Source: Candidatus Protochlamydia amoebophila UWE25
GTDB taxonomy: Bacteria; Chlamydiota; Chlamydiia; Chlamydiales; Parachlamydiaceae
Length of the DNA: 64,000 nt
Direction: 5' to 3'
Assembly: GCF_000011565.2 (NCBI RefSeq)
Contig: NC_005861.2
Coordinates: forward strand, 310,001-374,000
The position numbers and the translations under genes are program-made. The first letter of the stretch is position 1, and each line of letters starts with the position of its first letter. Positions 1 through 64,000 of the stretch are shown here, piece after piece. The notes beneath the pieces were generated by a model, which had not been told where the DNA came from, ran no database searches, and worked only from the letters and a program-made list of their open reading frames with translations.

Positions 1-46
1 AAGATATGATTGTTCTCTATTCTATTGAAAAGAAAAAATAGAGGTG

Positions 47-79
47 TCAAGCCTCCTGATACAGATTCAGGAGGCTTGA
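47..79 (-). terminator. Rho-independent terminator-like hairpin
   Basis: A perfect 13-bp inverted repeat (47-59 with 67-79) encloses a 7-nt loop. On the minus strand it is followed by a T-rich run (the reverse of the A-rich stretch at 30-40), so it most likely ends a minus-strand or convergent transcript. It also separates the tRNA from whatever lies upstream of the window. Confidence 0.6.
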
Positions 80-112
80 TAAAAGGTAAGAAAAGAAACT
101 TGTATAAAAACG

Positions 113-141
113 TTGCACAAAAAACAACCATTCAATAAAGT
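113..141 (+). promoter_or_regulatory. Possible promoter for tRNA-Phe
   Basis: TTGCAC at 113-118 and TAAAGT at 136-141 are 17 bp apart, and the second box lies 15 bp before the tRNA 5' end. The boxes match the consensus 3/6 and 4/6, so this rests mainly on spacing and position. Confidence 0.4.
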
Positions 142-156
142 ACTTTCTTTAAGTTT

Positions 157-229
<73 letters not shown>

Positions 230-595
230 TTCTTCTTTATTTCACTCATTAGTCAACTCTCGACTTTTATACTTATATTATGGCTGCCATAATGAATGAA
301 AAATAAGAAAATTTGAGTCTGACTGTTAAAAATGCAAATTCCGTTGAATTGAGATAAGGAAATGTTTTTTAACTAACTTAGAATCGGAAGCTTAGTTTTT
401 TCATTAGCAATCTAGTGCAATGTAAGTGACGAATATTTAAAATATTATGATCGGCTAAGAGAAAAATAATAAACGTGTTGAAATTAGATGAAAGTTTTTT
501 TCTGATTGATTTCAAACGATAATTAGGGTAAACTTCGTTTTCTATTGATTTTTTAAACATCAGAAGACTGATTATTTATTGTTAAGGGGTTCACA
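230..595. other. Intergenic gap, tRNA-Phe to rplU
   Basis: This is AT-rich sequence without a convincing gene. A 60-codon minus-strand frame at 378-560 has no ribosome binding site and no recognisable features. The ribosome binding site of rplU (AAGGGG) lies at the right edge. No clear promoter or terminator was seen. Confidence 0.5.
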
Positions 596-940
596 ATGTA
601 CGCCATTATTAAAACAGGTGGAAAGCAGTATCGTGTGCAAGAAGGAGACATCATTGATGTAGAACTGCTCAATACCGACCCAGGCGCTCAAGTTGAGTTT
701 GGAGAAGTCTTATTCGCTTTTGACGGTGCGAAGACACAGATTGGCAAACCGGGTATTCCAAATTTTCTTGTTTACGGCGAAGTGGTAGGAACAGTTAAAG
801 GGGAAAAAGTGACAAGCTTAAAATACAAGCCTAGTCATAATCAGTGTCGTAAGTGGGGTCATCGCCAGCACTATACACGTGTTAAAATAACTGGTATTGG
901 AAGCAAGCGTAAAGGAAAGGAAGGAAATCATGGCTCATAA
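596..940 (+). CDS. rplU: 50S ribosomal protein L21
   Basis: L21 binds 23S rRNA together with L20 in the large ribosomal subunit. The 114-residue product starts with the family hallmark [14 protein letters not shown] and keeps the basic C-terminal block around [20 protein letters not shown], where bacterial L21 reads RRRxGHRQxxTxV. The length is normal, with a short extra tail. An AAGGGG ribosome binding site precedes the ATG. The last 11 bases overlap the start of rpmA, so the two ribosomal proteins are translationally coupled. The rplU-rpmA-obg order is standard in bacteria. Identification is certain. Confidence 0.97.
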
Positions 941-1181
941 GAAAGGTCAAGGGTCAACCCGTAACGGAAGAGATTCTCATTCAAAACGTTTGGGAATCAA
1001 AGTCGGTTCAGGCGAAGTTGTTAGAGCTGGAAGCATTCTTGTTAGACAACGCGGTACAAAATGGCATCCTGCTAAAAATGTTGGCCGTGGAACAGATGAT
1101 ACTCTTTTTGCTCTAGCAGATGGAGTTGTAGCCTTTCGTAAGTCTAACAAAACTTATATTTCAATCGAAACTGGTGCATAA
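930..1181 (+). CDS. rpmA: 50S ribosomal protein L27
   Basis: L27 sits near the peptidyl transferase centre, with its N-terminal tail reaching the tRNA ends. The 83-residue product starts [16 protein letters not shown], the L27 signature, and ends in the usual beta-barrel core. I chose the ATG at 930 rather than an in-frame upstream start at 897, because the family begins exactly at MAHKKG and AAGGAAGG lies just upstream. It overlaps the end of rplU by 11 bases in another frame, which implies coupled translation. No Firmicutes-type N-terminal extension needing cleavage is present. Confidence 0.97.
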
Positions 1182-1201
1182 TCTCCTCTCGATTCTTTTG
1201 A

Positions 1202-1230
1202 TTTGAAACCTAGCTTAACTAGGTTTCAAA
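1202..1230 (+). terminator. Terminator after rplU-rpmA
   Basis: A perfect 12-bp stem (1202-1213 with 1219-1230) has a 5-nt loop and is followed by a T-rich tract (CTTTCTTTGTTTTTTC). It lies between rpmA and obg, so obg is probably transcribed from its own promoter or by read-through. Confidence 0.8.
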
Positions 1231-1299
1231 CTTTCTTTGTTTTTTCTTCTTTATCTGTCAAATTTATATTAATTACTTATTGTTACTCCTAGAGGGATC

Positions 1300-2313
1300 A
1301 TGTTTGTTGATCGTGTAATCATTGAATTGATAGCTGGCAAAGGCGGAAATGGTGTTGTGGCATGGCGTAGAGAAAAATATATTCCTAAAGGTGGTCCGGC
1401 TGGAGGAAATGGGGGGCGGGGAGGTTCTGTTATTTTAGAAGCAGATACTCAAATTTCATCTTTGGATTGGTTTCGCCATCGTCGCATATTAAAAGCTCAG
1501 AGTGGGGGAGATGGAGGAGGGAATTGCCGCCAGGGAAAAAATGGAACAGATTTGATTTTGAAAGTTCCTTGCGGTACTCTCCTTAAAGATGCCAAATCAG
1601 GTAAAGTCATACATGACTTTGTAGAAGATAAAGAAAGATTTGTGCTCTGCAAAGGTGGGAGAGGAGGAAGAGGCAATGACAGCTTTAAGACTCCTACTCA
1701 TCAAGCTCCTAATATTTGTACAGAGGGAACACTTGGTGAAATTCATCACATAGAGCTGGAGCTAAAGCTAATTGCAGATGTAGGATTGGTTGGTTTTCCA
1801 AATGCAGGTAAATCAACTTTGATTTCCTCATTAGCAGGATTAAGAGTGAAAGTAGCAGCCTATCCTTTTACTACACTACAACCTAACTTGGGATTTATTG
1901 AACTAGATAATTATAAACGCATTTATATTGCTGATATTCCAGGAATTATTGAAGGAGCTAGCCATAATCGAGGTTTGGGATTAGAGTTTCTAAGGCATAT
2001 TGAAAGGACTAAACTTCTTATTTTTATTTTAGATGCATCAGGCATTGATGGAAGAACCCCTTCTCATGATTTTCGAATTCTCCGTGAAGAAATTGGAGCT
2101 TATAATCCTGAATTATTAGAAAGGCCTTATCTAGTGGTATTAAATAAAATAGATACAGAAGATTCGCCTTCTCATATTCAAGAATTTGAAAAAAACTTCT
2201 CTATTTCATCCGATATGCTTTTTAAAATTTCAGCTGTTTATGGCGAAGGTTTACAAGAGTTAATTGAAAAAATGACACAACGTCTTTCTCAGAAAAAAGA
2301 AATCGAGTATTAG
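1300..2313 (+). CDS. obg: Obg-family GTPase
   Basis: Obg/CgtA is a slow GTPase that binds the large ribosomal subunit and links ribosome maturation to growth. The N-terminal glycine-rich Obg fold (about residues 1-158) is followed by the G domain: P-loop GFPNAGKS at 165-172, DIPG at 212-215 and NKID at 282-285. The product is 337 residues and ends soon after the G domain, so the variable C-terminal OCT domain of some bacteria is absent. AGAGGG lies upstream of the ATG. It sits in the conserved position after rplU-rpmA but is separated from them by a terminator. Confidence 0.95.
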   Translation: MFVDRVIIELIAGKGGNGVVAWRREKYIPKGGPAGGNGGRGGSVILEADTQISSLDWFRHRRILKAQSGGDGGGNCRQGKNGTDLILKVPCGTLLKDAKSGKVIHDFVEDKERFVLCKGGRGGRGNDSFKTPTHQAPNICTEGTLGEIHHIELELKLIADVGLVGFPNAGKSTLISSLAGLRVKVAAYPFTTLQPNLGFIELDNYKRIYIADIPGIIEGASHNRGLGLEFLRHIERTKLLIFILDASGIDGRTPSHDFRILREEIGAYNPELLERPYLVVLNKIDTEDSPSHIQEFEKNFSISSDMLFKISAVYGEGLQELIEKMTQRLSQKKEIEY

Positions 2314-2460
2314 TCCAGTTTTAGTTCTTGCTTGGTAAAAGCACAATACGAAATATTAATCTTTGCTAATTCAATAAATGGTGAAGTTTGTTTTAAAATA
2401 AATTTTTTTTAAAAAACTATTTTTTATTTATTAGAATTAAATTTTAACGAAGATCGTTTA

Positions 2461-2495
2461 TGATGAGTCAAACCTTTTCAAGGTTTGACTCATCA
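2461..2495. terminator. Terminator shared by obg and the convergent gene
   Basis: A perfect 16-bp stem (2461-2476 with 2480-2495) has a 3-nt loop and is followed on the plus strand by AAAATTTTTT. It lies between convergent obg (+) and the minus-strand gene ending at 2519, so it probably serves both, with the better T-tract on the plus strand. Confidence 0.85.
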
Positions 2496-2518
2496 AAATT
2501 TTTTGAGTTTCCGTTTAG

Positions 2519-3403
2519 CTATTGCACTCGTTGACTAAATGAAGCAGGTTGAAAAGGTTGGCCAGTCAAAGCATTCCATTCTGATGCTGAAATTGAACCG
2601 TCTGGATTAAGGACCTCAAAACGGTAAACAGGTAAGAAAATTTCTTTTTCATTTCTAATTTTGAAATCGTTTCCAAAAGCCACTTGAGCTAAATTGACGA
2701 TTTGATTACGTGTATAAGTTTTGCTAGCTTTTTGATCATTAGTAACAGGTTTTGAAACAATTTGCTGTTTTAGCCTGGTTTGAGGAAGGACTAAAAAACG
2801 TGGATTTTCAAAATGAAGCTGTAAAATTTGTCCTTTTTGGATAATAAGATGTTTTTGTTTAGCGCTTTCAATCCAAGGTTCAAAAATTTCTTTTTCAATT
2901 TTTAATTCTTTTTGAAGTTCATCTATAGTTAAAGCTCCTTGACGTCGAGCTAGAGCTTGGATAATTTTAAAATCATTTTTAGAAGCTCCACAATCTAAGC
3001 AATCTTTAAACCCATGTGTCGTTTCCCATGTATCACTATTAAGAACAATTTCTCCATTAGTTAATCCCCAAAGAACAACTCCTTCTCGAGGCCTTTGATC
3101 TTCTGTGTATTTCACATCTAAAAGTAGATAGGGGTAATATTTTTGAATGGGTTCTTGAAGTGTTTTACGATCACTATCGACTAGTTCTTGTCGATGAGTA
3201 TTAATAATTTGTTCGGGAGAATACTTGGATTCAAGGGTTGAGATATCTTGATTATCCACGTAATGCAAAAGGCGATCTTTCCAGTCTGCTACTAATGTAC
3301 TGTTTTCCCAAGCCCACCAACCACCAACAGATGCAGCGATTAATAAGATAATTAAAAAGGGACGAAAAAAAGGCGGTTGGTTATGCTGTTCTTTTTTACT
3401 CAT
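2519..3403 (-). CDS. Membrane-anchored protein of unknown function
   Basis: I do not recognise a family. The 294-residue product has a short charged N-terminus followed by one hydrophobic segment (about residues 13-32, rich in Phe, Ile, Leu and Ala, then WWAWE). It looks like a single-pass inner-membrane protein with a large soluble part outside. A CLDC pair (Cys135 and Cys138) could bind metal or form a disulfide. The segment around 140-200 (helical, with IIQALARRQGALTIDELQKEL) resembles a winged-helix-like fold, but this is only an impression. It lies between obg and rho. It may be a chlamydial conserved hypothetical; a profile search would be needed to place it. Confidence 0.75.
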   Translation of the reverse strand: MSKKEQHNQPPFFRPFLIILLIAASVGGWWAWENSTLVADWKDRLLHYVDNQDISTLESKYSPEQIINTHRQELVDSDRKTLQEPIQKYYPYLLLDVKYTEDQRPREGVVLWGLTNGEIVLNSDTWETTHGFKDCLDCGASKNDFKIIQALARRQGALTIDELQKELKIEKEIFEPWIESAKQKHLIIQKGQILQLHFENPRFLVLPQTRLKQQIVSKPVTNDQKASKTYTRNQIVNLAQVAFGNDFKIRNEKEIFLPVYRFEVLNPDGSISASEWNALTGQPFQPASFSQRVQ

Positions 3404-3534
3404 ACTTCACTCCATTTTCTGTTAAGAGATATGGGAAAGCATAATAAGACAGGTTTTTGTCGTCAATGCCATCGATTAATTTTGTTTCAAAATCGAATGT
3501 AAACAATCGTTATTTGTAGAGAGAAATTTTATGA

Positions 3535-3565
3535 AAAGGGCCTGAAGTTAAAGTTCAGACCCTTT
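3535..3565 (-). terminator. Terminator of the rho operon
   Basis: A 12-bp stem with one mismatch (3535-3546 with 3554-3565) lies just past the rho stop on the minus strand and is followed by a short T/A-rich run. Its position fits the end of the sohB-polA-coaE-rho transcript. Confidence 0.65.
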
Positions 3566-3571
3566 GAGAGA

Positions 3572-4957
3572 TTAATCTTTCATGGAGAGAAGAAATTCCA
3601 CATTGCTACCTGTTTTTTTCAAGCGCCCTAATAAAAGGTTCATTGCATCTCCCGGAGCTAAGTCGGCAACAGCTTGACGAAGTAGATAAATTTTTTCTAA
3701 TTCATTAGGATGATAAAGTAACTCTTCTTTACGAGTTCCACTCTTGATCAAATCAATAGCTGGATAAATGCGACGATCAGCTAAGCGGCGATCGAGCACT
3801 AATTCCATATTACCAGTTCCTTTGAATTCTTCAAAAATGACTTCATCCATGCGCGAACCTGTGTCGATCAAAGCCGTTGCAATGATTGTTAGAGAACCGC
3901 CTTGCTCAATATTACGAGCAGCTCCAAAGAAACGTTTAGGTTTATGTAAAGCATTTGCATCAATACCACCTGTTAAGATTTTACCAGAATGTGGTTGGAT
4001 AGTATTATAAGCGCGCGCTAAACGAGTAATCGAGTCTAAAAGAATGACAACATCATTTCCATGTTCCACTAAGCGACGGGCTTTTTCAATCGCCATTTCG
4101 GCGACTTGAACGTGTCTTTCAGGAGGTTCATCAAAAGTGGAAGAAATGACTTCGCCGCGCACAATACGTTGCATGTCTGTTACTTCTTCGGGGCGTTCAT
4201 CGATAAGCAAAACGATTAGTACAATTTCAGGATTGTTACAAGCGATCGCGTTGGCAATATTTTGTAAAAGAATGGTTTTACCTGATCTTGGTGGAGCAAC
4301 GATTAAACCTCTCTGACCTTTACCAACAGGAGCGGCTAGGTCTAATACTCGTGTGGATAACTTTTCCTTGGATGTTTCCATCACCATTCGTTCATTAGGA
4401 TAAAGCGGGGTCAAATTTTCAAATAAGATTCGCTCTTTTGCTTTTTCTGGTGGTCGACCATTGATTTTATCGACTTTGAGTAATGCAAAATATTTCTCTT
4501 TATCCTTTGGTGGTCGAATTGTTCCACAAAGAGTATCTCCCTTTTTTAAATCAAAACGCCGAATTTGTGCAGGAGAAACATAAATGTCTTCAGCCGAAGG
4601 GAGATAATTATAGTTAGGAGAACGAAGGAAACCGAAACCGTCTGGAAGAATTTCTAAAACACCTTCTCCATATAAAACTTCATTTGGATTTTCAGAGATT
4701 GCTTTGACAATTTCAAATACCATCTGAGACTTAGTTAAAGAGCCAAGGTGTTTAAGGCCAATTTTTTTGCCATATTGATTGAGCTGATCAATATTCATCC
4801 GTTGGATATCGGCAATTTTAGTAATTATCTCAGGTTGTTGAGATCTTTCCTGAACGATTTGTTGATGATATTGTTCAGGGTTTTGCTTATCAACTGAATT
4901 GTCCTCACATGTCAACGAGGTATCAACTGAAGTGTTCTCTTTGTTCTCTGGGTCCAT
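3572..4957 (-). CDS. rho: Transcription termination factor Rho
   Basis: Rho is a hexameric RNA-dependent ATPase that ends transcription. The 461-residue product has a polar N-terminal extension (about 1-45), the Rho N-terminal and cold-shock-like RNA-binding domains ([23 protein letters not shown], about 107-129) and the ATPase core with Walker A APPRSGKT at 221-228. The Q-loop/R-loop region [14 protein letters not shown] is present. The family is usually about 420 residues, so the acidic leader is the only extra part. It is the last gene of a minus-strand run with coaE and polA, an order also known in Chlamydia. Confidence 0.97.
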
Positions 4958-4990
4958 TAAAAATAAGACTCCAATGTAAATGGTTAATAG

Positions 4991-5611
4991 TTAAATATAT
5001 ATTTTTAATTCTTGGTATAATTCTCTCAGGGATTGTTGAAGTTCTGATAAAGTTCCATTATTTAAGACGACATAGTCGGCTCGAATAGCTTTTTCTAATG
5101 GCGATATCTGCCTTGCCATTCTGCTTTGAAACTCTTTTTCACTCTTATGAGTATGTGTTTTGAATCTCTGAAGGCTGATTTCTGGATCAGCAACAACCGA
5201 AATAATAGTGTCAAAAAATTTTGCACCGTCACTTTCATATAAGAGGGGAACTTCCGCAATGAAGAAAGGAAACTGATTTTTGCTATCCTGTTGTTTTTGA
5301 TATTGTTGTTCTATTTCGCCATACACAGCCGGATGCAGAATTTTTTCTAAACCGGTTAAAAGTCGATAATTTTGAAAAACTCGCTCTGCTAATAAAGAAC
5401 GATGGATTTGATTGTTTTTTAGAATAGATTTTCCTAATAAATCAACAACCTTTTGGCTAACGTTTACATCGGATGACAATAAGTGATGGACAATTTCGTC
5501 AGCGCTTACAGCGTAAGCCCCAAGTTCTTTTAAGATACGGCAAACTGAAGATTTACCACATGAAAGACCGCCTGTTATGGCTACTTTTCTTAATTTTAAC
5601 ATTCTTTCCAA
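4991..5611 (-). CDS. coaE: Dephospho-CoA kinase
   Basis: It catalyses the last step of coenzyme A synthesis, ATP-dependent phosphorylation of dephospho-CoA. The 206-residue product carries a P-loop GGLSCGKSS at about 14-22 (usually GxxGxGKS/T), the DEIVH segment after the first strand, and the LHP...EVPLLYE stretch typical of CoaE. The first in-frame start lies 16 bases inside polA; an ATG three codons later would shorten the overlap. Either way translation is coupled to polA. Length is normal for the family. Confidence 0.93.
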   Translation of the reverse strand: MERMLKLRKVAITGGLSCGKSSVCRILKELGAYAVSADEIVHHLLSSDVNVSQKVVDLLGKSILKNNQIHRSLLAERVFQNYRLLTGLEKILHPAVYGEIEQQYQKQQDSKNQFPFFIAEVPLLYESDGAKFFDTIISVVADPEISLQRFKTHTHKSEKEFQSRMARQISPLEKAIRADYVVLNNGTLSELQQSLRELYQELKIYI

Positions 5612-8271
5612 TTTTTGCCAATATGGATATTAACAATCAACGGTACCTTTAGATTTATAATATTTTCCATGGTATTCTTAACTAAATGAGAAATGGATTC
5701 TAACTCTTGATTGGGAACCTCAAAAATAAGTTCATCATGAATTTGTAAAATCATAAATCCTTTTTTCTTTTCTTGTATAAGAAGTTTATTGATTTTTAGC
5801 ATGGCCATTTTAATCAAATCAGCTTGCGTCCCTTGGATAGGGGTATTTACTGCAAATCGATCTGCTGTTGCTCGAATCATGGCATTCTGACTTCTAATTT
5901 CTGGAAGCAGTCTTTCCCTCCCATACATTGTTACAGCCTTGCCAGTCTCTCTTGCTGATTGTTTGCAAGCTTCTAAAAATTCTTTGACCTTTCCATAACG
6001 CTCAAAATAACGTTGAATAAAAGCAGCAGCAGTTTTTGTATCAATTCCTAGTTCATGAGCTAAGCCAAACGCTTGTTGTCCATAAATCAAACCAAAATTA
6101 ACCGCTTTAGCTTGATAACGTTGTTCAGAGGAAACTTGTTGAAGAGGAACATCAAAAATTAAAGAAGCGGTATATTTGTGAATATCTTCATTGGATAAGA
6201 AAGCTTTGATTAGCACAGGATCTTCGCTTAAGTGAGCAAGCAAACGAAGTTCAATTTGAGAATAGTCTGCTGACAAATAGCTCCAATCTTCTTTTTCAGG
6301 TCGAAATGCCTCTCTAATTTGACGACCGACTTCAGTGCGGACAGGAATATTTTGTAAATTTGGGTCTTGGCAAGACAGTCGACCTGTTGCTGCCATAGAC
6401 TGATTAAAATTACAGTGAATACGTCCAGTTTTAGCGTTAACTTGAAGGGGTAATGAGTTAACATAAGTTGAGCGAAGTTTTTCTAAAGTCCGATATTCAA
6501 GAAGTTTTTCGGCAATTGGATAAACATGTTTGAGAATTTCTAGAACTTCCGCATTTGTTGAGTGACCTGTGGCAATTTTTTTAGGGGGTTTGATTCCGAG
6601 TTTATGAAATAAAATTTGACTGAGTTGTTTGGGAGAGTTGAGGTTAAAAATTTCTCCTGCTAACGCATAAATATTTTGTTCTAAGCAATGAATTTCTTGC
6701 CCAATAAACTGGGATAAATGTTTTAGATAAGCCGTATCAATAAAAATCCCATTTCTTTCCATTTGTGCAAGAACGGACAATAAAGGAAGTTCTAAATCAA
6801 ATAAAAGAGAAGTTAATTTTCGCTCCTCTAATTGAGATAACAAAATGTTTTTAAGTCTAATGGTATAATCTACATCTTCACAACAATAATGGCATATTTT
6901 ATCTAAAGCCACATTCTTCATGTTAAGCTGGTTTTTTCCTTTCCCGATTAATTCTTGTATAGCGATTTTAACCTTATCAAATAATTCTAGAGCCAAATGA
7001 TCTAATGAATGTTGTCTTTTATGAGAATTGAGAAGATAAGAGGCTAAAATCGTATCAAAACTTATATTTGCAACAGAAATATTGTGATTTCTTAAAACAT
7101 GATAATCGTATTTAAAATTGTGTCCATAAAAACCAATTGAAGGATTTTCAAGTAGTGGTTTAAGTTGACTTAAAACGAAATCACCATTTAATTGCCCGTT
7201 CAAGGGAATGTACCAAGCTTTTTTGGGTTCTACACCTAAACCAATTCCGACAAGTTGGGCTTCTAAAGGACGAAGATCCGTTGTTTCAGTATCTAGACAA
7301 ATTTCTTTTTGCTGCGATAGATAGGAAATAAGGTTAACTAAGGTTTCTTCATCATTAACAAGCTGATAAACTACCTCATTTTGACTCTCTAGGTCTGAAA
7401 AACTAATCCCACTTTTTACAGCTTCCAACTCTCGAATTAAAGAAGAGAAATTCATTTCCGCGTAAAATTCTTTTAAGCTTTGATAAGCAGGGGATGTTAA
7501 TTTAAAAAAATCTTCTTGGTTGGGAAAGGAAACAGTTGTATCGACAATAACAAGTTTTTTACTTAACAAAACTTTTTCTTTTTCAGATATTAGCGTGTCT
7601 TGTTTTTTTTTGCCTGAAACTTCCAAAGGATGCTCTAAAATATAATCTAATGAACCAAATTTTTCTAGTAAGTCGGCAGCAGTTTTAGGTCCAAAGCCCG
7701 TAAGGCCTGGAATGTTGTCGGATGCATCTCCTATTATTGCTAAGTAGTCAATCATTTGTGCAGGCATCACACCAAACTGTTCTTTCACACCATTAGCATC
7801 AATAATTAAATTATCCTTAAAAGTGTTCAAAATCAAAATTTGGTTGCTGACAAGTTGGCACATATCTTTATCGCTAGTACATATATACGCTGTGGTGTTG
7901 AGGGTTGCAGCCCATTTGGCAATGCTGCCCATTGTATCATCAGCTTCAACACCTGGAACCATTAATTCTGGAATCCCCATCAGTTGACAAAATCTTTGCG
8001 ACCATAAAATTTGGTAAAGCAAATCTTTAGGCATCTCTTTTCGATGAGCCTTGTAGGCAGGATAGAGTTCTGTTCTTTTTTGGGAGTTGTTAGGTCCATC
8101 AAAAACAGCTACAAGATGAGTTGGATTAAAATCTTTAATTAATTTTAAAACTGAACGGATGAAACCAAAAAGAGCATTGGTAGATTCACCTCTGGCATTG
8201 GTCATTTGTCGAATCGCGAAATAAGAACGATAAATGTAGCCAGAGGCATCTAGAATATAGAGTTTATCCAT
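5596..8271 (-). CDS. polA: DNA polymerase I
   Basis: PolA performs Okazaki fragment maturation and repair synthesis. All three domains are present in 891 residues: a 5'-3' nuclease (about 1-290, with GVEADD and GDASDNIPG), a 3'-5' exonuclease (about 300-490) and the polymerase. The exonuclease keeps Asp327-x-Glu329 (DTET), the NFKYDYH motif and a YCCEDVDYT motif, so proofreading looks intact, unlike in many bacterial PolA proteins. Polymerase motifs A (DYSQIELR), B (RYQAKAVNFGLIYG) and C (IHDELIFE) are all present. It lies in the sohB-polA-coaE-rho run. Confidence 0.97.
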   Translation of the reverse strand: MDKLYILDASGYIYRSYFAIRQMTNARGESTNALFGFIRSVLKLIKDFNPTHLVAVFDGPNNSQKRTELYPAYKAHRKEMPKDLLYQILWSQRFCQLMGIPELMVPGVEADDTMGSIAKWAATLNTTAYICTSDKDMCQLVSNQILILNTFKDNLIIDANGVKEQFGVMPAQMIDYLAIIGDASDNIPGLTGFGPKTAADLLEKFGSLDYILEHPLEVSGKKKQDTLISEKEKVLLSKKLVIVDTTVSFPNQEDFFKLTSPAYQSLKEFYAEMNFSSLIRELEAVKSGISFSDLESQNEVVYQLVNDEETLVNLISYLSQQKEICLDTETTDLRPLEAQLVGIGLGVEPKKAWYIPLNGQLNGDFVLSQLKPLLENPSIGFYGHNFKYDYHVLRNHNISVANISFDTILASYLLNSHKRQHSLDHLALELFDKVKIAIQELIGKGKNQLNMKNVALDKICHYCCEDVDYTIRLKNILLSQLEERKLTSLLFDLELPLLSVLAQMERNGIFIDTAYLKHLSQFIGQEIHCLEQNIYALAGEIFNLNSPKQLSQILFHKLGIKPPKKIATGHSTNAEVLEILKHVYPIAEKLLEYRTLEKLRSTYVNSLPLQVNAKTGRIHCNFNQSMAATGRLSCQDPNLQNIPVRTEVGRQIREAFRPEKEDWSYLSADYSQIELRLLAHLSEDPVLIKAFLSNEDIHKYTASLIFDVPLQQVSSEQRYQAKAVNFGLIYGQQAFGLAHELGIDTKTAAAFIQRYFERYGKVKEFLEACKQSARETGKAVTMYGRERLLPEIRSQNAMIRATADRFAVNTPIQGTQADLIKMAMLKINKLLIQEKKKGFMILQIHDELIFEVPNQELESISHLVKNTMENIINLKVPLIVNIHIGKNWKEC

Positions 8272-8294
8272 GATAAATCATTAGTGCCTTAAAT

Positions 8295-9341
8295 TTATTG
8301 GGGATAATAAAGGTAAAGGTATTGATTTTGCAACAAAAGGTTGATGACAGGAGATACAGAAGCTTCATGTTTAATTGTCCCATTCAGCAAAGAGGACTGA
8401 GAAGAAAACAATCCTTTCCACCATCCTTTGTTTTCAAGTCTAATCACTTGATAATGGTCATTATCAATACCAATTGTCATTAATAGTTCTTTGAGGGTTT
8501 CACTGATTGTAGCTCCGCTTACATCAATATACCCTTTTTCTACAGCATTTGGAGCAGGAAAAACATGAGCTCCATAATCTTTTACGAGTTTTTCTTTAGA
8601 AAGAGCAGGGCGATGAGAAGAGACAAGATCAACAAAATGAGTATAGTAATAATCAATAATTTGTCTATAGTTGTCTTCTTCCCCTGGTTTCCAAGGGCGA
8701 AGTGGATTCATCGCGTCTTTATCTTTACCCGCTGAAATGGTAAGTGTTTCAACTCCCAATTTGTCCAATAATTTTGTGACATTCATAAATGTAGGGGCAA
8801 TAACGCCCACACTTCCAATCAAACTAATGTCACTAGCGTAAATTTTGTCGGCTGCAAGAGCAATATACATACCTCCTGAAGCACATAAACCATCGATGTA
8901 AGCATAAACAGGGACTTGATATTTTTTTTTGTAATCAGCGAGCAGTTGGAAAATTCCATCTGCATCAGCAACAGTTCCACCGGGCGTATTAATATAAAGA
9001 AGAAGGGCTTTGACGCGATTATTTTTATAAGCTCCTTCCCGAGACTCGATTAGCTGCTGTCTTATCGTCTGTGTATTTAAATTTTCTGTTCCAATGATTC
9101 CATCAATGTTCAATTGTAAAATGACGGGTGCATCACTTGCCACAACTTCTCGTTTACCTTTAGCATTAGGTAAAATTTCTTCTGTATTCACAAAGCTAAT
9201 TTGGCTATCTTTTGAGGTTCCAGACAATCCTATCAGTATTCCTATAGCCAAAAAGCCCAAACAAATCCCAATAATAGCGCAAAAAGCGACGAATAGTGCT
9301 TTAAGAGCAGAGTAAAAAATAGAGTCGCGCATAAATACCAA
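8295..9341 (-). CDS. sohB: S49-family signal peptide peptidase (SppA/SohB)
   Basis: Peptidase family S49 cleaves signal-peptide remnants and membrane peptides at the periplasmic face. The 348-residue product has an N-terminal transmembrane segment (about 14-38) and a ClpP-like protease domain. The expected Ser nucleophile is in GLCASGGMYIA and the Lys general base is in SAGKDKDAM. Length fits the short single-domain SppA/SohB type rather than the double-length E. coli SppA. An ATG three codons in is an alternative start. It is the upstream gene of the polA-coaE-rho run (23 bp gap). The gene symbol follows chlamydial usage. Confidence 0.88.
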   Translation of the reverse strand: MVFMRDSIFYSALKALFVAFCAIIGICLGFLAIGILIGLSGTSKDSQISFVNTEEILPNAKGKREVVASDAPVILQLNIDGIIGTENLNTQTIRQQLIESREGAYKNNRVKALLLYINTPGGTVADADGIFQLLADYKKKYQVPVYAYIDGLCASGGMYIALAADKIYASDISLIGSVGVIAPTFMNVTKLLDKLGVETLTISAGKDKDAMNPLRPWKPGEEDNYRQIIDYYYTHFVDLVSSHRPALSKEKLVKDYGAHVFPAPNAVEKGYIDVSGATISETLKELLMTIGIDNDHYQVIRLENKGWWKGLFSSQSSLLNGTIKHEASVSPVINLLLQNQYLYLYYPQ

Positions 9342-9658
9342 ACCTTTTTACAAGTACGTGATAAAATAATTTGTCTTACTTGTTAGTTGATGAGTGAAAT
9401 AAAAAAATATTGTTATAAACAATTACCTGTTTTTAGGAAAGTAAACAAGGAATTTGTTTTTATGCTCAAGTACACTTAAAACGTTACTTTTGCGAATAAT
9501 TATTGTAAATAAATATAAACTTTTAATCTTAAAACATTTATATTTTATAGGAGTCTTGCTAAAATTAAAATTTTTTTTGAGATATCAAATTTCGTACTAT
9601 TTTTCTTGCTTGTCAATTAGTTGAGTATAATCAAGCAAGGCAGTAGAATATTTCTCTG
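9342..9658. other. Divergent intergenic region, sohB and S9 peptidase
   Basis: This AT-rich gap between two divergent genes must hold both promoters. A TATAAT hexamer at 9626-9631 is suitably placed 28 bp before the S9 peptidase start, but no good -35 box lies 16-18 bp upstream of it. No inverted repeat or hidden gene was seen. Confidence 0.4.
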
Positions 9659-11629
9659 ATGCAAAAAAGTAGGTTTTTTATGAGAGTTTGGAAATTAATT
9701 ATTTTAGTGGGTTTGTTTGGTTGGAGTATGACAAATGCAACAATTTCATCTCAGGAGTCGACCACTTTAATTCCAAGACATCTTCTATTTGGAAATCCTG
9801 AGAAAACAAATCCTCGATTATCTCCAAATGGTCAATATTTGGCTTATCTAGCGCCTGATGCACAAAACGTTTTAAATGTTTGGCTAAAAAATTTAAAAAC
9901 AGCAGAAAAAGACAGACAAGTTACGACAGATAAAAAAAGAGGAATCCGCTCATTTTTATGGCAATTTGACGGGGACCATATTTTGTACGAGCAAGATAAA
10001 GATGGGGATGAAAATTGGCATCTTTATCAAACGCATATTCAATCTAATCTTACAAGAGATTTGACTCCATACGAAGGCGTGAAAGCTGAAATTGTGCAAT
10101 ACGATCCTAAATTCCCCCAAGATTTGTTAGTACAATTGAACCTGCGCAATCCTCAACTCTTTGACGTATATCGTCTCGATTTGCAAACGAGAAATTTACA
10201 GCTTGATACGGAAAATCAGGCAAATGTCATTAGATGGGTGGCAGATCACAATCTTTGTATTCGGATTGCTCAATCCTATAATGATGATGGATCAATGCTA
10301 ATTAGAACAAGAGAGGGTAAAGATCAATCTTGGAAAGAATTTTTGAAACTTGATGCTAGTGAAATTAACGGGGAAGTTTACGGTTTTACAGCTGATAATC
10401 AATCAATTTATTTAATCTCTAGTTTGCAGGGAAATACGGCAGGTCTTTTATTAGTTGATCTGACGACAGGAAAACAAAATTTAATTGTGGATGATCCCGT
10501 ATACGATTTATCCACTTTGATGACTCACCCAACAACTTATGCTCTTGAAGCAGTAGGATTTGATAAGGAAAAGTTTGAATGGAAAGCTTTAGACAATGCC
10601 GTCAAAATTGATTTTTCTTTATTATCAACGAAATTAAATACTCCTTTCAAGATTATTAACTCAGATCTAGCCAATCAAAAGTGGGTTGTTGCTTCTTTGT
10701 CTGATCAGCGCCCTGTTCGTTATTATCTATATGAAAGGCAATCTAAATTTTTAACCTTTCTTTTTAGTGCTCAAAGTTCCTTGGAGAATTTCACTCTAAG
10801 TGCCATGTCACCTATCTCCTTATCGGCAAGAGATGGAATGAAGCTTTACGGTTACCTGACTTTACCGTCTGGAAAAGAACCTAGAAACTTGCCAATGATT
10901 TTACTTGTTCATGGAGGTCCTTGGGCAAGGGATTCTTGGGGATTAAATCCAACTGTTCAGTGGTTAACTAATCGCGGTTATGCTGTCGTGCAATTGAATT
11001 ACAGAGGCTCAAGTGGATACGGCAAACATTATTTGAATGCGGGAAATCGAGAGTGGTCTAAAAAAATGCACACTGATCTACTGGATGCAAAGCAATGGAT
11101 GATTGACCAAGGATATGTTGATCCTCATAAAGTAGCTATTTATGGAGGTAGTTATGGTGGGTATGCTACGCTGGTAGGGCTGGCATTTACTCCTGATGAA
11201 TTTTGTTGTGGGGTTGATATCGTCGGCCCTTCTAACCTCGTAACTCTTTTGCAAACACTCCCTCCCTATTGGGCTCCTTTAAAAGCAAAAATGGAGCTTC
11301 GTTTAGGGAATTTAGATACAGACGCCGAATTTTTAAAAGCATGTTCCCCTCTTTTTAAAGTTGACCAAATTAAAAAACCTCTCTTAATCGCGCAAGGTGC
11401 CAATGATCCTCGGGTAAAGCAGTCAGAGAGTGATCAAATTGTTAAAGCGATGCGAGAGAAAAACTTACCTGTTGAATATTTATTATTTCCTGACGAAGGC
11501 CATGGTTTTGCAAGGCCGGAAAATCGATTGAAATTTGCAGCTGCGGCAGAAGATTTTCTGGTGAAGTATTTAGGTGGAAGAAGTGAGCCCGCCTCTTCAG
11601 CCGAAGATTGGAAAACTCTTAGAAAATAA
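9659..11629 (+). CDS. Secreted prolyl oligopeptidase-family peptidase (S9)
   Basis: S9 peptidases cleave short peptides through a beta-propeller-gated alpha/beta hydrolase. The 656-residue product starts with a signal peptide-like segment (VWKLIILVGLFGWSMTNA), followed by a propeller region (about 40-380) and a C-terminal hydrolase domain. The nucleophile Ser lies in YGGSYGGYA, the acid in GANDPRV and the His in DEGHGFARP. The oxyanion-region HGGPW is also present. Export suggests peptide scavenging in the periplasm or beyond. An in-frame ATG seven codons later is an alternative start. The downstream reductase gene starts 8 bases after its stop, so they are probably co-transcribed, though no functional link is obvious. 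Confidence 0.9.
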   Translation: MQKSRFFMRVWKLIILVGLFGWSMTNATISSQESTTLIPRHLLFGNPEKTNPRLSPNGQYLAYLAPDAQNVLNVWLKNLKTAEKDRQVTTDKKRGIRSFLWQFDGDHILYEQDKDGDENWHLYQTHIQSNLTRDLTPYEGVKAEIVQYDPKFPQDLLVQLNLRNPQLFDVYRLDLQTRNLQLDTENQANVIRWVADHNLCIRIAQSYNDDGSMLIRTREGKDQSWKEFLKLDASEINGEVYGFTADNQSIYLISSLQGNTAGLLLVDLTTGKQNLIVDDPVYDLSTLMTHPTTYALEAVGFDKEKFEWKALDNAVKIDFSLLSTKLNTPFKIINSDLANQKWVVASLSDQRPVRYYLYERQSKFLTFLFSAQSSLENFTLSAMSPISLSARDGMKLYGYLTLPSGKEPRNLPMILLVHGGPWARDSWGLNPTVQWLTNRGYAVVQLNYRGSSGYGKHYLNAGNREWSKKMHTDLLDAKQWMIDQGYVDPHKVAIYGGSYGGYATLVGLAFTPDEFCCGVDIVGPSNLVTLLQTLPPYWAPLKAKMELRLGNLDTDAEFLKACSPLFKVDQIKKPLLIAQGANDPRVKQSESDQIVKAMREKNLPVEYLLFPDEGHGFARPENRLKFAAAAEDFLVKYLGGRSEPASSAEDWKTLRK

Positions 11630-11637
11630 AGGATTTT

Positions 11638-12792
11638 ATGAATTATTCTACATATAATAAACAAAATCCTTTTTTAGCTACGATTAGAAATCGATACCAA
11701 CTATCAAAATCTGGATCTCAAAAAAATACGCAACATCTTGTTCTTGATTTGCGAGGATCTCAGTTGACTTATGAAGCAGGGGATAGTATTGGAGTTTATC
11801 CCAAACATGATCCAGAACTTATTAATAAAACATTAATTGCAGCAAGAGCCAGTGGCGAGGAATACATTCAATCAAAACAAACTGGTGAAACAATTTCTTT
11901 AAGAGATTTCTTTTCTAAACAAGGAAATATCACGGACGTAAGTCAGAAACTCTTAAAAGAGTTATATAATAGGCAAACAAATTTAGACAAAAAACACCAA
12001 TTAGAACTGCTTTTAGATGAAAATAATCGAGTAGCATTGAAAGCGTACTTGGCTTTACATGAAGTTTGGGATTTATTATTATTTCATGTAGAAGTGCATT
12101 TCACTCCTCAAGAACTTGCTGATTTGCTAATGCCTCTTTTACCCCGTTTTTACTCTATTTCTTCTTCTCAGAAATATGTGGGAGAAGAGGTGCACTTAAC
12201 AATTGCTCATTTAGAATATGAAACAAATGGTCATAAAAGAAGGGGAGTTTGTACTCATTATCTATGTGAATTAGTGAAATTGCATAATCCTGAGGTTCCT
12301 GTTTTTATTCAGCCTTCTCACAGTTTTAGATTACCTGAAGATTTACACGCTCCTCTTGTCATGGTTGGACCTGGAACAGGTGTTGCTCCTTTCCGGGCAT
12401 TTTTACAAGAACGGGTACTGCACCACCAAACCAAAGGAAAACACTGGCTGTTTTTTGGTGAAAGGAATCGCTCTTCAGATTTCTTTTACGAAGAAGATTG
12501 GCGATTATTTGAACAACATGGACATTTACGATTAGATGCTGTTTTTTCGAGAGATCAGGAAGAAAAAGTTTATGTTCAACATAAGATGTTTGAACATGGG
12601 GAAGAGTTATTTAAATGGCTTGAAGAAGGGGCTTATCTTTTTGTTTGTGGTGATGCAGAGAGAATGGCAAAGGATGTTGAGATAACTCTCCTTGCAATTA
12701 TTCAAGAATTTGGTAAAAAAGATTTTCAAGAAGCTCGTGAATATGTGAAACGCCTACGGCAACAAAAAAAATATTTAAGAGATGTGTATTAA
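11638..12792 (+). CDS. CysJ-like FAD/NADPH reductase without flavodoxin domain
   Basis: The product (384 residues) matches the C-terminal diflavin-reductase part of sulfite reductase flavoprotein CysJ. It has an N-terminal FAD-binding and linker region, the FAD motif RFYSISSSQ, the segment GVCTHYLCEL, and the NADPH-binding MVGPGTGVAPFRAFLQER, with FGERNRSSDFFYEEDW and the terminal VYVQHKM...CGDAERMAKDV features. The FMN-binding flavodoxin domain of full CysJ (about 600 residues) is missing. It should pass electrons from NADPH to an unknown acceptor, and a true sulfite reductase is not implied. AAAGGA lies 5 bases before the ATG. In Chlamydia a cysJ-like gene also lies near ispF, as here. Confidence 0.85.
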   Translation: MNYSTYNKQNPFLATIRNRYQLSKSGSQKNTQHLVLDLRGSQLTYEAGDSIGVYPKHDPELINKTLIAARASGEEYIQSKQTGETISLRDFFSKQGNITDVSQKLLKELYNRQTNLDKKHQLELLLDENNRVALKAYLALHEVWDLLLFHVEVHFTPQELADLLMPLLPRFYSISSSQKYVGEEVHLTIAHLEYETNGHKRRGVCTHYLCELVKLHNPEVPVFIQPSHSFRLPEDLHAPLVMVGPGTGVAPFRAFLQERVLHHQTKGKHWLFFGERNRSSDFFYEEDWRLFEQHGHLRLDAVFSRDQEEKVYVQHKMFEHGEELFKWLEEGAYLFVCGDAERMAKDVEITLLAIIQEFGKKDFQEAREYVKRLRQQKKYLRDVY

Positions 12793-13094
12793 CGTTTTGA
12801 TCGGGACTATTTTAAAGTAGTGATTCAAGATTTTATTTTATGACTGTTTCAGGGTATTTTTTAAATATCGGAGCATTTGATGAACATTTCTTGCTCTAAT
12901 TGCCATTCCACCTACCATTCCTAAAAATGATGCGTGATTCGCCCCGGAAAACAAAAATAGGAATGTCTTGCATGTCGGAAGCAGTCCATTGAGAATCTCC
13001 GAAATAAAATCATTTCAAAAAACATTATCTTTTTTAAAAAAATAGAAAGCTTTTTTGAAATTTAGTAGTCATAAAAAATAATTAATTTTTTTAA
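12793..13094. other. Intergenic gap between convergent cysJ-like gene and ispF
   Basis: No intact gene lies here. The middle holds a broken zinc-ribbon reading frame (listed separately). The right end is very A/T-rich. Confidence 0.5.
12880..12990 (+). pseudogene. Remnant of a zinc-ribbon domain protein (MJ0042-like)
   Basis: An ATG at 12880 with GGAG just upstream opens MNISCSNCHSTYHS and then hits a stop. In another frame the sequence continues as RPGK..., then ECLACRKQ. Together the two CxxC pairs (CSNC and CLAC) and the spacing mimic the N-terminal zinc ribbon of the MJ0042 type (MxIxCPxCxxxY...CxxC). The reading is interrupted by at least one stop or frameshift within about 110 bp, so I call it a decayed fragment. 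A chance resemblance is possible. Confidence 0.35.
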
Positions 13095-13574
13095 TTATTC
13101 AGTCGTTGTGACAATAGCAAATGCTTGAACCCCATCTCCGCATCCAAAATCGGTTAATCCTTCACCTGAAGTCGCTGTCACTCCTACCTGAGTAATATCA
13201 AGGTTCATGACACGAGCAATATTTTGGCGCATTTCAAGAAGACGATGCTTAAATTTGGGTTTTTTTCCTTCTATAGTAATCGCAACATGAGTAACTTTTT
13301 GCCTTTCTAAAGTTTTCATCGCTTTGATTAAATAGATTTCACTATCAGTAATCCCATCTTTCAGACATAAATCATCAGCGATATTTCCTAGAATAAGAAT
13401 TCCTGTTAAGGATGTAATGGCATTACAAATTGCATGAAATACGACATCTCCATCAGAATTAGCATTAAAACCTGGGGCATCATCAAAAATAATTCCTCCA
13501 ATAATGCACAATTTAGATGAGTCTTGAGGTAAAAAACGGTGGCTATCTTGCCCAATACCAGTACGCACAGTCAT
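13095..13574 (-). CDS. ispF: 2-C-methyl-D-erythritol 2,4-cyclodiphosphate synthase
   Basis: IspF cyclises CDP-methylerythritol phosphate in the non-mevalonate isoprenoid pathway; dxr of the same pathway lies at 55941. The 159-residue product has the metal ligands Asp10 and His12 in GIGQDSHRF and His47 in [10 protein letters not shown]. The C-terminal part reads [18 protein letters not shown], where many IspF have TATTTEKLGFTGRGEG, so this is a divergent form, as I recall for chlamydiae. It is convergent with the upstream cysJ-like gene. Length is normal. Confidence 0.92.
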
Positions 13575-13751
13575 AAAATCTCCTTTAGATAACCAGAAAT
13601 TTACATAGCTAAGGGTTTTAATTTCATAAAATTTTTTGAATTAAACGGAATTTTCTCACAGGAATTCTTTAAAGTGAAAGAGAAAAATTTAAACATTCTT
13701 TTATCATGCTACCATAAATTAAAGTAATGATAAGTAAAAAAGAAATATTTT

Positions 13752-14840
13752 ATGCCTGTTTATTTGAATAATACTGATTTTGAATTTGAATTGGCTAACC
13801 CTAGGCAAACGATATCTCAAAACTGGGAGCAATACCCTTTATGTCAACAGCTTCAATTTATTCCTCTTTTATACGCTTGTTCAGATGATTTCATTGCTGT
13901 TTCCACTTTTCCATCGGAACAATTCTTATGTTATTTACACAATTTAAGTTGGAGAAAAAATCAACCTTTAGCCAAATTAGTTAACTGGCAAGATAAATGC
14001 GCATTTAAAAAACAGGTTGGTCGAGTTTGGGGTGCTTCTCAGCAAACTCAAATTTGGGCAGAAGAAAGAGAAATTTATTATCATTTTCCAATTAATTGGG
14101 AAATGATACGAGAAATTAATAGCAAAGCTTATAGCTTTAAATACACTACTCTTTCAAAAGCTGCTTTGATAGAAAATTCTGTTCAGTTAGAAAAGTGGTT
14201 TGAGCAAGTTAAGGGTGAAAAAGTACTCAAATCATGTTTTGGATTATCTGGAAAAGGAAATCGGTTGATTAAACAATCGACTCTAACACCAGCTACATTG
14301 AATTTTTGTGAAAAGGAATGGAAAGCTGGCAGAGTCATTATTGCAGAACCTTGGCTTGAGCGTTTTTTTGATTTCAGTTCTCAGTGGGTAATTCATTCAA
14401 ATGGATCTCATGAATTATTAGGCTCAACCGTCTTTGAAACCGATCAAAGAGGGATGTATTTAGGAACTTTAGCCGGTGATGAAAAAAAGCTTTTTAAAAT
14501 TTTTTTTAAAGAACTTTTGGAACATTATCACTTTGTACAGAGAGTTTTAGATGATTTATTCAAAAAAGGCTTTTTTGGAAATGTAGGGATTGATGCTTTT
14601 CTCTATCATTCGGGAGCTAAAATCCACCTTTATCCAGTTGTGGAAATAAATGCTCGACAAACAATGTCTTTAGTCGCTTTACGCTTACAAAGAAAATGGT
14701 TCCCCAATCAAACGATTCGGTTAAGATTTGCCTCCCTTCAAGATTTACAACCTTCTCTTTTACCTTTAGAAATTTTTAAAGAGCAGGAAAAAATTCCTTA
14801 CCAATTTTTTAAAAGAAAGCTTGTTTTAGATGTTATTTAA
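13752..14840 (+). CDS. ATP-grasp superfamily protein, substrate unknown
   Basis: I do not recognise a named family, but the 362-residue product shows ATP-grasp features. There is a glycine-rich nucleotide-binding strand-loop KSCFGLSGKGNRLI (about 161-173), a hinge-like segment IIAEPWLERFFDFS (about 196-209), and the metal-binding E-x-N-x-R pattern VVEINARQT (Glu298, Asn300, Arg302). ATP-grasp enzymes ligate a carboxylate to an amine or thiol through an acyl-phosphate. Upstream of the fold lies about 130 residues without a motif I can name. It stands alone between ispF (divergent) and murA, so the neighbours give no clear substrate. The ATG has only a weak ribosome binding site. Confidence 0.75.
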   Translation: MPVYLNNTDFEFELANPRQTISQNWEQYPLCQQLQFIPLLYACSDDFIAVSTFPSEQFLCYLHNLSWRKNQPLAKLVNWQDKCAFKKQVGRVWGASQQTQIWAEEREIYYHFPINWEMIREINSKAYSFKYTTLSKAALIENSVQLEKWFEQVKGEKVLKSCFGLSGKGNRLIKQSTLTPATLNFCEKEWKAGRVIIAEPWLERFFDFSSQWVIHSNGSHELLGSTVFETDQRGMYLGTLAGDEKKLFKIFFKELLEHYHFVQRVLDDLFKKGFFGNVGIDAFLYHSGAKIHLYPVVEINARQTMSLVALRLQRKWFPNQTIRLRFASLQDLQPSLLPLEIFKEQEKIPYQFFKRKLVLDVI

Positions 14841-15017
14841 TATGTATAAAAAAAATGGCTAAATAATTTACATATTTTGGAAAAGAAAATTTTTTGTTAA
14901 GTGAAAATTTCTACCTTGACTTATAATAATTTATTATCCTTTTTATTCGGATTAATGACATTATTTCTAATAAATGATATAAGCTTGTTCTCAATTAAAA
15001 AGTGATAGGTAATAGGG

Positions 15018-16415
15018 ATGGATGTGTTAAAAATTACAGGTGGGATTCCCTTAAAAGGGCAAGTCAAAGCTGCCGGAGCAAAAAATGCCATGACCAAATT
15101 GCTGGTCGCCTCTCTTTTATCTGATAAAAAATGCACTTTTTATAATGTTCCCAATATTGGGGATGTTGAAGTAACAGTTTCACTTTGCCAAGAAATTGGC
15201 ATGGAAGTGAGATGGGATCGCGCAGCAGGAATCATGGAAGTCATTACAAAAGAACTTAAAACTTCCTATATTCCACAAAGATTTTCGGGATCTAATCGCA
15301 TTCCTATTTTGATGATAGGGGCTTTATTAGGAAGAACAGACCAAGATATTATAGTTCCTACAGCTGGAGGATGTCCTATTGGACAACGGCCAGTGGATTT
15401 TCACATTCAAGCATTAGAGCAGCTTGGAGCAGTCATTGAATATCGAGGAATGAAACGGGAAGGGGCCTACTTCGCGCATGCTCATAATGGTTTGAAAGGA
15501 ACGCTTATCACATTGCCTTATCCTTCAGTTGGGGCGACAGAAAATACGATTTTAGCCGGAATCACTGCACGGGGTGTAACTGTCATTAAAAATGCTGCAA
15601 TTGAACCTGAAATTGTTGAATTGATTCTCTTTTTACAAAAACTCGGAGCCATTATTACAATTGATGTCGATAGAACAATTCGAATTCAAGGTACTCGCCG
15701 TTTTTATGAAGTCGAACACACAGTTATTCCAGATCGAATTGAGGCAGCTTCTTGGGGTATGGCAGCGATTAGCTCAAAGGGAAAAGTGTTTGTAGAAGGG
15801 GCTCAGCATTTGAATATGATTACTTTTCTTAATAAGCTTCGAGAAGTAGGTGGAGGATTCGATGTTCGTAGCAATGGGATTGAATTTTTCTATGATGGAC
15901 CTTTACAAGGAGGCTTACATCTGGAAACAGATGTCCACCCAGGCTTTATGACAGATTGGCAGCAACCCTTTGTCGTTTTATTAACGCAGTCTTCTGGCAC
16001 ATCTGTGGTTCATGAGACAGTTTATGAAAATCGTTTTGGCTATACAGATACTTTAAAAGAAATGGGTGCTGATATTACCCCTTTTAGGCAGTGCCTGGGT
16101 GGTAAATCATGTCGATTTGCTTCACAAAGTTTTAGCCATAGTGCGATTATTAAAGGGGCAACACCATTAGTTGGAAAGGAAATTCGCATTCCAGATTTAA
16201 GAGCTGGTTTTGCTTATATTATGGCAGCTTTAATTGCTAACGATACAAGTACAATTTCAGGACTTCCTTTTATTCAACGTGGTTACGAAAACTTTATTGG
16301 TAAATTAGCTGATCTTGGAGCCAATGTCAGTTTGGTTGAGGAAGAAAAAAACGTAAAAGAGATGCCTGAAAACTCCTCCAAACTTCCTTTATTTGCCGAA
16401 TTGCAGGTGAATTAA
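15018..16415 (+). CDS. murA: UDP-N-acetylglucosamine 1-carboxyvinyltransferase
   Basis: MurA transfers enolpyruvate from PEP to UDP-GlcNAc, the first committed step of peptidoglycan synthesis. The 465-residue product keeps the KxxxKNA-type N-terminus (VKAAGAKNAM, Lys22-Asn23) and the active loop PTAGGCPIGQRPVDFH with Cys119 at the fosfomycin-sensitive position. The C-terminal DLRAGFAY segment is present. It exceeds the usual 420 residues by a polar C-terminal tail. The cysteine is notable because Chlamydia trachomatis MurA has Asp there. The gene is monocistronic in appearance. Confidence 0.96.
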   Translation: MDVLKITGGIPLKGQVKAAGAKNAMTKLLVASLLSDKKCTFYNVPNIGDVEVTVSLCQEIGMEVRWDRAAGIMEVITKELKTSYIPQRFSGSNRIPILMIGALLGRTDQDIIVPTAGGCPIGQRPVDFHIQALEQLGAVIEYRGMKREGAYFAHAHNGLKGTLITLPYPSVGATENTILAGITARGVTVIKNAAIEPEIVELILFLQKLGAIITIDVDRTIRIQGTRRFYEVEHTVIPDRIEAASWGMAAISSKGKVFVEGAQHLNMITFLNKLREVGGGFDVRSNGIEFFYDGPLQGGLHLETDVHPGFMTDWQQPFVVLLTQSSGTSVVHETVYENRFGYTDTLKEMGADITPFRQCLGGKSCRFASQSFSHSAIIKGATPLVGKEIRIPDLRAGFAYIMAALIANDTSTISGLPFIQRGYENFIGKLADLGANVSLVEEEKNVKEMPENSSKLPLFAELQVN

Positions 16416-16570
16416 AATAAATGAATAGTTTGTCTTCAAACACTGGATGTTAAAAAAATCTAATAAACTTACGATAATTTAAAATCATTATTTTAGAATT
16501 GTTAAATGCTATTTTGTAGCAGTCCTTTTTATTTTGATATTTTTCTTTAAACATTTCTTTAACCAATTCT

Positions 16571-17614
16571 ATGATTAGTGTAAAAACAACTTTTAACTTG
16601 ATTGCTTCAAAATCCCAATGCTTTATTGACTTGAATTCCCCAGAATCTTGGCGCCTTATCCAGAGAAAGAATTTCACGAATTTAAAAATTTTAGCAGATT
16701 TTTTAGCTTTAAATTTTGAGCAAAGAAAACAGCTTTTAGATAAACCTACCTTTGCAATTAATGTTCCTTATCGTCTCGCGCAAAAAATGACAAAAGGGAG
16801 TTTAGAAGATCCGCTAGTAAAACAATTTTTACCTTTCAAAAGTGAATTTGAAAATCATAATCTCTTTGTTCAAGATCCTGTGGGAGATGAACAATGTCGC
16901 CGCACAGCTCAATTGTTGCACAAATATCGGGGACGTGTTCTGTTGGTTTGTACAAGTGCTTGTGCTATGCATTGTCGTTATTGCTTTAGACAAAATTTTT
17001 CCTATCAATCTCATGATAAGACTTTTCTTAAAGAATTAGACCTCATCCGGCAAGATTCATCCATTCATGAAGTTATTTTAAGCGGCGGGGATCCTCTTTC
17101 TTTATCTAATGATATTTTGGCTAAATTATTCGAAGAGTTAAATGGAATTTCTCATCTTAAGCGAATTCGTTTCCATACACGTTTTCCAATTGGTATTCCA
17201 GAAAGAATAGATAAAGGATTTTTAAATATCATTGAAAACTGTCCTAAACAGATATTTTTTGTCATTCATTGTAACCACCCTTTAGAATTAGATGAGGATA
17301 TCTTTGAGCGTTTGAAGGCTCTTCACCTTAGAGGTTGCGTACTACTTAATCAATCAGTTTTATTAAAAGGAGTAAATGACCGGATAGAGGTTTTAGAAGA
17401 ACTCTGCGAGCTCCTTTCTGATCATGGAATTATTCCTTATTATCTTCACCAATTAGATCGAGTAAAAGGAGCTTCTCATTTTGAATTAGGAGAAAAAGAA
17501 GGGGCAGCTTTAATTCAAGAGCTATCCAAACGCTTATCTGGATATGCAATACCTCGCTATGTAAGAGAGATTGCTGGAGAAGCTCACAAAACACCTATTC
17601 AATTATCATTTTAG
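16571..17614 (+). CDS. epmB: Radical-SAM EF-P lysine aminomutase, EpmB type
   Basis: EpmB converts (S)-alpha-lysine to (R)-beta-lysine for modification of elongation factor P. The 347-residue product has the radical SAM cluster motif Cys131-x3-Cys135-x2-Cys138 (ACAMHCRYCFR), followed by SGGDPL, HTRFPI, NQSVLLKGVND and PYYLHQLD. The ending (REIAGEAHKTPI) matches the short EpmB group rather than clostridial lysine 2,3-aminomutase, which has a C-terminal extension. The N-terminal INVPYRLAQKMTKGSLEDPL also fits EpmB. The EpmA ligase and EF-P genes are not in this window. It converges with argS with only 10 bp between the stops. Confidence 0.9.
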   Translation: MISVKTTFNLIASKSQCFIDLNSPESWRLIQRKNFTNLKILADFLALNFEQRKQLLDKPTFAINVPYRLAQKMTKGSLEDPLVKQFLPFKSEFENHNLFVQDPVGDEQCRRTAQLLHKYRGRVLLVCTSACAMHCRYCFRQNFSYQSHDKTFLKELDLIRQDSSIHEVILSGGDPLSLSNDILAKLFEELNGISHLKRIRFHTRFPIGIPERIDKGFLNIIENCPKQIFFVIHCNHPLELDEDIFERLKALHLRGCVLLNQSVLLKGVNDRIEVLEELCELLSDHGIIPYYLHQLDRVKGASHFELGEKEGAALIQELSKRLSGYAIPRYVREIAGEAHKTPIQLSF

Positions 17615-17624
17615 TCATTCAATT

Positions 17625-19379
17625 CTACATTTTATCAACTGTTGTCAATCCAAGAATGGTTAATCCTTGTTTGAGAACTTTGGCAGTAGCTTCGCATAAA
17701 AGTAGGCGTGTGTTTTGCTGAGGGGTCCCTTCCACGCGACAATCTCTAAAAAAAGCATTGAATTTCTCTGCGAGTGTATAAAGATAATCTGTTAAACGAT
17801 TAGGAAGTAAATCATTAGCCATTAAATTTAGTGTTTCATGAAAACGTAGTATATGGAGCCCTAATTCAATTTCCGTCGAGTGTTCTAAGTTTATATGCGT
17901 GTTTTCTAAAACAGCAGGAAGATTTGCTTTGAGTCGACGTTTGATCCCAGCAATCCGCACATAAGCATACATTAAGAAAGCTGCCGTATTTCCTTCAAAA
18001 CGAAGCATTCTATCGTAACTAAATGTATAATCTCCAACGCGATTACAAGACAAATCCGCGTATTTAATAGCTCCGATTCCAAGTGATTTGGCTAGATGAC
18101 GTCTCTCCGATTCTTCCATTTCTGGATTTTTTTCACTTAAAATTTTATCCGCGCAATTAATAGCTGTCCTAAGAAGATCGATTAATTTTTCAGTTTCTCC
18201 AGAGCGAGTTCTAAATTTCTTGCCATCTGTTCCTAAAACCAATCCAAAGGGGACATGGTCAACTCGAATTTGTGTTGTGTCAAGATACTTCGCCTTTTCG
18301 GCGGCTTTAAAAATCATTTGAAAATGGGTAGCTTGCCCAGCGTCAGTGATGTAAATTAAGCGATCTCCTTTTTCATGATAAATGCGGTGATAAATGGCCG
18401 CCATGTCCGTTGTGTCATAATTATAGCCCCCATCAGATTTTTGAATCATCAAAGGAAGATTTTCGCCTTCACGATTTTGAAACCCTTCTAAGAAAATACA
18501 TTTTGCCCCATCAGAAATTTTAACTAATCCCTTTTTTTCTAAATCAGAGACGATGTTTGGTAAAAAAGGATTGTAAAACGATTCACCTCGATCTATGATT
18601 TTGACATCTAAAAGTTGATAGATTTCTTGGTAGGCTTTTTGGGAGATTTCGCAAATCATTTGCCAAGCTTCCCGAGCTTTTTGTTCACCTTGTTGCAATG
18701 CTACTACTTCAAGTTGTGCACGACGTTTAAATTCGGGTTCTTCATCAAATTTTTTTTTGGAAGAGCGATACCAGCTCACTAAATGAGTCAAGTCTGTCTT
18801 TTGTTCTCCGGACAAAACATTAGGAGCTTCTTCTTTCATATAGGCAATTAGCATTCCAAATGCTGTTCCCCAATCTCCTAAGTGATTGAGGCGAATAACA
18901 TGATGACCCAGAAATTCAAATAGACGTGCGAGGCTATCTCCAATAACTGTTGAGCGAAGATGTCCCACATGCATTTCTTTGGCAACATTGGGAGAAGAAA
19001 AATCAATAATAATTTTTTCTGGTTTTTCGGGAAAAGGAATTCCAAAATGAGCATCTCGTAATAAAATATCGAGATTCTTAGAAAGAAAATCTGTCGAAAA
19101 AGTCATGTTAATAAAACCAGGCCCCGCAATTTCGATTTTTGATAGGGGGGGCAAAGAGTCGGTTAATTGATTGACAATAGCTTCTGCAACTTGTCTAGGA
19201 TTTTTTTTAAGAAGCTTAGCGAGCTTCATCGCGGAATTAAATTGATAATGGCCAAATTTTTCTTGAGTACTTGGAGTGATTTCAGGTTGAAAATTGGGAT
19301 CCAAAACAGAAAGATCTGGAAACGCATTAGCTGTGGCTTGTTGAAAAAGATTTGCTAAAACTGATAAAAGAGTATTCAT
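17625..19379 (-). CDS. argS: Arginyl-tRNA synthetase
   Basis: This class I synthetase charges tRNA-Arg. The 584-residue product has the N-terminal additional domain (about 1-115), the HIGH equivalent HVGHLRSTVIGD after SSPNVAKEM, and the KFRTRSGE segment that replaces KMSK in ArgS. The DALR anticodon-binding domain starts near FLMYAYVRI and ends the protein. Length is normal. It is transcribed alone and divergently from the signal-peptide AAA+ gene. Confidence 0.96.
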   Translation of the reverse strand: MNTLLSVLANLFQQATANAFPDLSVLDPNFQPEITPSTQEKFGHYQFNSAMKLAKLLKKNPRQVAEAIVNQLTDSLPPLSKIEIAGPGFINMTFSTDFLSKNLDILLRDAHFGIPFPEKPEKIIIDFSSPNVAKEMHVGHLRSTVIGDSLARLFEFLGHHVIRLNHLGDWGTAFGMLIAYMKEEAPNVLSGEQKTDLTHLVSWYRSSKKKFDEEPEFKRRAQLEVVALQQGEQKAREAWQMICEISQKAYQEIYQLLDVKIIDRGESFYNPFLPNIVSDLEKKGLVKISDGAKCIFLEGFQNREGENLPLMIQKSDGGYNYDTTDMAAIYHRIYHEKGDRLIYITDAGQATHFQMIFKAAEKAKYLDTTQIRVDHVPFGLVLGTDGKKFRTRSGETEKLIDLLRTAINCADKILSEKNPEMEESERRHLAKSLGIGAIKYADLSCNRVGDYTFSYDRMLRFEGNTAAFLMYAYVRIAGIKRRLKANLPAVLENTHINLEHSTEIELGLHILRFHETLNLMANDLLPNRLTDYLYTLAEKFNAFFRDCRVEGTPQQNTRLLLCEATAKVLKQGLTILGLTTVDKM

Positions 19380-19602
19380 AATTGTTAAGATAATTTTAAG
19401 TTAATTCGGAAATGAAGTTAGAAATTTGATGATCATGCCTGTTGTAGAATTATTTCTCAAGTCACTTACACATATCCAAAAACGTTCGAGAATCCAATGA
19501 TTAAGATCCTTTCAAAATCTGATTTTTACTAAATTTTTATCAATTGATATAAAATAATTAAACTGTTTAAACTAATTATTGAATATTAAAAAGGATTTAA
19601 AA

Positions 19603-20727
19603 ATGAAAAAGATTCTTTTAGTAATTAGCTTTTTAGCTGTCTCTTTAATTAAAGCAGAAAATTTATCCATAACCACTGAAGAGAAAGAACTAACTTTATC
19701 TTTACAAGAAATTGATCATTTACAAGCTTGGTGGCCTTGGTCAAGTACACCTAAAGTCGTCAATCCTAAACCTTTATCTCCTTTTAACGTATTAGAACTA
19801 GAAAATAATTTAAGAGAAAAAGTGATTGGGCAGTCGCAAGCTGTTAAAAATACGGCTAATGCATTATTGTGTTATTATGCAGGAATTAATGATCCAAATA
19901 AACCTATTGCTTCGTTTTTGTATGTAGGTCCGACGGGAGTGGGTAAAACAGAGCTTGCTAAAGAGCTTGCACGACAGCTTTTTCAGGATGAAACTAAATT
20001 ACTTCGTTTTGATATGTCAGAATACGAATCTCAGGTAGGAATTAATCGATTAATAGGGGTTCCTAATGGTTATAAAGATTCTGAACACGGAGGGCTTCTT
20101 TCTAATGCAATCTTAGCGAACCCTCATGCTGTTGTTTTACTAGATGAAATTGAAAAAGCTGATCCAAAAGTAAGAGCTCTATTTCTACATATATTTGACG
20201 AAGGTTATTTTACGAGTGGTGTCGGCGAATTGGTTGATTGTCGCAATTGTGTGTTTATTGCTACAACAAACCTTGCCAGCCAAGCCATCTTAAATATTCA
20301 TCCTTTTTCTTATGAGAAAGCCCTTGATACAATTGAGATTTATCTCATTAATGCTTTGACTCCAGAATTTTACAATCGAATTGAACCAGTCATTTTTCAA
20401 GGGTTAGATCGGGAAATGATGAAAGAAATAGCCCAAATTAAGTTAAATCAATTAGCGCAAAATATTTTAAAACAAAAAAAAGTTAAAGTTTATTTTGATG
20501 AATTCGTTGTAGACTATATTCAAACAAAGGGATATCATCCTGCGCTGGGCGCAAGACCTATGCAAAGATTGATTAAAAATGAATTAACACCATTAATAGC
20601 AAAAACAATTTTGCATGCTCAGTATTTACCTGGTGATGTGATGCATATCTCTTATTTAGAGTCAGAATTGATTATCAGTCGGCTCGCAGAATCAGAAGCT
20701 AACGAAATTTTGAGTACTAATCCTTAA
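19603..20727 (+). CDS. Signal-peptide-bearing ClpB/ClpA-type single AAA+ ATPase
   Basis: The 374-residue product has an N-terminal signal peptide-like segment (MKKILLVISFLAVSLIKA, a possible cleavage before Glu19), a short linker, and one HSP100 D2-type AAA+ module. Walker A is GPTGVGKT (109-116), Walker B VVLLDEIEKA (177-186), sensor 1 lies in FIATTNLAS, the arginine finger in TPEFYNRIEP and sensor 2 in GARPMQRLI. The pore loop reads NGYKDSE where ClpB has GYVG. I chose the ATG at 19603, with AAAAGGA seven to nine bases upstream, over an in-frame TTG at 19579. There is no ClpB N-domain, D1 module or coiled-coil M-domain. The layout resembles eukaryotic torsins, but function and location are unknown; the hydrophobic segment could also be an anchor. 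Confidence 0.85.
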   Translation: MKKILLVISFLAVSLIKAENLSITTEEKELTLSLQEIDHLQAWWPWSSTPKVVNPKPLSPFNVLELENNLREKVIGQSQAVKNTANALLCYYAGINDPNKPIASFLYVGPTGVGKTELAKELARQLFQDETKLLRFDMSEYESQVGINRLIGVPNGYKDSEHGGLLSNAILANPHAVVLLDEIEKADPKVRALFLHIFDEGYFTSGVGELVDCRNCVFIATTNLASQAILNIHPFSYEKALDTIEIYLINALTPEFYNRIEPVIFQGLDREMMKEIAQIKLNQLAQNILKQKKVKVYFDEFVVDYIQTKGYHPALGARPMQRLIKNELTPLIAKTILHAQYLPGDVMHISYLESELIISRLAESEANEILSTNP

Positions 20728-21121
20728 AAATGAAAGAAACCAGCATTAAATTATCAATTTGGTGCAGACAGTTAAAATAGTGTTTTAAGCTAATTCTAAG
20801 TGGTAACATACAAGTAAGATTAAAGTTTGCAGATGTTATCAACCCCTTGAGTTTTAATTATTCAAAGTTTAAATTTTCCGAATTTTTTGCATCAAATTCT
20901 CCTTGTGAGATAGATGAAAATTGTCTTGTATGATAATATTTTACAAGCTAATCTAATTAGCAGTAATCACAAGTTTATACAATGAACGCAAAAAATCTTT
21001 TTTTTAATTCATTCATACTGGTCTAAAATTAGGCTTAAAACCGATTTTTTAAAACCAATAAAGAAAAGAATAGTTCGCTCAAAAGTATAATTTTAATCTT
21101 AAATTTCCGGTAGAGGTTTTC
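20728..21121. other. Intergenic gap between AAA+ gene and DUF2709-like gene
   Basis: This is AT-rich sequence with no gene on either strand and no strong stem-loop. A TGATAATAT extended -10-like sequence occurs near 20930, without a matching -35 box. The ribosome binding site for the next gene (GTAGAGGT) is at the right edge. Confidence 0.4.
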
Positions 21122-21856
21122 ATGACAAAAGTTGTTATAACTGATGAACAAAAAAAAATGTTAGAACAATTTCTCGATGAAAATCGCCCAGCTGAATTAA
21201 TCAATACCTATCTGCATTTTATTGAGAGCAAATTCCAACTACAACCCGTACTTTTTCCTAAAGATAAAATTATCTATCAAAGTGCGGAAGATTGTATCAA
21301 AAACCTAGAAAGGGAAGGAAAACTTTGGCATGAAACAGAAATTAAAATTGGTTTTGGTCATGCAAGTGTTAATGAGGAAACTAAAAAAGTTTACATTTGC
21401 CCATTCACGGGAAAAGTATTTGGAGATAACACGCATCCAAACCCTCAAGATGCTATTTACGATTGGGTATCTAAATGTCCAGAAAATACTGAAAGGATTG
21501 GCGGTTTGAGAGTCAAACGTTTCTTTGTTTCAGAAGATCCAGAGGTCATCAAAAGTTATATCGATAAAACTAAATCACGCAGAGATGCCATTAAGAAAGT
21601 TGTTTACTCTTCGGTTTTAAGTGGGAAACTCTTCAATAGTAAAGAAGCTGTGATCGAAGACTTTAAACGAAATTATTTGAAAAAATTGTCTTTAGTCGAA
21701 GTACAAATTCAAAATAAATTTAAAATTGAGGATCACTTTTTGGCCTTTATTCAAAAACATTTAGTAGAAGATAAAATCGCATCATTTGTGGAAGCATTAG
21801 CGGAGTTTGATGAATTTCTGCCATACGTTGAGCGTTGGGTAGAAGCAGAAGATTAA
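21122..21856 (+). CDS. Chlamydial conserved protein (DUF2709-like)
   Basis: The 244-residue soluble protein looks like the chlamydia-restricted family annotated as DUF2709, which in C. trachomatis sits next to the tsaE homologue, as here. Visible features are an acidic helical N-terminus, a central block VYICPFTGKVFGDNTHPNPQDAIYDWVSKCP (quoted only in part as VYICPFTGKVFGDN) with two cysteines, and a helical C-terminus. There is no signal peptide or membrane segment. The function is unknown, and the family name is from memory. The gene leads a run of tsaE, engB and a dnaQ-like gene, 39 bases before tsaE. Confidence 0.75.
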   Translation: MTKVVITDEQKKMLEQFLDENRPAELINTYLHFIESKFQLQPVLFPKDKIIYQSAEDCIKNLEREGKLWHETEIKIGFGHASVNEETKKVYICPFTGKVFGDNTHPNPQDAIYDWVSKCPENTERIGGLRVKRFFVSEDPEVIKSYIDKTKSRRDAIKKVVYSSVLSGKLFNSKEAVIEDFKRNYLKKLSLVEVQIQNKFKIEDHFLAFIQKHLVEDKIASFVEALAEFDEFLPYVERWVEAED

Positions 21857-21895
21857 TGCAATGAATTGTTTGCTTAATTTGATTTGTGATGCTCT

Positions 21896-22336
21896 ATGTC
21901 TACATTAATACACTATTATTCAAATTCTGCTGAAGAAACACAAGAAGTTGGATTTAATTTTGGTTTAACATTGCCCGCCAACTCTGTCATCTGTTTTTTT
22001 GGTGATCTAGCTGCTGGCAAAACAACTTTTATTAAAGGTTTGGTTGCAGGAGCATCTCAACTTGATCCAAATATTGTGCAAAGTCCAACTTTTTCTTATC
22101 TTCACATTTATGAGGGAAAGCAAATTGTTTACCACTTTGATTTATATCGCTTGAAAGATGTAGATGAGTTTCTGAGCATGGGATTTGATGAATATTTTGA
22201 ATCTGGCGGAATTTGTTGTGTGGAATGGTCTGAACGAATTCATTCGATACTCCCTCCTAATTGCTTATTTGTGATATTAACTCATCAAACAGAGAACCGC
22301 AGAGAAATTAAGATTATTGAGAAGGATACAAAATGA
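21896..22336 (+). CDS. tsaE: tRNA threonylcarbamoyladenosine biosynthesis ATPase
   Basis: TsaE is the small ATPase that, with TsaB and TsaD, makes the t6A37 modification of ANN-decoding tRNAs. The 146-residue product has the Walker A GDLAAGKTTFIKGL, the substrate-loop QSPTFSYLHIYEG, and the YHFDLYRL and CVEWSER motifs typical of the family. Length is normal. Its stop overlaps the engB start by 4 bases (ATGA), so both are translationally coupled. Confidence 0.94.
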   Translation: MSTLIHYYSNSAEETQEVGFNFGLTLPANSVICFFGDLAAGKTTFIKGLVAGASQLDPNIVQSPTFSYLHIYEGKQIVYHFDLYRLKDVDEFLSMGFDEYFESGGICCVEWSERIHSILPPNCLFVILTHQTENRREIKIIEKDTK

Positions 22337-22953
22337 AAAAGGCGGTTCAGGCTAAGTTTATTAAAACTGCTATTTTGAATAAAGATTATCCTATAATCCG
22401 TTCTCCGTCTGGTGATATTCTTCCCGAAGTCGCAGTTGTAGGAAGATCAAATGTAGGAAAATCTAGCCTACTCAATCATTTATTTGAAGCTAAGCATCTA
22501 GTGAAAACTTCTGCCACACCTGGTAAAACGCAAGCTTTAAATTTTTTTAGCTTAAATGATCAGATTGCTTTCGCTGATTTGCCCGGTTATGGCTATGCTA
22601 AAGTGCCTCCTTCTGTTAGAAAAGAATGGGGACCCATGGTTCGCTCCTATTTGGAAAGTCGGGAAAGTTTAAAACTTATTTTATTTTTGTTGGATATTAG
22701 ACGCATTCCTAATGAAGAAGACATTCAATTTTTAGAGTGGGTTCTTTATCACGAGAAAGCTCTTATATTAGTTTTAACGAAAATTGATAAAGTTAATCAG
22801 AAAGAATTAAGGCTCAATACGACAAAAATCTTAGATACGCTAAGTTTAATGAATTTACACCACCTTTATTATTCAGTCCCTAAAAATCGGGGTAGAAAAG
22901 AGCTCATGATAATGATTCAAGATGCTTTGAATGATGAAGATAAACAAGAATAG
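22333..22953 (+). CDS. engB: Ribosome biogenesis GTPase EngB/YsxC
   Basis: EngB is an essential GTPase of large-subunit assembly. The 206-residue product has G1 GRSNVGKSSLLN, G2 TSATPGKT, G3 DLPGYGYAKV, G4 LTKIDK and a C-terminal SVPKNRGRKEL segment near G5. Length is typical. It overlaps tsaE by 4 bases and is followed after 5 bases by the dnaQ-like gene. Confidence 0.95.
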   Translation: MKKAVQAKFIKTAILNKDYPIIRSPSGDILPEVAVVGRSNVGKSSLLNHLFEAKHLVKTSATPGKTQALNFFSLNDQIAFADLPGYGYAKVPPSVRKEWGPMVRSYLESRESLKLILFLLDIRRIPNEEDIQFLEWVLYHEKALILVLTKIDKVNQKELRLNTTKILDTLSLMNLHHLYYSVPKNRGRKELMIMIQDALNDEDKQE

Positions 22954-22958
22954 AGACT

Positions 22959-23708
22959 ATGCCCGATATAGAAAAAAATAAATTTATTTGCATTGATTGT
23001 GAAACAACTGGTTTAGATCCTCAACAAGATCGTATTATTGAAGTAGCTGTCATGTGTTTTGACGGGAACCAAGTTTATGCACAAATGGAAAGCCTTATTA
23101 ATCCTGAATGTCCGATACCTGAAACGTCTATAGCTATTCATCATATTACTCAAGATATGGTAAAAGATAAACCGACAATTAATCATGTTCTACCGCAAAT
23201 TTTAGAATTGATTAGCGATCATATTATTATTGGTCATGGTGTAGGATTTGATATTGAAATTCTGGCAGTTGCAGCGGAAAGGCATGGCATCCCTTGCAAA
23301 ATCAGAAAAAATCGATTTTTAGATACTTTAAGAATGGCCCGACTTTATGGAGAAAGCCCTGTTAATTCTCTTGAATATTTACGCAAGCACTTTAATATTC
23401 CGCTTGAAGGAGCTCATCGTGCCATGAGTGACGTAATTGTCAATAAAGAAGTATTTAAACATTTATCGAAGCGTTATCGAACTACAGAACAACTTTTTGA
23501 AGTTTTATCAAAGCCAATTTTGATGAACACAATGCCTCTTGGTAAACATAAAGGACGGCTTCTTAAAGAAATTCCCTTGCAATATTTACAATGGGTTTGC
23601 AATAAAGATTTTGATCAAGATTTGCTTTTTTCTGTACGAACCGAGTTAAAAAGACGTAAACATGGAAATCAGTTTAATCAATCCAGTAATCCTTTCTTAA
23701 AACTTTAA
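22959..23708 (+). CDS. dnaQ: DnaQ-like 3'-5' exonuclease with C-terminal DUF3820-like domain
   Basis: The 249-residue product has a DEDDh exonuclease domain (about 5-175). Motif I is CIDCETTGLDPQQDRIIEV, motif II lies in IIGHGVGFDIE, and motif III is HRAMSDVI with the His-x4-Asp spacing. The last about 65 residues start MNTMPLGKHKGRLLKEIPLQYLQW, a pattern resembling the DUF3820 family (MxFGKYKGxxLxxxPxxYLxW). It could be the Pol III proofreading subunit or an independent exonuclease; chlamydiae have more than one DnaQ-like gene, so the symbol is tentative. It belongs to the tsaE-engB run. Confidence 0.82.
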   Translation: MPDIEKNKFICIDCETTGLDPQQDRIIEVAVMCFDGNQVYAQMESLINPECPIPETSIAIHHITQDMVKDKPTINHVLPQILELISDHIIIGHGVGFDIEILAVAAERHGIPCKIRKNRFLDTLRMARLYGESPVNSLEYLRKHFNIPLEGAHRAMSDVIVNKEVFKHLSKRYRTTEQLFEVLSKPILMNTMPLGKHKGRLLKEIPLQYLQWVCNKDFDQDLLFSVRTELKRRKHGNQFNQSSNPFLKL

Positions 23709-23723
23709 TGCATAGGGGTAGAC

Positions 23724-24623
23724 ATGGGACAATTTAATCAAACTGAAAAAGGATCATTTGAAATTAAAGTTGCCTTGGCAGAGATGTTGAAAGGAGGAGT
23801 GATCATGGATGTCACGAACTCAGAGCAAGCTAAAATTGCAGAGGATGCTGGGGCGGTTGCCGTTATGGCTTTAGAAAGAATTCCGTCTGATATTCGTGTT
23901 CAGGGCGGAATCGCCCGCATGTCAAATCCTGAACTTATCCAGAAAATTCAAGAAACAGTTTCGATACCTGTTATGGCTAAATGTCGAATTGGACATTTTG
24001 TAGAAGCACAAATTTTAGAGTCATTACAAGTTGATTTTATTGATGAAAGCGAAGTTTTAACGCCTGCTGATGAAGAAAACCATATCGATAAACATATTTT
24101 TAAAGTTCCCTTTGTTTGTGGTTGTCGAGATTTAGGGGAAGCTTTAAGAAGAATTGGTGAAGGGGCTGCAATGATTCGAACGAAAGGGGAAGCCGGCACA
24201 GGAAATGTTGTCGAAGCTGTTCGACATATGCGGGCCATTAATCGAGAAATCAGGCATTTAATGCTGATGGATTCTTCGGAACTCATGGCAGAAGCTAAAC
24301 GATTAGGTGCCCCCTTTCATTTAGTCCAAATGGTTGCAAAATCTGGTGTGCTCCCTGTGCCTAATTTCGCTGCAGGTGGAATTGCCACTCCAGCAGATGC
24401 TGCTTTGATGATGCAATTAGGGGCACAATCTGTTTTTGTAGGATCGGGAATTTTTAAATCAGAAGATCCTGCAAAAAGAGCTCGTGCAATAGTCGGGGCC
24501 ACCACATTTTTTCAAAATCCTGAAAAATTAGCTCAATTTTCGATGGATCTTCTTGATGCGATGAAAGGGATTGATATTAGACAACTTAAACGAGAAGATT
24601 TGATGGCTCAAAGAGGTTGGTAG
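23724..24623 (+). CDS. pdxS: Pyridoxal 5'-phosphate synthase subunit PdxS
   Basis: PdxS forms a ring-shaped dodecamer that builds PLP from ribose 5-phosphate, glyceraldehyde 3-phosphate and ammonia from PdxT. The 299-residue product is strongly conserved: [50 protein letters not shown] (with a catalytic Lys), and the phosphate-loop GEAGTG and [17 protein letters not shown]. It sits 15 bases after the dnaQ-like gene and 3 bases before pdxT. As far as I know, pathogenic Chlamydiaceae lack this pathway. Confidence 0.97.
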
Positions 24624-24626
24624 AGC

Positions 24627-25220
24627 ATGCTGATAGGTATATTAGCATTACAGGGAGATTTCTTTAAACATCAAGAAATGCTTCATTCTCTTGGTATAGA
24701 AACGATCCAAGTTAAAACTCGAAATGAGTTAGATTTTTGTGATGCTCTTATTATTCCTGGTGGGGAATCTACTGTGATGATGCGACAACTTGAAACAACA
24801 AATCTTAAAGAGCTATTAGTTCATTTTGCGATCCATAAACCTGTTTTTGGAACTTGTGCTGGCCTTATTTTAATGTCTTCTCACGTTCAAAATTCTGCAA
24901 TGATGCCGCTTGGACTGTTACATATTGCTGTCGAACGAAATGCGTTTGGGCGGCAAGTCGATTCTTTTCAAGTGGATGTGTCTGTTTATTTAAAACCAGG
25001 AGACGAAATATGTTTTCCTGCTTTTTTTATTCGAGCTCCACGTATTCGAACAAGTGAAACTCCCGTGCAAATTCTTGCTTCTTATGAAGGGGAGCCTATT
25101 TTGGTTCGGCAAGGGCATCATTTAGGAGCATCGTTTCATCCGGAGTTAACAGTCAACCCTTCTATTCATCTTTATTTTCTTGAAATGGTCAAAGAAAACT
25201 TAGAAAATCATAAGAAATAG
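24627..25220 (+). CDS. pdxT: Pyridoxal 5'-phosphate synthase glutaminase subunit PdxT
   Basis: PdxT hydrolyses glutamine and channels ammonia to PdxS. The 197-residue class I amidotransferase has [10 protein letters not shown], the nucleophile Cys77 in GTCAGL, the conserved [13 protein letters not shown] segment, and His-Glu of the triad in FHPELT. It follows pdxS after 3 bases, so the pair should be made in step. Confidence 0.96.
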
Positions 25221-25258
25221 AACTTTCTTCATTAGTCTTTTGTCTGTTAATAAGAAAC

Positions 25259-25287
25259 TTGACAGAACTTTTCGTTTAAGTTATTAA
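25259..25287 (+). promoter_or_regulatory. Promoter upstream of pgk
   Basis: A perfect -35 TTGACA (25259-25264) is separated by 17 bp from TATTAA (25282-25287, 4/6 of the -10 consensus). The pgk start lies 33 bp further on. This is one of the two best sigma-70-type promoters in the window. Confidence 0.6.
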
Positions 25288-25319
25288 CTCATTTCATAAA
25301 TGAATTAAGGAGGGTGAGG

Positions 25320-26522
25320 GTGAAGGATAAATTATCGATTCGCGATTTAAATTTGAAAGACAAGAAAGCCTTAATTCGTGTCGATTTTAACGTCCCTTTA
25401 GAAAAAGGTTTGATTACAGATGATAGTCGTATTCAAGCCTCTCTTCCCACAATTCAATATGTTTTAGATCAAGAAGGAGCCGTTATTTTGATGAGCCATC
25501 TCGGTCGTCCTAAAGGTTTGTTTGATTCTAAATTTTCGTTGGCTCCTTGTGCTAAACGTTTATCAGAATTATTAAATAAGCCTGTAAAAATGGCTGCAGA
25601 TTGTTGTGGATTAGACGTTGAACAGATGGTTCGTCAGCTAAAATCAGGAGAAGTTTTATTGCTTGAAAATTTACGTTTTCACAAAGGCGAAGAAAGGCCT
25701 GATGATGAACCTAATTTTACAAGTGCTTTGTCAGAGTTGGGAGATGTTTATATCAATGATGCTTTTGGAACTGCTCATCGTGCTCATGCTTCGACAACAA
25801 AAATTGCAAAATTTTTTCCCAATCGTGCAGCAGCGGGTTTGTTACTTGAAAAGGAAATTTCTTATCTAGGTTGTGCTTTAACGAATCCTAAACGTCCTTT
25901 TTGTGCAGTGTTAGGAGGTGCAAAAATTTCCACAAAGTTTAAAGTCATCGAAGCTTTACAGTCTAAAGCAGATGTTTTATTAATAGGGGGAGCGATGGCT
26001 TTCACTTTTTTCAAATCTGAAGGAATACCTATTGGGGATTCGCTTTACGAAAGCGAATTCGTTGCTGTCGCTCGTGAATTGTTAGGTGTTGAGACACAGT
26101 CTCGCTGCCGCCTTTTACTACCCATAGACTTGGTCATTGCTAAAAAAATGGATGAATCCTTCACTGAAACGAGAATTATTTCAGTTAAAGAAGGAATTCC
26201 TGATGGGTATCAAGGGGTAGATATTGGGCCAGACACTATTAAACTTTATCAAGAAGAATTGAACAGAGCAGCTACGATTTTTTGGAACGGCCCTTTAGGA
26301 GTATTTGAAGTTCCTGCTTTTTCTAAAGGGACTCAAACTATTGCTCAAACTCTTGCTGTTGTCAACGCGATTACTATTGTTGGGGGAGGGGATTCCTTAG
26401 CTGCTATAGAACAAGCTGGGGTTTCTAAACAAATAAACCATCTTTCAACTGGAGGGGGTGCCTCTTTAGAATATATAGAATTTGGGCAATTACCTGGGAT
26501 TGAAGCTCTATCAGATAAATAA
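25320..26522 (+). CDS. pgk: Phosphoglycerate kinase
   Basis: Pgk makes ATP from 1,3-bisphosphoglycerate in glycolysis. The 400-residue product has the RVDFNVPLEKG N-terminal motif, SHLGRPKG, the ENLRFHKGEE segment, GGAKISTKFKVIE, WNGPLGVFE and the nucleotide-loop GGGDSLAAIE. The start needs a decision: GTG at 25314 directly abuts the ribosome binding site AAGGAGG (25307-25313), whereas GTG at 25320 has a 6-base spacing, so I chose 25320. Non-ATG initiation is thus likely. The gene stands alone after pdxST with its own promoter. Confidence 0.95.
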   Translation: MKDKLSIRDLNLKDKKALIRVDFNVPLEKGLITDDSRIQASLPTIQYVLDQEGAVILMSHLGRPKGLFDSKFSLAPCAKRLSELLNKPVKMAADCCGLDVEQMVRQLKSGEVLLLENLRFHKGEERPDDEPNFTSALSELGDVYINDAFGTAHRAHASTTKIAKFFPNRAAAGLLLEKEISYLGCALTNPKRPFCAVLGGAKISTKFKVIEALQSKADVLLIGGAMAFTFFKSEGIPIGDSLYESEFVAVARELLGVETQSRCRLLLPIDLVIAKKMDESFTETRIISVKEGIPDGYQGVDIGPDTIKLYQEELNRAATIFWNGPLGVFEVPAFSKGTQTIAQTLAVVNAITIVGGGDSLAAIEQAGVSKQINHLSTGGGASLEYIEFGQLPGIEALSDK

Positions 26523-27043
26523 ATCTTAGAGTTCGAATTTATTTGAACTACAGCTAGTCAAAAAAATATAACACTGCTAAGAAGTTTAATTTTTAACTCT
26601 CGGTGTGATATAGCTATCCTTTCTATTACGACCAGTTGTCCAGTTCTTCCAAACTCCTTATTTTTTATTATCCTGTACAAATCTCTTAATGATCATTAAA
26701 ATCATTTTCCCTTTCTTTATTTTCGATTTTTTTTATTTTTAATGCAAAAATTAAATATAGTTTAATAAATAATTTGTTTTTATTATTATTAAATAATATA
26801 ATTTATATCAAGTTAATTTATTGATAAATAACGGTTTTATGCAAATCAGAAATGGCTTGATAAAATAGGCTTAAAACTGTATAAAGTTAGATCTAAGGTT
26901 TTTCATTTAGCTAAAAATGAGGTAAAGAGAAAATTTAGAATCTAACCTGTAAATAAACTGAAAGGTTAGAAGCTTGCGAGTATCCTTATTTGTGAAACTT
27001 AAGGATAAAAAGTTGCCGATCTTAATCATAAGAAAAGGTTAGC
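26523..27043. other. Long intergenic region upstream of the first NTT gene
   Basis: This 521-bp gap is extremely AT-rich in the middle. It begins with a weak 8-bp stem (26530-26537 with 26542-26549, one G-T pair) just after pgk, which may help termination but lacks a T-tract. Its last 110 bases contain two stem-loops in series (listed separately). No gene was seen. Confidence 0.5.
26941..27007 (+). promoter_or_regulatory. Two consecutive stem-loops in the leader of the NTT gene
   Basis: Stem 1 pairs TCTAACCT (26941-26948) with AGGTTAGA (26963-26970). Stem 2 pairs TATCCTTA (26981-26988) with TAAGGATA (27000-27007). Both are perfect 8-bp stems, ending 37 bp before the NTT start. Neither has a T-tract, so a leader structure or protein sites are more likely than a terminator. 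Any role is inference. Confidence 0.4.
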
Positions 27044-28654
27044 ATGTCACAGACACCAACAGGGTCCCGTGAATTTAGTCCATGGCGGAGCAATCTTTGG
27101 CCCGTTCATCGCTATGAGCTTAAAAAACTCATCCCAATGTTGTTAATATTCTTTTTTATTTCTTTTGATTACAACATATTACGTACTTTAAAAGACTCAC
27201 TACTTATAACTGCAAAATCTTCAGGTGCTGAGGTCATTCCTTTTGTAAAGGTTTGGGCTATGTTCCCTGGAGCTATTTTAATGACCCTTTTGTTCACTTG
27301 GTTGTCTAATCGCCTGTCAAGAGAAATCGTTTTTTACCTTATCACTTCTCTTTTTTTATCTTATTTTTTTATTTTCACTTTTATTCTCTATCCTATTCGA
27401 GATATTATCCATCCTCACGCAACTGCTGACTATCTTGAAACAATTTTACCGATTGGATTTAAAGGGCTAGTTGCGATGTTTCGTTACTGGACTTTTACTA
27501 TTTTCTATGTGATGTCAGAACTTTGGGGAAGTACTGTTTTATTTGTCTTATTTTGGGGTTTTGCTAATCAAGTGACTAAAATTAGTGAGGCAAAAAGATT
27601 TTACGGTCTGTTTGGGGTAGGTGCTAATCTTTCGGGTATTTTCGCAGGACAAGCTTCTGTGTACTGTTGTCAATTTAATAAGCAGAACGATTTGGGAATC
27701 CTTGGTAGTGATCCATGGTATCAATCATTAGTGATGATGGTTTCTTTAATTTTATTATCGGGTGCTTTAGTTTTAGCTTTATTTCGTTGGATGAATGTAG
27801 AAGTCTTAACCGATAAACGTTTTTATGATCCTTCTTCGGTTAAAACAGAAGGAGAAGCTAAAGGTAAGCTTTCTCTAAAGCAAAGCTTTTCCTATCTTCT
27901 TCGCTCTAATTACTTACTTTGTATTGCTCTTATTGTTATTTCTTATAACCTAGTTATTAACCTCACAGAAGTTTTATGGAAACATCAAGTCCGAGAGCTA
28001 TATCCTGATCCTAATGATTATACTTTATATATGAATCATATCGTATCCATTATTGGGGTAGTAGCGACCTTAAGTTCCCTTTTCGTATCAGGAAATGCGA
28101 TTCGCAAATTTGGGTGGACCACTACTGCTTTAATTACACCTATCATTTTAGCTGTAACAAGTTTGGGCTTTTTCTCCTTTTTCTTCCTTAAAAAGGCATC
28201 TCCCGAAATTTTCTTATCTTTTTCCGGAGTAACTCCTTTGGTTTTAGTGGTTTTCTTTGGAACTGCTCAAAACATATTGAGTCGAGGAGCTAAATACTCT
28301 GTATTTGATGCCACTAAAGAAATGAGTTTTGTTCCTTTAAATCCTGAATCCAAACTCGTTGGAAAAGCGGCGATTGATGGAGTTTGTTCTCGCCTCGGAA
28401 AATCGGGTGGATCTGTGGTTCATCAGAGCCTTCTACTTTTGTTTTCTACAATTAATGCAAGTGCCCCTTATGTAGCTATCGTCTTGTTCGCCGTAATTCT
28501 AGTCTGGGCAATGGCAATTCGCGTTTTAGGTAAACAATTTAATGAATTGACAAGTCAGGTAGAAAACAATGAAACTTCTGGGACATTGATGACTCCTATT
28601 CGAGCTGTTAATATTCTTTCAGACACAATTTTGAAAGAACAGAAAGCTGTATAA
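27044..28654 (+). CDS. NTT-family nucleotide transporter (Npt2-like)
   Basis: NTT carriers exchange or import nucleotides across the inner membrane of energy parasites and plastids. The 536-residue product has about 11-12 hydrophobic segments and the family landmarks NYNILRTLKDSLLIT-type first helix, SELWGSTVLFVLFWGFANQ, EAKRFYGLFGVGANL, YNLVINLTEVLWK and SRLGKSGGS. The four charged residues linked to transport in plant NTT1 (Lys in LKDS, Glu in ELWG, Glu in NLTE, Lys in LGKSGG) all have counterparts. SYNLVINL-type wording is shared with its tandem neighbour, which suggests Npt2-like specificity (broader nucleotides or proton-driven import), but the substrate cannot be read from sequence. Confidence 0.93.
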   Translation: MSQTPTGSREFSPWRSNLWPVHRYELKKLIPMLLIFFFISFDYNILRTLKDSLLITAKSSGAEVIPFVKVWAMFPGAILMTLLFTWLSNRLSREIVFYLITSLFLSYFFIFTFILYPIRDIIHPHATADYLETILPIGFKGLVAMFRYWTFTIFYVMSELWGSTVLFVLFWGFANQVTKISEAKRFYGLFGVGANLSGIFAGQASVYCCQFNKQNDLGILGSDPWYQSLVMMVSLILLSGALVLALFRWMNVEVLTDKRFYDPSSVKTEGEAKGKLSLKQSFSYLLRSNYLLCIALIVISYNLVINLTEVLWKHQVRELYPDPNDYTLYMNHIVSIIGVVATLSSLFVSGNAIRKFGWTTTALITPIILAVTSLGFFSFFFLKKASPEIFLSFSGVTPLVLVVFFGTAQNILSRGAKYSVFDATKEMSFVPLNPESKLVGKAAIDGVCSRLGKSGGSVVHQSLLLLFSTINASAPYVAIVLFAVILVWAMAIRVLGKQFNELTSQVENNETSGTLMTPIRAVNILSDTILKEQKAV

Positions 28655-28664
28655 TTTTAAAATC

Positions 28665-28700
28665 AAAGCACATTAGTAGTATTTATTATTAATGTGCTTT
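28665..28700 (+). terminator. Terminator between the tandem NTT genes
   Basis: An 11-bp perfect stem (28665-28675 with 28690-28700) with a 14-nt loop is followed by TTATTTTTTT. The second NTT gene begins only 79 bp later, so it needs its own promoter or read-through. Confidence 0.75.
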
Positions 28701-28778
28701 TTATTTTTTTATTAATTAAATAAATAGTTGAGAATTAATAAAAAATATAATATACTATTTTATAACAAAAGGTTTAAA

Positions 28779-30329
28779 ATGTCTCAACAAGAATCAGAGT
28801 TTGGTAAATTGAGGGCATTTTTTTGGCCTATTCACGGCCATGAAGTCAAAAAAGTGCTGCCGATGATGTTGATGCTATTTTTGATTTGTTTCAACTATAG
28901 TATTTTACGCAATGTTAAAGATGCTATTGTTGTGACTGCTAAGGCTTCAGGGGCTGAAGTTATTCCATTTATTAAAGTATGGGTGCTGTTACCCACGGCA
29001 GTCTTATTTACTTTAATTTTTACTAAGTTGTCTAACCGTTTTAGCCAAGAAAAAGTTTTTTATATTGTCATTTCTACATTTTTGCTATTTTTTGGTTCGT
29101 TTACTTATATTTTTTATCCTTTACGTGACGTACTACATCCTCATCAACTATGCGATTACTTAGAAACGATTTTACCAGCGGGATTTAAAGGATTAATTGC
29201 CATGTTCCGTAATTGGTCATTTACTTTGTTTTATGTAATTTGTGAACTTTGGGGCAGTATTGTTTTAACTGTCCTTTTTTGGGGATTTGCGAATGAAATC
29301 ACAAAAATGACTGAAGCTCGTCGTTTTTATAGTATGCTTGGTGTCATTGCAAGTTTTGCCGCGACGATAGCAGGAATCATAGCCAATCTTCTTTCTAATG
29401 ATCAAAGTTGGGAACAGACTTTAAATATTCTCATGGTTGCTGTAATTGTAAGTGGAACGATAGCCATGGTTATTTTTCGTTGGATGAATAAAAATGTACT
29501 CAATGGCCCAGAATTCCAAGAATTCCATGAAGCAAAACGCATTCAAAAAATGAAAAAAAGATTATCGATCCGAGAAAGTTTTACCTATCTCGCTAATTCT
29601 AAATATCTTATTTGTATTGCAGTTTTAGTTATTTCTTATAATCTTGTCATTAACTTAGTTGAAATTGTATGGAAAGACCAGCTTCGCCAACTTTATTCGT
29701 CAGCCCTTGATTATAATCGCTATATGAATAACATGACATCAGCAGTCGGAATTATTGCCACAATCACATCCTTATTTATGTCTACAATGATTACTCGGTT
29801 TGGATGGACACGGACAGCTCTAGTAACACCGACTATTATGCTTGTCACAAGTGTGGGATTTTTTGCTTTTATGCTATTTCGAAATGATTTGGCTGATCCT
29901 GTTTATATATTAACAGGAACGACACCTTTAACTATAGCCGTCTTTTTTGGTGCAGCTCAAGTCTGCATGAGTAAAGCCTGTAAGTATTCTGTTTTTGATT
30001 CTACAAAAGAAATGGCTTTTATCCCTCTGGATTATGAAAGTAAATTGAAAGGAAAAGCTGCGATTGATGGTGTGGGTTCTCGTCTTGGTAAATCGGGCGG
30101 TTCCTTAATTCATCAAAGTTTATTGATGATTTTTGCAACTGTTAGCTCCAGCGCTCCTTATGTAGCTGTGATCTTAATTGGCGTTATCATTGTTTGGATG
30201 CTCTGCGTACGTTCATTAGGTAAGCAATTTGCTGCTATTATTGGGGAAAAGGCTCGAGAAGATATTGGTGAATCTACTCCAAGAACGAGTGAAGAGCAAG
30301 TTTTACATCCCTTAAAAGCTGCATCTTAA
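28779..30329 (+). CDS. NTT-family nucleotide transporter (tandem paralogue)
   Basis: The 516-residue product is a paralogue of the preceding gene: ILRNVKDAIVVTAKASGAEVIPFIKVW, CELWGSIVLTVLFWGFANE, EARRFYSMLG, NLVINLVEIVWK and SRLGKSGGS are all present, with 11-12 predicted membrane segments. I chose the ATG at 28779 because it aligns with the other NTT starts (MSQ...FGKLRAFFWPIHG) and AAAAGG lies upstream; a longer in-frame start at 28728 would add an unrelated basic leader. The charged transport residues are conserved. Exact substrate is unknown; Protochlamydia NTT paralogues are known to have different nucleotide preferences. Confidence 0.92.
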   Translation: MSQQESEFGKLRAFFWPIHGHEVKKVLPMMLMLFLICFNYSILRNVKDAIVVTAKASGAEVIPFIKVWVLLPTAVLFTLIFTKLSNRFSQEKVFYIVISTFLLFFGSFTYIFYPLRDVLHPHQLCDYLETILPAGFKGLIAMFRNWSFTLFYVICELWGSIVLTVLFWGFANEITKMTEARRFYSMLGVIASFAATIAGIIANLLSNDQSWEQTLNILMVAVIVSGTIAMVIFRWMNKNVLNGPEFQEFHEAKRIQKMKKRLSIRESFTYLANSKYLICIAVLVISYNLVINLVEIVWKDQLRQLYSSALDYNRYMNNMTSAVGIIATITSLFMSTMITRFGWTRTALVTPTIMLVTSVGFFAFMLFRNDLADPVYILTGTTPLTIAVFFGAAQVCMSKACKYSVFDSTKEMAFIPLDYESKLKGKAAIDGVGSRLGKSGGSLIHQSLLMIFATVSSSAPYVAVILIGVIIVWMLCVRSLGKQFAAIIGEKAREDIGESTPRTSEEQVLHPLKAAS

Positions 30330-30381
30330 TAATATCATGTTTTGGTGCAGCAAATTTTACTAAAAAACAAGCGTTAAGGGT

Positions 30382-30397
30382 GGATATATATATATCC
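30382..30397. repeat. Perfect 16-bp AT palindrome
   Basis: GGATATATATATATCC reads the same on both strands. It lies 53 bp after the second NTT gene in the gap before pgsA. There is no T-tract. It may be a simple TA-repeat or cruciform. Confidence 0.5.
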
Positions 30398-30592
30398 CTA
30401 TATATATGAGTTTATTTTCAAATATCATTTAATTGGAGGTTTGTTGTAAGTAAATCTTCGATTATACATAAATGAAAATTGCTATTCTGCTCTTTTTGAT
30501 TTTTGCAATTCGAAAAAGCTAATTTATTTAATACTTTTATAGTGCGTAAGAGAATTTATCCATGTTAAATTGAATTGTTGGTTTAATTTAGT

Positions 30593-31126
30593 TTATAGGG
30601 ACATAGGACGGGCGATTTTAATCTTTAATTCTTTTTTTTCAACGATGTATAGTTCACATAGAGCTACAAAACCTAGCAAAATGAAAGAATAAAATACGAA
30701 GTGAGGAATCGTATAGTGAAACGTTAAGGCTAATAAAACAAAAAATTGTAAAGCTGTTGTCACTTTACCAGACCAGATAGAGCGAAATCGAAATGCCCAA
30801 TTTCCTTTAATAGCTAGATAAAGCCCAAACAATAATACAGCGAAGTCTCGCGAAATTAAGGTCAAGGCTTCCCAAGTCTCCAATCTCCCTTCATACATAA
30901 ATATAAGAGCAACTGTAAAAACAAATATCTTATCCATCAAAGGGTCTAAGAAAGCTCCAATCTGGCTTGTCATTCGAAATCGACGAGCAAGATATCCATC
31001 TAAGCTATCTGTTAACATGGCTAAAATGATTACTAAACTTCTATAAAAAGGATGATCAACAATAAATGCCAGTGCGAGTGGCCCTCTTAAAAAAGACAGA
31101 ACATTTGATGGTGTAAAAATTAGCAT
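30593..31126 (-). CDS. pgsA: CDP-diacylglycerol-glycerol-3-phosphate phosphatidyltransferase
   Basis: PgsA makes phosphatidylglycerol phosphate at the inner membrane. The 177-residue product has the CDP-alcohol phosphatidyltransferase motif D-G-x2-A-R-x8-G-x3-D-x3-D as DSLDGYLARRFRMTSQIGAFLDPLMDKI (near 40-68), followed by about four hydrophobic helices. The start MLIFTPSNVLSFLRGPLA fits the family (TxPNxLTxxRxxL). In Chlamydia an NTT gene is also beside pgsA. The closest alternative is a cardiolipin or phosphatidylserine synthase of the same superfamily. Confidence 0.88.
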   Translation of the reverse strand: MLIFTPSNVLSFLRGPLALAFIVDHPFYRSLVIILAMLTDSLDGYLARRFRMTSQIGAFLDPLMDKIFVFTVALIFMYEGRLETWEALTLISRDFAVLLFGLYLAIKGNWAFRFRSIWSGKVTTALQFFVLLALTFHYTIPHFVFYSFILLGFVALCELYIVEKKELKIKIARPMSL

Positions 31127-31230
31127 AAAATTAAAAAAATTAAGTGGTTGAGTATATATAAGACTAATTGTAACTTTTTTGGCTGTTTATAGCTACTACT
31201 ACTAAAGTTCTCACTTGTTGTACGTGTTGA

Positions 31231-32376
31231 TTAAGAAGAAGTGGATAATGATGGTTTTGATGGTTCCACATTAGGAATCAATTGCATTCCGGATGCTATC
31301 TGAATAGTTTGTGGAGAGATAGCAATAGAGGCTCCGTGACTTCGAATAAGGTCGGCAATTTTTAATAAAATATCCTGCCGAATACTGGGGAAATCTGCCT
31401 GGCCTAAATGAATATAAGCAGAAATACTAATATTTAAAGCAAAATCTCCAAAGCTTACAAAATAAACATCTACTCTTTGTTCATGATCTACCTGTGGATG
31501 CTTAAGAAGCATTAATTTGATATCAGCAACTATTTGTTTAATAGAATCGATATCACTATAGCGCAATCCAATTGTATGAAAAAAACGTTCATGACTCATT
31601 CGAGAAGGAGTAATGACAATCGTTTGTGTAAAAACTGAATTGGGAACATAAATAGGTCGTTTGTCTAGATTCCGAATACGTGTCATGTACCAACCAATTT
31701 CTTCCACATGTCCTTCAATTTTTTTTTCAGGAATATTAATGAGTTCTCCGATGCTAAAAGGTTGTGTGAGATAGACCATGACTCCGCCAAAAAAATTTGC
31801 AATGGCTTGTTGCGACGCAAAAGCAATGGCTAAACCACCAATTCCTCCAAATGCAATCACCGTTTGCATGTCGCGACCCGTAACATCCATGGCTAGAAAA
31901 ACTGTTAAAAAAATAATAACAATAGTCGCTAGCTTACTAATCAAATCTAATTTAGCAGGAGTAAGATTAATGCGGTGCTGGTAGCTCATACTCAGCATGT
32001 CTTGTAAAACTTTATTATTCCATCTTAAGAGAAACCAACCGATGGCTAAAACTGCCCCTAGATTTAGAATGACATGTACATTAAAAAGATGATGTTCTAA
32101 AAATCGATTGATTGCTGCGTCAAGAGCGCAAATACAAGCAACAAACCAAGCATAATAATTAAGGGGTTTTTCTATCGCTGAAACAAAACTAGAAGACCAA
32201 ATTTTATTTTGACTTAAAAAACGTTTTTTTAATTTAGTTAAACCAACTTTAATAAGAAAATTAAAAAATAGTAAAAAAAGAACAATACTTAAGATCTGTA
32301 AAAATAGTCCATAGGAGCCTTCTAAGACTTGAGAAGACACTTGAAAAAAAGAAAAAGCATGTGCAGTCATATCCAT
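31231..32376 (-). CDS. MscS-family mechanosensitive channel
   Basis: The 381-residue product has several N-terminal transmembrane helices (about 20-45, 70-90, 98-115, 145-165) and the pore helix plus beta domain of MscS: the segment VIAFGGIGGLAIAFASQQAIANFFGG contains the Gly/Ala-packed TM3, followed by INIPEKKIEGHVEEIGWYMTRIR and the VPNSVF motif. Such channels release solutes during hypo-osmotic shock. It is a medium-size member, slightly longer than E. coli MscS (286). Located between pgsA and gltX on the same strand, with no obvious functional tie. Confidence 0.92.
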   Translation of the reverse strand: MDMTAHAFSFFQVSSQVLEGSYGLFLQILSIVLFLLFFNFLIKVGLTKLKKRFLSQNKIWSSSFVSAIEKPLNYYAWFVACICALDAAINRFLEHHLFNVHVILNLGAVLAIGWFLLRWNNKVLQDMLSMSYQHRINLTPAKLDLISKLATIVIIFLTVFLAMDVTGRDMQTVIAFGGIGGLAIAFASQQAIANFFGGVMVYLTQPFSIGELINIPEKKIEGHVEEIGWYMTRIRNLDKRPIYVPNSVFTQTIVITPSRMSHERFFHTIGLRYSDIDSIKQIVADIKLMLLKHPQVDHEQRVDVYFVSFGDFALNISISAYIHLGQADFPSIRQDILLKIADLIRSHGASIAISPQTIQIASGMQLIPNVEPSKPSLSTSS

Positions 32377-32403
32377 TTTATCTCTCCTATACTTGCATAA
32401 ATC

Positions 32404-32435
32404 AATGCTGAATTAAATCTCATTCATCCAGCATT
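32404..32435 (-). terminator. Possible weak terminator of gltX
   Basis: A 7-bp stem (32404-32410 with 32429-32435) with a long loop lies just past the gltX stop on the minus strand, followed by an A/T-rich stretch. It is weak and rests on position. Confidence 0.35.
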
Positions 32436-32449
32436 AATTAAAAGAATTT

Positions 32450-33958
32450 TTAATCCTTGATCATGAGCGGTTGACCGCTTTTTTCTTGCCAGGCCTTTTT
32501 GAGGCTGGCCATTTTTTTATTTGAAATTCCTCCTAAATATTCCATCGCTTTAAGCAGTCGCGCACGTGTACGATCTTTCCCTAAAAGGTTGACGGAATCA
32601 AAGAGAGGAGGACCTTGTGTTTTACTCATCAAACTAGCAAAGAGAATTGGCATGACAATTTTCTTATGATTGACTCCAAATATTTCTGCAATCTCTCTGG
32701 AAGCTTGATTAACACCTGTTCCGTTCCAATTTTCTAATTCATCCAAACGCCAAATTAAAGATTGAATCAAGTAGCAAATTTGTTCTTTAGATAGATCTTT
32801 AACGACAAATATCGCATCATTATAATGAAGATGATTGATGAATAAAAAGTTAAACAGATCCATAAAATCGCCAAAAGTTTTAATGCGAGAATGGCAAAGA
32901 GGCATTAGGCGTTGCATAAATTCATCGTTAAAGCTCCATTCTTTGATCCTATCCCAAAGTTGCTCAACAGGAATATTTTTAATGAGGTACTGTTGGTTCA
33001 CCCAGTCTAACTTCTGCACATCAAAAATAGCTCCGGAGACGCCAATCCGCTTGTAATCAAATTCTCGTATAATGTCATCTAAGCTATAAATTTCTTGATC
33101 GCCAGTCATACTATAGCCCATCAATGTTAAGAAATTGATGAAAGCTTCGGATAAATAACCGCTATCTCTATAAAAAAAAATGGAAGTCGGATTTTTTCGT
33201 TTAGACAATTTTTTACCATCTTTACCTAATAAAAGAGGCATATGCAAGAACGTTGGAGGAGTCCATCCAAAGGATTCATATAGCAAGATGTGCTTTGGAG
33301 TAGAACTCATCCATTCATCGCCTCGAATCACATGAGAAATTTTCATAAGATAATCATCGACAACGTTTGCCAGGTGGTAGGTGGGAAAACCATCTGATTT
33401 GAGAAGAACTTGATCGTCTATATCAGCCCAAGGAAAGGTCATTCGTTTTTTAATCGCATCTTCATAAACACATTCACCGTTTAAAGGGACTTTTAAACGA
33501 ATAACATACGAAAGCTCGGCTTGCTCTCTCTCAATTATCTCATCAGGAGTCAGGTGTCTGCAACGTCTATCATAACCTTGTCTTCCACCCTGTTTAGCGC
33601 TCAATTCTCTCATTTCATCAAGTTCAGCAGCAGTGCAAAAACATTTATAGGCTTTCCCTTTAGATAAAAGTTCTTCAGCATATTGTTTATAAATATCAAA
33701 TCTTTCTGATTGTCGGTAAGGACCATAAGCACCCCCAATATCAGGGCCTTCATCCCATTGGATATTTGCCCATTTGAGGGCTGAATAAATATTTTCTTCA
33801 TATTCTGGTCGGCTACGAGCCCGATCTGTATCTTCAATACGAAGAATAAATGTTCCATTGTAATGACGTGCAAAAATCATATTAAACAAAGCCATATAGG
33901 CTGTTCCAACGTGGGGATCACCTGTTGGAGAAGGCGCAATGCGCACGCGAACTGACAT
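32450..33958 (-). CDS. gltX: Glutamyl-tRNA synthetase
   Basis: This class I synthetase charges tRNA-Glu and, if the amidotransferase route is used, tRNA-Gln. The 502-residue product starts with RVRIAPSPTGDPHVGTAYMALFN (HIGH motif as HVGT), contains LRIEDTDRARS and the KLSKRKNPTS signature equivalent to KMSKS, and ends in the helical anticodon-binding domain. Length is normal. The local order gltX, euo, recJ matches Chlamydia, though tsp and a small gene lie between gltX and euo here. Confidence 0.95.
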   Translation of the reverse strand: MSVRVRIAPSPTGDPHVGTAYMALFNMIFARHYNGTFILRIEDTDRARSRPEYEENIYSALKWANIQWDEGPDIGGAYGPYRQSERFDIYKQYAEELLSKGKAYKCFCTAAELDEMRELSAKQGGRQGYDRRCRHLTPDEIIEREQAELSYVIRLKVPLNGECVYEDAIKKRMTFPWADIDDQVLLKSDGFPTYHLANVVDDYLMKISHVIRGDEWMSSTPKHILLYESFGWTPPTFLHMPLLLGKDGKKLSKRKNPTSIFFYRDSGYLSEAFINFLTLMGYSMTGDQEIYSLDDIIREFDYKRIGVSGAIFDVQKLDWVNQQYLIKNIPVEQLWDRIKEWSFNDEFMQRLMPLCHSRIKTFGDFMDLFNFLFINHLHYNDAIFVVKDLSKEQICYLIQSLIWRLDELENWNGTGVNQASREIAEIFGVNHKKIVMPILFASLMSKTQGPPLFDSVNLLGKDRTRARLLKAMEYLGGISNKKMASLKKAWQEKSGQPLMIKD

Positions 33959-34265
33959 AAAACTAAGGCCTTTTCTTTAAAATCTGTAGTGACCCTTCTA
34001 AATAAGAAGGTTTAATAAATAGTGGGTGAATTTGTATTTAACAATTCTTTTTACAAATATAATAAGGAGAAAACGATATCTTTTAAATCTAAAAGACTAA
34101 AAAAACATGCTTTATTTATTTTTTTTGATTAGGAAAATTTATCCGCAATATTTACCTAATGAGCTTCAACCTATAAAAAATTAACATTATTGTTTAATTT
34201 AACGAGGTTGGGTTAATGCTGGTCATGGATTCAGTATTGATCTTATGTGTAAAACGTCTGAAAAA
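33959..34265. other. Intergenic gap upstream of gltX
   Basis: This 307-bp AT-rich gap must hold the gltX promoter on the minus strand and the end of the small gene upstream. No hairpin, repeat or gene was recognised. Confidence 0.4.
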
Positions 34266-34631
34266 TTATTTCAAATATGGAAAAACTCGACGTCCTAACA
34301 ATAAGTAAGAGCCAATATCATAAGGTAAGGTTGTGACAAGTGGAATGAAAGGCTGATTTTCAAATGAAGCGCGAAAACCATTTAAAAGCGCATGCCCAAT
34401 AAAAGTGATACCCGTAGTTAAATAAATAGAACTGGCTGGATTACCTTGAGAGTTTGCAATAAATCCAATAATTGTTAGACCTATTCCTGATACGGCTTCA
34501 ATACTCGCCAGCCCACCTCTGACATAAGCAGAGACTGTTCCTATGCCTGGAATGTAGCCTGCAACATTCAAGGTTTTTTCAACTAATTCAAGAATGATAA
34601 AAGTATTTCCAAAAATTTTGTTAACGCGCAT
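34266..34631 (-). CDS. Small hydrophobic protein of unknown function
   Basis: I recognise no family. The 121-residue product has a moderately hydrophobic core: IPGIGTVSAYVRGGLASIEAVSGIGLTIIGFIANS (quoted in part as IPGIGTVSAYVRGG), then SIYLTTGITFIGHALLNGF, suggesting one or two membrane helices or a glycine-rich amphipathic stretch. There is no signal peptide cleavage site. It lies between tsp and gltX; in Chlamydia this interval holds a small inclusion-membrane protein gene and the cysteine-rich envelope genes omcA and omcB. This protein has no cysteines, so it is not an OmcA. An inclusion-membrane role is only a possibility. Confidence 0.65.
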   Translation of the reverse strand: MRVNKIFGNTFIILELVEKTLNVAGYIPGIGTVSAYVRGGLASIEAVSGIGLTIIGFIANSQGNPASSIYLTTGITFIGHALLNGFRASFENQPFIPLVTTLPYDIGSYLLLGRRVFPYLK

Positions 34632-34721
34632 AAAATATCTTTTTAGTAATGAATAAAATGTTTATAAACGATTTTGTTTTTTTGCAATCTTATTAAGTTT
34701 CTATATTTAAAAAGAACTTTC

Positions 34722-36683
34722 CTATAATTTTGAAGAAATAAGAGGAATTCCTTTTTCTTGCATCATAATTAATAAGTCTTTCATGATTTTATAAGCTTCT
34801 TCTAATTGTAAATCATTTTGACCAAAGTCTTCCATGCTTTCTATATCACTATTTTCCTTCTTTCTTATTTCTTTAAGCATATTTTGATAATTAGGGTCAT
34901 TTTCTAAGCGTTTGGAAGAATTCTTTTTTAATACTTCAAAATATGGATGATAAGTGTCTAACTTCTCTTGAAGACCAAATTTATACAACTTACGAATTTT
35001 ATCTCGCTGTAAAAAGGGAACATCCGAAAGATCATCATCAAAATTTGCTTTGATGTGATCGTTTTCAAGAGGATATTTGGTGTACTTCTCTCCAATTTCT
35101 GACTCTGATAATACACCTGGTATAGGAATGTCAGATAATACACCTGATAATTGGGGGGTTTTACCAGAAACGGTATAATAACGCCCTCTTGTGACTTTAT
35201 ATTCCCCTTGGGGATTGACTTGTTCGTGTTCGGTTGTTGTCAAAGTGAATGTTTGATACGATCCCTTTCCATATGTATGGTCATCTCCAACAATGATTGC
35301 TCTACCGTAGTCTTGTAGTGTTTGCGCCACAATTTCTGAGGCTGAAGCACTCATGCGATTCACCAAAATAATGAGTGGGCCATCCCAAGTTGATGTTCCA
35401 TCTAAGTCTCTTAAATGTTGAATTTTCCCGTTTTCATCTTTAATGGAGACTACAATCCCTTTAGTAATAAATAAACTTGTTACGGCAACAGCTTGAGATA
35501 AAAGGCCTCCTGAATTATACCTTAAATCAAGGATAAGACCAAACATGTTTTGATTCTTTTTAAGTTTGTTAATTTCTTCTTCCAAATCTGTTGCGGATGA
35601 ACTATCTCGATCCTGATAGAAAGAGTATAATTTTAAATAACCGATTATCCCATTTCCATAAGGTTCGTAAGAACTTTTGAAACGACTTTCTTTTAAAATA
35701 ACCTCTCCTCTTAAAATAGTCACATCCAATTTTTCTTCAGTTTTTTCACCGGCAGTACTTGTCGTTTCTCGAATGACTGTCAAAATAACGGGAGTATGTT
35801 CTTCCCCTCGAATTAAATCAACTGCGTCTGTAATATCCATTCCGACAACAGGTTCCCCATTGACTGCAACAATGCGATCTTTTAATTTAAGTTCTTTACC
35901 TAAGGCTGCGGGGCCACCCTCAATAATTTTTATTACAGTAAATCCATTAATGTCATCACGCAATTGAGCGCCAATTCCGAATAAACGCTGTTGAACATTA
36001 ATCATAAATTGTGCAGCCTCACCAGGTGTAAAATAAGCTGTATGGGCGTCTAAAGCAGATGCTGTGGCTTTTAAAACGTTAGATAAGATTAAAGGTTGCT
36101 TTTCTTGTTCTTTTGGATTTAATGCCTCTTCTTCGTATTTTGCTTGTCGTTTGCCGATTCTTTGAAGAGCATTTTCCTTCATATGATCGTTTAATTTTGC
36201 TGCAGTTTCAATTTGTAAAGCTCGTATGCGTTTTAAACGTTCAATAAGCTCTTCTTCAGTCTGAACCCATGGAATATCTTTAAATTCTTCTGCTCGAACA
36301 TTTTTAGGCAAGCTTTGATAGTCTATTTTATTTTCTAGTTGACGGCGTTTTAAAATAGCTTTAATTAGAGCAGTATGAATACTTTCAAAAGTAGAAAAAT
36401 TACTGTTATTGTAATCATCAATAATGTTTGTGAGGAGTTCATCTGTTGGATGAGTCCATTCATAAATATCTGATTCAATGAAGTAAGTTTTATTAGGATC
36501 TAAATTTTCTAAATAGTTATTTAAAATTCGACGAGTAAGAGTGGGGGAAAGTTGTTTTTGCGAAGCATGAGCTTTCATAATTTCGTTTGCTTTAAACGTG
36601 ACTTCCTTAGGACTCAAATCAGGTGATTTGGCTTCCAAAACAAAAGTTGTTAAACAAATTAAACAAATTAAAAATTTGTACAT
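34722..36683 (-). CDS. tsp: Tail-specific periplasmic protease (S41)
   Basis: Tsp/Prc is a C-terminal processing protease. The 653-residue product has a signal peptide (MYKFLICLICLTTFVLEA), an N-terminal Prc-type helical domain (about 25-210), a PDZ domain (about 235-315) and the S41 core with catalytic Ser447 in NRMSASASE and Lys473 in TYGKGSYQT. DLRYNSGG precedes the nucleophile. The helical C-terminal region completes the Prc architecture. A chlamydial Tsp is known near gltX and the envelope genes. It is divergent from euo across a 499-bp gap. Confidence 0.93.
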   Translation of the reverse strand: MYKFLICLICLTTFVLEAKSPDLSPKEVTFKANEIMKAHASQKQLSPTLTRRILNNYLENLDPNKTYFIESDIYEWTHPTDELLTNIIDDYNNSNFSTFESIHTALIKAILKRRQLENKIDYQSLPKNVRAEEFKDIPWVQTEEELIERLKRIRALQIETAAKLNDHMKENALQRIGKRQAKYEEEALNPKEQEKQPLILSNVLKATASALDAHTAYFTPGEAAQFMINVQQRLFGIGAQLRDDINGFTVIKIIEGGPAALGKELKLKDRIVAVNGEPVVGMDITDAVDLIRGEEHTPVILTVIRETTSTAGEKTEEKLDVTILRGEVILKESRFKSSYEPYGNGIIGYLKLYSFYQDRDSSSATDLEEEINKLKKNQNMFGLILDLRYNSGGLLSQAVAVTSLFITKGIVVSIKDENGKIQHLRDLDGTSTWDGPLIILVNRMSASASEIVAQTLQDYGRAIIVGDDHTYGKGSYQTFTLTTTEHEQVNPQGEYKVTRGRYYTVSGKTPQLSGVLSDIPIPGVLSESEIGEKYTKYPLENDHIKANFDDDLSDVPFLQRDKIRKLYKFGLQEKLDTYHPYFEVLKKNSSKRLENDPNYQNMLKEIRKKENSDIESMEDFGQNDLQLEEAYKIMKDLLIMMQEKGIPLISSKL

Positions 36684-37182
36684 TAAAATTTCCTCAATCT
36701 TTTAAGATAAGCCGGAGATAAAGTTTTAATCATAACCAAAAACTTATTATTAGGCGAGTTTTGGATGATTATTCTTGTAGAAAATAGCCAGGATAAATTC
36801 AATAATTTGAATTTATCCTTTTAGAGAGAACTTAAATTTTTCATGCTTATTTCTTTTTTTGCTATTACTAACCTCTTTTGAGTCAGATAAATAAAAAAAT
36901 AAATTGATTAATAATAAAACTTTTTGTATATTAAGAGCGTTTTCCAATTAAGATTTCTGGCTGTTAAAAATCGTTTATTCCCATAATTATACTCATTTTA
37001 TTAATCTATTAATTAATTATCTGTTTATATTTGTTTAAAATTAAATTTAAAAAGATTCAAAAATAATTTAAAATCATTGATTTAAATTCTTTACTATGTA
37101 AAGATTATTTTTCCTTAAATAAATTATAAATTTATTAAAAAAAAAGGAAATTACATATTTAATATATTGTGGAGGTAATATT
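36684..37182. other. Divergent intergenic region between tsp and euo
   Basis: This 499-bp, very AT-rich region must contain promoters for tsp (-) and euo (+). It includes a 13-bp perfect stem-loop (listed separately). The right half is close to 85% A+T by eye. GGAGG at 37172-37176 is a strong ribosome binding site for euo. No gene was recognised. Confidence 0.5.
36790..36819 (+). terminator. Hairpin with tetraloop between divergent tsp and euo
   Basis: A perfect 13-bp stem (36790-36802 with 36807-36819) has a TAAT loop and is followed on the plus strand by TTT. It lies about 107 bp upstream of the tsp start and 360 bp upstream of euo, an odd place for an operon terminator. It could end a short RNA or be a regulator site. 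Confidence 0.45.
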
Positions 37183-37602
37183 ATGTCTCAGAATAAAACT
37201 GATGATAAAAAAGTAGTTTCAATTACAGAAGCTGCTAAATTAAATAAAGTAACAAGACAAGCTATTTATGTTGCCATTAAATTAAATAAATTAAAAGCTA
37301 CTAAAGAGACAACTCGTTGGACAATTAGCTTAGAAGATTTAGAAGATTACCGTCGTCAAAAATATTCTAGAACGAAATCTACTTTTAACGGTGAATTATT
37401 ATTTGATAATCTAAAAGGATATTATTCTGTTAATCAAGTAGCGGAATTGTTAAGTGTCCCTGCACAAAAAATTTATTACGCGACTCGTATTGGTTTGCTG
37501 AAAGCAGAGCGAAAAGGGGCTGCATGGGTTATTCATTCTGATAGTATGAAAGAATATCAAGAAAAATTCATGCAGAAAAAAAATCGTCGTCAAGCTAGCT
37601 GA
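37183..37602 (+). CDS. euo: EUO-type chlamydial transcriptional regulator
   Basis: EUO is a chlamydia-specific DNA-binding repressor that holds late genes off early in the developmental cycle. The 139-residue product has two similar helix-turn-helix-like units: SITEAAKLNKVTRQAIYVAIKLNKLKA (about 13-39, quoted in part as KVTRQAIYVAIKLNKL) and YSVNQVAELLSVPAQKIYYATRIGLLKA (about 80-107; core VPAQKIYYATR). Each is followed by a wing ending in a Trp (TRWTI and AAWVI). The C-terminus is basic. A strong GGAGG site precedes the ATG. It is near gltX and recJ, the same company as in Chlamydia. The protein is shorter at the N-terminus than C. trachomatis EUO. Confidence 0.9.
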   Translation: MSQNKTDDKKVVSITEAAKLNKVTRQAIYVAIKLNKLKATKETTRWTISLEDLEDYRRQKYSRTKSTFNGELLFDNLKGYYSVNQVAELLSVPAQKIYYATRIGLLKAERKGAAWVIHSDSMKEYQEKFMQKKNRRQAS

Positions 37603-37615
37603 TTTCAGCTAGCTT
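37592..37615 (+). terminator. Stem-loop overlapping the euo stop codon
   Basis: An 11-bp perfect stem (37592-37602 with 37605-37615) contains the euo TGA in its left arm. There is no T-tract. It may protect the mRNA 3' end. Confidence 0.5.
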
Positions 37616-37696
37616 CTAAGCAGCCGGCAATGAATTATTGCTGAGTTAAGTCATTCTTCTTCAAAAAATCTAAATGCATTGATTGAGCAACAACTT

Positions 37697-37739
37697 TATA
37701 ACCTTTCAATTCTTTTTTTTAAAAAATTGAGAGGTTATA
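37697..37739. terminator. Bidirectional terminator between euo and rlmD
   Basis: A 15-bp stem with one G-T pair (37697-37711 with 37725-37739) encloses a T8/A6 stretch that can extend the stem and also acts as a T-tract in either direction. It sits between convergent euo and rlmD and overlaps the rlmD stop. Confidence 0.7.
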
Positions 37740-39039
37740 CTTTTTTAAGATGAACAAGTGTTTCGACATGGCTAGTTTGTGGAAACATATCATACGCAGT
37801 ACACTCGTGAATTTCATATAAATCTTCGCACAAAATAGACAAATCACGAGCTAAAGTAGAGGGCATACAAGAGATGTAAATCATGTCTTCAGGTAAGGCA
37901 CTCATTAATATTTTGATTACTGATTTAGATAAGCCAATTCTTGGAGGATTGACAATAACTAAATCTACACATTTTTGAGACTTTAAACAAATAGGTAAAA
38001 TTTTTTCTACATCTCCTTCGAGAAATTCGACATGAGGCAAATGGTTCAACTTGCTATTTTCTTTCGCAAATCGAATGGCGTCAGAATTATATTCAATGCC
38101 AGTTACGAAATGTCCTTGACTAGCAAGGAGTAAAGAGGTAATTCCAAACCCACAGTAAAGATCTAAAATTTTTTTTGATTTTAGTTGTATCGTTAACGAA
38201 CAAATTTTTTTATAAATATAAAGGCTTTGTTCAGGATGATTTTGTATGAAGGCTTGAGGAGTAAACCGAAAAATTAAATTTTCAATTTTTTGTTCAGAGT
38301 AGGGGTTACCTATTATCCACTGTTTCTTGGGAGAAGTTACTAGAATACCCGAAAAAATAGGATATTTTTCTAAAGCCTCTTGAAACAGAATTCGATTAAG
38401 TTCATTCAATGAACAAAATTGAAATGATAAAATATATTGAGAATTTTGGTTTTTTAACAATGTCAATCGGCCATCTTGCTGATTGGGATTAGGCAAAGTA
38501 CTAATAAATTTTTGTAATATGCTAATGATAGGGTCATGAAGGTTATTAAAAATAGGACATGTATCGATTGAAATAAGAGAAAAATGATCTGTTGCTATAT
38601 AACCTGCTTGAAAACTTTGATTAAAGGATTTTAAATGAAGGGTAATATGTCGCCTGTAAGCCCAATTCAATTGAGCAGTATTCATTTCAACAGAAGGTAC
38701 TTTAAGATGACCAATTCGTTTAAGAGTGTCAGTGATGGCAGTAAGTTTATAGTTTAATTGTGTTTGTTCGTTTAAATGCTGAAGTTGGCAACCTCCACAC
38801 TTCCCAAAATATGGACAAGGGGGCTGAACTCTTAAAGAGCTAGGTTGTTTGAGTTTGACAAGTTCTGCTACTGCAAAAGATTTTTTTATTTCGATGATAC
38901 GACAAATAATTTGATCGCCAGGAGCAGTAAAAGGAACAAAAATTACAAATCCATGATATCTTAAAATTCCTGCACCTCCAAAAGCAAGCGCTGTAATTTC
39001 TCCCTCAACTTGAGTATGAATAGTCAATAGATGGGTCAT
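37735..39039 (-). CDS. rlmD: 23S rRNA (uracil-5)-methyltransferase, RlmD/RumA type
   Basis: This SAM-dependent enzyme family methylates a uridine of 23S rRNA. The 434-residue product has an N-terminal TRAM domain (about 6-68), the iron-sulfur cysteines CPYFGKCGGCQ plus a fourth in DTCPIF, the SAM-binding LDLYCGFGITSLLLA and EYNSDAI, and the catalytic Cys in ISCMPSTLARDL (family SCNPxTLARD, here Met for Asn). It overlaps recJ by 4 bases (ATGA), so translation is coupled. Whether it acts on U1939 or another site (RlmC, TrmA) is not fixed by sequence. Confidence 0.9.
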   Translation of the reverse strand: MTHLLTIHTQVEGEITALAFGGAGILRYHGFVIFVPFTAPGDQIICRIIEIKKSFAVAELVKLKQPSSLRVQPPCPYFGKCGGCQLQHLNEQTQLNYKLTAITDTLKRIGHLKVPSVEMNTAQLNWAYRRHITLHLKSFNQSFQAGYIATDHFSLISIDTCPIFNNLHDPIISILQKFISTLPNPNQQDGRLTLLKNQNSQYILSFQFCSLNELNRILFQEALEKYPIFSGILVTSPKKQWIIGNPYSEQKIENLIFRFTPQAFIQNHPEQSLYIYKKICSLTIQLKSKKILDLYCGFGITSLLLASQGHFVTGIEYNSDAIRFAKENSKLNHLPHVEFLEGDVEKILPICLKSQKCVDLVIVNPPRIGLSKSVIKILMSALPEDMIYISCMPSTLARDLSILCEDLYEIHECTAYDMFPQTSHVETLVHLKKV

Positions 39040-40820
39040 AAATTTTGATATTGAGTGGGTTCCAATTCAGTAAAAGTGGTAGGCACTTCTTCTAAAACTT
39101 TGAAATCACGAATGAGTAATTGAATACTGGATTTGTTAATTTGAGGGGTAAAAGCAATGCGCAGTTTTAAATTCTTTTTCCTTAGTTGTTGGCTATAAGT
39201 TGCTTTTCCAAGTGCAACACCTTCCAGAACTCTATCTCCTTGTTCTAAATAAAGCTTCAAATGCGTTTTACCAACAATCTTTGGGGGCCAGGTCTGCCAA
39301 GCGTCGCAATACAAAATGGGTTGAGGATTTTCATTTCCATATGGCTCTAACAGCCTTGCTGATTCAATAAAATCAAAAGTTAGTTCACTAAATTTAATTT
39401 CTGCATCAAGATAAAGTTTACTCATAACATCTGTATCAGCAAGCTTTTTATTAGCCGAAGCAATAAAATGATTTTTAAATTGTTCAACATGCTCTTCTTT
39501 AATAGTTAATCCTGCAGCGAAATCATGTCCACCGAAATTGATCAAAATATCTGAACATTCTTTTAAAGTTGGTAGAAGGGGGAATTCGCGGATAGAGCGA
39601 ATAGAACCTTTTCCAATTCCTTTATCGATAGCAATCATCACAGTCGGTCTGTTGTATTGTTTTGAAATTCGTGTCGATAGTATGGCAATGACACCTGGAT
39701 GCCATTTATCAGAAACCATTACAATTGCTTTGTTAGATAAAATAGCAGGTATTTGTTGGATAGTACTATCTACATCGGAAGACATTGTTCTTTCAATTTT
39801 TTGCCTTTCGATATTATTAAGGTCTAGCTCTAATGCCATCTTTTCTGCTAAATCAGCATTTTTTACAAGTAACATTTGGACACCTTTACGAGGGTCAGCA
39901 ATACGTCCTAAACTGTTTAAACGAGGTGCAATTTTTGAGGCTATGGTAAATGTATTTAAATCATTGAGATCGACATCACAAATAGAAAAAAGTTTTGCTA
40001 GACCCATTCGTTTGCCTTTACGCAACTGACGAAGACCATAGCGAACTAAGATTCTATTTTCTGTGTCAAGCAATGAACCCATATCAGAGATAGTTCCTAA
40101 TGCTACCAAGTCTAAATATTTTTTCAAATCAATCTTAGAAGGAGGAATTTTTCCTTCAGATGTCAGTTGATTAGTGATTCCGTGAGCTAGTTTAAAAGCG
40201 ACGCCAACTCCTGTTAAATCTCGATTCGGATAAGGGTTGTTAACAAGTTTTGGGTTTAGAGTCGCTACACAATGAGGAATTTTATCTGTCGGTTCGTGGT
40301 GATCAGTGATAATCACATCGACGTTTTGTGCAGCTACTTTAGCTATTTCCACAGCAGCGGTGATACCGCAATCTACAGTAATAAGTAATTTGCAATTATT
40401 AATGAGAGCATATTCTAAAGCTTCGACGATTAAACTTTGTCGAAGCGCTCCTCTATTGGATACATAGAAGAAAACATTTGCGCCTAAATCTTGTAGAAAT
40501 TCGGTCAACAAAGTAGTTCCAGTCATTCCATCAACATCATTATCGCCATAGATAAGAATGTTTTCATGATCACGGATAGCACGACAAACTCGTTCAACCG
40601 CTTGAGGCATTTCTGCCATTAAAAAAGGATCGTGCAATTCTGGTAATTTAGCATATAAATAATCGTGAATTTGTTGAAAAGAAGTAAATCCTCTGGAAAC
40701 CAAAATTTGTGCTATAACAGGGTGAAGTTTAAATTCTTTAACAATGCTTTCTTTTAATGCTTCGTCCATTGGGGGATAAACCCATATTGGATCCTCTTGG
40801 ACATTTGTTGTGAAATGCAT
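39036..40820 (-). CDS. recJ: Single-stranded-DNA-specific exonuclease RecJ
   Basis: RecJ degrades single-stranded DNA 5' to 3' in recombination and repair. The 594-residue DHH-family product has motif I ILIYGDNDVDGMTGT (usually DYDxDG; here the first Tyr position is Asn), motif II LITVDCGITA, motif III VIITDHHEPT and motif IV NPK...DLTGVGVAFKLA, followed by the DHHA1 domain with GGHDFAAG and the C-terminal OB-like domain. Length fits. A recJ gene follows euo in Chlamydia as well; here rlmD lies between them. Confidence 0.95.
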   Translation of the reverse strand: MHFTTNVQEDPIWVYPPMDEALKESIVKEFKLHPVIAQILVSRGFTSFQQIHDYLYAKLPELHDPFLMAEMPQAVERVCRAIRDHENILIYGDNDVDGMTGTTLLTEFLQDLGANVFFYVSNRGALRQSLIVEALEYALINNCKLLITVDCGITAAVEIAKVAAQNVDVIITDHHEPTDKIPHCVATLNPKLVNNPYPNRDLTGVGVAFKLAHGITNQLTSEGKIPPSKIDLKKYLDLVALGTISDMGSLLDTENRILVRYGLRQLRKGKRMGLAKLFSICDVDLNDLNTFTIASKIAPRLNSLGRIADPRKGVQMLLVKNADLAEKMALELDLNNIERQKIERTMSSDVDSTIQQIPAILSNKAIVMVSDKWHPGVIAILSTRISKQYNRPTVMIAIDKGIGKGSIRSIREFPLLPTLKECSDILINFGGHDFAAGLTIKEEHVEQFKNHFIASANKKLADTDVMSKLYLDAEIKFSELTFDFIESARLLEPYGNENPQPILYCDAWQTWPPKIVGKTHLKLYLEQGDRVLEGVALGKATYSQQLRKKNLKLRIAFTPQINKSSIQLLIRDFKVLEEVPTTFTELEPTQYQNL

Positions 40821-41720
40821 TAAAATCTAGCTCCGTTTCTATAAATCGAGTGTTTTTCGTTAGAGTTTGGCTAATACACATGTATATAACTTATCTCGTT
40901 CGTTCATCTAAATCATTTTCTATACAATAGTCTAAAAGATAAATAGATTAAATCAGTAATTTTTTAACCTGCCTGAGAGATGCGGCATCAAGGTTTAGTT
41001 TTGCTTTAATTTATAAGACTAAAGCTAGATTTGTCAATGAACTGTTGATCTCTGTTTCAACATTGTAGCTTTCAAAACTCCCTTGTCAAGTGAAATCATT
41101 TAACATGAAATCGACTAAAAGTTGTCAAACAAGGATGGACCGCTAATCTATTTTTATTGTTAATCGTTTTAAAGCAGGAGAAAAATAATTCACGAAGTTA
41201 GGTTTAAAAAGTATTTGAAAAATCCAAGTAAAATGCTCCCTTTCGATCTGGAATTTTAGCTAATCTGCCAGAACGACACGGTACAACGAAAAATTCTAAA
41301 TTCAATTAATTGCCATTTTAAAAATGACTTATAAAAAAAATTTAAAAGATTGTAATTGAATATTAAAAAAAATTACTTGAAAAATTATTCATGACTTGAT
41401 CGTTGAGTTCTCATCATCAATAAATAGGGCGAAACACAAATTCGATATAAAAAATGATTCTGTTACTGAATTTAGCTTTCATTCTCATAAGAGCTAAATT
41501 TTTTTTAATATAATTTAATCTATCTCAATGTATTAAAGATAATTTTCCATACAATTAATGTTTTTAATACGTAAGGAGGTTGTTTGTAGTTTTTTCTTGC
41601 TTTTTTAGATAAATGGCTTGATAATCCTGAATACATTAGTAATGTTTTTACACAAAATTATGAAAACTCACAATTTATTATCAAAAATTTGCAAACAATA
41701 AACTAGTTCGAGGTTTTACT
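40821..41720. other. Long intergenic region between recJ and the third NTT gene
   Basis: This 900-bp gap has no intact gene. On the minus strand, 41000-41310 reads like a decayed coding or repeat sequence (listed separately). The 400 bp next to the NTT gene are very AT-rich and include a lone AAGGAGG near 41573 with no gene behind it. No T-tract hairpin was identified. Confidence 0.45.
41000..41305 (-). pseudogene. Possible decayed coding sequence or dispersed element
   Basis: On the minus strand a short frame from TTG 41305 to the stop at 41204 reads protein-like (NLEFFVVPCRSGRLAK, then PDRKGAFYLDFSNTF). The same frame continues for about 200 bp with several stops but further plausible stretches such as LRELFFSCFKTINNK and RLAVHPCLTTFSRF. 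I cannot name the parent. It could be part of a repeated intergenic element in this genome. Weak evidence. Confidence 0.3.
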
Positions 41721-43262
41721 ATGTCGCAAGATGCGAAACAAGACTTTGGTAAGTGGAGGGCATTCTTTTGGCCTGTACACGGTTATGAACTTAAAAAACT
41801 TCTTCCAATGTTTTTTATGTTCTTTTTTATTTCTTTCAATTACACAATTTTAAGAGATACAAAAGACACTTTAATCGTGACCTCTGCAGGTGCGGAAGCC
41901 ATTCCATTTTTGAAGTCTTTTGGTGTTGTCCCTGCAGCTATCCTTTTTATGATCATTTATGCCAAGCTTAGCAATACGCTAAGCAGAGAAAATTTATTTT
42001 ACGTTACGCTTTTACCTTTTATCATTTTCTTCGGCTTATTTGCTTTTGTCATGTATCCAGCTAGAGAAGTTTTAATGCCTCATGCTTCTGCTGAAGCTTT
42101 AAAAGCTTATTTACCTGGCGGTTGGACCGGGCTTGCGGCGGCATATGAAAACTGGATGTATTCGATTTTTTACATTTTAGCTGAACTTTGGGGAAGCGTT
42201 GTATTATCTCTTCTTTTTTGGGGATTTGCTAACCAAATTACCCGTGTAAATGAAGCTAAACGTTTTTATAGCCTTTTCGGTTTGGGTGCTAATTTGGCAC
42301 TTTTAGTTTCAGGTCCTGCTATTGTATATGTATCAGATATTCGCAAGCATTTACCTGCAAATGTTGATGCATGGCAAATTTCTTTAAATTATTTAATGGG
42401 TATGGTCGTCATTGCCGGATTAGCAATTTTAGCTATCTATTGGTGGATTAATCGTGCAGTTTTAACAGATCCACGTTTTTATGATTTAAATCAAGAAAAA
42501 GCTCCTGGTAAAAAGAAAAAAGCTAAAATGTCTCTTGGAGAAAGCTTCAAATTCCTCTTTACCTCTAAGTATATCCTTTGTTTGGCGATATTGGTTATTG
42601 CTTACGGTATTTCTATTAACTTAGTAGAAATTACATGGAAGAGCCAGGTGAAACTTCAATATCCTAATCCAAATGATTACAGCACGTTCATGGGATGGTT
42701 CTCAACAATGACGGGTGCCGTCACAATTTTGATGATGTTATTCGTTGGTGGTAACGTAATTCGTCATAAAGGTTGGGGATTTGCAGCTTTAATTACTCCA
42801 GTTGTTTTATTAGTCACCGGGATTGCTTTTTTCTCATTCGTGATTTTTAAAGATCACCTAGCTGGATATATTGCTGCCTTAGGAACTACTCCACTATTCT
42901 TAGCTGTCATCTTTGGTGCGGCTCAAAATATTATGAGCAAATCTGCTAAATACTCTTTATTTGATCCAACAAAAGAAATGGCTTATATTCCTTTAGATGA
43001 TGAATCTAAAGTAAAAGGTAAAGCCGCAGTTGACGTAGTAGGAGCTCGTTTAGGAAAATCTGGCGGATCTATTATTCAAATGGGATTACTTGCATTTGGA
43101 ACGTTAGCAACTATTACACCTTATATTGGCGCGATTTTGATGGTTATTATTGCTGCCTGGATTGTGGCTGCCCGTTCATTAAGCAAACAATTTACTCAAT
43201 TGACTGCTGAGCAGAATATTGAGAAAAATATTGATAAAACATCGGAAATAGCTACTAGCTAA
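41721..43262 (+). CDS. NTT-family ATP/ADP translocase (Npt1-like)
   Basis: ATP/ADP translocases let energy parasites take host ATP in exchange for ADP. The 513-residue product is closest in wording to chlamydial Npt1 and rickettsial Tlc1: NYTILRDTKDTLIVTSAGAEAIPF (in part), AELWGSVVLSLLFWGFANQ, EAKRFYSLFGLGANLAL, AYGISINLVEITWK and ARLGKSGGSI. The charged residues expected for transport are all present (Lys48 in DTKDT, and the Glu, Glu and Lys of the later motifs). It differs from the two tandem NTTs upstream, which read SYNLVINL instead of AYGISINL. ATP/ADP exchange is an inference from family resemblance. Confidence 0.92.
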   Translation: MSQDAKQDFGKWRAFFWPVHGYELKKLLPMFFMFFFISFNYTILRDTKDTLIVTSAGAEAIPFLKSFGVVPAAILFMIIYAKLSNTLSRENLFYVTLLPFIIFFGLFAFVMYPAREVLMPHASAEALKAYLPGGWTGLAAAYENWMYSIFYILAELWGSVVLSLLFWGFANQITRVNEAKRFYSLFGLGANLALLVSGPAIVYVSDIRKHLPANVDAWQISLNYLMGMVVIAGLAILAIYWWINRAVLTDPRFYDLNQEKAPGKKKKAKMSLGESFKFLFTSKYILCLAILVIAYGISINLVEITWKSQVKLQYPNPNDYSTFMGWFSTMTGAVTILMMLFVGGNVIRHKGWGFAALITPVVLLVTGIAFFSFVIFKDHLAGYIAALGTTPLFLAVIFGAAQNIMSKSAKYSLFDPTKEMAYIPLDDESKVKGKAAVDVVGARLGKSGGSIIQMGLLAFGTLATITPYIGAILMVIIAAWIVAARSLSKQFTQLTAEQNIEKNIDKTSEIATS

Positions 43263-43292
43263 ATTTGATGTCTTAAAAATATGCTTGTTCAT

Positions 43293-43323
43293 ACCCTCCT
43301 TTATAAAAAAGGAGGGTTTTTTA
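43293..43323 (+). terminator. Strong terminator after the third NTT gene
   Basis: A 10-bp GC-rich stem (43293-43302 with 43308-43317) with a 5-nt loop is followed by TTTTTT. It is a textbook intrinsic terminator 30 bp after the stop. Confidence 0.9.
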
Positions 43324-43703
43324 TTTTCTATTTTAAATTCAGAGAATGTAAGAAATTTTTAATAGGCCAGAACAGTTTATTATTTCTTGATCGTTAATTC
43401 ATTTTCGAAATTCTCTATTTTGAATTGAGCAAAGATCATGGATTAAATCTCTCAGTGTTCCATTCGCCATTTTATAGGTAAAATCCGTGTTTAATGAAAT
43501 TGGTTTTATGTAGACAGAATGCATAATGATTTGTTATGCTTTTCCTTTGTCTTAGAGAGCCTTCACTTTGTAAAGGCGCTTTTTGATGTCCCACATTCAT
43601 TCACAGTTAATTTCATTTTGAGTTAGAGTTGAAAACCTCATTTAGGCGAGGCTTTCATAGATTTCAAAAGGAAATTCACAATCATAGAAGGAATCATGAA
43701 AAT
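43324..43703. other. Intergenic gap upstream of secDF
   Basis: No clear gene. On the minus strand a 41-codon frame at 43399-43524 starts with ATG and reads smoothly (MHSVYIKPISL..., ends NREFRK), but it has no close ribosome binding site, so it is not called. A small dyad GCCTT...AAGGC followed by GCTTTTT (about 43560-43585) might be a weak terminator. Confidence 0.35.
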
Positions 43704-46700
43704 ATGGAAAAACAGAAGCGTTGGCAATTCTATTTGATTGTTGCCGTCTTGGCAATTACGCTTTATAACATTCTCCCCACCTTATTTTTTTACTCGAAAC
43801 CTCTGAAATCTTCGATTGATGCTCCGCGTGCACAGCACGTTGCATCCGGGATTGTGGAAAGAGTGAATCAAACAGAAGTGGATTCAAAAGAATGGTTATA
43901 TTCTTTTTGTCGTTTATTAGGAATTAAACCAATCTCTATTGATTTAGTTACAACAAATAATGGATTATTTCAAATTTCATTTAAAAATGAACAAGATGCT
44001 GAGTTATTTAAGCGATTTTTACCAAGAGCTGGAGCGTTAATTCCATTTGTACCTAATCAGCTTGAGCTAAGTTCTATCACAGCTAATGTCGATCCTACTC
44101 AAGTGTTGGTTCGACGTAACGTTGCTGTTCGATTAGATGCGAGCGACATGGATAAGTTATTTCAATTTACTCCAAAGTATAGTCATGATCACCAAATCGC
44201 AGATCTTTACCGTGAAGTTATTGATGATCGAGTGACTCAAGTCGCTCTAGCAATTGCAGGACCTAGTAAAACCGCTTTGCAAATGTTTGCAACAACTAGT
44301 GAAGTAGGTAATGATCCTAGTTATGACGAAATAATTATCACATTAGCAAAAGAAATTGTTGATGTAGATAATATTTTAGGAAAAAATAATCCGATTACAA
44401 AACGTTACTACGAAACATTTTCTCAACTATCCTCTAAAGAACGTGAAGGATTAAATACTAAATTTATTGCTAAGATGGAAACACTTAGTAAAAAAATTAA
44501 AGAAAAGCAAGCTAGTTTATATGGAGATTTTTCAGCTGAAGCTGCACAAAATCTAGCAGTTTCAAATAATCAAATTCAAGCGCTGGATTCAGCTGTTACG
44601 ATTATGCGTGAAAACGAAGAATTTCGAAAAGGGAAAGAGCCTTTAACAAATGAAAATATTCAGCAGTTGTTAAAACAAAACTCCAACCATGAAATGCAAA
44701 TTGTCGATTTAACGGGTTATCATCCTTTTATCAAAGGATTAACAATTAACTGGGAAAGTGGTTTATTGTTAGTCAATTTGTATGACGATGTACAATCTTT
44801 GCATTTTTCAGAAGGAAAAACTGAAAAAGATGCATTTGTCAAAGACAGAATTAACCAATATTTAATCAATGATATTGCACGTATTGCCCGTTTATCAGAT
44901 GAAACATTTAAACCTAATGAAGAAAGTTTTGTTATAAATTTTGATAATCTAACAAATAGTCAAAGTTATTTGACTCTCAATTTAGGCTATTTAGCAGATA
45001 AAATAGCTCAGCAAGTCACAGATCAAATTATTCTTTCTTGGTCTCCAGCCCATGCAGATTTGATTAAAGATGTTTATCCGATTCGTTCTTATAATGATTA
45101 TCAAACAGAGAAATCAGAAGATCAAAAGCTAGGTCTTGTGGTTTATGCTCCTGCTATGTATTTAGCTGCAGCGCCTACAGGCTTCCGAACTGGATCAATC
45201 TATGTAATCGCAAAAGGAATGGATGCTCTTGTTCAGAAGTATCAGGAAGCTCCAGAAGCGGAAGAAAATCAAGTTTTAGCTACAGATTTTAACCAACTCA
45301 ATACCCTTTTACAGCAAATGGGTTTTATTGGTTATCCTGGCTCAGCCTTTAATTTACCAAAAGAATTTAATAAAGATTATATTTTTGAATTGAATGATTA
45401 TTATAGCACTCTTTTAAAAGCTTCTCGCGAAGATTTTCAAGCCAAGGGAAGTAAACGTTTTGCTGTCTTAGACTTTTCTGATGTAGAGCAACGTTTGTTA
45501 ACTATCAACAAAATTGATGATCGTATACAAGAAGACCTTCTGAAATGGAAAGAATCTTATAATGCTGCTCAAGTTGATTTGAACTTAACAAGCAAATACA
45601 CAGTTCCAGCACCAACTAAAAATGTTTATTGGGAAAATTTGAAACTGAGCGTAGTAAAATTCTTTAGAGGAGATGATCGAAAAGTTCTTAAATGGGGTCT
45701 TGACTTATCTGGTGGGAAAACAGTCCGCATTGGTCTTTTAGATCAAAATGGTCGAACTGTGACAAATCCAGAAGATCTCAAACAAGCCGTCAATGAACTT
45801 TACACACGTATCAATAAAATGGGTGTAGCAGAAAGAACGATTCGAATTGAAAATTCTAATATATTATTAGATTTTCCAGGTTCTCAAAACTTGTCCGCTT
45901 CTGAATTAGTAAAAGCTTCTGCAATGTATTTTCATATTGTCAACGAAAAATTTGGGCCTTTAAATACAGCCCTTGCTGGAGCTGTCAATCAGTTTTTACA
46001 AGATATTTGGAACGAAGCCGTTGTAACAAATCGTAGAGATATAGAAAGCATCAACGAAATTGCTTGGCAGCATTTAGGTGGAGATGAGGAATCTACTATC
46101 ACTATGCGTCCAAGAACGGATCATGCAAAAATTCTTTATGAAAATGGATTGCGTTTAGCTAATCCCAAAAATCGCGTGGTTACTCAAGCCTTTGATGAGT
46201 CGCTTTCAACCCTGGCCATGTTTAGAGGTGGAGATTCTGCGGAGTGGGATAATCAAACACATCCTTTACTAGTGGTTTTTCATAATTTTGCTTTGGAAGG
46301 ATCTAACTTAGAAAACATCCAACCGGGTTATGATGCAACACAAGGAAATATTTTAACATTTGGAATTAAACGCTCTTTCGATTCAGGTGAGCATGCAAGT
46401 GGCAGCCCTCGAGACAATTTTTTTAATTGGACTTCACAATTTGCAGAAGATAAAATTGCAGGAACACCTAAAGAGGTTTATTCTAACGGGCGTGGTTGGA
46501 GAATGGCTGTTATTCTTAATGGTAGCATTATTACAGCTCCTTCATTAAATGCAGCACTTCGTGATGGAGGAACGATTAGCGGTCGTTTTTCTCAGCGAGA
46601 AGTGACCCAACTTGCAGCAGATTTAAAAGCTGGTTCTTTAAGTTTTACGCCACGTATTTTGTCGGAAGAAAATGTAAGCCCAGAACTTGGTCGTGAAGAA

Positions 46701-48236
46701 AGAGCCAAAGGGATTGTCGCTTCTTTAGTCGCTTTAGCTTTAGTTGTGATAGCTATGATCGGCTACTATCATTTTGCAGGTTTTATTGCTTCTTGTGCAG
46801 TTTTGCTTAATATTTTTATTATGTGGGGTGTATTGCAAAATTTAGGAGCAGCCTTGACGTTACCTGGAATTGCAGGAATTGTTTTAACAATTGGAATGGC
46901 TGTTGATGCAAATGTTCTTGTCTTTGAAAGAATCCGAGAGGAGTTTAAAGTGACTGGTCGGATTGCTTCCGCAATTCAAGCAGGTTACCGCAAAGCTTTT
47001 AGTGCTATCATTGACTCAAATATTACGACAATTATTGCAGCTATTATCTTAATTCAGTTCGATTCTGGACCAATTAAGGGCTTTGCTGTGACATTGATCA
47101 TTGGTATTATTTCTTCTATGTTTACAGCCTTGTTTATGACTCGCTACTTCTTTGCTGGGTGGGTTAAAAAGCCTGAGCATAAGCAATTATCAATGGCCCA
47201 GTTCTTGAAAGAAACACATTTTGACTTCTTAAAGCAAGCTAAGAAGGCTATCGTGATTTCGCTAATCGTGATGGGAATAGGCACTTATTTTCTTGTTTCT
47301 GAACGTAAAACTATTTTTGGAATGGATTTTACTGGAGGTTACTCTCTAACACTAGATGTTGCGGAGAAGGCAGAAAAACCTAATTATCGTTTAGAAGCTA
47401 TCAATGCTTTCTTAGATAAGGGGGCTTCACGCAGGGATTTCGAAGTACGTGAATTAAGCAGACCTAATCAATTGCGCATTCAACTAGGAACGAGTATGGA
47501 TGAAAAAGGGCATCCTTTTTATCAGATGCCTGAAATCAATCCAGATAGTAAATATGCTTTTGATTATCAAAAAGATCCTCGTTTGAGCTGGGTTGTTGAA
47601 ACGCTTCAATCTCATGGATTAGATGTTCAACAGTCTCAGTTAACGACTCTTCAGAAAAATTGGACTATCATGAGTGGACAATTTTCTGATACGATGCGAA
47701 ATAATGCTATTATTGCACTTGGCGCAGCATTAATAGCGATCTTAATTTATATTACTTTCCGATTTGAGTTTAAGTTCGCAATTGGAGCAGTAATTGGGCT
47801 CGTTCACGATGTGATTATTACACTTGGCATTTTAGCACTTTTCCATGCGATAGGATTTCCTGTGCAAATTGATTTACAGGTCGTGGGAGCAATTATGACA
47901 ATTATCGGCTATTCATTAAATGATACGATTATTGTATTCGATCGAATTCGTGAAGATATGAAGACTCTTCGTCGCTTGTCATTCAGAGAAATCATTAATC
48001 ATGCTTTGAATGTTACATTAAGTCGTACGATCATGACATCTGGAACAACTTTGCTTGTGCTTTTAGCACTTGTTTTATTAGGAGGGCAATCTATTTTTGC
48101 CTTTTCACTAGTGATGACAGTAGGTGTTTTGGTAGGAACTTTATCTTCGCTATTCATTGCTTCCCCGGTTATGCTGTACTTCCATAATAAAGAAGTAGAG
48201 CATCAACATACGGAGTCTTCTGTCAAACGTGCTTAA
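43704..48236 (+). CDS. secDF: Fused protein-export membrane protein SecD-SecF
   Basis: SecD and SecF use the proton gradient to help pull proteins through SecYEG. The product (about 1510 residues) is a natural fusion. It has an N-terminal transmembrane helix (VAVLAITLYNILPTLFFYS), a very large periplasmic part, then SecD (GLDLSGGKTVRIGL, TNPEDLKQAV, FPGSQNL, RMAVILNGSIITAPSLNAAL, SGRFSQREV, and the six-helix RND channel with TIGMAVDANVLVFERIREE), then SecF (GMDFTGGYSLTL and GYSLNDTIIVFDRIREDMK). I chose ATG 43704 with GAAGGA upstream; an in-frame TTG at 43629 would add 25 basic residues. It is much longer than E. coli SecD plus SecF because of an extra periplasmic insertion (about 200-600). 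Confidence 0.95.
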   Translation: MEKQKRWQFYLIVAVLAITLYNILPTLFFYSKPLKSSIDAPRAQHVASGIVERVNQTEVDSKEWLYSFCRLLGIKPISIDLVTTNNGLFQISFKNEQDAELFKRFLPRAGALIPFVPNQLELSSITANVDPTQVLVRRNVAVRLDASDMDKLFQFTPKYSHDHQIADLYREVIDDRVTQVALAIAGPSKTALQMFATTSEVGNDPSYDEIIITLAKEIVDVDNILGKNNPITKRYYETFSQLSSKEREGLNTKFIAKMETLSKKIKEKQASLYGDFSAEAAQNLAVSNNQIQALDSAVTIMRENEEFRKGKEPLTNENIQQLLKQNSNHEMQIVDLTGYHPFIKGLTINWESGLLLVNLYDDVQSLHFSEGKTEKDAFVKDRINQYLINDIARIARLSDETFKPNEESFVINFDNLTNSQSYLTLNLGYLADKIAQQVTDQIILSWSPAHADLIKDVYPIRSYNDYQTEKSEDQKLGLVVYAPAMYLAAAPTGFRTGSIYVIAKGMDALVQKYQEAPEAEENQVLATDFNQLNTLLQQMGFIGYPGSAFNLPKEFNKDYIFELNDYYSTLLKASREDFQAKGSKRFAVLDFSDVEQRLLTINKIDDRIQEDLLKWKESYNAAQVDLNLTSKYTVPAPTKNVYWENLKLSVVKFFRGDDRKVLKWGLDLSGGKTVRIGLLDQNGRTVTNPEDLKQAVNELYTRINKMGVAERTIRIENSNILLDFPGSQNLSASELVKASAMYFHIVNEKFGPLNTALAGAVNQFLQDIWNEAVVTNRRDIESINEIAWQHLGGDEESTITMRPRTDHAKILYENGLRLANPKNRVVTQAFDESLSTLAMFRGGDSAEWDNQTHPLLVVFHNFALEGSNLENIQPGYDATQGNILTFGIKRSFDSGEHASGSPRDNFFNWTSQFAEDKIAGTPKEVYSNGRGWRMAVILNGSIITAPSLNAALRDGGTISGRFSQREVTQLAADLKAGSLSFTPRILSEENVSPELGREERAKGIVASLVALALVVIAMIGYYHFAGFIASCAVLLNIFIMWGVLQNLGAALTLPGIAGIVLTIGMAVDANVLVFERIREEFKVTGRIASAIQAGYRKAFSAIIDSNITTIIAAIILIQFDSGPIKGFAVTLIIGIISSMFTALFMTRYFFAGWVKKPEHKQLSMAQFLKETHFDFLKQAKKAIVISLIVMGIGTYFLVSERKTIFGMDFTGGYSLTLDVAEKAEKPNYRLEAINAFLDKGASRRDFEVRELSRPNQLRIQLGTSMDEKGHPFYQMPEINPDSKYAFDYQKDPRLSWVVETLQSHGLDVQQSQLTTLQKNWTIMSGQFSDTMRNNAIIALGAALIAILIYITFRFEFKFAIGAVIGLVHDVIITLGILALFHAIGFPVQIDLQVVGAIMTIIGYSLNDTIIVFDRIREDMKTLRRLSFREIINHALNVTLSRTIMTSGTTLLVLLALVLLGGQSIFAFSLVMTVGVLVGTLSSLFIASPVMLYFHNKEVEHQHTESSVKRA

Positions 48237-48243
48237 AGTACTA

Positions 48244-48278
48244 AAAAACAAAGAGGTTATTAAAGCCTCTTTGTTTTT
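48244..48278. terminator. Terminator between secDF and the LigT-like gene
   Basis: A 13-bp stem (48244-48256 with 48266-48278) is followed by CTTTTT on the plus strand and has an A/T-rich flank on the other side. It separates convergent genes and can serve both. Confidence 0.8.
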
Positions 48279-48325
48279 CTTTTTAAATTCCTTTGTAAAT
48301 TCCTCCGATTTTAAAACATCCTTCT

Positions 48326-48880
48326 TTAATCTTCTCCTGTTGCTGGCGAGGCTGCTTCGTATTCTTCAATAACTTCCATGAAAGTTCTTTTTGTTGTTGT
48401 TTTAATAAGAAGAAGTGAGCATTTAGTAGCCGTGAAAAAAGGTGTTTGAAACAAGAAGTGATTCATCAAATATTCTAACAATCTATCGGCATGAACTTTA
48501 TAATAATGACCTAAAAAAACTTTTAAATTTGGATGGCGTTCTGGGAGAAGATTTAACTCTTTAAGAAGCTTATTTATTTGATTTTTCAGCTCAATTAACT
48601 CTAAAATTGGGTTAGCTCCCACCCAAATCGTTCCCTGCTGAGACTTAAAATGATCATGTCCTATTTCTTTCAATTGCAAGGAAAAGGAATTAAAAAAAAG
48701 AGAATTTAAGCATTTTTGAATTTCTTCTAATTTTTCTAAAGAAAGCTGTCCAAAAGAGCGAAGCTGCAAATAAAATTCATTGGAATCCAACCAATTTACA
48801 TTAGGGATGCCATAACAGATTTGAGCTAATTGCCTTTGAATAGAAGAGGGGATATTAATAGCTAATATATAAGAGTTCAT
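48326..48880 (-). CDS. LigT/ThpR-like 2H phosphoesterase homologue, motifs degenerate
   Basis: The 184-residue product resembles RNA 2',3'-cyclic phosphodiesterase (2'-5' RNA ligase, LigT/ThpR). It has the family opening (SYILAINIPSSIQRQLAQI), a central GHDHFKSQQGTIWVGANP matching the usual FPxxRxxRVLWxGV region, and correct length. The two catalytic HxTx motifs are not conserved: the first (usually LHLTLRFLG) is FYLQLRSFG (residues 36-44), the second (usually PHVTLAR) is PNLKVFL (117-123). It is therefore probably inactive as a 2H phosphoesterase, if the alignment by eye is right. It converges with secDF. Confidence 0.7.
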   Translation of the reverse strand: MNSYILAINIPSSIQRQLAQICYGIPNVNWLDSNEFYLQLRSFGQLSLEKLEEIQKCLNSLFFNSFSLQLKEIGHDHFKSQQGTIWVGANPILELIELKNQINKLLKELNLLPERHPNLKVFLGHYYKVHADRLLEYLMNHFLFQTPFFTATKCSLLLIKTTTKRTFMEVIEEYEAASPATGED

Positions 48881-49122
48881 ATCAAAACGATTTAAAAATT
48901 ATTAAATTAAATTTGCTTTTATTTATTCGAAACCTATGACTTTATTTAATTTTTTTCGCTTCTGTCTTTGAAAACCCTAGATTTAATAGGATATACGGAA
49001 AGATATCAAAAGTATTTATTAATAATCAAAATGATTTCCAAGTAAATAAATTATTAAAGATAAAAAAATTAATTTTATTGATAATAAACATTTGATTGAT
49101 TTTTTGCGGATGAGATTTTAAA

Positions 49123-49150
49123 ATCAGCCCTATCAAAAATAAGGGCTGAT
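49123..49150 (-). terminator. Terminator of the 49175-49672 gene
   Basis: A 9-bp stem (49123-49131 with 49142-49150) lies 25 bp past the stop on the minus strand and is followed by TTTTAAAA. A typical weak intrinsic terminator. Confidence 0.65.
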
Positions 49151-49174
49151 AAAAGAGAAAAAATGAGAGTTTTT

Positions 49175-49672
49175 TTAGATCGATGCAGGCGCTGCATTAG
49201 AGGGAATAGTAGCTAGATTGGCTTGTGCAGCCATCGCTTCAACATACATATTCCATAGTTCTGGTTCGATTCTGCCGTGACGGATAGAAGAGATCAATTC
49301 TCTTTTTACTGTTCTTAAATCTTTCTTAGGCGTCAATTTACGGACCATTTCTTTATCGCCAGCAATCCGTGCCATATTAAGCATTCTTTCTAAATCTTGC
49401 TTAGAAAAAGTAAATAAATCCCTTCTTTTGCGAGAGCCTCTAGCAGCACGGGGTTTTGGAGTAACTTCTTGAGGATTACTGCTATTAATAATGTATTTAT
49501 TAATCATATCAGCTAACTGTTGGGGATTCTCAGTTTTCATTTTTCGCATAGTAAAGTGGTGGATGTAACCTCCGGTTCCGATTGGTAAATAATGACATAT
49601 ATCATTTTCCTTTTTACCACCTACTTTTTTTGTAGCAGTCTGAATTAATTGCTCGAGTTGTTTATTATCCAT
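49175..49672 (-). CDS. Chlamydial conserved protein of unknown function
   Basis: The 165-residue product is basic and soluble. It has a conserved-looking front (GGKKENDICHYLPIGTGGYIHHFTMRKMK, quoted in part as ICHYLPIGTGGYIHHF), a cluster of basic residues (PKPRAARGSRKRRDL) that could bind nucleic acid, and a helical C-terminus (SKQDLERMLNMARIAGDKEM). I recall a similar Chlamydia protein of this size lying between an NTT gene and ytgA, which would fit the position, but I cannot confirm it. I chose the ATG at 49672 with TGAGGA upstream, rather than a TTG at 49684 inside that site. No known domain was recognised. Confidence 0.75.
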   Translation of the reverse strand: MDNKQLEQLIQTATKKVGGKKENDICHYLPIGTGGYIHHFTMRKMKTENPQQLADMINKYIINSSNPQEVTPKPRAARGSRKRRDLFTFSKQDLERMLNMARIAGDKEMVRKLTPKKDLRTVKRELISSIRHGRIEPELWNMYVEAMAAQANLATIPSNAAPASI

Positions 49673-49742
49673 TTTTTTCCTCAATATTGGTTTAAAATTC
49701 GGGCCAATGCCACAAGGCCCTTTGGCAATTTTGAATTACCTT

Positions 49743-49763
49743 TTGTAACAATAATTGTTACAA
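49743..49763. promoter_or_regulatory. Perfect 21-bp palindrome, candidate operator
   Basis: TTGTAACAAT, one central A, and ATTGTTACAA form a perfect 10-1-10 inverted repeat. It lies 71 bp upstream of the minus-strand gene start (49672), where a dimeric repressor or activator could act. The regulator is unknown. Confidence 0.5.
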
Positions 49764-50162
49764 TTTATCAATGCTTCAATTGTGAAATTTAAAATAAGCG
49801 ATTCACTATTAAATTCATGTTATTAATTTCACAAGATTTTATTCGAAATGACTTAGTTATTCACTTTATTAACTTCATTAGAATGCTGTTTAAAATCAAA
49901 AAACAAATAATATCATTTTAAGAACTTTTGAATATTGTTGAAATTATTTTTAAATAAACAAGTATAAAAAATTAACTTCTTTCTATTGAATAACTTCATT
50001 GTCGCTTTTTTTTATTGGGAAATAAAGAGATATTTACAAATCTAGCCTTTATTAGACAATTTATTTTTGGATATTGATTTTTGACTAAGACAAGTATTAA
50101 GTCATCGAAGCTTAGTCAAGTTAATCGAAAAAATCTGTTATAGATTTGTAAAATTCTCTATC

Positions 50163-50180
50163 GAAGCAAATTATTGCTTC
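50163..50180 (+). repeat. Small hairpin in intergenic region
   Basis: A 7-bp stem with an ATTA tetraloop (50163-50169 with 50174-50180) is followed by TCTTTAATTT. It could be a weak terminator of a short transcript. Confidence 0.3.
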
Positions 50181-50519
50181 TCTTTAATTTATTAATGAAA
50201 ATTTAAGAAATTATAAATTTTTGCGCAAGATAAATTAATCAGAAAAACTGTTTTTTTCTAATAATCTAATTTCAAAATTAAACGGTATAATTCCTGACTA
50301 AGCATAGAAGCAATAATTATCTATAATCATCTGAGTGAATGAATAAGAAAGATCAAATTAAAAAAATGAAATTGTACTTAAAAATATTAAAGTTTTTAAA
50401 CACTCTCAGATATTTGAGAATAAGTTTTACTAGTCAACCAAAATTCAATGAATTACACTATATTTCATGATCATCTGAATAAAAAAAATTAATTAACGGA
50501 TTGTTTATGGGAGTAAGCT

Positions 50520-51380
50520 ATGCCTTTAGAAATGTATCAAGCTATTCCACCTTTAGCTTCTATTAAATCGACTATCGGTATCGCAGCTGGAAAAGGGGGG
50601 GTAGGAAAGTCAACTGTTACTGTTAATTTAGCGCTAGCTTTAAAAGGTCTGGGATATCGTATAGGTATCATGGATACAGATCTTTATGGTCCATCCATCA
50701 GGAAAATGTTGCCTGAAGATCGCTTACCTTCTCAAAAAGGAGAAATCATTCAACCTGCGCTCTGCAACGGAATTAAAATGATTTCAATGGCTTATTTTAG
50801 AAAAGAGACAGAAGCGACTGCTGTAAGAGCACCTATTGCCAATAGACTAATTTCTCAGTTTATTAATCAGGTAGCTTGGGGTGAGCTAGACTATTTATTG
50901 ATAGATTTTCCTCCTGGCACAGGTGATATTCAAATTACTCTAAGTCAAAAATCTCATTTAACAGGGGCCTTATTGGTAACGACACCACAAGAAGTAGCTC
51001 TTTTAGATGTGCAGAAAGCTATGTCGCTGTTCAATCAAGTTAAAGTACCAATTGTTGGTATCGTCGAAAATATGAGTTATTATGTAGACCCCCATTCAAA
51101 TGAGCCTGTTTATTTATTTGGAAAAGAGGGGGGGAAGCGGTTAGCTCGCGAAACTGGCTACCCTTGTTTAGGGCAGATACCTTTAGATCCTTTGGTGGGA
51201 ACTTGTGGGGATAAAGGGAAATCTTTGTTCTCCATGGATTCTCAATCTGAAAAAGCTGTTACTCTAGCGTTTATTCAATTAGCTCAGTTGCTTGTTGAAC
51301 AAGTAGAATCTATCCAAAATCAAATGAATACGACTTTGTCAAATGTCGAGCTTGTTTGGAAGGAAATGAAACATATATGA
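50520..51380 (+). CDS. mrp: Mrp/NBP35-family P-loop ATPase
   Basis: Mrp/ApbC proteins are MinD-like ATPases that carry Fe-S clusters. The 286-residue product has the deviant Walker A GKGGVGKST (24-32), DTDLYGPSIRK, the FPPGTGDIQITL switch, and TTPQEVALLDVQKA. The N-terminal DUF59 domain of E. coli Mrp is absent. The usual CxxC of the GVVENMSYFxCPxC region is replaced: IVENMSYYVDPHSNEPVYLFG, Asp190 and Ser193 instead of two cysteines. GGGAG precedes the ATG. Its stop overlaps the DUF971 gene (ATGA), so the two are translationally coupled, and the ytg genes follow. Confidence 0.9.
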   Translation: MPLEMYQAIPPLASIKSTIGIAAGKGGVGKSTVTVNLALALKGLGYRIGIMDTDLYGPSIRKMLPEDRLPSQKGEIIQPALCNGIKMISMAYFRKETEATAVRAPIANRLISQFINQVAWGELDYLLIDFPPGTGDIQITLSQKSHLTGALLVTTPQEVALLDVQKAMSLFNQVKVPIVGIVENMSYYVDPHSNEPVYLFGKEGGKRLARETGYPCLGQIPLDPLVGTCGDKGKSLFSMDSQSEKAVTLAFIQLAQLLVEQVESIQNQMNTTLSNVELVWKEMKHI

Positions 51381-51679
51381 ATTTACCTATCGCTATTAAT
51401 CAAATTCTTCAAAAAGATAATCATACTTTTTTAGTTATTTGGAGCGATGGAAAAAAACAGGAATTTCGCTTGAGTCAATTACAAGAAAAATGTCCGTGTG
51501 CGAATTGTCGGGATAAAAACAAGGGGAATAGATTGTTGAATCTTACAAGTGTTAAGGAAGATGTTAAAGCTTTTTCAATTCGCAATGTGGGTCGCTATGC
51601 ATTACAAATTCACTTCAATACAGGATGTTCCATGGGAATTTATAGTTTTGAAATGCTTCGGCAAATGGAGAAAGAATGA
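51377..51679 (+). CDS. DUF971 domain protein
   Basis: The 100-residue product matches the small DUF971 domain (also the N-terminal part of gamma-butyrobetaine hydroxylases): LVIWSDGKKQEFRLSQLQEKCPCANCRD, quoted here in part (WSDGKKQEFRLSQLQ), then the end region SIRNVGRYALQIHFNTGCSMGIYSFEML. Cysteines 39, 41 and 44 form a potential metal or cluster site. Its start at 51377 overlaps the mrp stop by 4 bases, and its stop overlaps ytgA by 4 bases. In the plastid Fe-S carrier HCF101 an Mrp domain is fused to DUF971, so adjacency here suggests a working pair. Confidence 0.85.
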   Translation: MNLPIAINQILQKDNHTFLVIWSDGKKQEFRLSQLQEKCPCANCRDKNKGNRLLNLTSVKEDVKAFSIRNVGRYALQIHFNTGCSMGIYSFEMLRQMEKE

Positions 51680-52686
51680 GACAGTATCTTCTTGTTGTTT
51701 TAAGTTTCGTGGGACTATTAGCATTAATAAGCTGTTCTAAAGTTACACATTCTAAAAGGCACGCTGAATTCCAACAATGGATCCATGCAAATGATAAAAT
51801 CAAAGTTTTAAGCACAACAGCGATGATTAATGATTTGGTACAAAAAGTCGGTGGTGATCGAGTTGACACATTCACTCTCATTCAAGGAGAATTAGATCCT
51901 CATTCTTACCAATTAGTAAAAGGAGATGATGAAAAATTAATGTTTGCTCATCTGATTTTCTATAATGGGCTTGGTTTGGAGCACGGACCTAGTTTGCATT
52001 ATCATTTAGTTGAAAATCCTAAAGCTTATGCTCTTGGAGACTGGGTTGAGAAGCAAGATCCTTTAGCTATTATTTATGTCAATGGACAAAAAGATCCCCA
52101 TCTATGGATGGATATTTCTTTATGGTTGAAAACAATTCCTTTAATTGTTGAAAGATTGAGCGAGCAAGATCCTTTACATGCCGACCTATTTCGTAAAAAC
52201 GCCAATGAATTTCAAAAAGAAATGTTGAAAGTTCATGAAGAAGTGAAAGAAATGATAGGGCAGATTCCAGCTGAAAAACGCTTCATGGTTACGAGCCATG
52301 ATGCATTTAATTATTTTACTAGAGCTTATTTAGCTGAAGGTAATGAAAGAGAAACAGGGGAGTGGAGTAAAAGATTTGCTGCCCCTGAAGGGCTTGCTCC
52401 TGAAAGTCAGCTAAGTGTCACAGATATTAAAATGATTATTAATTACCTGAAAAAGAATCATATTTCTGTTGTTTTTCCAGAATCTAATGTGAGTCGGGAT
52501 TCTATTCGAAAAATTGTTCAAGCTGGCCAGGAAGAAGGGCTTCGTGTGGAAATGGCTTGCTGTCCTTTATACGGAGACGCTATGGGGAAACCAGGTTCAG
52601 ATGGAGATAGTTATTTAAAAATGATTAAGTATAATGCTAAAATATTAACCAGGTATATGAATGAAAATATTTCATTCGATAAGTGA
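51676..52686 (+). CDS. ytgA: Metal-binding lipoprotein of the Ytg ABC transporter
   Basis: YtgA/TroA-type proteins capture iron, zinc or manganese outside the inner membrane. The 336-residue product begins with a lipoprotein signal peptide (LVVLSFVGLLALISCSK; lipobox before Cys20) and has the cluster A-I metal ligands: His in GELDPHSYQL, His in KDPHLWMD, His in VTSHDAFNYF and an acidic residue in the FPESNVS region. It overlaps the DUF971 gene by 4 bases and ytgB by 26 bases, so translation is tightly coupled. Iron is the reported ligand in Chlamydia; the metal cannot be fixed here. Confidence 0.93.
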   Translation: MRQYLLVVLSFVGLLALISCSKVTHSKRHAEFQQWIHANDKIKVLSTTAMINDLVQKVGGDRVDTFTLIQGELDPHSYQLVKGDDEKLMFAHLIFYNGLGLEHGPSLHYHLVENPKAYALGDWVEKQDPLAIIYVNGQKDPHLWMDISLWLKTIPLIVERLSEQDPLHADLFRKNANEFQKEMLKVHEEVKEMIGQIPAEKRFMVTSHDAFNYFTRAYLAEGNERETGEWSKRFAAPEGLAPESQLSVTDIKMIINYLKKNHISVVFPESNVSRDSIRKIVQAGQEEGLRVEMACCPLYGDAMGKPGSDGDSYLKMIKYNAKILTRYMNENISFDK

Positions 52687-53503
52687 TGGAATGAATAAAA
52701 CTTTACCAAACCCAGTTTCTGTTTTACCAGCCTTACAAGTTACTCAAATGTCAGTTAATTATGGTAAAACATCAGCTTTATGGGATATTTCTTTAAAAAT
52801 TCCACAAGGAATGTTAGTGGGCATTGTGGGGCCAAATGGAGCAGGTAAAAGTACGCTTATTAAAGCTGTGCTTGGACTAATTCAACCTATTTCTGGACAT
52901 GTAGAATTTTTTGGACAACCACTAAAACAGGTTCGTCAACGGATTGCTTACGTTCCTCAAAAAGAGTCTGTAGATTGGGATTTTCCTGTGACTGTGAAAG
53001 AACTTGTATTAATGGGACGCTATGGACGTTTAGGTTTATGGCGCCGGCCAAGGGAAGCTGATCGAATTGCAGCCGAACATTATTTGAATATTGTAGGAAT
53101 GAGCGCCTATGCAGATCGTCAAATTAGTCAATTATCGGGTGGACAGCAGCAAAGAGTGTTCTTAGCCCGAGCTTTGCTGCAAGAAGCCGATATTTATTTT
53201 ATGGATGAACCTTTTGCTGGAGTGGATTTAACTACAGAAACCGTTATTATACAATTATTACAACAGCTGCGTTTGAAGGGCAAAACGGTTTTTGTTGTTC
53301 ATCATGATTTAAGTACTGTAGAAAGTTATTTTAATTGGGTAATAATGTTAAATATTAGACTTATTACTTGTGGACCTGTCGAAGATGTTTTTATTCCACA
53401 AAATTTGCATGCCACCTATGGGAAAAGCTACGCTTTATTTGATGAAGCTTTAAAACTGTCGTTACAAAAACAAACAGGATTAAAAATTCAGGCTAAGGAA
53501 TAA
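52661..53503 (+). CDS. ytgB: ABC transporter ATP-binding protein for metal uptake
   Basis: The 280-residue ATPase powers the Ytg importer. It has Walker A GPNGAGKST, Q-loop QKESVDW, the ABC signature LSGGQQQR, Walker B IYFMDEP and the H-switch VHHD. Eight to ten extra residues precede the core; the first start (52661) is inside ytgA, while an in-frame ATG at 52691 is an alternative. There is a 1-base gap to ytgCR. Family assignment to the zinc/manganese/iron (TroB/ZnuC) group follows from the neighbours. Confidence 0.93.
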   Translation: MKIFHSISDGMNKTLPNPVSVLPALQVTQMSVNYGKTSALWDISLKIPQGMLVGIVGPNGAGKSTLIKAVLGLIQPISGHVEFFGQPLKQVRQRIAYVPQKESVDWDFPVTVKELVLMGRYGRLGLWRRPREADRIAAEHYLNIVGMSAYADRQISQLSGGQQQRVFLARALLQEADIYFMDEPFAGVDLTTETVIIQLLQQLRLKGKTVFVVHHDLSTVESYFNWVIMLNIRLITCGPVEDVFIPQNLHATYGKSYALFDEALKLSLQKQTGLKIQAKE

Positions 53504-53504
53504 C

Positions 53505-54857
53505 GTGTACTCTCCATTTTCTTTTTTCATTGATCCTGTTTTACGAGCTCCAACGATAGGTTGTATGTTAATGAGTTTAACGGCAAGCATGATTGGAGTT
53601 GTGATTTTTTTACGAAAACAAGTTCTCGCAGGAGAAACGTTATCTCATGCATCTTATCCTGGTGTGATTATAGGAATTTTGTTAGCAGGTTTTTTTTCGG
53701 TAGAAGAAACCGATGAATTACGTTTAGCTTTGTTTACCTTAACAGGAGCTTTTGCAACCTCTTTAGTCGGAGTGGGTTTCGTACAATTTCTCGAAAAAAA
53801 AATAAAAGTGACAAGTGATGCAGCTCTTTGTTTTGTTCTTTCGACTTTTTTTGGGGTGGGGTTGATGCTGACAAGTGAAGTACAATTCACCTATACATCT
53901 TTGTATAAACAGATCTCCACTTATTTGTATGGTCAAGCCGCTACCATGACAGATATTCATATTATGGTTTATGGGAGTTTGTTGCTAGTCGTTATTACGA
54001 TAATCAGCTGGCTTTATAAAGAAATACAAATTTTAACTTTTGATAGACAATATGCAAAAAGCTTAGGTATTCACGTTAGGACAATTGAAATTCTCATTTT
54101 TATCTTACTTACGTTGACGGTTATTATTGGAATTAGGTCTGTGGGTGTAGTTTTGATGTCGGCGATGCTTGTCGCTCCGGCAGTTGCAGCTAGACAATTT
54201 ACAAACAAATTTTCAATGATGCTCATTCTTTCAGGATTTTTTGGATTATTAAGCGGTTTCTTGGGCAATTATCTATCTGTCCAAATAACTGATTTACTTG
54301 CAAGTTATTATCCTTCTTCACGTCTCGTGTTACCAACAGGCCCTATGATTGTCATTGTGGCTTCGTTTATTTGTTTATTAGCCTTATTATTCGCTCCCGA
54401 ACGAGGATTACTGATCCGGCTTATTAGAATTGGTTATTTTCATTATGAATGCACATGCGAAAATTTACTGAAAACAATTTGGAGGTTGAGTCCGGACATT
54501 GTTGTTCGTTTTGACCAGTTAATCAAATATCAGCCTTCTTCGCCTTTATACTTAATATTTGTTTTGCATCGAATGAAACATAATGGATGGATTCAGTTTA
54601 ATAGAGATAATACTTATCAACTGACTCAAGATGGACAATTAAGAGCAGCTAAAATTATACGGTTACATCGTTTATGGGAAGTTTATTTAGTGGAATATTT
54701 AGGGGCACGAACAGAAAGAGTCCATCATAATGCCGAAGAAATGGAACATATTTTAACTCCAGAATTAGAAAAAGAATTAACTGAACTTTTACATGATCCT
54801 AAGCACGATCCTCATAGACAACCTATTCCATCTAAGGAAGGGATGCATGTTGTTTAA
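53505..54857 (+). CDS. ytgCR: Metal ABC permease fused to DtxR-type regulator
   Basis: The first about 290 residues form an ABC-3 family permease with 7-9 hydrophobic helices (GETLSHASYPG and the GIRSVGVVLMSAMLVAPAVAA core). Residues about 310-450 are soluble and match a DtxR/MntR repressor: a winged helix (about 335-375, ending YQLTQDGQLRAAKI) followed by the metal-binding helix RLHRLWEVYLVEYLGA, VHHNAEEMEHILTPELEKEL and HDPHRQPIP. This permease-repressor fusion is known as YtgCR in Chlamydia, where the repressor part (YtgR) is released by cleavage and controls the ytg operon. GTG start with AAGGAATAA upstream. It overlaps ytgD by 11 bases. Confidence 0.92.
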   Translation: MYSPFSFFIDPVLRAPTIGCMLMSLTASMIGVVIFLRKQVLAGETLSHASYPGVIIGILLAGFFSVEETDELRLALFTLTGAFATSLVGVGFVQFLEKKIKVTSDAALCFVLSTFFGVGLMLTSEVQFTYTSLYKQISTYLYGQAATMTDIHIMVYGSLLLVVITIISWLYKEIQILTFDRQYAKSLGIHVRTIEILIFILLTLTVIIGIRSVGVVLMSAMLVAPAVAARQFTNKFSMMLILSGFFGLLSGFLGNYLSVQITDLLASYYPSSRLVLPTGPMIVIVASFICLLALLFAPERGLLIRLIRIGYFHYECTCENLLKTIWRLSPDIVVRFDQLIKYQPSSPLYLIFVLHRMKHNGWIQFNRDNTYQLTQDGQLRAAKIIRLHRLWEVYLVEYLGARTERVHHNAEEMEHILTPELEKELTELLHDPKHDPHRQPIPSKEGMHVV

Positions 54858-55857
54858 TACCTCATTTTATAATCCATACCACGATAAAAATTTTTTGGAG
54901 TTTTTTTGGCAATTGCTAGTTAGACTGATGCAAGGGATAATCGGGCAATTACCTTTCGATCATTTAGTGTCTGATGAAATTCAAATCTTGGTTTTATCTG
55001 GTGTAGCAGCATCATCTGCTCTGATTGGGACTTTTTTGGTACTCAGGCGGATGACTATGTTAGCTAATTCATTGTCGCATACAATCTTGATTGGAATTGT
55101 GCTAGCTTATTTTTTTAGCTCGGCCGCATCTACAAGTGGGCATGGTTTGATTACTATGCAAGCCATGTTGATTGCTTCTTTAGTAACTGGTTTTTTAACA
55201 GCTTTCCTAACAGAGTTTTTGATTAAAACAGGTGGTTTACAAGAAGATGCGAGCGTAGGCCTTGTTTTTACAAGTTTTTTTGCTTTAGGAGTTATTCTTG
55301 TGACTGTTTTAATTCGAGATGCTCATATAGGGACAGAAGCGGTCATGGGTAATGCTGATGCGCTTCATTCAAAAGACATCTATTGGGTTTATCTTGTTTT
55401 AATCATTAATCTTATTTTGATCACTGTTTTTTTTAAGATTTTTCAGTTGACAACTTTTGATCCATATTTAGCTTTTGCACTCGGTTTTTCTCCAAACTTA
55501 TTCAATTATTTATTAATGGCTCAGGTTTCTATTACCTCTATTACAGCATTTCGAGCCATTGGAGTCATTTTAGTTTTAGCTTTTATGACAGGTCCCGTTT
55601 TAACAGCTCGCCTTTTCACTCATCGTCTTCGTACATTGCTGGCTTATGCTGTGTTGATTGGCATATTAACAGCTTTCTCAGGAGTTGCTTTAACAAGACA
55701 TATTTTAACTGTTTATGGAATAGCCTTATCCACGTCTGGCGTTGTCGTTACTTTAATTCTAATGATTTATCTCATTGCTTTAATCATAGCACCTGAGCAA
55801 GGGCTGTTTGTTCGTTGGGTTCAGCATAACAAAATGAGACATTCTGTTTCAGAGTAG
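54847..55857 (+). CDS. ytgD: Metal ABC transporter permease
   Basis: The 336-residue ABC-3 permease has about 8-9 hydrophobic helices, with MTMLANSLSHTILIGIVLA (in part), the AFRAIGVILVLAFMTGPVLTARL core and IAPEQGLFVRW at the end. It pairs with YtgC to form the heterodimeric channel. I chose the ATG at 54847, which follows AAGGAAGGG at a good distance; an upstream in-frame start at 54793 lies inside ytgCR and adds a segment that does not look like the family. The 11-base overlap implies coupling. No regulator domain is attached to this copy. Confidence 0.92.
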   Translation: MLFNTSFYNPYHDKNFLEFFWQLLVRLMQGIIGQLPFDHLVSDEIQILVLSGVAASSALIGTFLVLRRMTMLANSLSHTILIGIVLAYFFSSAASTSGHGLITMQAMLIASLVTGFLTAFLTEFLIKTGGLQEDASVGLVFTSFFALGVILVTVLIRDAHIGTEAVMGNADALHSKDIYWVYLVLIINLILITVFFKIFQLTTFDPYLAFALGFSPNLFNYLLMAQVSITSITAFRAIGVILVLAFMTGPVLTARLFTHRLRTLLAYAVLIGILTAFSGVALTRHILTVYGIALSTSGVVVTLILMIYLIALIIAPEQGLFVRWVQHNKMRHSVSE

Positions 55858-55885
55858 TGTATTATCAAATAACAAGAGAGGTTCA

Positions 55886-55913
55886 TTGACTTTTTCGTAC
55901 AGCTTGCTATACT
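55886..55913 (+). promoter_or_regulatory. Promoter upstream of dxr
   Basis: TTGACT (55886-55891) and TATACT (55908-55913) are 16 bp apart, each 5/6 of the consensus, and lie 28 bp upstream of the dxr ATG. It suggests that dxr-rseP can be transcribed independently of the ytg operon. Confidence 0.6.
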
Positions 55914-55940
55914 AGCAAAATATTAAAAAAAGAATCGAAG

Positions 55941-57095
55941 ATGAAACATATTGCCATTTTAGGTAGCACAGGCTCAATTGGAAAAAACACTTTGCAAGTG
56001 GCTCGCCATTTGAAAGAACGGATTAAAGTCGTCGCGATTGCTGCTCGAGAAAATATTGATTTATTAGAGGCTCAATCGAAAGAATTTTGTCCTGATATTA
56101 TTGCTGTTTTTAATAATGCTAAGGCTTATGAATTACAAAAGCGTTTGCCAGGAAAAACGGTATTGGCAGGGATGGAAGGTCTATTAGCTGCTGCTTCTTA
56201 TTCTGAGGCAGATCTTGTTATTTCCGCTATGACTGGGACAATGGGGCTTCAACCTACTATTGAAGCCATTAAAGCAGGAAAAGATGTTGGTTTAGCGAAT
56301 AAAGAGGCTCTCGTCTCTGGCGGCGCAATAATCATGAAATTAGTAAAAGAGAAAAACATTAATCTTTTACCGATCGATAGCGAACATAGCGCCATTTTTC
56401 AATGTTTAAATGGAGAGGCTCTTAAGTCAGTCCAGCGTATTATTTTGACCTCTTCTGGAGGACCTTTTAGAACTTGGACTCAAGAACAATTAGAAACTGT
56501 AACAGTTGAGCAAGCTCTAAATCATCCAACTTGGAGTATGGGGCCTAAAGTCACAATTGATTCATCAACTTTAATGAACAAGGGTTTAGAGGTTATTGAG
56601 GCATTTTGGTTATTTGATGTATCGCCAGAACAAATTGATGTTATTGTTCATCCCCAAAGTATTATTCATAGTCTTGTGGAATTTTGCGACGGTTCTATGT
56701 TGGCTCAAATGAGCGAGCCAAACATGATTGTTCCCATTCAATATTCGCTGACGTATCCTGACCGAGCTCCGGGTCTCTTTAAGCCATTTGATTTTATGAA
56801 AAATAGTAAATTAGAATTTTTTGAGCCCAATAAAAAAACTTTCCGTTGTTTAGCTCTTGCTTATGAAGCATTGAAATGCGGAGGGACTCTTCCGTGTTAT
56901 ATGAATGCTGCCAATGAAGTGCTCGTAGAGCGTTTTTTAAAAGGGGAATTGAGCTGGAAAAATATTGGAATTCAATTAGAAAAACTTATGGATCAACATG
57001 CATCGATTTCGGTTGATTCTTTAGAAACGATTTTAGCAGTAGATGCTCTTGCTCGGGAAGAGGCTGCAAGGTCTAAACTAATATCAACGAAATAG
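55941..57095 (+). CDS. dxr: 1-deoxy-D-xylulose 5-phosphate reductoisomerase
   Basis: Dxr makes methylerythritol phosphate from DXP with NADPH, the committed step of the non-mevalonate pathway. The 384-residue product has the nucleotide-binding GSTGSIGKNTLQV, the GLANKEALVSGG segment, the metal/substrate region IDSEHSAIFQCL, SSGGPFRTW, HPTWSMGPKVTIDSSTLMNKGLEVIEA (in part) and VHPQSIIHSLVE. Length is normal. It follows ytgD by 83 bp and precedes rseP by 48 bp, the order known in Chlamydia. Confidence 0.97.
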   Translation: MKHIAILGSTGSIGKNTLQVARHLKERIKVVAIAARENIDLLEAQSKEFCPDIIAVFNNAKAYELQKRLPGKTVLAGMEGLLAAASYSEADLVISAMTGTMGLQPTIEAIKAGKDVGLANKEALVSGGAIIMKLVKEKNINLLPIDSEHSAIFQCLNGEALKSVQRIILTSSGGPFRTWTQEQLETVTVEQALNHPTWSMGPKVTIDSSTLMNKGLEVIEAFWLFDVSPEQIDVIVHPQSIIHSLVEFCDGSMLAQMSEPNMIVPIQYSLTYPDRAPGLFKPFDFMKNSKLEFFEPNKKTFRCLALAYEALKCGGTLPCYMNAANEVLVERFLKGELSWKNIGIQLEKLMDQHASISVDSLETILAVDALAREEAARSKLISTK

Positions 57096-57143
57096 ATATT
57101 TTCGATTGATATAACCCGTTTTTAATATAAGGTTTGTATTATT

Positions 57144-59105
57144 ATGGTTGTCAGTATTCTTTATGTGATCTTAGCTATTCTAGGCTTAAGCTTTTTGATT
57201 TTTATCCATGAATTAGGCCATTACTATATGGCTCGTCGATTGGGAATGAAAGTAGAGACTTTTTCGATTGGCTTCGGAAGACCTATTTATTCGTGGGAAA
57301 GAGATGGTGTCAAATGGCAAGTTGGTTGGTTGTTATTTGGAGGTTATGTCAAAATTGCTGGCATGGATATCTCTGATCAAAAAGACCTTTATGACATCCA
57401 AGATGGTTTTTTTGGAAAAAGCCCATGGGATAGAATTAAAGTAGCTTTTATGGGCCCTTTCGTGAACATCGTATTTGCATTGTTAGCCTTTAGTGCTCTT
57501 TGGTTGGCCGGTGGGCGTGAGAAAAAATTTAGTGAATATACTAGTAAAATTGGTTGGATAGATCCGAAATCTGAATTATATGTAAAAGGAGTTCGACCTG
57601 GTGATGAAATTACAAGTTACAACGGACAAATTTTTCAAGGCTCAAAAGACCATTTGTCAGCCCCAATGACTTCAACGAGTGATATTGAAATAGCTGGTAA
57701 TTATGTCAATTTTATGACAAAAGAAAAAACTCCTTTTCGTTATACTGTCAAAACATATCCTCATCCTAGTGCTCTTGAAAAAGACATTTTGACAGCCGGA
57801 ATTTTGAATTCTGCTAATTATGTTGTGTATGATCGTTTCTCTAATGGGGAAGAAAATCCATTGCCAGAAGGGTCTCCTATGAAATATAGCGGAATTGAAT
57901 ATGGCGATCGAATTGTTTGGATAGATGGCTTACCAGTTTATTCCCTTCAACAACTTTCTCATATTTTAAATGATTCTAAGGCATTGGTGACTATCCAACG
58001 CGGACAAGAAACACTTTTGCGTCGTATCCCTAGAATTCGTGTGGAAGAACTTAAGCTGGATTCAGAAGTAAGGGAAGAATTGATCGATTGGCAATTTGAA
58101 GCAGAATTAAACGGAACAAAAATTCAAAAATTATTTACGATTCCTTACAACCTTAACAATGAATGTGTAGTGGAAGGTTTTGTGAAATTTATCGATAAGG
58201 AAAAAGAGTTAGAGGCATTTCCTTCTAATCCGTTTTCAATTTTGGAAACTCCTTTAGAAGTAGGGGATATTATTTTAGCTGTAGATGGTATTCAAGTGAG
58301 CTATTCATTTGAAATTTTATCTCGACTACAACAAAAACGAGTCAACGTGATTGTCGAGCGTTCGAAACAGCCTACTTTAGTTCCTTCATGGAAATTAGCT
58401 GATCAGCTTTTTGATGAAGAATTTAACCCAAACGATTTAGAAAAACTTGTTTCTCAAATAGGTTTAACAAATGAACCTAAATCTATCGGAAACCTTTATT
58501 TACTCGACCCAATTGTACCAAAAATGCGAAAGAATTTTGATTTAAATGAAGAAAGTCAAGTCGCATTTATTGCAGAATTAGAAGCGCAACGTAAAGAAAT
58601 TGAAAGTATTGAAGATCCTGAAAAAAGAGCCCATGCCCGACTTTTACTTGAAAATAGAGATAATCAACTACTTTTAGGACTACCTGCTGTCAAGGATAAA
58701 TCAGTTAATTACAACCCTAATCCTTTAGTTTTATTTAACAAGGTATTCGAAGAAATTTGGCATACCCTGAAAGCTTTATTTACAGGATCTTTAAATCCGA
58801 AATGGATGAGCGGTCCGATTGGGATTGTGCAAGTTGTCCACGATCATTCCATGGTTAGTTGGAAAGAAGCAGTATTTTGGTTAGGAGCAATTAGCTTGAA
58901 TCTAGGCTTTTTAAATCTTTTACCTTTACCAGTATTAGACGGAGGAACTATTTGCTTTGCTCTTTATGAATTGATCACAGGGCGTCGCTTAAAATCTAAA
59001 ACAATAGAAAAATTGATCATTCCATTTGCCATTTTGTTAATCGGATTTTTTATTTTTCTAACTTATCATGATTTAAGTCGACTTCTTCATACTTTCTTCC
59101 ATTAG
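57144..59105 (+). CDS. rseP: Site-2 intramembrane zinc protease RseP
   Basis: RseP cuts anti-sigma factors and signal peptides within the membrane. The 653-residue product has the zinc motif IHELGH (His22, Glu23, His26) in the first helix, a FGGYVKIAGMD strand region, two PDZ-like units (around 160-190 and 225-290, with DRIVWIDGLPVYSLQQL), and the C-terminal NLLPLPVLDGG motif in the last helices. It is longer than E. coli RseP (450) because of an enlarged periplasmic part with a coiled, charged segment near 470-520; chlamydial homologues are also long. Confidence 0.94.
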   Translation: MVVSILYVILAILGLSFLIFIHELGHYYMARRLGMKVETFSIGFGRPIYSWERDGVKWQVGWLLFGGYVKIAGMDISDQKDLYDIQDGFFGKSPWDRIKVAFMGPFVNIVFALLAFSALWLAGGREKKFSEYTSKIGWIDPKSELYVKGVRPGDEITSYNGQIFQGSKDHLSAPMTSTSDIEIAGNYVNFMTKEKTPFRYTVKTYPHPSALEKDILTAGILNSANYVVYDRFSNGEENPLPEGSPMKYSGIEYGDRIVWIDGLPVYSLQQLSHILNDSKALVTIQRGQETLLRRIPRIRVEELKLDSEVREELIDWQFEAELNGTKIQKLFTIPYNLNNECVVEGFVKFIDKEKELEAFPSNPFSILETPLEVGDIILAVDGIQVSYSFEILSRLQQKRVNVIVERSKQPTLVPSWKLADQLFDEEFNPNDLEKLVSQIGLTNEPKSIGNLYLLDPIVPKMRKNFDLNEESQVAFIAELEAQRKEIESIEDPEKRAHARLLLENRDNQLLLGLPAVKDKSVNYNPNPLVLFNKVFEEIWHTLKALFTGSLNPKWMSGPIGIVQVVHDHSMVSWKEAVFWLGAISLNLGFLNLLPLPVLDGGTICFALYELITGRRLKSKTIEKLIIPFAILLIGFFIFLTYHDLSRLLHTFFH

Positions 59106-59504
59106 AATCTATACGCAAAGGCAAGCCATTAAGGCTTGCCTTTGAATTCACTAAAATCTACTTGCTCTCTTACTTTTTATTCAAAAATTAAGGTTTCTCC
59201 AAGTGGGAAAACCGCGAGCTTTTATCCCTACTGTTTATCATTTTATGCTGAATATATGGGGAATAAGCTAATAATTTAAAACGAACCAATTTTTTTAATC
59301 CTAGTCTATCAATTTTTACGGTTAAAGATTACATGTTAACTGAAAGAAAAGGTTTAAAAAAGAGCGCATTAAGGACTAATCAGTCAAAGAGACTTCGGTA
59401 AAAATTTTTATCAGCTGCAATTTTCAACTTAAAAATGTAAAAATACTTCAAATCAATATTTTTTTGATTATGATAAAATTTTTTAAACTTGATAAAATAT
59501 CATC
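59106..59504. other. Intergenic gap between rseP and the APC permease
   Basis: It starts with the hairpin listed next and continues as AT-rich sequence with no gene. No ribosome binding site of note precedes the ATG at 59505. No strong promoter was identified. Confidence 0.4.
59116..59144 (+). terminator. Hairpin after rseP
   Basis: A perfect 12-bp stem (59116-59127 with 59133-59144) with an ATTAA loop lies 11 bp after the rseP stop. It lacks a clear T-tract but by position probably ends the mrp-to-rseP transcripts. Confidence 0.6.
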
Positions 59505-61316
59505 ATGCAAACATCAATTACTAAAAGACCTCGCAACGTTGGCCCCTTTCAAGCAGCAGCTCTCTTATATGGAGACTGGGGAACAAGTAAAGCTTATGTC
59601 ATTGGATTGGCATTTGCGATAGCAGGTTATAGTTCATTTTGGCTGATTTTAGCTGTTTGTGTGTTAATTGCTTTTGTAGGAATTAACTATATTACGATTT
59701 GTAAATTTAGCCCCACAGGAGGGGGAGTTTATGCTTCAGCGAGAAGGAAATCGGAAGTATTGGCTCTAATAGGAGCTTTTTTTTTAATTGCTGATTATCT
59801 CATTACTGCAGGACTAAGTTCTTTATCCTGTTTTGAATACCTGGGTGTAGAGCATCCCGCTTATTGGGCAATCGGCTCTATTGTATGCATTGGAGCTTTT
59901 AATTTTTTTGGGCCGCGCCATACAGGTAATCTTGCCTTAGGAATTGCTGTTTTTACTTTTATAACAGTTCTTATTTTAGCCCTTTTGTCTCTCCCTTTTT
60001 TGAAAGATGCGATTGATTCTATCAAACCTCTTGAAGGGGGGATTCTCAAAAACTGGAATAGCTTTGTGGGAATTATTGTTGCATTATCGGGTGTAGAGGC
60101 CATCGCTAATACAACAGGTGTGATGAAGCTTGATTTAGGCAGTACAGATGCTCATCCTTCAGTCCATCAGACATCTAAAAAAGCTATTTTATGGGTCATG
60201 ATCGAAGTTTGTCTTTTTACAGGCCTATTTGGCCTTGCCATGAATGCAATTCCACATTTACAGTTTATTGATGGTCATATTGTGACACCTGATGGAACCA
60301 ATATTCGTGATGCGATGCTTCGTTATATGGGAAATTATTTTGTAACGAATCAATGGGGATCTGAATCGATTGGTTATTTTGTTGGTTATGCTATTAGCTT
60401 AGCTTTTGCCATTTTGCTCCTTTCCGCGGTTAATACAGCTATTAATGCACTGATTTCATTAATGTTTGTGATGTCTCGTGATGGAGAAATGCCTGCTGTA
60501 TTTCAAAAACTTAATGCCTTTGGAGTTCCTATTGTTCCACTCTTAATTGCAACAGGTGCTGCTTCGTTTGTTCTTATTTTTGTACATGATGTTGCTGCTT
60601 TAGCGGATCTTTATGCTGTGGGATTTGTAGGAGCCATTGCGACTAATTTAGGCGTTAATGCTTATGATTCCACAATTCCCATGAGTAAATGGGAGAGAAG
60701 TTTCATGTCGTTAACATTTTTTGTGATGATTATCATTGAAATCACTCTTTTGATAGATAAACCTAACGCTCGCTTTTTTGCGATTTATATCATGGCTGTT
60801 GGTTTAGTGTTACGCGCATTGGTGATTGAACATCGGCAAAAACAGTGGGCATCAAAAAAGGTGACCCTAAAGCATGCTTCACTATACACTGATGATACGC
60901 GAGCTTCTTTACATCATGGAGCAATTTTATGCGCTGTTAGAACTATAGGCAAAACGTTAAATTTTTCTCTTCAAGAAGCCAAAAAACAGGGGCAACCTCT
61001 TTATATCTTGTTTATTAGGGAACAAAAAATTGTGACAGATGAAGATAAAAATCGGACTTGGCTTGATGATCATGAGGCTTGCCGAATTTTTGATTATGCA
61101 AAAGAAAGCTCTCATGAAATGACAATTAAATTTTTTTATGTTGTGAGTGCTTCACCTGTTAACTCAATTGTCGATATGGCCGAAAAACTGCAAGTGTCTA
61201 GAATTATTTTAGGTAGGCCGCGACACAGTACGTTGCTACAGATGCTCAGAGGTAATATTGTGCAAGAAGTTTCTGAAGTTCTTACCCCCAATATTGACCT
61301 TTTAGTTATCTCTTAA
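59505..61316 (+). CDS. APC-family amino acid permease with C-terminal USP-like domain
   Basis: The 603-residue product has about 12 hydrophobic helices (about 15-445) typical of the amino acid-polyamine-organocation superfamily, including ALLYGDWGTSKAYVIGLA and the SPTGGGVYASARRKS loop. The C-terminal 130 residues are soluble and resemble a universal stress protein domain, ending in the nucleotide-loop pattern LGRPRHSTLLQMLRGNI and DLLVIS. Similar permease-USP proteins exist in other bacteria. The substrate cannot be read; amino acid uptake from the host is a reasonable guess. It stands alone with AT-rich flanks on both sides. Confidence 0.85.
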   Translation: MQTSITKRPRNVGPFQAAALLYGDWGTSKAYVIGLAFAIAGYSSFWLILAVCVLIAFVGINYITICKFSPTGGGVYASARRKSEVLALIGAFFLIADYLITAGLSSLSCFEYLGVEHPAYWAIGSIVCIGAFNFFGPRHTGNLALGIAVFTFITVLILALLSLPFLKDAIDSIKPLEGGILKNWNSFVGIIVALSGVEAIANTTGVMKLDLGSTDAHPSVHQTSKKAILWVMIEVCLFTGLFGLAMNAIPHLQFIDGHIVTPDGTNIRDAMLRYMGNYFVTNQWGSESIGYFVGYAISLAFAILLLSAVNTAINALISLMFVMSRDGEMPAVFQKLNAFGVPIVPLLIATGAASFVLIFVHDVAALADLYAVGFVGAIATNLGVNAYDSTIPMSKWERSFMSLTFFVMIIIEITLLIDKPNARFFAIYIMAVGLVLRALVIEHRQKQWASKKVTLKHASLYTDDTRASLHHGAILCAVRTIGKTLNFSLQEAKKQGQPLYILFIREQKIVTDEDKNRTWLDDHEACRIFDYAKESSHEMTIKFFYVVSASPVNSIVDMAEKLQVSRIILGRPRHSTLLQMLRGNIVQEVSEVLTPNIDLLVIS

Positions 61317-61668
61317 AGTTTCGATATTCATTTAAATAAGTATTTTTTGTAAAATCCATTTTTAGATAGTTAATCCTAGAATTTGATTCTTCTCAAGAAA
61401 CTCTATACAATTAAATATTTCTTGTTTGAAACATCTTTATCAGACTTTCTTATTTAAATATGGTCCACTTGCGATTCTCTCCTCAAATTAATCCTATTAG
61501 CCTGATTTTTGGAGACTGCAGTTTCTTATTCGTGAAGCTAATTTATTTTATTTTGATAAAGCATAAGTTCCAAATAGGATAGGAATAATTAAAGTTACAA
61601 GTGTTTAAAAAGAATGCTATCAACTTGAATTTTTGGGTTTTTAGGCAACCATTGACAACAGGCAATGT
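61317..61668. other. Intergenic gap after the APC permease
   Basis: No gene, clear hairpin or repeat was recognised in this AT-rich stretch. It may include the 3' flank of the decayed IS element that follows. Confidence 0.4.
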
Positions 61669-62277
61669 TATTCTGCTAAATTGATCGATGGCTTTTTAAG
61701 TTGATGAGTATAAGCGGGCAATCCCAGCCAATAATTAATTAAAAAATTTCCGGCATTTCTGTGGTATATCTGTTCAATGAGAAATATTTTTTAATGGATC
61801 ATTGACCGTTGCAAAGATAGCTCGTTTTCTAAGAATTTTGTCTGACAACTTCATGAACTTCTGATTTAGTTCTTATGGTCGCCAATCGTTCAAGACCTTG
61901 TTTCAAAAATCCCTTTGAAAGCTCTTTCGAAATAACCCCCTTATCACCCAATAGTTTCCCAAAAACCCCTTTCGACAAAGTTTTGGCAATAGAGACATCA
62001 GCAACATGTCTAGTTAATCCGAAAAATCATCCTGAAGTTGTTTTTTCTTTTTGCCAAACCTTTGAAGACTTTGCTTCTTTTCATGCGTTTATTATAGCAA
62101 ACATCTATCGACGGAAAATCAATAAAAGCAATTCCTGTGATTTTTCCTCTTCTGTCTAAAAAATAAGCAAATAAAGGAACAAAAGGTTCTTCTCTAAATA
62201 AACAAAGCGACTGGTGCTCATTGAGTTTGGAAATTTTTTGCCTAAGTAGTTAATAACATATTCAAAAGACATTGCTT
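61669..62277 (-). pseudogene. Decayed IS982-family transposase
   Basis: Reading the minus strand in changing frames recovers a transposase in order. First comes KKFPNSMSTSRFVYLEKNLL (about 62240-62180), then GKITGIAFID and CYNKRMKRSKVFKGLAKRK (about 62150-62045). After a stop in the conserved Trp position comes FFGLTRHVADVS, then FGKLLGDKGVISKELSKGF, then RAIFATVNDPLKNIS, and finally THQLKKPSINLAE. This is the IS982 pattern (TGI.FIDS, VCHNKRI, KVFKGLA, GWFFGFKLH, GDKGYIS, RA.IET.ND.LKNI, PKKPSINL). Several stops, frameshifts and an internal deletion make it non-functional. Terminal inverted repeats were not identified. Confidence 0.8.
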
Positions 62278-62490
62278 GTTTTGATAGGGGCCAGTCTAAG
62301 GAATGCTTTTATCACAAATGAATGAAAATTCAAGTCAACGCTATAACCAATCGCCCTAGAGTTTTTCTGTATAAAAATTTGAATGTAAGTACTCACAAAA
62401 AACTGTATATGTCGTTAGAAATTTTTTATTGCTAAGATAGTAATTTACAAGAATAGCAGCTACCTTGGAGTTAAGAGCTTGATTAATTGT
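62278..62490. other. Gap between IS remnant and LRR gene
   Basis: AT-rich sequence probably containing the 5' flank of the decayed IS and the 3' end of the LRR transcript. No clear terminator or IS end could be defined. Confidence 0.35.
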
Positions 62491-64000
62491 TTATAACCTT
62501 TTATTGATTATTACCTGACCATTAAGCCGGAACCAACCAACAGCCGTATTAGAAGCAAGAGTTTGAGCAAAAGCTTTCATTCTCTTATCGCTGATTTGGT
62601 TTCCGTTAAGAGAGAGATCCATAAGAATCGTATTGGAAACAAGAGTTTGAGCAAAAGCTTTCATTCCCTGATCGCTGATTTGATTTCCGTTAAGAGAGAG
62701 TACCCTAATAGACGTATTGGAAGCCATAGTCTGGGCAAAAGCTTCCATCCCTTTATCGCTAATTTGGTTATTATCAAGTCTAAGTGCCCTAAGAGTTGTA
62801 TTGGAAGCAAGAGTTTGAGCAAAAGCTTCCATTCCCTGATCGCTGATTTGATTATTATCAAGTCTAAGTGCCCTAAGAGTTATATTGGAAGCCAGAGCCT
62901 GAGCAAAAGCTTCCATTCCCTGATCACTGATTTGGTTTCCGTTAAGAGAGAGTTCACTAAGAATCGTATTGGAAGCCAGAGCCTGAGCAAAAGCTTCCAT
63001 TCCCTTATCGCTGATTTGGTTATTATCAAGTCTAAGTGCCCTAAGAGCTGTATTGGAAGCCAGAGCCTGAGCAAAAGCTTCCATTCCCTGATCACTGATT
63101 TGGTTTTCGTTAAGAGAGAGTTCACTAAGAATCGTATTGGAAGCCAGAGCCTGAGCAAGAGCTACTATTCCCTTATCACTGATTTGGTTTCCGTTAAGAG
63201 AGAGTACCCCAATAGACGTATTGGAAGCCAGAGCCTGAGCAAAAGCTTCCATTCCCTTATCGCTGATTTGGTTATTATCAAGTCTAAGGGTCCTAAGAGT
63301 TGTATTGGAAGCCAGAGCCTGAGCAAAAGCTTCCATTCCCTTATCACTGATTTGGTTTCCGTTAAGAGAGAGTACCCCAATAGACGTATTGGAAGCCAGA
63401 GCTTGAGCAAAAGCTTCCATTTCCTTATCGCTGATTTGGTTTTCGTTAAGAGAGAGTACCCTAATAGACGTATTGGAAGCCAGAGCCTGAGCAAAAGCTT
63501 TCATTCCCTGATCACTGATTTGGTTTCCGTTAAGAGAGAGATCCATAAGAATCGTATTGGAAGCAAGAGCTTGAGCAAAAGCTTCCATTCCCTGATCACT
63601 GATTTGGTTTCCGTTAAGAGAGAGTTTCCAAAGAGCCGCATTGGAAGCAAGAGACTGAGCAATTGCTTCGGCTCCTTTATCGCTGATTTGGTTTCCGTTA
63701 AGCCAGAGTGTCTCAAGAGCCGCATTGGAAGCAAGAGCTTGAGCAATTGCTTCGGCTCCTTTATCGCTGATTTGGTTTCTGTCAAGATCGAGTGACTTAA
63801 GAGTCGTATTGGAAGCAAGAGAATGAGCAAGTACTTCTGCTCCTCTATCACTTATTTTCTGATTAGAGAGGTTAACAGAGGCGAACTTAGGATCATTCAT
63901 ATAAAGTTGGAGTAATATCCCGGAGTCAATTTCTAGATTTTTTATTTCTTTTAAGACTCTACGCACTCCTTCTTCTTTGGCTTTTTTTAAATCTAAGGCT
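62491..64000 (-). CDS. Leucine-rich repeat protein, 5' end beyond the window
   Basis: The frame stays open to the window edge: a GTG at 63966 gives 491 residues, but the codons upstream (63999-63967, ALDLKKAKEEG) are also open, so the true start may lie outside. After a short helical lead (about 1-27) come 16 near-identical 28-residue repeats of the ribonuclease-inhibitor type, LxLNGNQISDxGMEAFAQALASNTxL. Variation is concentrated in the beta-strand positions that would line the concave face. There is no cysteine-rich cap. LRR proteins of this type are abundant in amoeba-associated chlamydiae and often proposed as host-interaction factors, but no effector signal can be seen here. The gene lies next to a decayed transposase. 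Confidence 0.9.
   Translation of the reverse strand, partial: ALDLKKAKEEGVRRVLKEIKNLEIDSGILLQLYMNDPKFASVNLSNQKISDRGAEVLAHSLASNTTLKSLDLDRNQISDKGAEAIAQALASNAALETLWLNGNQISDKGAEAIAQSLASNAALWKLSLNGNQISDQGMEAFAQALASNTILMDLSLNGNQISDQGMKAFAQALASNTSIRVLSLNENQISDKEMEAFAQALASNTSIGVLSLNGNQISDKGMEAFAQALASNTTLRTLRLDNNQISDKGMEAFAQALASNTSIGVLSLNGNQISDKGIVALAQALASNTILSELSLNENQISDQGMEAFAQALASNTALRALRLDNNQISDKGMEAFAQALASNTILSELSLNGNQISDQGMEAFAQALASNITLRALRLDNNQISDQGMEAFAQTLASNTTLRALRLDNNQISDKGMEAFAQTMASNTSIRVLSLNGNQISDQGMKAFAQTLVSNTILMDLSLNGNQISDKRMKAFAQTLASNTAVGWFRLNGQVIINKRL
62527..63885 (-). repeat. Sixteen tandem 84-bp LRR-coding repeats
   Basis: The DNA is built of 84-bp units that stay in frame, each coding for 28 residues. 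Two-unit blocks recur: the pair TILSELSLN...+...LRALRLDNN occurs at repeats 10-11 and again at 12-13, and TSIGVLSLNG recurs around repeat 7 and 9. This suggests duplication of two-repeat (168-bp) blocks. The last repeat is divergent (NTAVGWFRLNG). Confidence 0.9.

Follow-up and report, generated by a model that had tools for sequence, protein, structure and literature searches.

SKD3 (human CLPB) is a targeted single-D2 HSP100 protein of the mitochondrial intermembrane space, in which the tyrosine equivalent to the pore-loop tyrosine considered below is critical for activity and the ankyrin domain is needed in cis (PMC7343390). The isolated NBD2 modules of ClpB, Hsp104 and SKD3 show no activity, probably because they do not form hexamers (PMC7343390). 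The HSP101 of Plasmodium acts in the vacuole and thus outside the parasite itself (PMC8016102). Torsins are devoid of the arginine finger and of the pore loops, and their sensor II is Gly-Cys-Lys (PMC4999309; PMC5425593). In Protochlamydia amoebophila, host ATP is imported by nucleotide transport proteins (PMC5451489), and nucleotides must therefore reach the periplasm.

We analysed a window, i.e. the whole stretch of 64,000 nucleotides from position 310,001 to 374,000 of contig NC_005861.2, in the genome of Candidatus Protochlamydia amoebophila UWE25 (2.44 Mb, single contig). A sequence-only reading of this window had described a signal-peptide-bearing ATPase with one ClpB-type module, laid out like a eukaryotic torsin.

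Domain organisation of the window protein

The ORF is where that reading had placed it and in the same frame, from the ATG at 19603 to a stop codon that ends at 20727 (374 codons). The antisense frame of this ORF contains many stops, and a promoter and terminator scan performed no better than chance. The protein starts with MKKILLVISFLAVSLIKA followed by EN, continues with a linker that contains LQAWWPW and ends with one complete HSP100 D2 module (Table 1).

Table 1 Features of the ATPase gene and its surroundings, in positions of the window. The slash marks the predicted cut.
Feature	Position	Strand	Basis
Whole gene: single-D2 HSP100-type AAA+ protein, predicted to be exported, 374 aa	19603..20727	+	ORF and domain matches; export predicted
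Shine-Dalgarno-like AAAAGG/AAGGA	19588..19593 (approximate)	+	5' of the ATG, read from sequence
Predicted Sec signal peptide, residues 1-18, predicted cut after Ala18 (SLIKA/EN)	19603..19656	+	Rule-based
Linker, residues 19-59 (~40 residues), LQAWWPW at residues 42-48	19657..19779	+	Common to three short forms; model confidence low
D2 large AAA+ subdomain, residues ~60-267	19780..20403	+	Pfam, motifs, model
ClpB_D2-small C-terminal subdomain, residues 268-348, sensor 2 Gly316-Ala-Arg318	20404..20646	+	Pfam, motifs
Nucleotide transporter (TLC, PF03219)	27044..28654	+	Context, outside the gene
Nucleotide transporter (TLC)	28728..30329	+	Context, outside the gene
Nucleotide transporter (TLC)	41721..43262	+	Context, outside the gene

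Pfam AAA_2 (E 1.4e-43, 149 bits, residues 100-261) and then ClpB_D2-small (E 2.1e-18, residues 268-348) match far over their cut-offs, and the same pair is found in the relatives described below. All motifs expected of an HSP100/Clp D2 module are present: Walker A (GPTGVGKT, 109-116), Walker B (VVLLDE, 177-182), sensor 1 (ATTN, 220-223), the arginine finger (Arg259, in YNR), sensor 2 (GAR) and the pore loop (GYKD, 156-159) with its tyrosine, Tyr157. The NCBIfam ClpB model was matched over D2 only (profile positions 556-851 of 853), the N domain, D1 and M domain of ClpB proper being absent. The AlphaFold2 model is good over the D2 module and unreliable over residues 1-59. As the sequence-only reading had suggested, it was compared with ClpB D2, and it overlays the NBD2 of Thermus thermophilus ClpB, which is also the nearest solved sequence, with a Z score of 34.1 and an rmsd of 1.9 over 301 residues; against the SKD3 fold the Z score is 30.7. 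Judged by its sequence, the window protein is a member of the HSP100 D2 type, closest to ClpB D2.

Across the nine members of the lineage described below, Walker A, Walker B, sensor 1, the arginine finger and sensor 2 are all kept, Walker A being GSTGVGKT in G190. The pore tyrosine is kept in eight of the nine and is Leu in G083. The pore loop, which the sequence-only reading had called altered, is indeed GYKD in the window protein and GYKE in the sister species, while those of the other relatives read GYVD, GYVG, GYIN, GYHN, GYVN, GYID and, once, GLIG. Since the gripping tyrosine is retained in 8/9, the alteration is a local change to GYKD or GYKE around a kept residue.

A predicted export signal

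In a rule-based test, the N-terminus exhibits the n, h and c regions and the signal peptidase I site of a Sec-exported protein: MKK, a hydrophobic core (top 11-residue Kyte-Doolittle mean of 2.89) and SLIKA/EN. By the same type of test it resembles the N-termini of other exported proteins in the window. No second segment of transmembrane grade is present, the best 19-residue mean past residue 19 being 1.17. After codon 1, the frame has no ATG, GTG or TTG before codon 74. The signal could thus be avoided only at the expense of part of the motor, and a start 3' of the hydrophobic segment was rejected. An export signal ahead of one complete D2 module, as first proposed from the sequence, is thus confirmed by the rule-based signal test, Pfam and the motifs.

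The rule-based test gave an N-terminal hydrophobic core and an acceptable signal peptidase I site in 9/9 lineage members, whose signal sequences are unlike one another; for G190 and two short forms this depends on GTG or TTG starts. Export of the window protein is well supported by these sequence data; where it acts, whether it forms a ring, where its ATP comes from and what it unfolds we infer.

Distribution and phylogeny of the lineage

A single-D2 protein of this type, predicted to be exported, is carried by nine of the 232 chlamydial genomes searched. The eight relatives of the window protein, two short and six long, share the same plan, and no carrier was found in the family coded f4 (small genomes). 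The three short forms (G000, G099 and G059) all have WWPW. The six long forms (G134, G083, G080, G073, G058 and G190) measure about 490-530 aa, with about 160-200 additional residues separating the signal from the motor. The relatives keep a hydrophobic signal and D1 and N domains are absent from all nine members; both are points on which the sequence-only reading had staked its claim.

The additional residues of the long forms contain an extra domain of ~70-90 residues, sometimes repeated, with the motif DGSxWxIgxW...W..GDxIxI. Seen in L244, in L246-L253 and in the N-terminal parts of P0004-P0008, this domain was not matched by Pfam in those proteins that were scanned. It also stands alone in other chlamydial proteins that are mostly signal-bearing, with clear signal peptides, by eye, in about 7 of 10 such ORFs sampled, and this lends independent support to the export of the long forms.

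In a tree of D2 modules, in which three rows are long branches and finer placements are unsure, the nine proteins form one clade (support 94/83, not starred) that joins L007 at 100/100, and together with L007 they are separate from chlamydial ClpB and ClpC and from Firmicute Clp proteins. Constraining the short forms with chlamydial ClpB was rejected (p-AU 0.0002). On the basis of the tree and this AU test we reject an origin by recent truncation of the ClpB encoded in the same genome. L007 (244-2418, G042:C44), which the tree places nearest to the lineage, is a 725-aa HSP100 with an intact D2, a degenerate D1-like region and no signal peptide.

Several single-D2 lookalikes (L014, L031, L123/L137, L138, L139, L140, L141 and L142) were left out as contig-end or interrupted ClpB genes; on inspection they lack a signal and contain sequence of the D1 or M domain of ClpB. 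Near clpB in G218 there is a second HSP100-like ORF, divergent and with a D2 module (L022; start 2440, minus strand).

A plasmid search returned ClpB-type or unannotated matches, all below 60% identity. We also considered 160 ORFs with a D2 module at loci of non-chlamydial genomes and viruses, a sample chosen for similarity rather than a census, and none of them encodes a complete protein that combines a signal with a single D2. Within this limited sample the family appears confined to chlamydiae; the question of chlamydia-only homologues, raised by the sequence-only reading, is thereby answered for the searches made. Literature searches found no paper that names this family, and the lineage of environmental chlamydiae is best described as an exported single-D2 variant of HSP100 that appears to be new.

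Gene neighbourhood and nucleotide transporters

The host genome also encodes full-length ClpB- and ClpC-type proteins (C1:904381 and C1:1826164), hence the window protein is not a broken ClpB. The ATPase gene is solitary, flanked by argS on the opposite strand and by a 244-aa ORF at 21122, which we take to be DUF2709-like. The sister genome G099, presumably that of P. naegleriophila, has an orthologue of 65% identity that is likewise placed between argS and the DUF2709-like ORF, apart from a few inserted genes. In G100 (L151) and G101 (L152), two further genomes of the genus, the argS-DUF2709 junction contains neither the ATPase gene nor a remnant of it. As the gene is rare and missing from these two genomes, it is dispensable. 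A leucine-dehydrogenase-like gene is seen at this junction in G100 and G101, and also in G099.

The gene neighbourhoods of the nine carriers are unrelated to one another, and no conserved operon partner and no linked pore or adaptor gene was found in them. Elsewhere in the window, a long leucine-rich-repeat protein (62491-63966, minus strand) has near-identical repeats of ~28 residues, which also leave long ORFs free of stops on the opposite strand and in the other frames.

Two of the three TLC genes of the window form a tandem pair, and all three are at most 25 kb from the ATPase gene; a fourth is present elsewhere in the genome. The energy-parasite setting invoked by the sequence-only reading is borne out by nucleotide transporters in 9/9 carrier genomes. 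Such transporters are probably near-universal in chlamydiae, so they permit the ATP argument but are not specific to it.

Proposed mechanism and alternatives

We lean, with moderate confidence, towards an exported single-ring HSP100 unfoldase of the ClpB D2 type in environmental chlamydiae, which would work in the periplasm or beyond on host ATP. Sec would export the protein and signal peptidase I would cleave it after Ala18, leaving a mature protein of ~40 kDa that acts in the periplasm or gets passed on towards the inclusion. The subunits would assemble into a single ring, in which the N-terminal extension, i.e. the WWPW linker or the extra domain of the long forms, may replace D1 or the ankyrin domain of SKD3 and contribute to assembly, substrate choice or membrane contact. 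Host ATP entering the periplasm en route to the nucleotide transporters would power the motor, which would unfold, by threading, those envelope and secreted proteins that are misfolded or in transit. By analogy with the isolated NBD2 modules, assembly is the weak point of this proposal: beside their D2, the short forms offer no more than the WWPW linker, unless they rely on a partner. In the long forms, the extra domain is a candidate substitute for an assembly domain.

The signal could also remain uncleaved as an anchor, which we consider unlikely, with the N-terminal helix in the inner membrane and D2 on the periplasmic face acting on membrane or envelope proteins. The hydrophobic core and positive N-terminus predict such an N-in, C-out topology, Ile and Ala at -3 and -1 are acceptable to signal peptidase although better sites exist, the membrane could be touched by the aromatic WWPW segment, and torsinA offers a parallel in being tethered in the ER by a hydrophobic segment. 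However, the uncharged core of 13 residues is short, more like that of a cleaved signal, and most relatives have clear A-x-A-like cleavage sites. The sequence gives no hint of a second export step, and this, together with the missing pore or adaptor gene, argues against activity beyond the outer membrane, in the inclusion lumen or membrane or in the host cytosol, where ATP is plentiful and where the motor would remodel or translocate effectors like HSP101. We regard such a location as improbable, even though HSP101 shows that an HSP100 motor can work outside the cell of an intracellular parasite, Plasmodium (PMC8016102), and the ATP supply of the periplasm is itself presumed. No more probable is a cytoplasmic HSP100 variant, in which the hydrophobic N-terminus would serve in assembly or membrane association rather than as a working signal, with the motor facing the cytoplasm; it would agree with the cytosolic location of canonical HSP100 proteins and with the assembly help required by isolated D2 rings, but all nine N-termini, different as they are, are compatible with a signal peptide, and the long forms have an extra domain that is found elsewhere mostly in signal-bearing proteins. 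A decaying, functionless ClpB fragment, as the loss of D1, M and N domains and the patchy presence might suggest, is highly improbable, being largely refuted by a tree and AU test that point to an old separate lineage and by the motifs intact in nine divergent proteins, and the orthologue kept at the same locus also speaks against it.

The exported unfoldase may be put more boldly, and tentatively, as plausible to nearly the same degree as its opposite: environmental chlamydiae would possess an old and dedicated lineage of HSP100 motors outside the cytoplasm, run on host ATP crossing the periplasm. In the bacterial periplasm, folding and quality control are regarded as ATP-independent, since ATP is lacking there. 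If the proposal is true, energy parasitism would have allowed an unfoldase to run on ATP in a bacterial compartment that is thought to be free of it. To our knowledge, an exported HSP100 would be the first sign of such bacteria spending periplasmic ATP on protein work, and with this one protein it can be tested directly whether the chlamydial periplasm or inclusion contains usable ATP.

Comparison with known systems

With torsins, the window protein shares the layout of a signal sequence (by the rule-based test) and one Clp/HSP100-like AAA+ module, and it would share with them a place outside the cytosol; to this extent the torsin likeness first noticed stands. Kinship beyond the shared Clp/HSP100 likeness does not: unlike torsins, the protein has the Arg259 finger, the Tyr157 pore loop and a Gly-Ala-Arg sensor 2, and Pfam Torsin reaches 21 bits, below its cut-off of 27 bits, compared to 149 bits for AAA_2. 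Torsin membership was rejected on the arginine finger, the pore aromatic residue, sensor II and this score; no torsin chain was among the matches listed in the PDB profile and fold searches, an absence that carries no weight. From these motifs, the window protein should be a threading unfoldase, unlike torsins as currently thought. Nor are torsins the sole known case of a signal with a single module, as had been claimed, SKD3/CLPB being another (PMC7343390).

ClpB D2/NBD2 is alike in giving the best NCBIfam and PDB sequence matches, in its fold (Z 34) and in the catalytic motifs and pore tyrosine that are kept, whereas the window protein has no N domain, D1 or M domain, carries an export signal and belongs to a lineage apart from the genome's own ClpB. 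SKD3 similarly presents a single D2 behind a targeting sequence, with arginine finger and pore tyrosine (PMC7343390). The window protein is less similar in sequence to SKD3 than to ClpB, and SKD3 has ankyrin repeats required for its activity, whereas the chlamydial proteins have the WWPW linker or an unrelated extra domain, Pfam scans of the window protein and its relatives giving no ankyrin repeats. The HSP101 of the Plasmodium PTEX is likewise an HSP100 motor, and the activity outside the cell that would bring the chlamydial protein close to it is a proposal; HSP101 sits on a pore and comprises two AAA+ modules plus an M domain, whereas the chlamydial protein has no known partner. By analogy, SKD3 and Plasmodium HSP101 may be taken as functional parallels of the window protein, and the exported chlamydial HSP100 would be their bacterial counterpart.
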